35,601 nucleotides of DNA from Chloroflexota bacterium (GTDB lineage Bacteria; Chloroflexota; UBA6077; FW602-bin22; JAMCYS01), in NCBI GenBank assembly GCA_023473795.1, contig JAMCYS010000161.1, forward strand, positions 1 to 35,601, in the 5' to 3' direction. Below are positions 1 through 35,601 of the stretch, in pieces (positions within the stretch are counted from its first letter, which is position 1; each line of letters begins with the position of its first letter). The notes beneath the pieces are model-generated. The model did no database searches. It was not told where the DNA came from and saw only the letters and a list, made by a program, of their open reading frames with translations. The translations under genes were made by a program, and so were the position numbers.

Positions 1-367
1 CCCGTCTAATCCCCACGCCGAGCTGGCAACTACGCCGCTACGGCGGCCGCGGCCGCCCCCTTCGCTACGCTTCGGGGACATGGCTGGCGGGCGGGCAGAG
101 ACGCCCGCCCCTACGGGATTATGCACGAATGCCAGCCAGCAACTGCCTGCCACTGCTTCCGCCCTCTCTTCGTCTCGTGCGGGGAAACGAGGCTGGTAGT
201 CGTCGGCGTCTCTGCCGACGGCGTGCCTAGAGGTATGGCGCGGGCAGCCCAAGGTCATACGTGGCCCTCGGGCCTTGTGGGGAGATACCCCCGCCTACCT
301 ATGTCTTCCCCTTCAGAGGACGACGACCCCTCACCTCTTGCCCTTCCCTGGCGATCGCGAACGCGGT
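1..367. other. Gene-free left edge with repeat remnant
   Basis: No convincing gene is visible. The reading frames that cross this stretch have no recognisable domain. Bases about 74-114 (GGGGACAT, then a GGCGGGCG/CGCCCGCC hairpin, then CCCCTAC) resemble the right half of the repeat at 11247-11325, so this looks like a partial copy of the same intergenic repeat family. Confidence 0.5.
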
Positions 368-634
368 ATGCTGCAGCGGGAAAGTCGCGGTGCGGCGGTC
401 GGACCCTCCGCCTTCGTCGGCCTGCTGCTTGCCTTGGTGGCTGCCAGCGCCGCCGTCGTCGCCCGCTTCTGGCGCGGCCTGGCCTACGCCGTTTTGCAGG
501 CAGCGGCGCTTATCTACGACCTGTCGGCGCAGTCGGCGCTGGCTTTCCTGATCGTGCCTCTCCTGGCTCTGGCAGAGGGTCTGGTCACCCTGCTGCGCTT
601 CCTGCGCGCCCATCCCCGGCCCGCCGCCCGCTAG
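368..634 (+). CDS. Hypothetical small membrane protein
   Basis: An 88-residue frame opening at an internal ATG (MLQRESRG). It contains two hydrophobic segments, roughly residues 14-32 and 50-72 (FVGLLLALVAASAAVVARF and LAFLIVPLLALAEGLVTLL), and a basic, proline-containing tail, so it would be a two-pass inner-membrane protein. I recognise no family. No clear Shine-Dalgarno precedes the ATG. The frame is open farther upstream, but that part is not protein-like. It stands alone next to repeat DNA, so it could be a chance frame in GC-rich sequence. Confidence 0.3.
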   Translation: MLQRESRGAAVGPSAFVGLLLALVAASAAVVARFWRGLAYAVLQAAALIYDLSAQSALAFLIVPLLALAEGLVTLLRFLRAHPRPAAR

Positions 635-734
635 CCCCGTCTTTTGGGCAATTGGCTCCTTGGGGCATAGGCAGCGCCGAGGCGCGGGACAACCCCCTTG
701 CGGGGACGAATGGCCGTGCGCTACCGAGAGGTGG

Positions 735-804
735 GGAAAGGGCTAAAGCCCTCACTACGAACGACGAGGAACCCATGTTCGTAGTGAGGGCTTTAGCCCT
801 TTCC
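735..804. repeat. Palindromic intergenic repeat, copy 1
   Basis: Two perfect 28-base arms (735-762 and 777-804) in inverted orientation flank a 14-base loop. The arm begins GGAAAGGGCTAAAGCCC and ends CACTACGAAC. A second, diverged copy lies at 28992-29061. The outer sequence of each arm (GGGCTAAAGCCC) is itself palindromic. No coding function is visible. Confidence 0.85.
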
Positions 805-893
805 GGTCTGCCTGCCATAGAGCCTGCCCAGAACCGCCGGGGGACAAAAGCGCGCCTCGGCTAAGCGGGGAGGATTGGGCGTAGGGACGCCGG

Positions 894-1001
894 CTAGGCG
901 CCCCGCTGCACCGCGCGTCGGGCCTGGCGCCAAACGAGCCAAAGGCCCAGCGCGAGGCCCAGAAAGGGGCCAGCGAACAGGAGGATCAAGAATCCGTTCA
1001 A
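894..1001 (-). CDS. Possible 35-residue single-span membrane peptide
   Basis: A short frame downstream of arsM on the same strand. It reads LNGFLILLFAGPFLGLALGL, then WLVWRQARRAVQRGA, which is a clear hydrophobic span followed by a basic tail. The frame continues upstream with membrane-like residues (DPAIGPLILGA) to about 1034 but has no ATG/GTG there; TTG at 999-1001 is the only usual start. The nearby well-formed SD-ATG (ATG at 1034-1036) is in another frame and ends after 12 codons. Either a frameshift has split a small gene or the peptide is not real. Confidence 0.25.
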   Translation of the reverse strand: MNGFLILLFAGPFLGLALGLWLVWRQARRAVQRGA

Positions 1002-1037
1002 AGCGCCGAGGATGAGCGGGCCGATGGCTGGGTCATT

Positions 1038-1058
1038 TACTCACCTCCGTGGTGAGTA
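1038..1058 (-). promoter_or_regulatory. Hairpin covering a Shine-Dalgarno
   Basis: TACTCACC (minus strand 1058-1051) and GGTGAGTA (1045-1038) form a perfect 8-bp stem around ACGGA. The 3' arm contains the GGAGGTGAG sequence that would serve the ATG at 1036, so the hairpin could hide the ribosome site or act as an arsM 3'-end structure. No U-tract follows. Confidence 0.4.
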
Positions 1059-1096
1059 TACCTCATGCGTCCCGCTGCTCAGCGCCCTTCCCAGCA

Positions 1097-1912
1097 TCAG
1101 CCTCCCGGCTTGATGGCCTTGACGAAGGCCGAAACCACCCGCACGCCCTCGGGCAGGCCGAGGTCGGCCGGCAGGCAGCACTGCATCTCCTCCCCCACGT
1201 CTTCCCGGCTGTACACCTTGAGCACCTGCACGTCCACCTGGCCGAAGCCGACGGCGGCCAGCTTGGCCCGGTATTCCTCCTCGGAGAGCGCCCCGGCGAT
1301 GCAGCTGGCCCAGAGCGCCAGCAGCCGCTGGGCCTCGGCCGGCAGCGCCCCGCCCTGGCTGACGATATCCGCCACGGCAAAGCGTCCGCCCGGCTTGAGC
1401 ACCCGGAAAGCCTCGCGCAGCACCGCCTCCTTGTCGGCCGAGAGGTTGATGACGCAGTTGGAGAGGATGACGTCCACCGCCGCGTCGGGCAGAGGAATGG
1501 CCTCGATCCGTCCCTTGAGGAACTCCGCGTTCGTCGCCCCCGCCTGCTGGGCGTTGGCGCGCGCCAGCGCCAGCATCTCGTCGGTCATGTCCAGCCCGTA
1601 GGCTTTGCCCGTCGGCCCTACCCGCCGCGCCGAGAGGAGGACGTCGATGCCGCCTCCCGAACCTAGGTCGAGCACCACCTCGCCCGGCTTGAGGTCGGCG
1701 AGCAGCACCGGGTTGCCGCAACCCAGCGAGGCCACGGCCGCCCCCTCCGGCACTTCGGCCAGTTCGTCCAGGTCGTAGATGCGTTGGGAGATCTTGTCCC
1801 CCGCCGGCGAGCAGCAACCCGTCGCCTTCTCCGTCTGCGCGCGCCGCGCCGCCTCGGCGTAGTGCTCGCGCACCGCGTCGACTATCTTCTCGCCTGCCAC
1901 TTGCTCCGCCAT
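1097..1912 (-). CDS. arsM: Arsenite S-adenosylmethionine methyltransferase
   Basis: The 271-residue protein transfers methyl groups from SAM to As(III), giving methylated arsenicals, in the cytoplasm. It has a class I methyltransferase fold: motif [11 protein letters not shown] at about 81-90, then GLDMTDEML at 106-114. The cysteines typical of ArsM are present: C33/C34 (TGCCSP), C65 (SLGCGNP), C153 (SNCVINL) and C204 (CIAGAL). The spacing matches the catalytic set of characterised ArsM proteins, and an extra CC pair lies at 245-246. The start is preceded by GAGAGGAGAGACAGG, a good ribosome site. It lies at the end of an arsR1 - small ORF - arsM unit, so arsenite probably induces it. Its products fit export by the ArsP-type permease at 9672-10727. 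Confidence 0.95.
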
Positions 1913-1972
1913 CCTGTCTCTCCTCTCTCACTCTGTCTTATCGACCCGACGTCTCTTCCGCGGCTGCCGCAC

Positions 1973-2170
1973 CTAAGCGGCCTCGCAGCAGGTCAGGGCC
2001 GGCGCCTGGCACAGCTGCCACGACTGGGCCTGCTCGCGGACCGGACCTGCCGACACAGCAATAGCCACTCTAGCCGCCTGCGCCAGGCGAGCCCCTACGG
2101 CCTCCGCCTCGTAGCGCCCCTGCCTCTCCCACACCCGACTGGCAGTGAGGGCTAGATCGTACAATGTCAT
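1973..2170 (-). CDS. Small hypothetical protein between arsR and arsM
   Basis: A 65-residue frame with an excellent ribosome site (AGGAGGCGAGGG directly before ATG), 50 bases after arsR1 and 60 bases before arsM on the same strand, so it is probably cotranscribed. The N-terminal half (MTLYDLALTASRVWERQGRY) looks helical. The C-terminus is short and Cys-bearing (LCQAPALTCCEAA), with three cysteines in the last 13 residues. I recognise no family. The cysteines and the operon position make a soft-metal-binding or chaperone role possible, but that is inference only. Confidence 0.6.
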   Translation of the reverse strand: MTLYDLALTASRVWERQGRYEAEAVGARLAQAARVAIAVSAGPVREQAQSWQLCQAPALTCCEAA

Positions 2171-2220
2171 CCCTCGCCTCCTATGTATTCACCAATGTCG
2201 ATATAGTGACGAAAAAAGGG

Positions 2221-2550
2221 CTACGGCAGCAGTTCGCGCAGCCGCTCCAGCCTGGCTGGGTTCAGCTTATAGTGCACCCAGAGACCCCGCTTCTCCGCGG
2301 CCACCAGCCCCGCCTCGCGCAGCACCTTCAGGTGATGCGAGACCGTCGGCTGGGCCACGGCGCAGCAGGCCAGGAAGTCGCAAGCGCATACCTCGCCCTG
2401 CTCGCGCAGCTGCCGCAGGATGCTTAGGCGGGTCTCGTCGGCCAGCGCCCTGAAGAGGCTGGCGCCCTCCGCTAGGTCCGGGTACCGGCGTTCCGTGCCG
2501 CAGCAGCTGGGGGCCTTCTCTCCCGCGCGGAGGTCGTTTCTCATGGCCAT
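2221..2550 (-). CDS. arsR: ArsR-family arsenite-responsive repressor (ArsR1)
   Basis: A 109-residue winged-helix repressor. The metal-sensing stretch EVCACDFLACC resembles the ELCVCDLC site of classical ArsR and leads into the recognition helix (QPTVSHHLKVLREAGLV). A further SCC lies near the N-terminus (residues 15-17). The wing is KRGLWVHYKL. The ATG chosen has GGAG six bases upstream; a second ATG two codons later is possible. It is first in the arsR - ORF - arsM unit. An imperfect 20-bp palindrome at 2562-2581, just upstream, is the likely operator, implying autoregulation relieved by As(III) or Sb(III). Confidence 0.95.
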   Translation of the reverse strand: MAMRNDLRAGEKAPSCCGTERRYPDLAEGASLFRALADETRLSILRQLREQGEVCACDFLACCAVAQPTVSHHLKVLREAGLVAAEKRGLWVHYKLNPARLERLRELLP

Positions 2551-2561
2551 AGCCTACTCCA

Positions 2562-2581
2562 TATATAGATGCATGTCAATA
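2562..2581. promoter_or_regulatory. Likely ArsR1 operator
   Basis: TATATAGATGCATGTCAATA is an imperfect palindrome centred on ATGCAT, with 7 of 10 paired positions matching by hand count. It lies 11 bases upstream of the arsR1 start. The AT-rich dyad and position fit ArsR/SmtB family operators. No clean -35/-10 pair is evident around it. Confidence 0.5.
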
Positions 2582-2639
2582 TACTTACCGGCAAGTGTGC
2601 GAAATTCGTATTTGCCCCTCGTTTGCCCTTGCCGACCGC

Positions 2640-3326
2640 CTACTGTTCCACCGCCGGGCAGGGCGGGAGCTCTCGCCGTGCCGCCGCGCGGCGCAGGGCC
2701 TGCCAGGACCCCAAGCCTGCTAGCAGGCAGGCGCCGGCCACCAGCAGCCAGGTCGCTGCCGGCAATTCCCGCGCGCCCTCGACGGCGCTCCACAGCCCGA
2801 AAGCGAAGAACACGAAGGCGGCCCCCAGCTTGACCGCCCGTTCCGGCAGCCGCGTGCCCAGCACCCGGCCGACCGCGATCGCCAGGCCGTCGGACAGCAC
2901 CATGCCCAGGGTCGAGCCCAGCCAGACTGGTAGGGCGGGTTGGCTGGTGGCCAGCGCCACCGTGCCCAGCATGGTCTTGTCGCCCAGCTCGGCCAGGAAG
3001 AAAGTGCTGGCCACGACCCAGAAAGCCGAGCGCCCCCGGCCTCGTTGCGCTTCTTCCTCCCCTAGCGTGTCGCCGCGCAGGGTCCAGAGCCCAAAGCCGA
3101 CGAAGGCGAGCCCCGCCGCCAGCTCGACCCAGCTCTGGGGCAGCAGCTGGCCGACACCTCCCCCCAGCAGCACCGAGAAGACGTGCACCACCAGCGTGGC
3201 GACGAAGATGCCCGCCAGCACGACGCGCGCGTTGTAGCGGCAGGCCATGGTGAGAGCCACGAGCTGGGTCTTGTCCCCCAGCTCGGCCAGGAAGATCAGC
3301 GCCAGCGCCAGCCAGAATGCTTCCAA
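2640..3326 (-). CDS. GDT1/TMEM165 (UPF0016) family cation exporter, probably Mn2+
   Basis: A 228-residue membrane protein with the family hallmark in duplicate: ELGDKT at about 15-20 and again at 113-118, each in a transmembrane helix. Six or so hydrophobic segments are visible, with a charged loop at about 88-99 (GEEEAQRGRGR). Family members move Mn2+ (and in eukaryotes Ca2+) out of the cytosol. The manganese assignment rests mainly on the yybP-ykoY riboswitch directly upstream. Start: TTG at 3324-3326 with GAGGTGG a few bases before; no ATG fits before the first conserved motif. It has its own promoter and riboswitch, so it is separate from the glutaredoxin gene upstream. Confidence 0.9.
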   Translation of the reverse strand: MEAFWLALALIFLAELGDKTQLVALTMACRYNARVVLAGIFVATLVVHVFSVLLGGGVGQLLPQSWVELAAGLAFVGFGLWTLRGDTLGEEEAQRGRGRSAFWVVASTFFLAELGDKTMLGTVALATSQPALPVWLGSTLGMVLSDGLAIAVGRVLGTRLPERAVKLGAAFVFFAFGLWSAVEGARELPAATWLLVAGACLLAGLGSWQALRRAAARRELPPCPAVEQ

Positions 3327-3365
3327 CCGCCCACCTCACGTTCTTCCTTGCCGGGGCGAGGGGCC

Positions 3366-3411
3366 AAAAAAAGAGACCCTTGCCCCCAGCGCCCTGGGAT
3401 GCAAAGGTCTC
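3366..3411 (-). terminator. Riboswitch-controlled intrinsic terminator
   Basis: On the minus strand GAGACCTTTGC (3411-3401) pairs with GCAAGGGTCTC (3383-3373) over 11 bp with one wobble. An inner CCCAG-GGCG-CTGGG helix and seven U residues (3372-3366) follow. The 5' arm overlaps the 3' strand of aptamer helix P1 (CCTTTGC), so terminator and aptamer cannot form together. Confidence 0.9.
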
Positions 3412-3490
3412 GCTAAGCCGTCTTCTGGCCGGCAGAGCCAGACCCGTGGGCCAGCATGTTGACTCTGCCTCGCTAGCTACTCCCCTTCAC
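3401..3490 (-). promoter_or_regulatory. yybP-ykoY manganese riboswitch aptamer
   Basis: The conserved loops are visible in order on the minus strand: GAAGGGGAGTAGC at the 5' end (from 3488), GTCAACATGC in the middle, and AGCGAGACC at the 3' end. P1 forms between GTGAAGG (3490-3484) and CCTTTGC (3407-3401) with two wobbles. CCTTTGC is also part of the terminator's 5' arm, so ligand binding should free transcription into the exporter gene (an ON switch). The class is known to sense Mn2+. Confidence 0.92.
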
Positions 3491-3500
3491 GGACAAACCC

Positions 3501-3530
3501 ATCTTACTGCCGGCCGGGCGCCCCCGTCAA
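3501..3530 (-). promoter_or_regulatory. Promoter of the riboswitch-exporter transcript
   Basis: TTGACG (3530-3525), an 18-base spacer and TAAGAT (3506-3501). The expected start of transcription, near 3494, falls just before the aptamer's 5' strand. Confidence 0.6.
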
Positions 3531-3549
3531 GCCGCCCGCTTGGCCGCCG

Positions 3550-3783
3550 CTAGGCCAGCAGCTCGTCCAGTCGTCGCCGGTCGAAGCCCACCACTACCTC
3601 ATCCCCCACCAGAATCACCGGCGTCGTCAGGTAGCCCAGTTCCATTAGCTCCGCCATCGCCTGCTTGTCCACGGCGATATCCCGTTCACTGAACTCGATG
3701 CCACGCCGCGAAAGATACTCCTTCGCCATCTGGCAGAACATTCAACCGCTGCCTTGTGTGTAGATCACTACCTGCTTCGCCAT
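3550..3783 (-). CDS. Glutaredoxin-like selenoprotein (UxxC), TGA read as Sec
   Basis: Read from ATG 3783-3781 with GGAGGG five bases upstream, the frame gives MAKQVVIYTQGSG, an in-frame TGA at 3744-3742, then MFCQMAKEYLSRRG and on to residue 77. The TGA is at position 14, exactly where glutaredoxins have the first cysteine of C-x-x-C; C17 is the resolving cysteine. The TTP cis-proline motif is at 53-55 and the GFDR end is typical of small NrdH/Grx proteins (usual length 75-85). The thioredoxin at 9282-9536 has GSG-C-x-x-C in the same place, which supports Sec replacing Cys. A SECIS-like hairpin follows the TGA. Without recoding, only an ATG right after the TGA remains, with no ribosome site and a broken active site. 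It likely reduces disulfides or arsenate-cycle intermediates for the Acr3 module. A nonsense mutation or sequencing error is the alternative. Confidence 0.8.
3708..3744 (-). promoter_or_regulatory. UGA codon and candidate bacterial SECIS hairpin
   Basis: After the TGA (3744-3742) come 15 bases, then GCGAAGG (3726-3720), loop AGTAT (3719-3715) and CTTTCGC (3714-3708): a 7-bp stem with one wobble. The loop starts 22 bases past the UGA and has G at its second position. Both agree with published bacterial SECIS rules as I know them (loop 16-37 nt from UGA, G among the first two loop bases). Confidence 0.65.
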
Positions 3784-3871
3784 CTCTACCCTCCAGCGCC
3801 GGCAATGAGCGTATTTTGCCCAGTCCGCGAGCCTCGATTACACTGGCGCGACCTTGCTGTCTCCGCTGCCG

Positions 3872-4591
3872 CTAGCCTCGCGCCGTCTCCAGCAGTTCGG
3901 CGAAGCGTGGTGGCAGGCCGGAGGCTCGCACCGCCGCTGCGGCCGCCGCCACATCGTAGGCCACGCGCCGGAACGTCGCCGTGACGCCCGTCGGGCCCAC
4001 CTCCAGCAAGGCATAGCAGGCGCGCACGTCGCCGTCCTTGGGCTTGCCCACGCTGCCGTCGTTGACGAAAAGCACCCCCGCCACTTCCTTAGTATATGGC
4101 AGGTGGGTGTGGCCCATCACCAGCGCGTCGGCCTCTATGCTGCCCGCCAGGCGCTCGAAACTGGCTTGCGGCCGGTCCTCATAGAAGTACTCGTTGATCT
4201 TGCGCGGGCTGCCGTGCACCAGCAGTACCCGCCGCCCCTCCGCCGCGAAACGGATGTTGGCGGCCAGCCCACGCAGGAAGGCCTTGTTCTCCGGCGTCAC
4301 CCGCGCCTGCGTCCAACGCAGCGAAAGATCGCCCAGCCGCCGGCTCTCTTCTTCTCGGTAAGCGCAGCCGCACTCTTCCTTGTCGAAGCCGACGCCCTCG
4401 TCGTAGTTGCCCATCACCGTCGGGATGCCCCGCTCCCTGACGAGGGCTATCACCTCGTTGGGAAAGGCCCCGTAACCCACCAGGTCCCCCAGGCAGTAGA
4501 CCCCATCCACCCCCTGGGCGTCGGCATCCGCCAGCACCGCCTCCAGGGCGTGCAGATTGGCGTGGATATCGCTCAACACCGCTACTCGCAC
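3872..4591 (-). CDS. Calcineurin-like metallophosphoesterase
   Basis: A protein of about 239 residues with all the dimetal motifs of the YfcE/MJ0936-like branch: SDIHANLHAL at the N-terminus, GDLVGYG, GNYDE, LLVHGS and MGHTHLPY near the end. It would hydrolyse a phosphodiester or phosphomonoester in the cytosol; the substrate cannot be read from sequence. A middle segment (EECGCAYREEE) carries two cysteines. GTG at 4591 is chosen because the conserved strand VRVAVLSDIH starts there and AGGA lies upstream. The frame is open to 4711, but that extension is not conserved-looking. It follows acr3 by 94 bases and precedes the glutaredoxin by 88, so it is probably part of the arsR2 operon. Why arsenite efflux should carry this enzyme is not clear. 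Confidence 0.88.
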   Translation of the reverse strand: MRVAVLSDIHANLHALEAVLADADAQGVDGVYCLGDLVGYGAFPNEVIALVRERGIPTVMGNYDEGVGFDKEECGCAYREEESRRLGDLSLRWTQARVTPENKAFLRGLAANIRFAAEGRRVLLVHGSPRKINEYFYEDRPQASFERLAGSIEADALVMGHTHLPYTKEVAGVLFVNDGSVGKPKDGDVRACYALLEVGPTGVTATFRRVAYDVAAAAAAVRASGLPPRFAELLETARG

Positions 4592-4685
4592 GCTGCGCCA
4601 TCCTTTCCGCCTGGGCGACCAGGCTGGGGCCGTTGCACCTCTTCGCTCGCGGGTGAACGGGGCAGATGAATGGCCGGCCGCGGTT

Positions 4686-5819
4686 TCAGCCGGCGTCCCT
4701 ACTACTGGCATTTATCCTAGACACCCTGGCCGTCCCCGGTCTGGTCGCTGCCCCGGGAAACAGCTTCCCCTTCAACCACAAGGAAACGTACACGAGCCCG
4801 ATGAGGACCGGCACCTCAATCAAAGGCCCGACCACAGCCGCCAGCGCCTGCCCTGAGGCAATGCCGAACACGCCGATGGCCACGGCGATAGCCAGTTCGA
4901 AGTTGTTCGAGGCCGCCGTGAAGGAGAGCGTCGTCGCCTGGCCGTAGGGGAAGCCCAGCTTCCAGGACATGAAGTAGGACACGGCGAACATCAGGCCGAA
5001 GTAAGCCAGCAGCGGGATGGCGATTCTCACCACGTCCAGCGGCAGGGCCAGAATCACCTCGCCCTTGAGTGAGAACATCACCACGATGGTGAACAGCAGG
5101 GCCAGCAGCGCCGTGGGCGCGAGCTTGGGCATCAAGACCTTGTCGTACCACTGCTTGCCGCGCGCCTTGATGCCGAAGTAGCGGGTGATCATGCCGGCCG
5201 CCAGGGGAATGCCCAGGAAGATGAGGACCGACTTGGCGATGTCCCAGAACTCGATGCGGATTACCTGGCCCGCCCCGAGCCCCAGCCAGGCCGGCAGCAC
5301 GGTGATGAAGAAGTAGGCGAGTACGGAGTAGAACAGCACCTGGAAGATCGAGTTCAGCGCCACCAGCACGGCGCAGTACTCGTTGTCGCCCTCCGCCAGC
5401 CAGTTCCAGATCAAGACCATGGCGATGCAGCGCGCCAGGCCCACCAGGATGAGCCCCGTCCGGTACTCCGGCAGGTCGGGCAACAGCAGCCAGGCCAGGG
5501 CGAACATGATGACCGGCCCCACGATCCAGTTCTGGATGAGCGAGACCACGAACATCCGCCAGGCGTTCCTGACCTTGCCCAGCTCCTCGTACTTTACCCG
5601 GGCCAGGACAGGGTACATCATCCAGAGCAGGCCCAGGGCGATGGGCAAGGACACCGTGTCGATGCGGGCCGAGTCCAGCGCCTTGGCGACACCGGGGTTG
5701 ACCGCGCCCAGCCCCAGCCCCAGGGCCATCGCCGTGAAGATCCAGAGGGGCAGGAAGCGGTCGAGCGTCGAGAGTCTCTTGACCGCGCCGGCCCGCGCGG
5801 TCGCTGTACCTTCAGCCAT
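4686..5819 (-). CDS. acr3: Acr3-family arsenite efflux permease
   Basis: A 377-residue, about ten-helix inner-membrane carrier exporting As(OH)3. Family signatures include [13 protein letters not shown] with its conserved cysteine, the following [35 protein letters not shown], and [15 protein letters not shown] close to the end. Two ATGs are possible. The second (5819, [11 protein letters not shown]) is preferred because GGAGGAG lies seven bases upstream of it; the first (5825) is too close. The gene begins 20 bases after arsR2, so it is directly arsenite-regulated. The length is a little above the usual 350 because of polar tails at both ends. Confidence 0.96.
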
Positions 5820-5839
5820 CCACATACTCCTCCACTATA

Positions 5840-6214
5840 TCAGCATTTCGACCCGGGGAGCCGGCAAGAGGCGGGCGTCGAGTCCGTCCGCGAGGTATCC
5901 AACAGGTCGCCGAGGTGTACCTTGAGGCGGCAGGCGCCCGCCTCGTCCAGGGCGTAGTAGACCCAGCGCCCGTCGTCGGGGTCGCGGCGGTCACGCACCA
6001 GGCCCGCGCGCTTGAGCACCCCCATGTGATGGGAGATCGTGCCCTGGCTGAGGCCCAGCTCTTCTGTTAGGTAGCAAACGCACTGCTCGCGCTCCGACAG
6101 GAGTGTGACAATGCGCAGACGCGTGGGGTCAGCCAGGGCCGACAGCGCTAGCCATAGGCCATCCTCGACGGGCAGCTGCGCCTCGCGCTGCCGCTGCGGA
6201 ACACGTCCGGCCAC
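5840..6214 (-). CDS. arsR: ArsR-family repressor of the acr3 operon (ArsR2)
   Basis: A winged-helix regulator of about 124 residues. The thiol site EREQCVCYL precedes the recognition helix SQGTISHHMGVLKRAGLV, and the wing RDPDDGRWVYYAL follows. The C-terminal tail has further cysteines (PASCRLPGSKC). The frame is open to 6367, but GTG at 6214-6212 is chosen: GGGAGGG lies four to five bases upstream and the promoter and operator occupy the earlier part. acr3 starts 20 bases downstream. Divergence from ArsR1 and ArsR3 suggests three independently acquired modules. Confidence 0.92.
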   Translation of the reverse strand: MAGRVPQRQREAQLPVEDGLWLALSALADPTRLRIVTLLSEREQCVCYLTEELGLSQGTISHHMGVLKRAGLVRDRRDPDDGRWVYYALDEAGACRLKVHLGDLLDTSRTDSTPASCRLPGSKC

Positions 6215-6232
6215 GGCACCCTCCCACGATGG

Positions 6233-6276
6233 ATTGACCACAATCAATGTATATAACGTCGCCGCACTCCTGTCAA
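6233..6276 (-). promoter_or_regulatory. arsR2-acr3 promoter with ArsR operator
   Basis: TTGACA (6276-6271), a 17-base spacer and TATACA (6253-6248). Directly downstream is the inverted repeat ATTGA-N6-TCAAT (6248-6233). This is a strong promoter with a dyad at the start site, suitable for ArsR2 repression. Confidence 0.65.
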
Positions 6277-6296
6277 GCTCACTATGAGACCTAATC

Positions 6297-6656
6297 TCAA
6301 TGGCCACCGAACGCCGAATATGCCTGGCTTTGGCGAGTTGAAAGCCAGCGAGGTAGTGACTTAGCAATGGTCGCTATTAATGCCACGTGGCGGCGGAGTC
6401 GCAGACCCTGGGCTGCCGTCGGCCAGACGCGGTCTCGGTTGCCTGCTATCCCTTTCCGCACGGCTAGTACAGCCAAGACGGCCAGCGCCGCCATCACGGC
6501 CGCGAAGCCCACGCACCAAAGACACACCGCCCTGGTGACGAGGAACTCGCTGTAAGTAACGTAGACGGAGAAGATGGCCCCGGCGGCGACCACGGCCAGC
6601 ACCGCTATCTGAGCCAGGTAGGTTGCGTCGCCGTGCTCCCGCCTCCGCCCGCTCAC
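6297..6656 (-). pseudogene. 5'-truncated vitamin K epoxide reductase-like protein
   Basis: Residues about 14-70 match only the C-terminal half of bacterial VKOR: a helix, then VYVTYSEFLVTRAVCLWCVGFAAV with the membrane CxxC (CLWC) that reduces quinone. The first helix and the loop cysteine pair normally needed for relay to DsbA-like partners are absent. The GTG start overlaps the methyltransferase stop (GTGA at 6656-6653), so it can be translated by coupling. The last 45 residues (after LAVRKG) do not look like VKOR. It may be a decayed gene or a shortened, still-expressed thiol-quinone oxidoreductase piece. Confidence 0.65.
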
Positions 6657-7744
6657 GTCTTTTGGAATATCATGATGTACTCATGCTTGAAGACGTAGAA
6701 GCCGCCGACCAGGGCTCGGTAGCGCCAGAGCTCCTCCTGGTTGCGCTTGGCGCGCGTCTGCTCGAAGTTCTTGACCACGATGCTCTTGAGCGTGTAGCCC
6801 CGGCGCAGGACCTCGTTCATGCAATGAAAGCCCAGCGGCAGCCACTCTCCCTTGCCGTACTTGTCGCCGATCACCAGCGCGCAGTAGCGCCCCGCCTCTA
6901 GAAAAGGGGTGACGTGCTCGACCACCTCGCCGAACAGTCGCAGGAAGTCCTCACAGCTCGCCGCGTTGGAGAGGTCGCGTTCGTCCGTCGAGAATCTAAT
7001 TATGTCGTAATAGGGCGGGTGCAGCAAGAGCAGTTGCGCCTTCTCCGCTCCGTGCCGCGCCAAGGCAACCTCTATGTCCGCTGCCCGGCTGTCGCCCACG
7101 AGCAGGTCCGTCACCACGCCCCGCGGATTGGCCTCGCTCTCCACCAGTGTCCGGGCCTCCGCCGCCACTGCGGGGTTCAGCTCCACCCCCAGGCAGTGGC
7201 GACCCACGCGCCGGCACTCGATGAGCGTGGTGCCGCTGCCGGCGAAGGCATCGAGCACCCAATCGCCCCTCTTAGTGTAGCGCAGCAGCAGTTGATGGGG
7301 TATCTGCGGCACGAAGTTGCCCCAGTAGTGCCCCAAATGCGCGCCGGAGGTGTCGCGCTTCTCGATCAGCCAGAGGCTGTCCGTGAGCACCTGGTCGTAC
7401 TCCTTCCAGCGCGCCAGGTTGATGTCGTTGACCGCGCCGCTGTGCGGCCGTGCGATACCGCCCCGCAGCCGCCGGAGGTAGTGTCTGGCCCGCTCCAGAG
7501 TATACGCCTCGCTCACCTGGCACAGCTCCGCCCGCAGCACGCCGGGCCGCAGTGCCACCCGCGCCTCGCTCGGCAGCTCCGCCACCGCCAGGAAGGAACC
7601 CCTGCCCAGCGCCGCCTGCAGGTCGGCCAGGCCGGACCTCAGACCCTCAATCTCTGGCAGTTCTCGTAGAGCGTCCAGCGCGGCCAGCAGGCGCGCCCGG
7701 TCGAACTCCTGTCGCTCTGCCGGCGCCTCGTCCCAACTCGCCAA
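6653..7744 (-). CDS. Orphan DNA (N4/N6) methyltransferase-like protein
   Basis: About 363 residues. SAM-binding motif I DAFAGSGTT (about 165-173) is followed by CLGVELNP (motif II acidic residue) and, about 70 residues later, the catalytic motif IV as LLLLHPPYYDII (242-245 HPPY). HPPY differs from the usual D/N/S-PPY, and motif I precedes IV, unlike beta-class enzymes with the same FAGSGTT. An N-terminal 160-residue region has no recognised fold but could recognise DNA. The TTG at 7744-7742 is chosen because GGGGGA lies six bases upstream. The longer open frame (to 7903) would overlap the lipoyl gene. No restriction endonuclease is seen nearby. DNA is the likely substrate, but RNA is not excluded. 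Confidence 0.75.
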   Translation of the reverse strand: MASWDEAPAERQEFDRARLLAALDALRELPEIEGLRSGLADLQAALGRGSFLAVAELPSEARVALRPGVLRAELCQVSEAYTLERARHYLRRLRGGIARPHSGAVNDINLARWKEYDQVLTDSLWLIEKRDTSGAHLGHYWGNFVPQIPHQLLLRYTKRGDWVLDAFAGSGTTLIECRRVGRHCLGVELNPAVAAEARTLVESEANPRGVVTDLLVGDSRAADIEVALARHGAEKAQLLLLHPPYYDIIRFSTDERDLSNAASCEDFLRLFGEVVEHVTPFLEAGRYCALVIGDKYGKGEWLPLGFHCMNEVLRRGYTLKSIVVKNFEQTRAKRNQEELWRYRALVGGFYVFKHEYIMIFQKT

Positions 7745-7800
7745 GAACCATCCCCCATGCCCTGGCACGACCGCGGCAGCGGCTTGGCCGGGGCGCCGTT

Positions 7801-8067
7801 CTAATCGGTGATACTGCTCAGCGGGCGGATCAGCGCGAGCTCCTGGTGCTCGCTCACCTTGCCCGCTTGCGGCACCAGTAGACGCTCCACCGTGCCCTCC
7901 CACTCGCTGCAGACCTCAAACGTGGACTTGCGTGTCTCCACGACGTAGAAAGGCTCTCGCTGGTGCACCTGCTCGCCCTCTCGCTTTAGCCAGGTGACGA
8001 TGGTGTTGCGATCCATGCGCGGGTGCAGCTGCGCCAGTCGCACGATTATCAGTTCAATCCCCATCAT
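7801..8067 (-). CDS. Stand-alone lipoyl/biotinyl-like domain protein
   Basis: An 88-residue protein that is almost entirely one lipoyl-type domain: TIVTWLKREGEQV, then FYVVETRKSTFEV with the lysine in the position normally lipoylated (usual ETDKA), then EGTVERLLVPQAGKV. It resembles the N-terminal domain of 2-oxoacid dehydrogenase E2 proteins, but no E1-binding or catalytic part follows and no E1/E3 gene is near. The DK-to-RK change next to the lysine is unusual. The first 18 residues (MMGIELIIVRLAQLHPRM) keep the usual beta strand. ATG 8067 has only a weak G-rich site upstream. It could be a free acyl or redox carrier, or a remnant. Confidence 0.75.
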   Translation of the reverse strand: MMGIELIIVRLAQLHPRMDRNTIVTWLKREGEQVHQREPFYVVETRKSTFEVCSEWEGTVERLLVPQAGKVSEHQELALIRPLSSITD

Positions 8068-8130
8068 ACCCCATACGTTCGGCCGCGTCGCCGGCTTCAG
8101 TTAGCAACCCTAGCCACTTGCCTGCATTGT

Positions 8131-9234
8131 TCAACGCTGCCAAGTCTCCCCGGTGAGCATCCCCCTTAGTATGCGAGCAGCAACTAGCAGCCAGAAGCCA
8201 ACCAGCATGACGAAGAACGCCGCGCCAAGCCCCTCCAAAATGGGCACCTGCCAGGTTCTCGCCAGGGTCAGCGTGTCCACCGTGTAGGCGCCGAGTGGAA
8301 ACGTGAACGCCCACCAGCCCATACCGAATGGCAAACCTCCATTGCGGACGTAGCGGGCCAGCAAAAGGGCCGAGATCGCCAGCCACCACAGGCCGAAGCC
8401 CCATAGGGCCAAAGCGCCAAGAGCGGCAAGACCGTTGACCGTGGCGCCCAGCTCTCCCAGGTGCGGCGCGCCTACCTGCGCCAGACGCATCAGCGCCAGG
8501 CCGCCCACTCCGATGGGACCCAGCCCAATCCACAGCGAGGGGGCGAGAGGAGCGGCTGGTAGGGGATGGTGGATCAAGCGGCCGTAGAGCAGCGAGGCGA
8601 CCAATAGGAACATGAGGAAGCCGGCGCCCCAAGCAGCCCAACTGGCGACCAGCAAGAGCCGCCCCGTCTCTGGACCCACCGCGGGTACCAGCGGCATTAG
8701 CGCCAGGGGCACGATGATGTTGACCACCAGGGGAATGAACCAGCCACCGTTGACGGTCTCCGCTCCGACTTGTGGGTGAACAAACAGGACGTAGGCAGAG
8801 CCCACGCTGACCGCAAAGGCTAATGCTCCACCCACCAGCGCCAGGCCGGCCACCAGTCTGAAGACGAGGCCGGACGGTACGACTGCGGGGCCAACGGTGG
8901 CCGTGACCACCGCGAGCACGAGGATGCCGCCGGGCAGGGTGCCATACAGCGCGCCCACAACCGGATGGCGGAAATCCTGCCAAGCAGCAGCCGGATGGCG
9001 CAGCCAGCGGAGGCCATAGGGTACGCCGACTGCGACAGTGATCGCGTAAGTTAGCCAGGCCAGCCCGACGCCGAGCAGGCGTAGCGGTGACTGCAGGATA
9101 GGCAGGTTGCCGGGGTTTATGAACGCGGCGACCGCCACGATCCCGGTGCCCATTATGGCCGCGAACCAACCGGGATGAAAGGTTCGCAGCTCCGCCCGCG
9201 GCCTGACCGGGGCTGCCGCTTGTTCAGTTACCAT
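8131..9234 (-). CDS. TDT/SLAC1-family transporter (TehA-like)
   Basis: A 367-residue protein with about ten hydrophobic helices. The family start FHPGWFAAIMGTGIVA and the end signature FPLGAYTVDTLTLA are clear. Relatives include TehA (tellurite resistance), Mae1 (malate) and SLAC1 anion channels; many prokaryotic ones are sulfite or dicarboxylate/anion exporters. It would sit in the inner membrane and move a small anion. GAGG six bases before ATG 9234 supports the start. It follows the thioredoxin by 47 bases and may belong to the arsR3 transcript, in which case oxyanion export would fit the neighbourhood. Confidence 0.9.
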   Translation of the reverse strand: MVTEQAAAPVRPRAELRTFHPGWFAAIMGTGIVAVAAFINPGNLPILQSPLRLLGVGLAWLTYAITVAVGVPYGLRWLRHPAAAWQDFRHPVVGALYGTLPGGILVLAVVTATVGPAVVPSGLVFRLVAGLALVGGALAFAVSVGSAYVLFVHPQVGAETVNGGWFIPLVVNIIVPLALMPLVPAVGPETGRLLLVASWAAWGAGFLMFLLVASLLYGRLIHHPLPAAPLAPSLWIGLGPIGVGGLALMRLAQVGAPHLGELGATVNGLAALGALALWGFGLWWLAISALLLARYVRNGGLPFGMGWWAFTFPLGAYTVDTLTLARTWQVPILEGLGAAFFVMLVGFWLLVAARILRGMLTGETWQR

Positions 9235-9281
9235 TAATCGCCTCAGCTATTGCCAAGAATATGTACCCCGAGGCCGTCGTT

Positions 9282-9536
9282 CTACGCCTGCTGAGCCGCT
9301 CTGGCGCTGGTGATCCAACTGCTCAGTTCGGCCTTGTTCGGGATGCGCCCCGCCGATTTGACCTCGCCGTCAATCACTAGCCCAGGGGTCGCCAGGATGC
9401 CGTAGGACATTATCTGCTTGAAATCCGTTACCTTCTCAATCTCGGCTGGCACTTCCAGCTCGCCGACGACCTCGCGCGCCAGCGCCTCCAGGCGCTTGCA
9501 GCTGGCGCAGCCCGAACCCAGCACCTTGATCTCCAT
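9282..9536 (-). CDS. Small thioredoxin-like (MTH895/redox-active disulfide type)
   Basis: An 84-residue protein beginning MEIKVLGSGC with active site C10-A-S-C13 and the cis-proline ATPGLVI. The family (thioredoxin_3) is commonly placed next to ArsP/UPF0718 permeases, as here. It would provide thiol reduction in the cytosol, possibly for the permease's TPFCSCS cysteines or for arsenicals. ATG 9536 is preferred: it starts the first beta strand and AGGAAAGGG lies upstream. An upstream in-frame ATG (9560) would add a basic, unconserved octapeptide. It lies 135 bases after the permease, with a palindrome in between. Confidence 0.9.
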   Translation of the reverse strand: MEIKVLGSGCASCKRLEALAREVVGELEVPAEIEKVTDFKQIMSYGILATPGLVIDGEVKSAGRIPNKAELSSWITSARAAQQA

Positions 9537-9587
9537 TGCTTTCCCTTTCCTGGTTCTCATGAGAATGGTTAGGCGCGATTGGCATCT

Positions 9588-9615
9588 GTAGGGGCGACCG
9601 GCCGGTCGCCCCTAC
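9588..9615. repeat. 28-bp perfect palindrome between permease and thioredoxin genes
   Basis: Arms GTAGGGGCGACCGG and CCGGTCGCCCCTAC are exact complements with no loop. The GTAGGGGCGA end is shared with the longer repeat at 11247-11325, so it belongs to the same dispersed family. As RNA it would be a strong hairpin that could separate permease and thioredoxin expression. Confidence 0.8.
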
Positions 9616-9671
9616 GACAGACCGCCATTATGATTCCCTGTTGGTCGCCCATAGGGCGATGGATAATTCTC

Positions 9672-10727
9672 CTAGACCGCGAGAACCCAGTTGAACAGAT
9701 AACCCACCAAGATGATCCCCGTCCCTACCACGCCTAGAAACACGGCGATCAACTGCCACTTCAGCACTCGCCGCAGGATGATCACCTCCGGCAGCGAGAG
9801 GGCGATAACTGCCATCATAAAGGCCAGCACCGTCCCCAGGGCAGCCCCCTTCTCCATCAGAGCCTGCACGATGGGGATGATGCCTGCGGCGTTGGCGTAC
9901 ATCGGGATGCCCACCAGAACGGCCACCGGCACCGACCACCAGGCCTTCTTGCCCATGATGCCGGCCATGAAGTCCTCCGGCACGTAGCCGTGAATGGCCG
10001 CGCCCACGGCGATGCCGACGACCACGTAGGGCCAGACCTTGCCCACGATGTCCCGCACCGCCTGCCAAGCGTAGGCGACGCGATCATTCCAGGTACGCCG
10101 CTCGTCGGGCAGGGCCGCGCGGCCCAGGCGCAGCTCGTAGACCCAGTCGGCCACGTAGCGCTCGAGACCCAGCCGGCCGATTACCCAGCCGGCCGTTATA
10201 GCGATGGCCAGGCCCGTTCCGATGTACAGCGCCGCCACTCGCCAGCCGAACATCCCGAACAGCAGCACCACGGCCACCTCGTTGATCATCGGCGCGGCGA
10301 TGAGGAAAGAGAAGGTCACGCCCAGCGGCACGCCCGACTCGACGAAGCCCAGGAAGAGCGGTACGGCCGAGCAAGAGCAGAAGGGTGTGACTATGCCCAG
10401 GCCCGCGGCCAGAACGTTGCCGACGCCCTCTCGCTTGCCGCCCAGGGCGCGGCGCGTGCGCTCGGGGGTGAAGAAGGAGCGCACGATGCCCACGGCAAAG
10501 ACGATCAGCGCCAGCAGGAGCAGAATCTTGGGTACGTCGTAGAGGAAGAAGCCCACCGCCGAGCCCAGCTGGCTCGCCGGGGCGAGCCCCAGCAACCGGT
10601 AGGTTACGAAATCCGCCGCCGCGGGCAGCAGACTGTAGGCCGCCAACCAGAGCAGGCCCGCCACGGCCAGCCTGGGCGCGAGTGTAGCCAGTCCGTTCTG
10701 GCGCGCCGTCGTCGTCATTCCTGCCAT
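9672..10727 (-). CDS. arsP: ArsP-type (UPF0718) organoarsenical efflux permease
   Basis: A 351-residue membrane protein with about eight to ten helices. The hallmark TPFCSCSAVPLFLGFVE at about 114-130 has the paired cysteines (C117, C119) that ArsP uses to bind trivalent organoarsenicals. GVPLGVTFSFLIAAPMINEVA and GIPMYANAAGIIPIV are further family blocks. Characterised members export methylarsenite and aromatic As(III), which suits a neighbour making methylated arsenic (ArsM). Some UPF0718 members have other roles, so the substrate is inferred. AGGAG precedes ATG 10727 by seven bases. It follows arsR3 by 40 bases. Confidence 0.85.
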   Translation of the reverse strand: MAGMTTTARQNGLATLAPRLAVAGLLWLAAYSLLPAAADFVTYRLLGLAPASQLGSAVGFFLYDVPKILLLLALIVFAVGIVRSFFTPERTRRALGGKREGVGNVLAAGLGIVTPFCSCSAVPLFLGFVESGVPLGVTFSFLIAAPMINEVAVVLLFGMFGWRVAALYIGTGLAIAITAGWVIGRLGLERYVADWVYELRLGRAALPDERRTWNDRVAYAWQAVRDIVGKVWPYVVVGIAVGAAIHGYVPEDFMAGIMGKKAWWSVPVAVLVGIPMYANAAGIIPIVQALMEKGAALGTVLAFMMAVIALSLPEVIILRRVLKWQLIAVFLGVVGTGIILVGYLFNWVLAV

Positions 10728-10767
10728 TGGTTATCTCCTGACTGTCTGTTGTCCCGTCGTCCGCTGC

Positions 10768-11103
10768 TCATCTGCTGCGCGCCGGTAGACAGCAGCCGTC
10801 GTCCTGGATCTCCAGCAACGACTCTACCCCCAGCACGGCGTCCACGCAGCGGAAGAAGTTGAGCACGCAGGGCACGCGCAGATGGTAAAACACCTGTTGC
10901 CCGCGCTTGCGGTCGCCGATGATGCCCGCGTTCTTGAGCACGGCGAGGTGGCGCGAGATCGTGGAGAGGTCGGAGCCGACCACGGCCTGCAGCTCGCCCA
11001 CGCAGCGCTCGCCCCCGGCGATGGCCTCGAGCATGGCCAGGCGGCTCGGGTGCCCCATCGCCTTCAACACCGCCGCCCGTTGCCGTCGTCTCTCCTCGTC
11101 CAT
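10768..11103 (-). CDS. arsR: ArsR-family repressor of the permease operon (ArsR3)
   Basis: A 111-residue winged-helix protein. The helix that carries the usual CxC has only one cysteine (GERCVGELQ). A C-terminal set (VPCVLNFFRCVDAV and DDGCCLPA) supplies others, so the sensing site probably differs from ArsR1 and ArsR2. Recognition helix: LSTISRHLAVLKNAGII; wing: KRGQQVFYHL. The start at 11103 has a G-rich site (GGGGGCC) close upstream. It heads the permease-thioredoxin unit. A dyad over the -10 box at 11130-11149 is its likely operator. Confidence 0.93.
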   Translation of the reverse strand: MDEERRRQRAAVLKAMGHPSRLAMLEAIAGGERCVGELQAVVGSDLSTISRHLAVLKNAGIIGDRKRGQQVFYHLRVPCVLNFFRCVDAVLGVESLLEIQDDGCCLPARSR

Positions 11104-11129
11104 CTTGGCCCCCGCGTACGAAGTTGCTT

Positions 11130-11165
11130 ATTTGGCAATATAACCAATTATGCCGCGCACGTCAA
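11130..11165 (-). promoter_or_regulatory. arsR3 promoter and operator
   Basis: TTGACG (11165-11160), a 17-base spacer and TATATT (11142-11137). The dyad ATTTGGCAATATAACCAATT (11130-11149, arms 5 of 6 matching) spans the -10, a typical placement for repression by ArsR3. Confidence 0.65.
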
Positions 11166-11246
11166 GTGGCGATGTGGAGGAATCGGTCGCAGAAGCGGAG
11201 CCACCAAGAGGGGCGAAAACGGCTTGCGTGGGCCAAGCGTGGTCTC

Positions 11247-11325
11247 GTAGGGGCGACCCTTGGGTCGCCCGCCTCCCTCGCGCTGCGGGGACATAGCCTG
11301 CGGGCGAGGCTTGCCTCGCCCCTAC
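11247..11325. repeat. Compound palindromic repeat with GTAGGGGCGA ends
   Basis: Terminal inverted repeats GTAGGGGCGA (11247-11256) and TCGCCCCTAC (11316-11325) enclose two hairpins, GGCGACCC-TT-GGGTCGCC and GGGCGAGGC-TT-GCCTCGCCC. The part from GGGGACAT (11287) on resembles bases 74-114. The rest of the 11166-11490 gap shows no gene. Confidence 0.75.
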
Positions 11326-11490
11326 CAGGCGCGGGCCGGGCTTCTGACACTTGATGGTATCACCCGCTCCGATGCGGGTTGGCGGAGGGTGTTATCAAAG
11401 GCCGAGCGAGGCCCCGGGAAGCAGTTGGCACGACTAATGCGAGCTCGGGATTTGCATACCGGAGAAGGACTATCCCACCAGCGGTGTTGC

Positions 11491-11535
11491 GGAGGCTCTT
11501 TGGTCGGTGGGCCCGTGGCCGGCTAGAGAGCCTCC
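11491..11535. terminator. Hairpin at the end of the ABC exporter operon
   Basis: GGAGGCTCT (11491-11499) and AGAGCCTCC (11527-11535) form a perfect 9-bp stem with a GC-rich 27-base loop. It starts 16 bases past the permease stop on the minus strand. No U-tract follows, so termination is only a suggestion. Confidence 0.4.
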
Positions 11536-11550
11536 GTTGCCGTCGATGGC

Positions 11551-12396
11551 CTACGTCACCACGTTGGGATACAGCCGTCCGCCTGCCACGGCCAGCACCG
11601 CGGCGATGCCCACCAGCACCAGCAGATCCATCCCCACGCCGTACACGCTCGTGCCCCCGCGCAACATCAGCGCTCGTAGCGCGTCCACCTCGTAGGTCAA
11701 CGGGTTGAGGCGCGCGATCACCTGCAGCCAGCTCGGCATCAGCGACACCGGGTAGATAGCGTTGCTGGCGAAGAAGAGCGGCATCGTCATCACCTGGCCG
11801 AAGCCCATGAAGCGCTCCCGTGTCTTCACCAGACAGGCGACGAGCAGCGAGAAGAGCGAGAACACCGCCGCCCCGCAGACCACCACCGCTGCCACCCCCA
11901 GGAGCGCCAGGGGGTTCCAGTTCAGGTCCACGCCCATCAGCGCCGCCAGGGCGTAGATAATCAGCGCCTGCGCCAGCGCCCGCACGCCCGCCGCCAAGCC
12001 CTTGCCCAGCACCTGCGCCGTCCGCGGGGCCGGGCTGACCAGGAATTTCTGCACGATGCCCAGGTCCCGTTCCCAGATTATCGCGATGCCGTAGAAGATG
12101 GCGATAAAGAGAACGCTTTGCGCTAGGATGCCCGGCGCCAGGAAGTCGATGTAGGGTAGCCCCCCGGTGGGGATGGCCCGCATTTGATTCATCACCTGGC
12201 CAAAGACTAGCAGCCAGAGGGCCGGTTGGGCCGCCCGGCTGATGACCTCGGTCGAGTCGTGGCGCAGCTTGCGCATCTCCACCTCGACCACGACCAGGGT
12301 TTTGCGCACGAAGTCGCCCGCCGTGGTCAACGGATCGCGGCTTCCTAGCCTCTCAACCCAAGCGGCGCGCGGTGCGCCGCGTTCTTGCAGCGTCAC
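11551..12396 (-). CDS. ABC-2 type exporter, membrane subunit
   Basis: About 281 residues with six hydrophobic helices and the ABC-2 signature block near the end (NAIYPVSLMPSWLQVIARLNPLTYEVDALR), as in DrrB/NodJ-like drug and polysaccharide exporters. It pairs with the ATPase directly upstream to pump a hydrophobic or toxic compound outward; the substrate is unknown. GTG at 12396 is preferred, since GGGAGG lies eight bases before it. An ATG six codons earlier (12414) is possible. Both starts lie inside the ATPase gene's 3' end, so the two are translationally coupled. Confidence 0.92.
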   Translation of the reverse strand: MTLQERGAPRAAWVERLGSRDPLTTAGDFVRKTLVVVEVEMRKLRHDSTEVISRAAQPALWLLVFGQVMNQMRAIPTGGLPYIDFLAPGILAQSVLFIAIFYGIAIIWERDLGIVQKFLVSPAPRTAQVLGKGLAAGVRALAQALIIYALAALMGVDLNWNPLALLGVAAVVVCGAAVFSLFSLLVACLVKTRERFMGFGQVMTMPLFFASNAIYPVSLMPSWLQVIARLNPLTYEVDALRALMLRGGTSVYGVGMDLLVLVGIAAVLAVAGGRLYPNVVT

Positions 12397-13150
12397 GATA
12401 GTTGCCTCCCGCATCCAGGGTGTCGCCGGTGTAGTGGACGAACACGTCGTCCAGCGTGGCCCCTTCCCGGCCGAGAGTGTCCTTCAGCTCGGCCGGCGTG
12501 CCCAGAGCCACCACTTTGCCGAGATGCATGATCGCGACCCTGGTGCAAAGGTTATCGGCCTCTTCCATCAGGTGCGTGGTCAGTAAGATCGAGGTGCCGA
12601 ACTCGGCCCGCAGGTCGGCGATGTGCTCCCAGACCGCCCGGCGCGCCAGCGGGTCCAGACCTACCGTTGGCTCGTCGAGGAAGAGCAGCGGCGGGCGATG
12701 CAGCGTCGCCTGGGCTATCTCCAAGCGACGGATCATGCCGCCCGAGTACTGGCGCACCAGCCTGTCGGCGGCGTCGGTCAGGCCCATGAAGGCCAGCCCC
12801 GCCCGCACCCGCTGCTCGCGCTCCTTGCCCGGGATGTCGTATAGCTTGGCCGAGATCAACAGGTTCTCGTAGCCGCTGAGCGTGCCGTCGGCCGACAGCA
12901 TTTGCGGCACGTAGCCGATGCGGCGCCGCACCTCCTCGGCCTGGTGGACGATGTCGAAACCTGCCACCCGGGCGCTGCCGTCGCTGGGCGGCAACAGGGT
13001 GGTCAACATCTTAACCACCGTCGTCTTGCCGGCGCCGTTGGGCCCGAGTAGGCCGAAGACCTCCCCGTATTCAACTTTCAGGCTCAGCGCGTCCACGGCC
13101 GTCAGCGGCCCGAAGCGGCGCGTCAGCCTCTCCGTCTCTAGAACACCCAT
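12353..13150 (-). CDS. ABC-2 type exporter, ATP-binding subunit
   Basis: A DrrA-like ATPase of about 265 residues. Walker A GPNGAGKTT (near 36-44), the Q-loop in YVPQMLS, signature YSGGM, Walker B LLFLDEPTVGLDP and H-loop TTH are all intact. The DrrA-like C-terminal extension (GATLDDVFVHYTG) is present. ATG 13150 is chosen. A TTG four codons earlier abuts a GGAG with no spacing. The start is eight bases after the MarR stop, so marR, ATPase and permease form one operon controlled by MarR. Confidence 0.94.
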   Translation of the reverse strand: MGVLETERLTRRFGPLTAVDALSLKVEYGEVFGLLGPNGAGKTTVVKMLTTLLPPSDGSARVAGFDIVHQAEEVRRRIGYVPQMLSADGTLSGYENLLISAKLYDIPGKEREQRVRAGLAFMGLTDAADRLVRQYSGGMIRRLEIAQATLHRPPLLFLDEPTVGLDPLARRAVWEHIADLRAEFGTSILLTTHLMEEADNLCTRVAIMHLGKVVALGTPAELKDTLGREGATLDDVFVHYTGDTLDAGGNYRDAARTRRTARRLG

Positions 13151-13158
13151 TGCTTGTT

Positions 13159-13623
13159 TCAACTCCGCGTGCCGCCCTGCCCCTGGTCGCCGGGCGTGAA
13201 GATCGGGCGCAGCGCCGCCATCGCCCGGGCCACGGTCTCCCTCTCCTCAGGCGACAGTGTAGCCAGGGCGTCACCCAGCCTGGCCGCGGTCGCCCGGCGT
13301 GCCGCCTCCAAGCTGGCCCGGCCGGCGAGTGTTAGTGCCAGGGTCACGCGCCGTCGGTCCGTGGGATGCTCTTCCCGCAGCACCAGACCGCGCTCCAGCA
13401 GGCCCTCGATCAAGGTCGAGGTCGAGGGGCGGCTGAGACCGAGATGCTCGGCCACGGTGGAGAGGGAACAGCCCTCGTGGCGACCGACGTAGTTCAGGGC
13501 GCGAAACTGGGGCACCGAGAGGTCGTGGCCGCCGCGGCGGCGCATCTCGGCGCGGATGGCGCGCATCACCAGCGGCACAACCTCCAGCACCTCGCGGGCG
13601 CTTTCCTCGGCGGACTCGGCCAT
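13159..13623 (-). CDS. MarR-family transcriptional regulator
   Basis: About 154 residues with the MarR winged helix: LSVPQFRALNYVGRHEGCSLSTVAEHLGLSRP, then STSTLIEGLLERGLV and the wing EEHPTDRRRVTLALT. Long helices at both ends form the dimer. It probably represses the exporter operon it heads and responds to a small ligand. ATG 13623 (MAESAEES) is chosen because AAGGAG lies six bases upstream. The longer open frame would run through the promoter. Confidence 0.93.
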   Translation of the reverse strand: MAESAEESAREVLEVVPLVMRAIRAEMRRRGGHDLSVPQFRALNYVGRHEGCSLSTVAEHLGLSRPSTSTLIEGLLERGLVLREEHPTDRRRVTLALTLAGRASLEAARRATAARLGDALATLSPEERETVARAMAALRPIFTPGDQGQGGTRS

Positions 13624-13654
13624 CGCGTCTCCTTCCGAACAGTTTATTATTCTA

Positions 13655-13683
13655 ACTATATGCAAGGTTCGTGCCCGTGTCAA
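13655..13683 (-). promoter_or_regulatory. Promoter of the marR-ABC operon
   Basis: TTGACA (13683-13678), a 17-base spacer and TATAGT (13660-13655) lie 31 bases before the marR start. An AT-rich stretch with AGTT/AACT ends (13641-13657) follows and could bind MarR, but the dyad is weak. Confidence 0.65.
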
Positions 13684-13747
13684 GCTCGACGGCCGGGCCA
13701 GTTTCACCAACGATGGAGCGGCAGCCTTGCCAATGAAGTGAACCATT

Positions 13748-14067
13748 TGTCATTCTGAGCACGCCGCAGGCGGGCGAAGAATCTGCCCGCTGAGGGGCCG
13801 GGGTCTACTATTGCCGTCGGCCTGGCGGGGAAGGCCCGTCCTAGTACTTCTCAGATTCCTATGAAAATGGGCACTTGCTGAGCGACCGTGGGGGCAACGT
13901 GGAGTGCGGCGGCTTGCCGCCGCCTTCCAGGGCGCGGGCAAGCCCGCGCAGTCCAGGGCCCGGCGCCACCGACCGCCTCTACGAGGAATGCCCATTTTCA
14001 TTCTCGGTGGTGGCCCGCCAGGGCAATGGACGATTCTTCGGTCGCTAGAAGCTTCCTTAGAATGACA
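13748..14067. mobile_element. MITE-like non-coding element with nested inverted repeats
   Basis: A 320-bp stretch without a gene. Outer 36-base inverted ends (13748-13783 and 14032-14067) both start TGTCATTCT and end GAAGAATC, with 27 of 36 positions matching by hand count. Inside are perfect 13-base inverted repeats ATGAAAATGGGCA (13861-13873) and TGCCCATTTTCAT (13989-14001). Between these lie two hairpins, GCGGCGGC-TT-GCCGCCGC and GCGCGGGC-AA-GCCCGCGC. No clear target duplication is visible. The remaining gap to 14323 shows nothing recognisable. Confidence 0.6.
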
Positions 14068-14323
14068 CGACCGGTGGTTGCTCGTCCAGCCAGACAGCAC
14101 GGGGACTTGCGACGGAACGTGCCTAGGCGGTCGCGCTCCGTGGTGTCTGGGCGCACATCGCCGGTTGTTGGATGAGGCTGGACCGAGGGCGCACGCCGCC
14201 CCCTCTCCACCACCTGGCACGCTTCCTGCTCAGTGGGACTGGCGCGGGCTTGCTTTCCGCAGCTTCATACCCTCTGGGCGGTCGCACGGCCGTCCCGGCT
14301 GAGAGAGGTCAGAAAAGATACCG

Positions 14324-14608
14324 ATGGCTAGGGCAACCTGGAACGGCGCCGTGCTGGCGCGGAGCGACAAGACGATCGTTGTCGAGGGCAACCACTACTT
14401 TCCGCCCGAAGCGGTCAACCGGCAGTACTTCACTGCCAGCGACACTCACACCACCTGCCACTGGAAGGGCGAGGCGAGCTACTTCGATGTGGTGGTCGAC
14501 GGCCAGACGAACAAGGACGCTGCCTGGTACTACCCGGCGCCCAAGGAGGCAGCCCGGCAGATCGCCGGTTACGTCGCCTTCTGGAAAGGCGTGCGCGTCG
14601 AGCCGTAG
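14324..14608 (+). CDS. DUF427 family protein
   Basis: A complete 94-residue DUF427 protein: WNGAVLARSD, then EGNHYFPPEAVNRQYF, DTHTTCHWKGEASYFDVVVDG, KDAAWYYPAPKEAARQI and the closing FWKGVRVEP. The family is a small beta-rich domain of unknown biochemical role. The CHWKG segment with its cysteine is typical. The ribosome site is poor (AGAGAGG about 16 bases upstream). It stands alone between a MITE-like element and a truncated gene. A shortened paralogue lies at 20546-20734. Confidence 0.9.
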   Translation: MARATWNGAVLARSDKTIVVEGNHYFPPEAVNRQYFTASDTHTTCHWKGEASYFDVVVDGQTNKDAAWYYPAPKEAARQIAGYVAFWKGVRVEP

Positions 14609-14676
14609 TCCCTTCTCCAGCCGGTTGTCTCACCCTGGTCTTGACGCTTCCTCGCACCCGCGGCAGGGGTCTGACT

Positions 14677-15255
14677 CTACTGCCACGGCCAAGCCACTCG
14701 CTGCCAGTTGCCCCGGCTGGCCGCCGGGTAGCCGCCAAAGGTGTACCACAACACCCCGGCGCTCGGGCAGGCCACGTTGGCGTAGACCGTGCCCGAGCCG
14801 GTGCCCCGACCCTCTACCTCAGGGTCGGCCAGCGGCCGCACAAACGCTCCCGACACGTCTCCCGCCTGCCCTGACGCCTTGGCCCTGGGGAGCAGCTGCG
14901 CCAGTCGCTCGTAGCGGCGCCGCGACGCCGTGACGTAGGCGTCGCCCTCGCCGGCGGTCGCCCCGGCCGGATTGTTCGTGCCCGCCAGCCAGCCGTTCTC
15001 CGCTTGCCGCTGGCGGTAGGTGGCGCGGTCGCGCTCGTAGACGGCGAACGATTCGTCTTTGCCATCCACCGCGAAGAGCATCATCCCCGCCGTTCGCTCG
15101 CCACGCGCCAGCGTTGCCTCCACCTCGGCCAGCGAGCGGCAGGTCTCCAGCATCTCGCTCAGCAGCACGTAGGGCGGCAGCGCCGGCCGGCTGCCGCTCG
15201 TCGGTTTCGTCGCTGGTAGGAAGTTGTAGTGCAGCCACAGGCGCTCGGCGTTCAT
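14677..15255 (-). pseudogene. 5'-truncated C45-type acyltransferase/peptidase
   Basis: About 192 residues from an ATG at 15255 match only the later part of acyl-CoA:6-aminopenicillanate acyltransferase-like (C45, Ntn-hydrolase) proteins: PPYVLLSEMLETCRSLAEVEATLARG, then MMLFAVDGKDESFAVYERD and LAGTNNPAG, down to VLWYTFGGYPAA at the C-terminus. Full members are about 350 residues, and the N-terminal nucleophile cysteine region is missing. Upstream of 15255 the sequence becomes the divergent FadR-gene promoter. It is probably an inactive remnant left by a rearrangement. Confidence 0.65.
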
Positions 15256-15292
15256 TACAGGCCAATCGCCGCTAGGCTCTGACTCTAAGCGC

Positions 15293-15321
15293 TTGACAGA
15301 CCAGCGACAGCGCGGTAGTAT
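15293..15321 (+). promoter_or_regulatory. Sigma70-type promoter for the FadR-like gene
   Basis: TTGACA (15293-15298), a 17-base spacer and TAGTAT (15316-15321), 53 bases before the chosen start codon. It is the only strong promoter seen ahead of the regulator - PLP enzyme - solute-binding protein series. Confidence 0.7.
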
Positions 15322-15373
15322 GCGGCATATATGGTAAGCGGAGTAGGTGAGACACCTCATAGGGGAGAGGCCA

Positions 15374-16129
15374 ATGTGCGCGCAGGTGATGAGTAACGAA
15401 GGGCACCAATTGCTGTTTCGGCTCCAGCGTCCGGAAACCTTGCCGGAGCGAGTCGTAGAGAAATTCGTTTCCCTGATCCAAGATGGCACGATCGCTCCCG
15501 GGGACAGGCTTCCACCAGAACGGGAGCTAGGCCGCATGTTCGGTGTCGGTCCAAGCGTGATGCGAGAGGCGCTACAGGTCCTTGCCTCCCGTGGGTTGAT
15601 ATGTGTACACCAGGGCGTTGTGGCCACGGTGACCACGCCCGACGCCTGGGCCATAATGGACACCTCTCTGCTCGCTATTCATCCGAGCCTGTCCTACACC
15701 CCCAACATCGTCGAGGCTCGCTCCTTGATTGAGAAGCAGGCCGCTTTGCTGGCGTGCGAGCGTGCGACAGAGGCCGACATCGACGCGATGTGGCATTGGC
15801 TCCTGAGGTGCGAAGCCAGCGACGACAAGGACGGACGCGCTTTTGCCAACCTGCAGTTCCATCTAGCCCTAGTGAACGCGGCACACAATCCAGTCATCAC
15901 CCTGCTGTACGAACCTCTGCTCACGCTGCTCGACACCCAGCTGATCCGCTCGGCGGATCAAGAGCATCTGATGGCAGCTCGCCTCGGCCATCGCAGGATT
16001 TGCGAGGCGGTCCGACGAAGGGACCAGGCTGCGACCCGTCTTGAGCTCGAGCGGCACTTTGAGCAGGCCTTGGCGGGGCCTGACGCGCCACTAGTACCGG
16101 CAGCTGATACCACTGGGGACCAGCAATAG
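15374..16129 (+). CDS. GntR-family regulator, FadR/FCD subgroup
   Basis: About 251 residues. The N-terminal winged helix has ERVVEKFVSLIQDGTIAPGDRLPPERELGRMFGVGPSVMREALQ-type features (PPERELG, VMREAL). The all-helical FCD sensor domain follows (EARSLIEKQAALLACERAT, FHLALVNAAHNPV, HRRICEAVRRRD). The histidines in FHLAL and GHRRI are usual metal ligands in FCD domains. ATG 15374 is chosen for GGGGAGAGG a few bases upstream. The PLP-enzyme gene starts 27 bases later, so it probably controls use of that enzyme's substrate, perhaps a D-hydroxyamino acid. Confidence 0.92.
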   Translation: MCAQVMSNEGHQLLFRLQRPETLPERVVEKFVSLIQDGTIAPGDRLPPERELGRMFGVGPSVMREALQVLASRGLICVHQGVVATVTTPDAWAIMDTSLLAIHPSLSYTPNIVEARSLIEKQAALLACERATEADIDAMWHWLLRCEASDDKDGRAFANLQFHLALVNAAHNPVITLLYEPLLTLLDTQLIRSADQEHLMAARLGHRRICEAVRRRDQAATRLELERHFEQALAGPDAPLVPAADTTGDQQ

Positions 16130-16156
16130 AGAAAAAGCGTTATGAGGTTAAGCTGA

Positions 16157-17290
16157 ATGCTGTCGTCAGATCGGGTGAGAGACGGGATGATTGCGCGGAT
16201 TGACGTCGTTGGACAGCGAAAGGAGGAACTGGATACTCCGGCGCTACTTGTCGATCTGGCGGTAATGGAACGAAACATCGCGCGCATAATGCGAACTTGT
16301 CGGGAAGCGGGTGTCAACTGGCGGCCTCATACCAAAGGGCAGAAGGTGCCGGCAATTGCCCACAAGGAGATCGCGGCCGGGGCTATCGGCGTTACCTGCG
16401 CCAAGCTGGGCGAAGCGGAGGTGATGGCGGCTGCTGGCATCAAGGACATCCTTATCGCCAACCAAATAGTCGGTGCTCAGAAACTAGCCAGGCTGATGCG
16501 GTTGACGTTGACCGCGGACGTGATCGTCGCCGTGGACAGCGTAGTCCAGGTGGAAGCGTTGGCCGCTGCCGCAAGGCTGGCCGGCGTTCAACTGCGCGTG
16601 GTGGTTGAGGTGAACATAGGCATGAATCGGGCCGGCGTTGATCCGGGTGAAGCCGCGGTCGCGCTCTCCCGGTCAGTGAATTCCTGCCCAGGACTGCGCT
16701 TAGCGGGTCTAATGGGTTGGGAAGGACACACGGTTAAGATCCGTGATCCTGAAGAGAAACGTCGGGCGGTGCAACATTCCGTCCGTCTTCTTACAGACAC
16801 GGCAGAGCTCTGCCGTCAAGGCGGCTTACCGGTGGAGATCGTCAGTTGCGGCGGCACTGGCACCTATCGGATCACGGCCTACCAGCGCGGCGTCACTGAA
16901 GTTCAAGCTGGCGGCGGCATATTCTCCGACGTGCACTATCGGACGAACATGGGCCTCGACCACGAGTACGGCCTGACCGTCCTTGCCACGGTGGTGAGCA
17001 GACCGAGTCCTACGCGCCTCATCTGCGACGCCGGCAAGAAGGCGATGAGTTGCGATGCCGCTACCCCGGAACCTATTGGCCTGGGCGACGTCGCTGCCGT
17101 ACGCCTGTCCGCGGAACACGCTACCGTCGAGCTCGGCGCTCCCAATCCGATTCCCGAGATCGGGGACAAGGTGGAGTTCGTCGTCGGCTACTCTGATACG
17201 ACGGTGATGCTGCACGAAGAGATGTTCGGACTTCGTGGGGGTGTAGTGGAGGTGGTGTGGCAAATACTGGGTCGGGGCAAGATTCGTTAG
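16157..17290 (+). CDS. D-threonine aldolase/D-serine dehydratase-like PLP enzyme
   Basis: A 377-residue fold-type III (alanine racemase N-domain) enzyme. ELDTPALLVDLAVMERNIARM-like start, then WRPHTKGQKVP with the PLP lysine K60, GVTCAKLGEAEVM, VEVNIGMNRAG and CGGTGTY. The C-terminal DSD1-like domain ends with GYSDTTVMLHEE. In characterised D-threonine aldolase and D-serine dehydratase this last motif carries the metal ligands as H-x-C/D; here it is Y345-S-D347, so metal use may differ. It would split or deaminate a D-beta-hydroxyamino acid. It lies between the FadR regulator and a solute-binding protein, suggesting uptake and breakdown of one substrate. A start at ATG 16187 is possible. Confidence 0.85.
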   Translation: MLSSDRVRDGMIARIDVVGQRKEELDTPALLVDLAVMERNIARIMRTCREAGVNWRPHTKGQKVPAIAHKEIAAGAIGVTCAKLGEAEVMAAAGIKDILIANQIVGAQKLARLMRLTLTADVIVAVDSVVQVEALAAAARLAGVQLRVVVEVNIGMNRAGVDPGEAAVALSRSVNSCPGLRLAGLMGWEGHTVKIRDPEEKRRAVQHSVRLLTDTAELCRQGGLPVEIVSCGGTGTYRITAYQRGVTEVQAGGGIFSDVHYRTNMGLDHEYGLTVLATVVSRPSPTRLICDAGKKAMSCDAATPEPIGLGDVAAVRLSAEHATVELGAPNPIPEIGDKVEFVVGYSDTTVMLHEEMFGLRGGVVEVVWQILGRGKIR

Positions 17291-17359
17291 CACCCAGCAG
17301 ATACCGGGTAGTCCCCAGTGAGATGATCGAGTCCATTAAAAGAAGAGGAGGATGACAAC

Positions 17360-19039
17360 GTGAATCCGGAGCTCAGACGACGTGACTTCCTGAAGCTTAC
17401 CTTGGGCGCGGCAGGCGCAGCTCTGGGCCAGTCTTGCGCTCAAGCCACGCCTCCCGCGCCGGCCAGCACCCAGCAGCCGGCCACCGCCAAGCCCGCGCAG
17501 GTGCCCGCTGCCCCCGTGCCGGCCACGGCCGCGCCTGCCCCGACCGCGGTGCCGACGCAGGCGCCTGCCGCGGCCACCAAGGCCGCCGGCCCAAAGCGCG
17601 GCGGCACCTTTACCCTGGCCAGAACCGATCGCATAGTGGAGTTCAACCCCTTCAGCCTGCTTGAGGGCCACTACCACTACCAACGTGCGCTCTACAATAC
17701 GCTCGGGCGCTATGACTTCCAGCTGAATCTCCAACCGGACCTGGCCGAGAAGTGGGACATCTCCCCCGACGGCAAGACAGTAACCTTCAAGCTCCGCCAA
17801 GGCGTCAAGTTCCACACGGGCCGCGAGTTCACCTCCGACGACGTCAAGGCCTCCGTCCAGTTCGGCCAGACCAACGAGCGTTCCATAATGGCTTCGTTGT
17901 TCAAGACGATCAAGCAGGTGGAGACGCCGGACAAGTTCACGGTCGCGTTCAAGTTTGACACCGTCAATCCCGGCATCTTTGACCTCATCGATGCTCTGTG
18001 GATTATCGACAAGAACACTATCGAGGACCGCGCCAAGACGGCCGTGGGCACCGGCCCCTTCAAGCTGGACAAGTACATCCCCAGCGACCGCGCCGAGTTC
18101 GTGCCTTTCGCGGACTACTGGGAGAAGGGTAAGCCCTATCTCGATCGGTACGTGATCAGGGACATTCCCGACGTGGCGGCACTGGCTCTTAACCTGGAAT
18201 CAGGCGCGGTAGATAGCATCTACCGCCCCAGCTTCCTGGACGTGGTACGCTTGCGCGATCAGGCTGGTGGCAAGTTCACGGTCGACATGGGCGCGCCTGG
18301 TCCTAGCCAGTTCGACATCGCCGTCAACTGCAAGCAGCCTCCTCTTGACAACAAGAAGGTACGTCAGGCCATCGCCTGGTCAATCGACCGCGAGCGCTTT
18401 GTGAAGTCCGTTCTGCAAAGCATTTCGCAGGCAACCTGCCTCATCTGGCCCCCGCACTCCTGGGCCTACTTCAAGGACTTGCAGGGCAAGATCGGGTATG
18501 ACCTGGAGAAGGCGAAGAGTCTACTCAAGGAGGCAGGGCTGGCCAGTGGCTTCGAGACGGAATTGTTAGTGTCATCCAAACAGGGCTTCGGCCTGGGTGA
18601 GCTCGCCGTGATGTTACAGGCGGACCTGAAGAAGATAGGCATCGAGGCCAAGGTCCTTGACGTCGAGCCGGCCCAGTACACAGCCCGCATGCAAACCAAG
18701 CGCGACATTTCGCTGGCTTCCCACACGTACGGCCGGGCAGGCAGAGACCCGGGCACAACGCTCACGGGCGCCATATCGTGGTATACGGAGAAGGAAGGCA
18801 GCTGGACGCGTTTCGAGTCGCCTGAGTATGTGCGCCTGCGAAGTGAACTTCAATCCACCCTCGACCGGGACAAGCGCGTGAGCCTCTGCCGCCAGATTCA
18901 AGAGCTGATGCTCGACGAGTGCCCTACCATACCGGTCGCCCTGTCACAGCGACCGTGGATCAATGCTAGCTACGTCAAGGATTTCTCCGTGAACCTTGAC
19001 AACTCGCCCTATGTGGGCAACTTCTGGCTGGACAGGTGA
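17360..19039 (+). CDS. Family 5 ABC solute-binding lipoprotein (peptide/opine type), SBP1
   Basis: A 559-residue exported protein. The Tat signal RRRDFLK is followed by a hydrophobic stretch and lipobox LGQSC, then a 50-residue Ala/Pro/Thr linker. The SBP_bac_5 domain has LAEKWDISPDGKTVTFKLRQGVKFH-type motifs, GTGPFKLDKY and VRQAIAWSIDRERFV. It would catch a peptide, opine or similar solute at the cell surface. GTG 17360 has GAGGAGG eight bases upstream. No permease or ATPase gene follows, so it must use a transporter encoded elsewhere. The protein at 29961-31652 is a close paralogue over the whole length. Confidence 0.93.
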   Translation: MNPELRRRDFLKLTLGAAGAALGQSCAQATPPAPASTQQPATAKPAQVPAAPVPATAAPAPTAVPTQAPAAATKAAGPKRGGTFTLARTDRIVEFNPFSLLEGHYHYQRALYNTLGRYDFQLNLQPDLAEKWDISPDGKTVTFKLRQGVKFHTGREFTSDDVKASVQFGQTNERSIMASLFKTIKQVETPDKFTVAFKFDTVNPGIFDLIDALWIIDKNTIEDRAKTAVGTGPFKLDKYIPSDRAEFVPFADYWEKGKPYLDRYVIRDIPDVAALALNLESGAVDSIYRPSFLDVVRLRDQAGGKFTVDMGAPGPSQFDIAVNCKQPPLDNKKVRQAIAWSIDRERFVKSVLQSISQATCLIWPPHSWAYFKDLQGKIGYDLEKAKSLLKEAGLASGFETELLVSSKQGFGLGELAVMLQADLKKIGIEAKVLDVEPAQYTARMQTKRDISLASHTYGRAGRDPGTTLTGAISWYTEKEGSWTRFESPEYVRLRSELQSTLDRDKRVSLCRQIQELMLDECPTIPVALSQRPWINASYVKDFSVNLDNSPYVGNFWLDR

Positions 19040-19468
19040 CCTAGAATTGAGAGAGGTCGACAGGCTACGACGTGGCACTGCGCTTGCCGTTGAGGCGACG
19101 GGCGAAATGGCTCACGGCATCCCATCGACAGCCCGCTCGCCGGGTGGTATGCGGCACTAGGGGGCCCCGCGGTCCGGCGGCGGTCGCTGGTGCGGTGCGA
19201 AGCGCGGACCACTGTTTGTAGTTGGGCGGTCGCTTGCCCCTACGGCTACGGGGTTGGTTGTCCAAGCGCCGCAACTGCTGCAGCCCTATGGCCGCTTGCC
19301 CCTACGGCTACGGGGTTGGCGCTACCGCTCTCAGGGCAGACGGGCGTGCTAACCCCCTAACCGCGGGGGCAGATGAGCCCGCTACTACCGAACGTTCGCC
19401 GTTCGCTGCTTGCTGGCGATTGTCGCCAAGGCGCGTCTGGACGGGGAGTGAAACAGGAGTGTTGACCC
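19040..19468. other. Gene-free stretch with a 27-bp direct repeat
   Basis: A 429-base gap with no gene seen. A 27-base sequence starting CGCTTGCCCCTACGG and ending GGGGTTGG occurs at 19231-19257 and again at 19293-19319, 62 bases apart. Only two copies are present, with a 35-base interval, so it is not a CRISPR array. Confidence 0.7.
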
Positions 19469-20467
19469 TTGGATAGCCGCGAGCGTGTCTACCGCGCCGT
19501 CGAGTTCGGGGGGCCGGACCGCGTGCCCCTCAGCTACAACCTCTCGCCCGGCTTCCGCCAGAAGTACCCCGTGGAAACCAAGGACCTGCTGGCGCTTTTC
19601 CCCTCCGACTTCGCCGCCACCGGCTTCGTCGAGTTCGAGGGCTACACCAAGCAGGTCGGCCTGCCGGAGAGCGACGCCTGGGGCGTAACCTGGCTGCGCC
19701 TCAACGACGACTTCATGGGCGAGGCCGTGGGCCATCCTCTGGCCGATTGGTCCGCCCTCGACGGCTACCGCCTGCCCGACCCGCTCGCCGTGGGCGACTG
19801 GTCCGGCGTGCCCGCCGCTCTCGCCCGTGACGACGGCCGCCGCTACGTCCTGGTCGACGGCGACACCCTCTTCCAGCGCCTCTTCTACCTGCGCGGCTTC
19901 GAGAACCTGATGGTCGACATCCATCTCGAGGCGCCGGAGTTCCTCCACCTTCGCGATCTGGTGGTCGACTACATCCTGCGCCGCCTCGCCAGGTGGCTGG
20001 AGTACCCGGTCGACGGCGTGCGCTTCCGCGACGACTGGGGCAGCCAGGAGGCGCTGCTCATCCACCCCAAGAAGTGGCGGCGCCTCTTCAAGCCCGCCTA
20101 CGCTCGCCTCTTCGCCGCGGTGCAGTCCGCCGGCAAGCACGTCTGGTTCCATAGCGACGGCAACATCCTGCCCATCGTGCCCGACCTTCTGGAGCTCGGC
20201 GCCCGCGTGCTCAATCCCCAGAACGCCGTCTGCGGCCTGGAGAACCTGGGCGCCTTCGCCGGCCGGGTCTGCTTCCAGGGCGAAGTCGACCGCCAGGCGG
20301 TGATGCCGCTGGCCACACCGGAAGAGGCCGCCGCCTATGCCCGTGGGGTAGTGGCGGCTCTGGGCACGCCGGCGGGCGGCGTCGTCGGCCATACCTTCGT
20401 CGGCCCCGACGTGCCCCCGGCCACCGTCGCCGCCATCTGGGAGGCGTTTCGCGGTTGCACCTACTGA
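19469..20467 (+). CDS. Uroporphyrinogen decarboxylase-like (URO-D/MtaA-type) protein
   Basis: A 332-residue TIM-barrel protein. The start RERVYRAVEFGGPDRVP is characteristic of URO-D-like methyltransferases. FRDDWGSQEALLIHPKKWRRLFKP, VWFHSDGNI and CFQGEVDRQAVM follow in the family order. Most such proteins outside heme operons are corrinoid- or thiol-linked methyltransferases or O-demethylases rather than decarboxylases; the substrate is unknown. TTG 19469 is used, ten bases after GGAG. The homocysteine-methyltransferase-like gene at 33794 has the same AGGAGTnnGACCC-TTG start context, which supports this choice. No corrinoid protein is encoded beside it. Confidence 0.85.
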   Translation: MDSRERVYRAVEFGGPDRVPLSYNLSPGFRQKYPVETKDLLALFPSDFAATGFVEFEGYTKQVGLPESDAWGVTWLRLNDDFMGEAVGHPLADWSALDGYRLPDPLAVGDWSGVPAALARDDGRRYVLVDGDTLFQRLFYLRGFENLMVDIHLEAPEFLHLRDLVVDYILRRLARWLEYPVDGVRFRDDWGSQEALLIHPKKWRRLFKPAYARLFAAVQSAGKHVWFHSDGNILPIVPDLLELGARVLNPQNAVCGLENLGAFAGRVCFQGEVDRQAVMPLATPEEAAAYARGVVAALGTPAGGVVGHTFVGPDVPPATVAAIWEAFRGCTY

Positions 20468-20545
20468 GCGAGTGCCCGTCCTGACCCTGGGGCCAGCAGG
20501 TCGTGCCCAAACCGGCAGGGCCGGTCGCTCGTCTCCCTCTCCCTT

Positions 20546-20734
20546 ATGACTAGTCTCCAGCCGAGCGACACGCACATCACCACGCCCGAGAAGGGCGAGG
20601 CGAGGGTCTACGACGTCGTCGTCGACGGCCACGTCAACAAGGACGCCGCCTGGTACCATCCGGAGCCCGAGGAAGCGGTCCAGCAGATCAGGAACTACAT
20701 CTCCTTCTGGAAGGGGATTCTGATCGAGGAGTGA
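20546..20734 (+). pseudogene. 5'-truncated DUF427 copy
   Basis: A 62-residue frame whose residues 7-62 (SDTHITTPEKGEARVYDVVVDG, then KDAAWYHPEPEEA and FWKGILIEE) match the second half of the DUF427 protein at 14324. The first 33 or so residues of the domain are missing, and the CHWKG cysteine motif has become TPEKG. No good ribosome site is seen before the ATG. It is probably a decayed paralogue, though a short product could still be made. Confidence 0.7.
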
Positions 20735-20754
20735 GCCCGTTCCGGGGCGGGGGG

Positions 20755-22068
20755 TCAGACGGCCAACACCGGCCGCGGCCGCAGTCGCCGGTAGAGCGAG
20801 AGGGCGGTCCGGCCCCCGGGCAGGGTGACCAACAGTAGGGATAGGGCCTCGCGGCGCCGCATCTGGCCGGGTTCCGCCATTATCGCGCTGCGCGCCAGGC
20901 GGCCCGCTGGGCCGAACTGCCCGGCCTCGCGCGCGTGCTGCGCCGCCGCCAGTAGAGCCCGGGCCAGCAGGCCGCGCCGCCGCTCGGGCCACCAGCCGGG
21001 GCGGGTCGGCAGTGCCGCCACTACCCGTTCCACGTAGGCCGCCACCTGCCAAGGCGCTGCCGTTGGCGACAGGAGGCTTACGCCGTGGCGGCAGAGGGTT
21101 TCCGCCACCCGTCCAGGATCCGCCAGCAGTGTCCCGCCCAGCGCACCGGCCCGCGCCAATCGCTCCTTGCCGCGCTCCAGCCTCTCCGCCGCCAGGTCGG
21201 CGCAGCCCTCCGCTAGGCAAGCTTCGGCCAGGAGGCGCTCGCGTTCGCCAGCCAGCCGCTCACCGCCCTCCGGCAGGGAGGCGAAAGCCTTCTCGATGAC
21301 GCCGATGATGTCCTCGTAGTACTGCCCACTGCGCCGCAGACGGCTGGTCACCGTGTCGCGGTGCTGCCGCCAGCCCAGCAGCGGTCGGGCGACGTAGGCC
21401 AGGTCGTAGCACGCCGCCAGCCGCAGCCACAGGTCCCAGTCGGCAGCCTGCGGCAGGCTCTCGTCCCAGCCGCCTACCGCCTGCAAACAGGCCCTGCGCA
21501 GCAGCACCCCGCCGATGCAGAAAATGAAGTTGTCGCGCAGTAGCGTGGCCTGCGCCTTTGGTGCCGGCAACGTGCAGTCGCTCGCCAGCCAGGGCAGCGC
21601 CCCCAGGCGCGGCGCGGCCATGTCTCCCAGAATGCGGTCCGCCTCGTCGATGAGGTAGACGTTGGCGAAGGCCAGCCCCGCCGCCGGGTGGCGGTCCAAC
21701 GCCGCCGCTTCCGCCGCCAGCAGCTCGGGCAGGCAGAGGTCGTCGCCCGAGCCGAACATCACGTACTCGCCCCGGGCGAGCCGCAGGGCGTCGTTGTAGG
21801 TCTGGTACTGGCCCAGGTTGCGCTCGTGGACGACGAGCCGGGTCTGACTGTCCCACAGCGTCCCCGTGTCCTCAGCCTGCGAAGGTCGCGGGGACAGCGC
21901 CGCCCGGGCCGCCGCCACCGTGTCGTCGGGCGAGACGTCGTCGACGACGATCAGCTCCCAGTCCCGGTAGCTCTGCCGCTGCAGGCTGGCGATTGCCTTG
22001 GCGACGTAGGCCGCCTGCTTGTAGGTGACCAGGATGACGCTGACCTTGGGGTTGGCGGCTGCGCCCAT
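20755..22068 (-). CDS. Family 2 glycosyltransferase
   Basis: A 437-residue GT-A protein. VSVILVTYKQAAYVAKAI, VVDDVSPDDT, the metal/nucleotide-binding GSGDD and the ADWDLWLRL catalytic-region motif are present in about the first 230 residues. The last 180 residues are Ala/Arg/Leu-rich helices, probably a substrate- or membrane-associated tail. It adds a sugar in polysaccharide or glycolipid synthesis; donor and acceptor are unknown. ATG 22068 lies six bases after the epimerase stop, so the two genes are coupled and probably share a pathway, the epimerase making the donor sugar. Confidence 0.9.
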   Translation of the reverse strand: MGAAANPKVSVILVTYKQAAYVAKAIASLQRQSYRDWELIVVDDVSPDDTVAAARAALSPRPSQAEDTGTLWDSQTRLVVHERNLGQYQTYNDALRLARGEYVMFGSGDDLCLPELLAAEAAALDRHPAAGLAFANVYLIDEADRILGDMAAPRLGALPWLASDCTLPAPKAQATLLRDNFIFCIGGVLLRRACLQAVGGWDESLPQAADWDLWLRLAACYDLAYVARPLLGWRQHRDTVTSRLRRSGQYYEDIIGVIEKAFASLPEGGERLAGERERLLAEACLAEGCADLAAERLERGKERLARAGALGGTLLADPGRVAETLCRHGVSLLSPTAAPWQVAAYVERVVAALPTRPGWWPERRRGLLARALLAAAQHAREAGQFGPAGRLARSAIMAEPGQMRRREALSLLLVTLPGGRTALSLYRRLRPRPVLAV

Positions 22069-22074
22069 CGCTCG

Positions 22075-23064
22075 TTAGTCCCGTCTCGGCTGCCAGCCCA
22101 GCTGCGAGTAGACCCCGCTGCGGCGCGCCCACTCCACCGTCCGTGCCAGGCCGGCCGCGAACTTCACTCTGGGCGTCCAACCGAGCAGCTCCCTGGCCTT
22201 GGCGATATCGGCCGCGATGCGAAACTGATCGCCCGAGAGGGTCGGCCGGCGCTCGATGGGGTAGTCCCCCTTGCGCCCGAAGATCTCGGTTACGGTGTCG
22301 ATGAGCTGCTGGATGCTGACGTCGCTGCCGGTGCCCAGGTTGATCGCCTCGCCGTAGGTGCGGGGCTCGGCGATCGCCGCCAGCCAGGCGTCCACGATGT
22401 CGTCGATGTAGACGAAGTCGCGCGACTGCCGGCCGCTGCCGTAGAGGATGATCGGCTCGCCCTGCAGCAGGTTGGCGACGAAGACGCTGATCACCCCCTG
22501 GTAGGGGTTGGTCAGGCTCTGCCGGGGGCCGTAGACGTTGAACATGCGAAACGAGGTGACGTTGAAGGCGAAGTCCAGGTCGGTGCGCCGGGCCGTTTGC
22601 TGCACGTAGCGCTCGGCGGCGAACTTGCCGATGCCATAGTAAGATAGCGGCAAGCAGGGCGCCGTCTCCGGCGTGGGCACCTGCGCGGGCTCGCCGTACA
22701 CGGCCATCGAACTGGCGTAGAGCAACCGTGGCACCCGGTGGGCCAGACACTTCCCCAGCACGCCCAGCGTGCCGCGCACGTTGACGTCGAGGTCGGACTG
22801 CGGGTCGCCGAAAGACTTGATGTTGGAAACCTGTGCCGCGGCGTGCAAAACCACGTCAAGGCTTCGGCCGAAAGCCTCCGCCAGAACGCCCTCGTCGCGG
22901 ATGTCGCCTGGTAGGTACTCCACCGCCGCCGGCACGTTGGCGCGGAAGCCGGTCGTCTCGTTGTCTATGCCCACCACCCGGTAACCCTCGGCGAGCAGCC
23001 GCTCGCAGAGGTAACCGCCGATGAAGCCGGCGCAACCGGTGACCAGGGCCGTTCTCTCTGCCAC
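22075..23064 (-). CDS. NAD-dependent nucleotide-sugar epimerase/dehydratase
   Basis: A 329-residue extended SDR. The NAD motif TGCAGFIGG (about 9-17), the acidic residue in VGIDNETTG, DIRD, the catalytic serine in YASSMAVYG and Y143-x-x-x-K147 (YYGIGK) are intact. RMFNVYGPRQ and SRDFVYIDD are typical of UDP-glucose/GlcNAc 4-epimerase relatives. It makes a nucleotide sugar in the cytosol. The start is GTG 23064. A strong GGGAGGAG lies about 12 bases upstream, rather far but with no better candidate. It is first of a two-gene unit with the glycosyltransferase. Confidence 0.92.
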   Translation of the reverse strand: MAERTALVTGCAGFIGGYLCERLLAEGYRVVGIDNETTGFRANVPAAVEYLPGDIRDEGVLAEAFGRSLDVVLHAAAQVSNIKSFGDPQSDLDVNVRGTLGVLGKCLAHRVPRLLYASSMAVYGEPAQVPTPETAPCLPLSYYGIGKFAAERYVQQTARRTDLDFAFNVTSFRMFNVYGPRQSLTNPYQGVISVFVANLLQGEPIILYGSGRQSRDFVYIDDIVDAWLAAIAEPRTYGEAINLGTGSDVSIQQLIDTVTEIFGRKGDYPIERRPTLSGDQFRIAADIAKARELLGWTPRVKFAAGLARTVEWARRSGVYSQLGWQPRRD

Positions 23065-23189
23065 GGCGGGCGTTTCTCCTCCCGATCAGCCAAGGGGTCG
23101 CGCCAATTTACCACGCCCGCCGCCGGCCCGTCAAACACAACTCCTGCCCCGCGGCGGCTATAATTGGCATAATGAATGGAGGAACTGCC

Positions 23190-23585
23190 ATGACCGAGAG
23201 CATCGAAGTGTCCACTGTGTTGCCCGTGCGCGCCAAGCACCTCTACGAGGCCTGGCTCAACGCCGACGAGCACGCGGCCTTCACCGGCGACCCTGCCACT
23301 TGCGAGCCTGTGGTTGGCGGCCGCTTCACGGCCGGGGGCGACTACATCTCGGGCAGCAACGTCGCCCTGGAGCCGTATCGTCGCATCGTCCAGCGCTGGC
23401 GAACGACTGAATTTCCCGCGGGCAGCGCCGATTCCGTCCTCGAAGTGCTGCTGGAGGAGCTGCAGGACGGCACTCGCCTCATCCTGCGCCACAGCAACAT
23501 CCCGGCGGGACAAGGGGAGATGTACCGCCAGGGCTGGCAACAGTACTACCTGGAGCCGCTGCGCGCCTATTTCGCCTCCGCCTAG
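23190..23585 (+). CDS. SRPBCC (AHSA1-like) family protein
   Basis: A 131-residue START-like domain: MTESIEVSTVLPVRAKHLYEAWLN-type start, then the GDYISGSNVALEPYRRIVQRWR beta region and the final helix with EMYRQGWQQYYLEPLRAYF. Such proteins bind hydrophobic ligands or act as co-chaperones; nothing more specific can be read. ATG 23190 has GGAGG seven bases upstream and is preferred over ATG 23172. A TATAAT box at 23159-23164 gives a very short leader. No -35 match is clear. Confidence 0.88.
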   Translation: MTESIEVSTVLPVRAKHLYEAWLNADEHAAFTGDPATCEPVVGGRFTAGGDYISGSNVALEPYRRIVQRWRTTEFPAGSADSVLEVLLEELQDGTRLILRHSNIPAGQGEMYRQGWQQYYLEPLRAYFASA

Positions 23586-23702
23586 CCTCTCGCTCCGCTC
23601 CGGCCCGCCGCCGCCGGTCAAAGGTAGTATTATGGACGCGCGAGCACTCTCCTTCCTGGCCTGCCCTCGGCCGGCCAGAGGGACCCTCTGAGGAGGCCTG
23701 CC

Positions 23703-26108
23703 GTGAGCGTGCGTACCGAGCAACTGCGCGATACCCTGCTGGCCATCGAGCCGGAGCTGTGTCCCGAGCGGGCCTCCCTGCTCACGGCCGCCTGGCGCGA
23801 GACTGACGGCGTGCCCACCGTGATCCGCCGCGCCCTCGCCTTTGCCCGCGTGCTCGGCGGCATGTCGATCTACATCCGCCCGGGCGAGCTGCTGGTGGGC
23901 AACCAGGCGCGCCAACCCCGCGCCGCGCCCATCTTCCCCGAGTACGCCGTGCGTTGGGTCGAGGCGGAGCTGGACACCTTCGCCTCCCGCCCCTTCGATC
24001 GCTTCCAGGTGGCCGCCGACGCGCGTGCCACGCTGTCGGAGGTCTGCCGCTACTGGCAGGGCCGCACCTTCCAGGACCGCGTCGTTGCCGCCACTCGTCT
24101 TGCCTTGCCGGAGGAGGTTCGCCCCGCCTTCGACCTGCGCCTCTTCTCCTTCAACGAAGCCCTGACCAACCTCTCGCATACCTCCACCGGCGACGGCCAC
24201 GTGGTTGCCGGCTACGAGACGGCCATCACGACGGGCTTTCAGGCCCTGATCGACGATGCCCGCGCTCACCTGCGCGCCCTCGACCCGGCTCGGCCCGAGA
24301 GCGTGGACAAGAGTCTCTTCTACCAGGCGGTGATCGTCGTCCTGGAGGCGGCCATCGCTTTTGCCGGGCGCTACGCCGACCTGGCCGAGGCGCAGGCGGC
24401 TGCCGAGGCCGACCCGGTTCGCCGGGCCGAGCTGGAACAGATCGCCGCCACCTGCCGCTGGGTGCCGTCCCGTCCCGCCCGCACCTTCCAGGAAGCCCTG
24501 CAGGCCTACTGGTTTGCCCACCTCCTGATCCAGATCGAGGCCAACGGCCACTCCATTAGCCCCGGCCGCTTTGACCAGTACGTCTATCCCTACTATGCCG
24601 CCGACCTCGCCGCCGGGCGTCTCGCGCGCGAGCAGGCCCTGGAACTGGTCGAGTGCTTCTGGCTCAAATGCATGGAACTCAACAAGGTGCGGGAGTGGGC
24701 TTACACCCACTACATGAGCGGCTACCCCACCTTCCAGACGGTCACCCTGGGGGGGCAGACCCCGGAGGGCCGCGATGCCAGCAACGAGGTCACGTACCTC
24801 TGCCTGGAGGCTACCGGCAACCTCAAGTTGCCCCAGCCCACGGCCGTGCTGCGCGTCCACGACGGCTCGCCCGACGAGCTGCTGCTGGCGGCGGCTCGCT
24901 GCCTGCTGCGCCACGGCGGCGGCATGCCGGGCTTCTTCAACGACGAGGTGGGAGTGCCGCTGCTGCTCCGCCTGGGCATTCCCCTGGCCGAGGCGCGCGA
25001 CTGGTCGGTGATGGGCTGCTCGGAGCCCCAGGTGGCCGGCAAATTCAACACCGGCACCGGTGGCACCTGCCAGGTGAACCTGCTCAAGGTGCTGGAGATC
25101 GCCCTCCACGGCGGCGCCAATCCCAACACCGGCCTGCGCCCCTTGCCCGAGACCAAGGACCTGCGCACTTTCGCCGATTTCTCCGAGCTCTTCTCGGCCT
25201 TCCGCCGCCAGCTGGCCTATTACCTGTCCTTGATCCCCCTGCTTGACAACGTCACCTCGCAGGCCTACGCCGACCTCACGCCCACGCCCTTCCTCTCAGC
25301 TCTGATCGACGGTCGCCTTGCCGCCGGCCGCGACGTCTCCCTCGGCGGCCCGCCCAACTACAACAACATCGTGCAGCACGCCTACGGCACGGCCAACGTG
25401 GCCAACTCTCTGGCGGCGCTCAAAAAGCTGGTTTACGAGGAGAAGCGCCTCTCCGGCGCTGATCTGGCCGAGGTGCTGGCCGCCGACTTCGCCGGCCCGC
25501 GCGGCGAGGAGGCGCGCCAGCTGCTCCTCAACCGCGCGCCCAAATTTGGCAATGACGACGAGGGGGTAGATCTTCTGGCGCGCGAGGTCGTCAACCTCTT
25601 GGTAGCTGAGCTGGAGCGCTACGTGCCGGCGCGCGGTGGTACCTGGGGGCCGAGCACCCAGTCGCTTACCGCCAACGTGCCCCAGGGGGCCAAAGTCGGT
25701 GCCACGCCGGACGGTCGCCGCGCGGGCGAGCCGCTGGCCGATAATAACTCTCCCACTCCCGGCAGCGACGCCAACGGCCCCACCGCCGTGCTCAAGTCCG
25801 TGGCCCGTTTGGACCATACGCTGATCAGCAACGGCACCATCCTCAACCTGAAGTTCCACCCCTCGGCGCTGCGGGGGGAGGAGCGCTTGCGCAAATTCAC
25901 CGCGCTGATTCGCACCTTCTTCGATCTGAAGGGGTTCCAGGTCCAGTTCAACGTCACTTCGGCCGAGGTGCTGCGCGCCGCCCAGGCGCACCCAGAGGAG
26001 TACCGCAACCTGGTGGTGAAGGTAGCGGGTTACAGCGCCCTCTTCTGCACCCTCGACCGCAAGTTGCAGGACCAAATCATCGCCCGCACCACCAACTACC
26101 TGGCCTAG
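23703..26108 (+). CDS. Glycyl radical enzyme (PFL/diol dehydratase superfamily)
   Basis: An 801-residue protein, the usual length for the family. The catalytic thiyl cysteine is C439 in VMGCSEPQV (C-x-E, with E441 as the likely general base), and the radical glycine is G776 in KVAGYSALF near the C-terminus. MPGFFNDEV and VRLDHT-like segments are conserved. The single C-x-E motif places it with dehydratases, lyases and decarboxylases rather than true pyruvate formate-lyase (CC); GCSEP instead of the common GCVEP is a variant. It needs a radical-SAM activase, and none is encoded here. It implies anaerobic or microaerobic life. GTG 23703 has GAGGAGG about seven bases upstream. Confidence 0.92.
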   Translation: MSVRTEQLRDTLLAIEPELCPERASLLTAAWRETDGVPTVIRRALAFARVLGGMSIYIRPGELLVGNQARQPRAAPIFPEYAVRWVEAELDTFASRPFDRFQVAADARATLSEVCRYWQGRTFQDRVVAATRLALPEEVRPAFDLRLFSFNEALTNLSHTSTGDGHVVAGYETAITTGFQALIDDARAHLRALDPARPESVDKSLFYQAVIVVLEAAIAFAGRYADLAEAQAAAEADPVRRAELEQIAATCRWVPSRPARTFQEALQAYWFAHLLIQIEANGHSISPGRFDQYVYPYYAADLAAGRLAREQALELVECFWLKCMELNKVREWAYTHYMSGYPTFQTVTLGGQTPEGRDASNEVTYLCLEATGNLKLPQPTAVLRVHDGSPDELLLAAARCLLRHGGGMPGFFNDEVGVPLLLRLGIPLAEARDWSVMGCSEPQVAGKFNTGTGGTCQVNLLKVLEIALHGGANPNTGLRPLPETKDLRTFADFSELFSAFRRQLAYYLSLIPLLDNVTSQAYADLTPTPFLSALIDGRLAAGRDVSLGGPPNYNNIVQHAYGTANVANSLAALKKLVYEEKRLSGADLAEVLAADFAGPRGEEARQLLLNRAPKFGNDDEGVDLLAREVVNLLVAELERYVPARGGTWGPSTQSLTANVPQGAKVGATPDGRRAGEPLADNNSPTPGSDANGPTAVLKSVARLDHTLISNGTILNLKFHPSALRGEERLRKFTALIRTFFDLKGFQVQFNVTSAEVLRAAQAHPEEYRNLVVKVAGYSALFCTLDRKLQDQIIARTTNYLA

Positions 26109-26138
26109 CGCCGCCGCATTTCCTGGACACAATAAAGC

Positions 26139-26160
26139 GGCGCCACCGGCCGGTGGCGCC
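26139..26160. terminator. Perfect palindrome between convergent genes
   Basis: GGCGCCACCGG and CCGGTGGCGCC are exact complements with no loop. It lies 31 bases after the glycyl-radical gene and 28 bases before the end of the opposing small gene. It could terminate both strands, though no U-tract is present. Confidence 0.45.
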
Positions 26161-26187
26161 ACCCATCCCCTTCGGCGAGTTCGCCGT

Positions 26188-26406
26188 CTATTTGTTCGCT
26201 AGTAGGAAGAACACGGTGGTCAGGCCCTCGTCCTTGCGCCGCTGGCCGATCTTTCCCGCGTCGGCCATTTGGCCGAGCAGTTCGTAGAACCGGTGGCTCA
26301 CACTGCAGGCGGAGTCAAACAGGCTGACCTCCAGCTGGCCGCCGTGCTTGCGGATTTCCTCTATGGCCAGCTGCTCAGCTTCCTGTTGATAGATCGACGC
26401 CTTCAT
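26188..26406 (-). CDS. Small hypothetical protein
   Basis: A 72-residue protein (starts MKASIYQQEAEQLAIEEIRKHGG) predicted mostly helical with a final beta-like KDEGLTTVFFLLANK. The length and pattern recall a small winged-helix domain (helix RFYELLGQMADAGKI, then a wing with RRKDEGLTTVFF), but no DNA-binding family is certain. A G-rich GGGGTGG lies just before ATG 26406, inside an 8-bp inverted repeat (CGGCCACC 26407-26414 with GGTGGCCG 26447-26454) that might mask it. It has no clear partner gene. Confidence 0.6.
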   Translation of the reverse strand: MKASIYQQEAEQLAIEEIRKHGGQLEVSLFDSACSVSHRFYELLGQMADAGKIGQRRKDEGLTTVFFLLANK

Positions 26407-26523
26407 CGGCCACCCCGGTTAGACAGTTTCACGCTCAGATAACGCCGGTGGCCGTATGTTGTTACATAAGTCCGCCGTTCACCCTGGCAGTCAGCGCCAA
26501 CCCGAGCCGCCTGCTCGCCCCGC

Positions 26524-27426
26524 CTAGGCTGGTATGCGGCTCGGCGGGCGGGGCCCTGCCTTGCCCGGCGCGGGCGGGAACAACGGTACGGTCCGCGCCG
26601 CCAGTTCGTGCAGGCGCTCCGCCTCCTCAGCCGAGAGCGGCCGCGGGTCCTCCGCCACCCGCAGCGCCCGCTCGAAGAACTCCCAGTAACCAGGTGTAAT
26701 CGCCGCCGTCACCGGCAAGGACAGAGTGAAGCGCAGCGCCAGCTCGGCCGTTCCCGGCTCGGCAATCGGTTCGTACCAGGCCTTGCGCCAGGGCCGCTGC
26801 TCCAGCGTCGTACCCTCCGGCAGTCCGGTCAGCGCCATCGCCTTCAGGGCCAGCAGCCCTGCCCCGGCCTGCTGTGCCGCCTCCACCACCTGCGGGCCGA
26901 ACCCGGCCTGGTAGGCGGCGAAGTTGAGTGGGAAAAGGACCGAGTCGAACGGGAAGGCGCCGAGCAATCGCAACGCCGCCGCGGGCGAGTGGGCGCTGAA
27001 GCCTAGGAAGCGGGCCTTGCCCTCCTCGCGGGCGCGCCGCGACACCTCCAGAGCACCACCCGGGCCTAGCACCCGCTCCACGTCCGCCATCTCGCTGAGC
27101 CCGTGCAGCTGGTAGAGGTCGAAGTGGTCCGTCCGCAGCCGCCTGAGCGAGCGCTCCAGGTCCGCCCGCGCCCCGGCGGCGTCGCGCTCGCGGGTCTTGC
27201 AGGCCAGAAAGGCGCCCGCCCGATGCGGCTGCAGGGCCGGACCCAACTTCTCCTCCGCCTCGCCGTCGCCATAGGCCGGCGCCACGTCGAAGTAATTGAC
27301 GCCCCGCGCCACCGCCGCCGCCACCAGTCTATCCGTCTCCGCCTGCTCCTCCCCCACGACCAGTATGCCGCCGAAGCCGACCAGCGAAAGCCGCTGGCCC
27401 GTCCGGCCCAGTTCACGGTATTGCAT
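26524..27426 (-). CDS. Aldo/keto reductase
   Basis: A 300-residue TIM-barrel oxidoreductase with the complete catalytic tetrad: D47 and Y52 (FDVAPAYG), K77 (ACKTRE) and H108 (YQLHGL). The start YRELGRTGQRLSLVGFGG is classical. It reduces an aldehyde or ketone with NADPH; the substrate is unknown. The C-terminal [4Fe-4S] extension found in some relatives is absent; the end is a Pro-rich tail. GGGAGG six bases before ATG 27426 supports the start. It is monocistronic. Confidence 0.93.
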   Translation of the reverse strand: MQYRELGRTGQRLSLVGFGGILVVGEEQAETDRLVAAAVARGVNYFDVAPAYGDGEAEEKLGPALQPHRAGAFLACKTRERDAAGARADLERSLRRLRTDHFDLYQLHGLSEMADVERVLGPGGALEVSRRAREEGKARFLGFSAHSPAAALRLLGAFPFDSVLFPLNFAAYQAGFGPQVVEAAQQAGAGLLALKAMALTGLPEGTTLEQRPWRKAWYEPIAEPGTAELALRFTLSLPVTAAITPGYWEFFERALRVAEDPRPLSAEEAERLHELAARTVPLFPPAPGKAGPRPPSRIPA

Positions 27427-27572
27427 GCGCTACCTCCCGGTGGTTTTGCTTGGCGGGCACTCCTTGTACCCTCTCCTCAATGTTAGCCCTCGTTGCCCCT
27501 CCAAACAACCCGAGGACAGGCCATCCGTATGCCTCTGATGCGGGGCCTGTACCGCCCGTCGGGCTACCGGAC

Positions 27573-27812
27573 CTAATGAGGCGAGAAGGGTGGCGGCGCC
27601 TGGGGGAGGCCACCGCCCGTGTTATCCTTCGGCGCTACCTCTAACTCGTTGACGAGCAGCACGACCCCCTGTACGTCTCGCGCCTCCCGCTCGGCCGCTT
27701 CCTTGACCTCCTCGGATCGCACTATCCCTCGCAACGTGACCTGGTTGCGGTCGACGATCACCTCGATTGTCTCGTCCTTGGTTTCGGGATCGTTCAACAG
27801 ACGGTCCTGCAC
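27573..27812 (-). CDS. BON-domain protein
   Basis: A 79-residue protein with one BON domain: VQDRLLNDPETKDETIEVIVDRNQ-type start, VTLRGIVRSEEVKEAAEREARDV and VVLLVNELEV, ending in a Pro/Gly tail. BON domains bind phospholipid or act in envelope stress; no signal peptide is visible here. The GTG start at 27812 has only a closely spaced AGAGGGA. An extended -10 (TGGTACAAT, 27871-27863) lies upstream. It is divergent from the pirin gene. Confidence 0.75.
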   Translation of the reverse strand: MQDRLLNDPETKDETIEVIVDRNQVTLRGIVRSEEVKEAAEREARDVQGVVLLVNELEVAPKDNTGGGLPQAPPPFSPH

Positions 27813-27899
27813 TTCCCTCTGCAGGCCGCCCCCTGGCGTCGTCTCCTCATAGTTGTGCCCTGATTGTACCAGCAGGCGCTGCCGCGGCGCAGCGGACCT

Positions 27900-27941
27900 T
27901 TGACAACCAGCCCTAGTCCGCGTACAGTTTAGTAGTAAACT
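27900..27941 (+). promoter_or_regulatory. Pirin-gene promoter with overlapping dyad
   Basis: TTGACA (27900-27905), a 17-base spacer and TACAGT (27923-27928). A dyad AGTTTA-GTAG-TAAACT (27926-27941) overlaps the -10 end and start site, as expected for a repressor site; the regulator is unknown. Confidence 0.6.
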
Positions 27942-27971
27942 TAGCTAATTGACTCCGGAGAAGACCCTGCT

Positions 27972-28912
27972 ATGGCAACAGCCGATTCCCATTATCGCTC
28001 GCTCGACGCCAAGCCGCCGCGCCTGCGCTCTCTGGCCAGCGTTTCCGAGCCCCTGCCGCCCCTGGGCGACGGGGGGGTTACCCATCGCATCGTCGTGGGC
28101 CGGGCCCCCGGCACCCTTCTCGACTCGCTCGACCCCATCGTCGGTCTGGCCGACGACGTCATACCCAGCCACGCCGGCTTCGGCATGCATCCCCACGGCG
28201 GCATAGAGATCGTGACCTACCTCTGGCAGGGCGGCTTGCGCCACGAGGACTCGCAGGGCAATAGCGCCGTCCTGGAGGCCGGCGGTGCCGAGCGCGTCTT
28301 CACCGGCCGGGGCATCGCCCACGCGGCATAGAGATCGTGACCTACCTCTGGCAGGGCGGCTTGCGCCACGAGGACTCGCAGGGCAATAGCGCCGTCCTGG
28401 AGGCCGGCGGTGCCGAGCGCGTCTTCACCGGCCGGGGCATCGCCCACGCCGAGCTGCCTACCGGGCCGGCTGATACCCTCGGCCTACAGCTCTGGTTGGC
28501 GCTCTCGCCCGCCGAGCAGGGTGAGACGCCTGAGTTCCAGGAGGTGCGCCCCGTTGACCTGCCGGCAGTCGAGGTCGGCGCCGCCCGTCTGCGGGTGGTC
28601 GCCGGGGTAGTGGATGGCCGGGCGTCGCCCCTGCGTACCCGCAGACCCCTACTGTACCTGGATGTCACCCTGGCGCCGGGCGGCGAGTTCCTCCACCCAG
28701 TCCCCACCGAGTATGCCAGGCTGCTCTACGTGCTGAGCGGCAAGGGGAATTTCGGCGAGCCCCCGCGATCCGCCGGGCCCCGCCAGCGCCTGGTCTTGGG
28801 CCCCGGCGATACCTTCCCCGCGCAGGCGGGAAGCGCGGGCCTGCGGTTCGTCCTCGCCGCCGGCCAGCCTCACCGCGAGGAGCCGATCTGGAACGGCAGC
28901 TTCGTCGACTAG
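27972..28912 (+). pseudogene. Pirin-family gene disrupted by a 125-bp tandem duplication
   Basis: The first frame (27972-28331, 119 residues) has the pirin metal motif GMHPHGGIE and continues to GRGIAHA, then meets TAG at the repeat junction. The second frame (28337-28912) repeats from TYLWQGGLRHEDSQGN through GRGIAHA and goes on through ELPTGPADTLGLQLWLAL to the end of the domain. Removing one repeat unit restores a single frame of 271 residues, the normal pirin length. Intact pirins are cupins, some with quercetinase activity, some transcription cofactors. As read, the gene is off. Either it is a true frameshift, a reversible switch, or an assembly error. Confidence 0.9.
28198..28447 (+). 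repeat. Exact 125-bp tandem duplication
   Basis: Unit 28198-28322 is repeated without mismatch at 28323-28447, and the match extends two bases more (28448-28449). As 125 is not a multiple of three, the copy shifts the pirin frame by two. A GC pair at the joint is shared by both borders. Confidence 0.97.
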
Positions 28913-28991
28913 GTTGCTTGTCACGTGCTGCTACCCTCCTTCAGAGGGTGTCCGCCACGGTTTGACGACTGGAATTGCCGACGAGATGGCC

Positions 28992-29061
28992 GGAAAGGGC
29001 TGAAGCCCTCACTACGAACACGGCAGCTTCGTCGTTCGTAGTGCGGACTTCAATCCGCTCC
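28992..29061. repeat. Palindromic intergenic repeat, copy 2
   Basis: The left arm 28992-29019 differs from the arm at 735-762 at one base (GGGCTGAAGCCC). The right arm 29034-29061 has several changes (GTTCGTAGTGCGGACTTCAA). The loop is again 14 bases. It lies between the pirin gene and the next gene; the rest of that 250-base gap shows nothing else. Confidence 0.8.
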
Positions 29062-29164
29062 CACAGTCATGCCCGCACGACACAGGCCGCTTGCTGCCCC
29101 TGCCGCCCTCGGCTACAATGCGCCCAGCCGCCCCCGGCACTACGCGGCGACACAGGAGTAGCTA

Positions 29165-29857
29165 ATGCAAGCGGTTGTACTTAATGAAATACCGGCTCGG
29201 CTCGACCTGGACGAGCTGCGGCGGCGCCTGCACGTCGCCGAGGGCACGCCCCCGGCCCGCGAGCTCGCCGGCCTCGTGCGCGAGGCGGAGTCCGTGGCCC
29301 AGCCCAAGGCGCTCACCGGCCTGGCCGGCGTCGACCAGCGCGGCGAGGAGCACGTGGTCGTCGACGGCGTGCGTTTCGTCAGCCGCGTCTTAGCCGTTAA
29401 CCTCTCCCACGCCAACCGGGTCTTTCCGTACCTGGCCACCTGTGGCGTCGAGCTCGACGCCTGGGCCGCCGGCTTCGACGACGTGCTTTACCGCTTCTGG
29501 TCGGAGGCCATTCGCGAGGCGGCCCTGCGCCTGGCCATGGCGGCCGTGGGCGACTACCTGGAGCGCACCTACGCCCCCGGCAACCTCGCCCGCATGAGCC
29601 CCGGCTCGCTGGCCGACTGGCCCATCGAGCAGCAGCTGCCGCTCTTTTCTCTACTGGGCGAAGCCGAGGCTCGGGTTGGTGTGCACCTCACCCCCGGCCT
29701 GCTGATGGTACCGAGCAAGTCGGTCTCGGGCATCCGCTATCCCACCGCCGATAGCTTCGAGAGCTGCATGCTCTGCCCGCGCGAGGGTTGCCCCAACCGC
29801 CGCGCCCCCCACTTACGCGAGCTTTACGACCGGCGCTACCGCAAAGTCGAGGCCTAA
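29165..29857 (+). CDS. Corrinoid (MetH-type) activation-domain-like protein
   Basis: A 230-residue protein related to the vitamin B12-dependent methionine synthase activation domain. MSPGSLADWPIEQQLPLFSLLG, then LTPGLLMVPSKSVSGIRYPT, and a Cys-rich end SCMLCPREGCPNRRAPH (three cysteines in nine residues). In MetH this domain binds SAM for reductive remethylation of cobalamin; free-standing forms occur beside corrinoid methyltransferases. The Cys cluster is an extra feature that may bind metal or an Fe-S centre. GGAG six bases before ATG 29165 supports the start. No corrinoid-binding protein is adjacent. Confidence 0.82.
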   Translation: MQAVVLNEIPARLDLDELRRRLHVAEGTPPARELAGLVREAESVAQPKALTGLAGVDQRGEEHVVVDGVRFVSRVLAVNLSHANRVFPYLATCGVELDAWAAGFDDVLYRFWSEAIREAALRLAMAAVGDYLERTYAPGNLARMSPGSLADWPIEQQLPLFSLLGEAEARVGVHLTPGLLMVPSKSVSGIRYPTADSFESCMLCPREGCPNRRAPHLRELYDRRYRKVEA

Positions 29858-29889
29858 CCCCTCTAACTGGGGGTTGCTGCGGAAACGCG

Positions 29890-29926
29890 AACGCCGGAGC
29901 GAAGATGCTAGCTTCCCTCCGGCGTT
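29890..29926. terminator. Hairpin between convergent genes
   Basis: AACGCCGGAG (29890-29899) and CTCCGGCGTT (29917-29926) form a perfect 10-bp stem, extended inward by GAAG/CTTC after one mismatch. It lies between the stops of the activation-domain gene (+) and SBP2 (-), a good place for a two-way terminator, but without a U-tract. Confidence 0.55.
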
Positions 29927-29960
29927 GCTCGTAGCCTAGACGGACCTATCGCCAGGCAGC

Positions 29961-31652
29961 CTACTTCCGCAGCCAGATGTCGCTCACTACGGGCGAGTAG
30001 TCGAGGTCGTACGCGAACCCCTTGACGAACGGCGCGTAGGCAAAGCCGCGTGCCTGGGGCGCCGAGGGGATGTTGAAGCACTCGTCCAGTGCTAATTCCT
30101 GGATCTTGCGGGCCGTCTGCTTGCGCTTCTCCTGGTCGAGCGTCGTTTGCAGGTCGGCGCGCAGCTGGTCGTAGGTCGCCGACTCGAACCTGCTGGCTAC
30201 GCCGCCCTGCTTCTCTGTGTACCAGAGCGCCGCGGCCGTCACTAGCGAGCCCGGATCGCGGTTGCAGCGCCCGTAACCGTGGCAGACGATCTGGGTATCG
30301 CCCAGGCTGGTGATGCGGTTCTGGAAGATAGCCGTTTCCTGATCCGCCACCTTCGCATTTATGTCGATCTTCTTGAGGTCGGCCTGGAGGATCTGCGCCA
30401 TCGCGTTCGCCGGTGGCTGCAGCTTGGAGCAAGTGAGGATCTCGACGTCGAAGCCCTTCTCGAACCCCGCCTCTTTGAGCAGAGCCTTGGCCTTCTCCAG
30501 GTCGAAGCCGATCTTGCCCTCCAAGTCCTTGAAGTAGGCCCAGGAGTGGCTTGGCCACATGAGACAAGTGGGCTCTGCCAGGCCCAGCAGCACCGACTTG
30601 GCGTAGCGCGCTCTGTCCATCGACCAGGCTATGGCCTGGCGAACCCGCTTGTCCTTGAAGGGCCCGTACTTCGTATTTATGATCACGGCATACATTTGCG
30701 CGCCCTTCACGCCCATATCCACCCCGAATTTGCCCCCATCCTTGAACCGCTGCAGGTCCACTTGCGCCGGCTGCCAGATGGCGTCCACGGCGCCTGACTC
30801 CAGGTTGATAGCCATGGACGAGACGTCCGGAATCTGACGGGCGATGTACCGCTCCAGATACGGCTTGCCCTTGTCCCAGTAGTCGGGAAAGGCGACCATC
30901 TCCACTCGGTCGTTAGGTACGTACTTGTCGAACTTGAAGGGGCCCGTCCCGACGCCCATCTTCGCGCGGTCGTTGATCGCCTCTTTGTCGAGCATGTAGA
31001 GCGTGTCCAGAAGATCGAAGGCCCCCGGATTCACCGTATCGAACTTGAGGACTGCCGTGTACTTGTCTGGTGTCTCCACTTGTTTGATCGTCTTGAAGAG
31101 CGTCCGCATCGTCGACTGGTCGTTGCTGGAACCCCATTCGACCGAGAACTTGACGTCGTCGCTGGTGAACTCGCGGCCCGAGTGGTACTTCACGCCCTGG
31201 CGCAGCTTGAGCGTCAGCGCCTTGCCATCGGCCGAGAAGTCCCACTTCTCCGCTAGCTCTGGCTGCGGCTGCAGGTTGTCGCCGTAGCGGGTGAGGGTGT
31301 TGAACATGGCCCGCATGAAGCCGAAGTGCCCGGCCACCAAGCTCAACGGGTTGAACTCGATGATCGCGGGCGTGCGGGCCATGGTGAACGTGCCGCCCTT
31401 CTTGGGGCCAGCGGGCTGGGTGGCGGCAGCGGGAGCCTGCGTTGGCGCTGCCGTGGCCACCGGCGCTGGCGTGGCGACGGGCTGGGCCGCGGGCTTGGCC
31501 GGGGTAGGCCGCCCGGCGGCCGCTGGTGCCTGGGTGGATACGGGCTGGGTAGCGCCCGTGCAGGCACCGAGCATTCCCAGGCCCAATGTGGCCGCGCTCA
31601 GCTTGAGGAAATCTCGTCTTCTCACTCTACGGCGACTGATCGTTTGCCCCAT
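29961..31652 (-). CDS. Family 5 ABC solute-binding lipoprotein, SBP2
   Basis: A 563-residue protein. The Tat motif RRRDFLK, hydrophobic stretch and lipobox LGAC are followed by a long Ala/Pro/Thr linker, and then the SBP_bac_5 domain with LAEKWDFSADGK, GREFTSDDVKFSVEWG, GVGTGPFKFDKY and VRQAIAWSMDRARY. Long stretches are identical to SBP1 (for example LFKTIKQVETPDK and KFDTVNPG), so the two are recent paralogues. ATG 31652 has GGAG about five bases upstream. It follows the LacI gene by 45 bases and is likely repressed by it. No permease is nearby. Confidence 0.94.
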   Translation of the reverse strand: MGQTISRRRVRRRDFLKLSAATLGLGMLGACTGATQPVSTQAPAAAGRPTPAKPAAQPVATPAPVATAAPTQAPAAATQPAGPKKGGTFTMARTPAIIEFNPLSLVAGHFGFMRAMFNTLTRYGDNLQPQPELAEKWDFSADGKALTLKLRQGVKYHSGREFTSDDVKFSVEWGSSNDQSTMRTLFKTIKQVETPDKYTAVLKFDTVNPGAFDLLDTLYMLDKEAINDRAKMGVGTGPFKFDKYVPNDRVEMVAFPDYWDKGKPYLERYIARQIPDVSSMAINLESGAVDAIWQPAQVDLQRFKDGGKFGVDMGVKGAQMYAVIINTKYGPFKDKRVRQAIAWSMDRARYAKSVLLGLAEPTCLMWPSHSWAYFKDLEGKIGFDLEKAKALLKEAGFEKGFDVEILTCSKLQPPANAMAQILQADLKKIDINAKVADQETAIFQNRITSLGDTQIVCHGYGRCNRDPGSLVTAAALWYTEKQGGVASRFESATYDQLRADLQTTLDQEKRKQTARKIQELALDECFNIPSAPQARGFAYAPFVKGFAYDLDYSPVVSDIWLRK

Positions 31653-31697
31653 TGTCTCCGACCTCCTCGTAGTGTCTTTCTGCTACCCTTCGCTTGC

Positions 31698-32765
31698 CTA
31701 CTGGGTCAGCCTCGCTGGCGACGCTCGCCGCACGTATCCTTCTGGTGCCGTACTTCGCTCCTCACGCCCGACTGAGGAGGCCCTTGCGGCAAACTGGATC
31801 GGTAGGAAAAAGTCACGGGGGGGCTGCTGGGTGATGCTTGTCTCTATCCTTTCCAGCGCCACCTCCACGGCCTTTCTCCCCAGCGCTTCGCCGTCCACCT
31901 CCACCAGCGACAAAGCCGGCTCGGCCAGGGGAGCCCAACCCACGTCGCCACTGCCGACCAGGGCCACGTCGTCGGGGATGGCTACTCCGCTCTCGTGCAA
32001 GCAGGCCAGGGCGCCCAGCGTAAGTGGTGGCCCGCCGGCGATTACGGCGTCGGGTGGCCGCGGCTCAGCCAGCAGCCTGGCTACCGCGGCTCGGGCATGT
32101 TCCCTGCTCACGAGCCCGGCGCAAATCAGATCCTCACACACGGGCAGGCCTGCCCGGGCGTGGGCCTCCCGGTAGCCAGCCAGGCGCGCCGCGCTGGAGC
32201 CGAGCCCGGTGGGGATGGTGAGCAGGGCCACGCGCCGGCGCCCGCTCGCCAACAGGTGGCCAGTGGCAGCCAGGGCGCCCTGATAATGGTCGGCGGCCAC
32301 CAGGTCGGCCTCCAGCCCGGCCGGACGGCTATCGACGCAGACGATCGCTATTCCCGCCCGCTGCAGCTCCGCGTAAGGGGTCGCCTCGCCGCTCGCCGGG
32401 GTTACGATCAGTGCTGCCGCCCTCTGCTGAGTGAGGGCCGACAAATGCGCCCGTTCGAGCGCGGGGTTGTGGGCCGAAATCGCGACCGAGAGGACGTAGC
32501 CCGCCTCGTAGGCCCGCTGGCTGGCGCCCTGGATGATCGCTCCAATGGTGGGGTTGGTGGCCAGACCAACGCACAGTCCCAGCGTCCTGTTCCGGCCGGT
32601 GCGTAGGGCCTGGGCTGGTCCATGGGGGGTGTAGCCCAGCTGCTGCGCGGCGGCCACCACTCTCGCTCGCGTGCTGGGCAGCACGGGCTTGCGGTCCAGT
32701 AGAACGTAGGAGACCGTGGTCGGCGACACGCCGGCCAGTGCCGCCACTTCCTTGATGGTTGGCAC
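31698..32765 (-). CDS. LacI-family transcriptional repressor
   Basis: A 355-residue regulator: N-terminal DNA-binding helix-turn-helix IKEVAALAGVSPTTVSYVL, hinge LGYTPHGPAQALRTGR, and a periplasmic-binding-protein-like sensor domain (GLCVGLATNPTIGAIIQG, VDSRPAG, VALVGSGDVGWAPL). About 20 unconserved residues end the protein. GTG 32765 is chosen because the family start (PTIKEVA) follows at once and GGAGAGAGG lies upstream. A perfect operator palindrome sits between promoter and start, so it is autoregulated and probably controls SBP2. The effector is probably a sugar or related solute. Confidence 0.95.
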   Translation of the reverse strand: MPTIKEVAALAGVSPTTVSYVLLDRKPVLPSTRARVVAAAQQLGYTPHGPAQALRTGRNRTLGLCVGLATNPTIGAIIQGASQRAYEAGYVLSVAISAHNPALERAHLSALTQQRAAALIVTPASGEATPYAELQRAGIAIVCVDSRPAGLEADLVAADHYQGALAATGHLLASGRRRVALLTIPTGLGSSAARLAGYREAHARAGLPVCEDLICAGLVSREHARAAVARLLAEPRPPDAVIAGGPPLTLGALACLHESGVAIPDDVALVGSGDVGWAPLAEPALSLVEVDGEALGRKAVEVALERIETSITQQPPRDFFLPIQFAARASSVGREERSTAPEGYVRRASPARLTQ

Positions 32766-32782
32766 GAGCCTCTCTCCGCGTG

Positions 32783-32839
32783 TGGTGTAACGTTACACCA
32801 GCACGGCACCATCTTTGCAGATGCCCAAACGCTTGTCAA
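32783..32839 (-). promoter_or_regulatory. lacI-type promoter and perfect 18-bp operator
   Basis: TTGACA (32839-32834), a 17-base spacer and AAAGAT (32816-32811). TGGTGTAACGTTACACCA (32783-32800), a perfect palindrome with the CG centre common in LacI operators, lies just past the expected start site. No second copy was seen in the window. Confidence 0.85.
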
Positions 32840-32954
32840 GGGGGTCTAAGACTAACCTTGTGGCCAATATGGCGGAGAGGGCTCGCCCTAGACTGGCGCG
32901 AGATCCGATTGCCTGTACAATACGGGGCAACGTTCAGTCGGAGGAACTACCACT

Positions 32955-33746
32955 GTGCCCATACCTATCTTCCAAGTCGACGCTTTCACCGCCAGGCCCT
33001 TCTCCGGTAATCCGGCCGCCATCTGCCTGCTCGACGGGCCCCGCGACGACCGCTGGCTGCGGAACGTGGCCCGCGAGATGAACCTCTCCGAAACCGCCTT
33101 CCTCCTTCGCCAGGAGGACGGCTTCTCCTTGCGCTGGTTCACCCCCGCCGTCGAGGTCGACCTCTGCGGCCACGCCACCCTGGCCAGCGCCCACGTCCTC
33201 TGGGAACACGGCCTTCTCCGGCCCGACGAGCCGGCCCGCTTCCACACCCGCGGTGGCCTCCTCGGCGCCGTTCGGCAGGGTGACTGGATCGAAATGGATT
33301 TTCCCGCCGAGCCGTTGACCCAGCTCGCCCCTTCGCCCGACCTGTCGCCCGCCCTCGGCGTCGCTCCCCTCTGGGTCGGCCGCAACAGGCTGGACTATCT
33401 CTTGGTGGAGGTCGGCTCCGAGGCGGAGGTCCGCGCGGCCAGGCCTGATTTGGGCCTGCTGCGGGGCGATGGCCACTTCGGCTATATCGTCACCAGCCGG
33501 ACGGCGGGCGGGCAGTTCGACTTTGTCTCCCGCTTCTTCGCCCCGTTGGGCGGCGTGGACGAGGACCCGGTCACCGGCTCGGCCCACTGCAGCCTTGGCC
33601 CCTTCTGGGGCGAGCGCCTGGGCAAGCGCGAACTGCTCGCCTATCAGGCCTCGGCGCGCGGCGGCGTGGTCCGCGTTGTCCTGGCCGGCGAGCGCGTTCG
33701 GCTGGGCGGCCAGGCCGTCACCATCTTGGCCGGCGAGCTACGCTAG
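32955..33746 (+). CDS. PhzF-family isomerase/epimerase-like protein
   Basis: A 263-residue diaminopimelate-epimerase-fold protein. PIFQVDAFTARPFSGNPAA is the classic start. The catalytic glutamate is E46 in MNLSETAFL; FTPAVEVDLCGHATLA and DEDPVTGSAHC, both family hallmarks, follow. Members catalyse isomerisation (PhzF in phenazine synthesis), but most are of unknown substrate. No other phenazine genes are near, so a biosynthetic role is not supported. GTG 32955 follows GGAGG by ten bases; TACAAT at 32916-32921 is a possible -10. Confidence 0.93.
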   Translation: MPIPIFQVDAFTARPFSGNPAAICLLDGPRDDRWLRNVAREMNLSETAFLLRQEDGFSLRWFTPAVEVDLCGHATLASAHVLWEHGLLRPDEPARFHTRGGLLGAVRQGDWIEMDFPAEPLTQLAPSPDLSPALGVAPLWVGRNRLDYLLVEVGSEAEVRAARPDLGLLRGDGHFGYIVTSRTAGGQFDFVSRFFAPLGGVDEDPVTGSAHCSLGPFWGERLGKRELLAYQASARGGVVRVVLAGERVRLGGQAVTILAGELR

Positions 33747-33793
33747 CGCGCCCGGTTCGGCCCACCGGCAACTCAGTTCCAGGAGTAAGACCC

Positions 33794-34672
33794 TTGCTCG
33801 AATCGTTACCGTCCCGTCTGCAAAACGGTCGTCCACTGGTATGCCACGGCGCTCTCGGCACGGTGCTGCAGAGCGACGACGAGGAGTTCAACCGCGCTCC
33901 CGAGCTGCTCAACCTCAGCCGGGCTGAGAGCGTCCTGGCGCTGCAGCGCGAGTACGTCGCCGCCGGCGCCGAGCTCCTGGGCTCTTTCACCTTCGGCGCC
34001 AACGCGGTGAAACTGGCGCGTGCCGGTCTGGCCGACCGGATCAGAGAGCTGAACCTGGCCGCCGTGCGGCTGGCTCGCCAGGCCGCCGACCGCACCGCCT
34101 ACGTCGCCGGCACCATCGGGCCCACCGGGGAGCTGCTGGCGCCCTACGGCGAGCTGAGCGCCGGGCGGGCCACGGCCGCCTACGCCGCGCAGGCGGCAGC
34201 TCTGGCCGAGGGCGGCGTCGACCTCTTCTGGATCAAGACGATGTCGGACCTGGCCGAGGTGAAGGCGGCAGTGGCGGGTATCAGGTCGGTGAGCGACCTA
34301 CCCATTTTCTGCTCGCTGTCCTTTGGTATGGGTGGTCGCACCATGATGGGCGTCGGCCCTTCCCAGGCTGCCCGTGACCTGGCCGAGCTGGCTCTGGCCG
34401 GCATCGGCGCCAACTGCGGCCTGGGGCCGGGCGAGATGCTGCCCATGTTGGCGGAGATGCTCGAGGCGTGCCCAGAGGCAGTGCTGGTGGCCCAACCCAA
34501 CGCGGGCCTGCCGGAGCTGGCCGGGGGCGAGGCCGTGTATGATGTCGGTCCGGAGGAGTTCGCCGACTTCGCCCGCCGTTGCTCCGCCTTGGGCGTTAGA
34601 GCCATCGGCGGCTGCTGCGGCAGCACGCCTGCCCACATCGCCGCCGTGGCGGCGGCGCTGGCTTCCCTCTAG
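33794..34672 (+). CDS. Homocysteine S-methyltransferase-family protein
   Basis: A 292-residue Zn-dependent methyltransferase barrel. The zinc cysteines are present: C208 in GANCGLGP and C274/C275 in GGCCGSTPAHI. AGTIGPTGELL is conserved. Two usual residues differ: the N-terminal D in DGAMGT is H (HGALGT), and the E of the ET motif is K (FWIKTM). Because of this the methyl acceptor may not be homocysteine. TTG 33794 follows AGGAG by nine bases in the same context as the URO-D-like gene. It could work with corrinoid methyl carriers, but none is encoded here. It begins 47 bases after the PhzF gene. Confidence 0.85.
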   Translation: MLESLPSRLQNGRPLVCHGALGTVLQSDDEEFNRAPELLNLSRAESVLALQREYVAAGAELLGSFTFGANAVKLARAGLADRIRELNLAAVRLARQAADRTAYVAGTIGPTGELLAPYGELSAGRATAAYAAQAAALAEGGVDLFWIKTMSDLAEVKAAVAGIRSVSDLPIFCSLSFGMGGRTMMGVGPSQAARDLAELALAGIGANCGLGPGEMLPMLAEMLEACPEAVLVAQPNAGLPELAGGEAVYDVGPEEFADFARRCSALGVRAIGGCCGSTPAHIAAVAAALASL

Positions 34673-34729
34673 CCGCGCCGCCTGGCAGTTGCCGCCGGCG
34701 AGCCGGCCGGAGTGGGGCCTGCCACCGGC

Positions 34730-34763
34730 AAAACAAAACGGGGATGGCTATTCGCCATCCCCG
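34730..34763 (-). terminator. Intrinsic terminator of the zinc-ribbon gene
   Basis: On the minus strand CGGGGATGGC-GAATA-GCCATCCCCG (34763-34739) is a perfect 10-bp hairpin followed by TTTTGTTTT (34738-34730). It ends the transcript of the gene starting at 35149. Confidence 0.9.
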
Positions 34764-34789
34764 CTGTCTGCTGCTAAGTCTGCTGAGGC

Positions 34790-35149
34790 TTAGTAGCGCC
34801 GGCCGCGGCCGTAGCCGCCGCCACCACCACTGCCGTAGCTGCTGCCGCTGCTGCCGCGCTTGGCCTCAAAGCAATCCGAGCAGTACACCGGCCGGTCGGA
34901 ACGCGGCTCAAACGGTACCTGGGTCTGCTTGCCGCACTGGGCGCAGACGGCCGGGTACATCTGCCGCTCGCCACGGCTGCCGTAGCTGCTGCTGCCACCA
35001 CCGCCGCCAGAGGCCTTACGGGCCACGCGGCACTCAGGGCAACGCCCGGGCTCATTCATGAAGCCCTTCTGAGCGTAGAACTCCTGCTCGCTCGCCGTAA
35101 AGACGAACTCGCGGCCGCAGTCGCGACAGGTGAGATTCTTGTCTTGCAT
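34790..35149 (-). CDS. CxxC zinc-ribbon protein with Gly/Ser-rich linkers
   Basis: A 119-residue protein with four CxxC pairs: LTCRDCGREF, GRCPECRVAR, AVCAQCGKQT and YCSDCFEAK. These would make two zinc ribbons separated by a Gly/Ser-rich linker, and the C-terminus is Gly/Arg/Tyr-rich (RGG-like). The first part matches the probable zinc-binding (zf-trcl) family; the rest resembles ribosome- or RNA-associated proteins with RGG tails, and nucleic-acid binding is an inference. AAGGAG lies 14 bases before ATG 35149, rather far. A 130-base leader and a strong terminator make it a single-gene transcript. Confidence 0.88.
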   Translation of the reverse strand: MQDKNLTCRDCGREFVFTASEQEFYAQKGFMNEPGRCPECRVARKASGGGGGSSSYGSRGERQMYPAVCAQCGKQTQVPFEPRSDRPVYCSDCFEAKRGSSGSSYGSGGGGGYGRGRRY

Positions 35150-35601
35150 CGTAGTTACGCTGACTCCTTCTTTTTCTACTGGTACTTCCCGTCAGCGCAA
35201 GTACGACTTGGGGGGAGAACCCTTGAGGGCTCGTTTTTGCCCCCGCGTGCCCCTGGGTACTGCGGAGAGATACTAGCCCAAATATTATAGCAGGGAATTC
35301 CTGGCTACGCTATACCCTGGTGTAGCAATTTGTTAAACTCGTCTCCCCAGTTGCCGTGCGCCGGCTGCTCCCCCTGGTTTGGACGCTGCCCTGGCGGGTC
35401 GCGCGCGTCTGCTCGCGCCAGTCTCAACGCCGCGCCAACCACCCCGAGACCCCTGCCCCAGCCATTTTGGGCTACCGCCCACCGTCGGGGTGAGCATTGA
35501 CTAGTGCACGAACAGATGACCTCTTCGGGGATCGTCGGACCGAGGGACGTTGGCAGCCGCCCATCAGGGACGGTGATCCGCGCATCTGTGGACAACGGGC
35601 A
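35150..35601. other. Gene-free right end with extended -10 promoter
   Basis: TGCTATAAT on the minus strand (35292-35284) is an extended -10 for the zinc-ribbon gene and gives a leader of about 130 bases, in the style of cold-inducible or stress mRNAs. Right of it, to the edge, I see no convincing gene; one minus-strand frame of 96 codons has no protein-like features. Confidence 0.5.

Follow-up and report, generated by a model that had tools for sequence, protein, structure and literature searches.

Gene content of the arsenic island

The window, a stretch of 35,601 nucleotides from a Chloroflexota genome, carries a small redoxin gene within a group of arsenic-resistance genes (Table 1). On a single strand, an arsR-family regulator is followed by acr3, a metallophosphoesterase gene, a gap of 88 bases, and the redoxin. 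Co-transcription of the redoxin with acr3 appears likely. The surroundings of this arsR-acr3-redoxin series include arsM, two more arsR-family genes, an ArsP-family permease, and an ArsE-like thioredoxin. The last of these had been described in the initial annotation as a Cys-type thioredoxin with a GSG-C-x-x-C motif, and it corresponds to that description. A gene of the N6/N4 DNA methylase family (7903-6653, minus strand) separates the acr3 and ArsP parts of the island.

Behind the redoxin lies a separate unit, which consists of a GDT1-family cation antiporter gene (3326-2640, minus strand) and, directly ahead of it, a match to the Mn2+ (yybP-ykoY) riboswitch (3492-3350, minus strand). The match reaches 32.1 bits against a gathering threshold of 45 (E = 5e-7 in a 601-base search), and it probably represents a Mn2+ riboswitch. 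A promoter-like site at 3530-3501 precedes both elements.

Table 1. Features of the redoxin locus and its arsenic island (positions in the window).
Feature	Position	Strand	Evidence
arsM, arsenite methyltransferase	1097..1912	-	NF008823, 320.8 bits, over cut-off
Second arsR-family regulator	2221..2550	-	Pfam HTH_5, 1.7e-14
Predicted selenocysteine glutaredoxin-like gene	3550..3783	-	77 residues + TAG; one internal TGA in frame; read with Cys at codon 14, Pfam Glutaredoxin E = 2.8e-15
SECIS-like hairpin GCGAAGGA-GUA-UCUUUCGC, in the coding region	3708..3726	-	Same hairpin and spacing in 28/31 TGA and 0/16 Cys homologues; compensatory changes
TGA in frame at codon 14, where the UxxC active site begins	3742..3744	-	Same column: TGA in 30 further homologues, TGC/TGT in 16
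Ribosome-binding site GGAGG, 5' of the ATG	3784..3800	-	From sequence
Metallophosphoesterase (YfcE-like), upstream neighbour of the redoxin	3872..4711	-	Pfam Metallophos_2, 1.4e-24; TIGR00040 over cut-off
acr3, arsenite efflux gene	4686..5825	-	TIGR00832, 441 bits, over cut-off
arsR-family regulator preceding acr3	5840..6367	-	Pfam HTH_5, 6e-18
Cys-type ArsE/MTH895 thioredoxin-like gene	9282..9560	-	TIGR00412 over cut-off
ArsP-family permease	9672..10727	-	Pfam ArsP_1, 7.5e-75

Reading frame and family placement of the redoxin

The redoxin frame reads MAKQVVIYTQGSG-TGA-MFCQMAKEYLSRRG...LDELLA-TAG, and its full product would be MAKQVVIYTQGSG-(TGA)-MFCQMAKEYLSRRGIEFSERDIAVDKQAMAELMELGYLTTPVILVGDEVVVGFDRRRLDELLA, followed by TAG. 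The TGA is the sole internal stop. The features proposed in the initial annotation were recovered: a ribosome-binding site and ATG that open this frame with a TGA at codon 14 as its only interruption, an intact small glutaredoxin downstream, a TGA that coincides with the opening Cys of the C-x-x-C motif, and loss of the active site in automatic gene calling. With Cys substituted for Sec, the protein matches PF00462 at 56.7 bits (cut-off 22.9) over profile positions 1-60 of 60, that is, across the whole domain. The closest sequence of solved structure is glutaredoxin 7c10 (E = 3e-18). An ATG stands directly 3' of the TGA, and a plain list of open reading frames accordingly begins there and reports 3741-3550, a product of 63 residues from which the catalytic position has been lost. 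Compared with the nearest homologue, non-synonymous differences per site are fewer than synonymous ones on both sides of the TGA, the part before it comprising 13 codons only.

Selenocysteine glutaredoxins (PF00462, UxxC) form an experimentally verified family (PMC13188914). A 2006 survey listed three of them among bacteria, together with three selenoprotein families in Chloroflexi (PMC1794560). Sec glutaredoxins are therefore already known as a kind, and the window redoxin is a further member. Like the others, it is small, consists of a single glutaredoxin domain, and is predicted to carry Sec first in UxxC. Unlike the family as listed, it occurs in Chloroflexota, displays a GSG-U-[ML]-F-C motif, and resides inside an arsenic-resistance cluster. 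A relationship also exists with the Uxx-star glutaredoxin-like (seleno)proteins (NF041212, NF041211, and NF041114). The GxGU motif of UXX-star family 2 (NF041211; PMC13188914) resembles the GSGU of the window redoxin, although its scores fall below the cut-offs of all three models (60.5 against 66, 47.3 against 100, and 31.2 against 72, respectively).

Among NCBIfam models, the top match is the YruB family TIGR02196 (66.1 bits), which shares size and domain with the redoxin. The score remains below the cut-offs of TIGR02196 (88.55) and of the NrdH-type model TIGR02194 (85.75), and the redoxin differs in having Sec for Cys. The ArsE/MTH895 family is represented in the same island by its Cys-type member, whereas the Sec redoxin, at only 23.3 bits, stays below the cut-off of 62 for this family.

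The window genome encodes a second glutaredoxin with an in-frame TGA, fused to a PDZ domain, with the motif STPT-U-PYC and a strong hairpin of its own (contig C80, 963-1175, minus strand). This protein passes NF041212 with 69.9 bits. Similarly long open frames occur in several homologues of the class.

Conservation of the TGA position among homologues

Homologues of the redoxin are present in 23 of the 29 genomes of the class, mostly with one internal TGA, and in 142 of 400 genomes sampled across the phylum. The initial annotation proposed an alignment of homologues to look for Cys or Sec at codon 14. Among 47 fetched sequences, the active-site codon is TGA in 31 and TGC or TGT in 16, always in the same column. 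With this shared position, a sequencing error and a private mutation can both be dismissed as the origin of the TGA.

The nearest homologue shares 61% identity and comes from a Chloroflexi metagenome bin (G012), which is classed in the same order as the window genome. Its TGA is followed by CTG and not by ATG. A search with a two-sequence alignment returned only this homologue and one distant match. At the threshold applied, class-level searches around two more distant homologues (in genomes G038 and G043) added no other relatives. In plasmid records, all homologues are below 60% identity, and the best match is a Cys form.

In a cross-count, selA was found in 39 of the 41 genomes among those listed with a TGA homologue. 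This correlation is weakly informative within the phylum because selA is common there, being present in 320 of the 400 genomes.

A candidate SECIS hairpin downstream of the TGA

A hairpin with arms at 3726-3719 and 3715-3708 follows the TGA within the coding region. It can be drawn with 7 bp around AGUAU or with 8 bp around GUA, and the minimal segment has a folding energy of about -10 kcal/mol. The initial annotation had placed a 7-bp hairpin with loop AGTAT at 22 bases past the TGA. The hairpin itself stands, but this figure corresponds to the distance to the five-base loop; the stem begins at 15 bases, and the loop lies about 22-23 bases past the TGA. Bacterial SECIS elements require a hairpin shortly after the TGA whose loop opens with a G, and the window gene has this arrangement.

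Judged by folding energy, the minimal segment does not stand out from shuffled sequences (z -1.3), and a longer segment gives z -2.6. When the window peptide was recoded at random with synonymous codons, 0.07% of the recodings formed a stem of 8 bp at this position. An Rfam search of the window at the gathering threshold returned no match, so the SECIS assignment was tested through comparison of homologues.

For this comparison, the hairpin was scored as present if a stem of at least 5 bp occurred at equal spacing after the TGA. Of the 31 TGA homologues, 28 possess a hairpin with a loop-proximal G at equal spacing, and three do not form a clean 5 bp stem; all 16 Cys homologues lack the hairpin (Fisher p 6e-10, uncorrected for relatedness). 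When relatedness was taken into account, every informative pair pointed in the same direction, the number of independent pairs being too small for significance. In the 23 TGA homologues that share one register, 94% of stem cells are paired, and in 16 cells both sides have changed. The observed measures of paired cells, double changes, and covariation were each equalled by none of 500 shuffles, and slid registers performed far worse. The hairpin pattern is that predicted for a bacterial SECIS element, and protein conservation alone does not explain it.

Selenocysteine machinery of the genome

The window genome is available as a draft assembly of 4.44 Mb in 170 contigs with 96% completeness. The initial annotation proposed that it be searched for selA, selB, selC, and selD. 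The search recovered selA, selB, and selC, the last as a tRNA-Sec gene with anticodon TCA. No canonical selD was recovered from the assembly. The best selD candidate, an AIR-synthase-family gene adjoining selB, reaches 84 bits where the cut-off is 125. Its scores for hypE and thiL are higher than for selD, and it stays below all of those cut-offs. A thioredoxin reductase gene is also present.

Canonical selD occurs in 22 of the 29 genomes of the class, and 21 of these 22 selD genes hold one in-frame TGA. It was likewise not found in genomes G011 (96% complete) and G012 (74% complete), both of which carry the TGA redoxin and selA. A possible adjacency of tRNA-Sec and selD in relatives was considered as an explanation for the missing gene, and no such link was found. 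Either selD was missed in the assembly or a divergent enzyme has replaced it.

Two further observations concern the neighbours of these genes. An FdhD-like gene, named by eye from its sequence, lies just downstream of selA. About 250 bases past tRNA-Sec, at the end of its contig, an open reading frame with a twin-arginine signal was observed (tRNA-Sec and frame at L009, 1501-1597 and 1841-1908). This frame possibly encodes the alpha subunit of a formate dehydrogenase.

Proposed decoding and catalytic mechanism

Ribosomes would start at the ATG at 3783 and reach the UGA at codon 14, where the coding-region hairpin is predicted to recruit SelB carrying Sec-tRNA(UCA), leading to Sec insertion. 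Translation would then continue to the TAG, and the resulting glutaredoxin/NrdH-like redoxin of 77 residues would have U-x-x-C as its active site. In the probable reaction, the presumed substrate, a disulfide or an oxidised thiol, is attacked by the selenolate, which the resolving Cys17 then releases. The likeliest electron donor for re-reduction is a flavoprotein of the thioredoxin reductase type. The place of the gene behind arsR-acr3 suggests production together with the arsenic genes and in their service. Computation directly provides the frame, the position of the TGA, the conservation of the hairpin, and the genes for selA, selB, tRNA-Sec, and thioredoxin reductase; the steps that connect them are a proposal.

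The Sec insertion put forward in the initial annotation is strongly supported by the machinery genes, by the position-specific conservation of the TGA, and by the restriction of the hairpin to TGA homologues. On this genomic evidence, the redoxin is very probably a functional selenoprotein gene.

Alternative interpretations

Other readings of the TGA have to be weighed against selenocysteine. The codon might act as an ordinary stop that yields a 13-residue peptide, with a restart at the next ATG to give a 63-residue protein without its first active-site residue. The ATG immediately after the TGA and the output of the ORF caller agree with such a scheme. However, the ribosome-binding site belongs to the start at 3783, the strand that precedes the TGA shows protein-level conservation (including YTQ-GSG), and the CTG of the nearest homologue offers no equivalent ATG. 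An ordinary stop would also leave the fixed TGA/Cys column and the hairpin limited to TGA homologues without explanation, and we judge it very improbable. Decay of the gene or a sequencing error would require a single base change from TGC or TGT to TGA, and the draft assembly is divided into many contigs. Nevertheless, the same TGA recurs in 30 other homologues from independent genomes, as well as in another gene of the window genome, the redoxin gene contains no other lesion, and its protein is under constraint, which makes such an accident hardly credible. The frame would be open as well if UGA had been reassigned to an ordinary amino acid throughout the genome. Against this stand the precise location of the TGA at the catalytic Cys and the presence of tRNA-Sec. 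Global reassignment was rejected because TGA terminates many normal genes, including arsM, acr3, and arsR2, and its probability is negligible. Selenocysteine insertion remains the preferred reading.

A different alternative accepts the selenoprotein and disputes its task. The redoxin may be a general thiol-disulfide redoxin that entered the arsenic cluster by chance or through loose co-transfer and has no arsenic-specific job. The nearest homologue speaks for this, as it lies beside a gene read as hslV from its sequence and outside any metal island. Further support comes from the 88-base gap to the phosphoesterase gene and from the independent Mn-riboswitch/GDT1 unit that follows. On the other side, the redoxin is on the same strand behind arsR-acr3, and the next two homologues are located near arsM and merA-merB, which hints at a metal(loid) link. 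We consider a general function an even proposition.

Is the arsenic setting shared by relatives?

The initial annotation had linked the redoxin to arsenite or arsenate redox on account of its place with arsR2 and acr3. Its position in a cluster with arsR-acr3 and arsM was confirmed, but the nearest homologue falls outside any arsenic cluster; in the same-neighbourhood test of the nearest homologues, the arsenic cluster was not kept. Because the island is not fixed among them, an arsenic-redox role can be regarded as plausible at most.

More distant relatives provide additional context. In G038, the redoxin lies about 2 kb from arsM, with genes for a NifS-like cysteine desulfurase and a NifU-like scaffold between them and a DsrE-type sulfur carrier beyond (L083, 1959-6136). 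In G043, the TGA redoxin (5077-5307, minus strand) is about 1.3 kb from a merA that passes the MerA cut-off and is itself followed by a merB-like gene (L082, 3717-8883). Directly downstream, this redoxin adjoins a second flavoprotein that resembles MerA and dihydrolipoamide dehydrogenase. These neighbourhoods offer hints of a metal(loid) theme across the relatives of the redoxin. Four redoxins with the motif [SG]G-U-[ML]-F-C were seen, three of them in or near metal(loid) islands, and they are not resolved as one clade in the tree. Indeed, the tree of 47 short proteins has too poor a resolution to date switches between Sec and Cys or to show a four-member clade.

A specific arsenic role for the window redoxin is possible, at slightly less than even chances. 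A broader proposal holds that a distinct Chloroflexota branch of Sec redoxins with the [SG]G-U-[ML]-F-C motif moves with ars and mer islands, and that its selenolate handles thiol-bound arsenic or mercury instead of performing housekeeping tasks. This proposal is speculative and would be unlikely on present evidence.

Implications

Routine annotation may truncate redoxin genes of this type, since the TGA has an ATG directly behind it and the encoded protein scores below the cut-offs of curated selenoprotein models. The homologue set constitutes a clean natural experiment, in which Sec and Cys forms of one small redoxin exist and the hairpin accompanies only the TGA. According to a 2026 review, the precise roles of selenoproteins in arsenic and mercury detoxification still need investigation (PMC13188914). 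If the metal(loid) link holds true, a selenocysteine redoxin would be added to the detoxification of arsenic and mercury.
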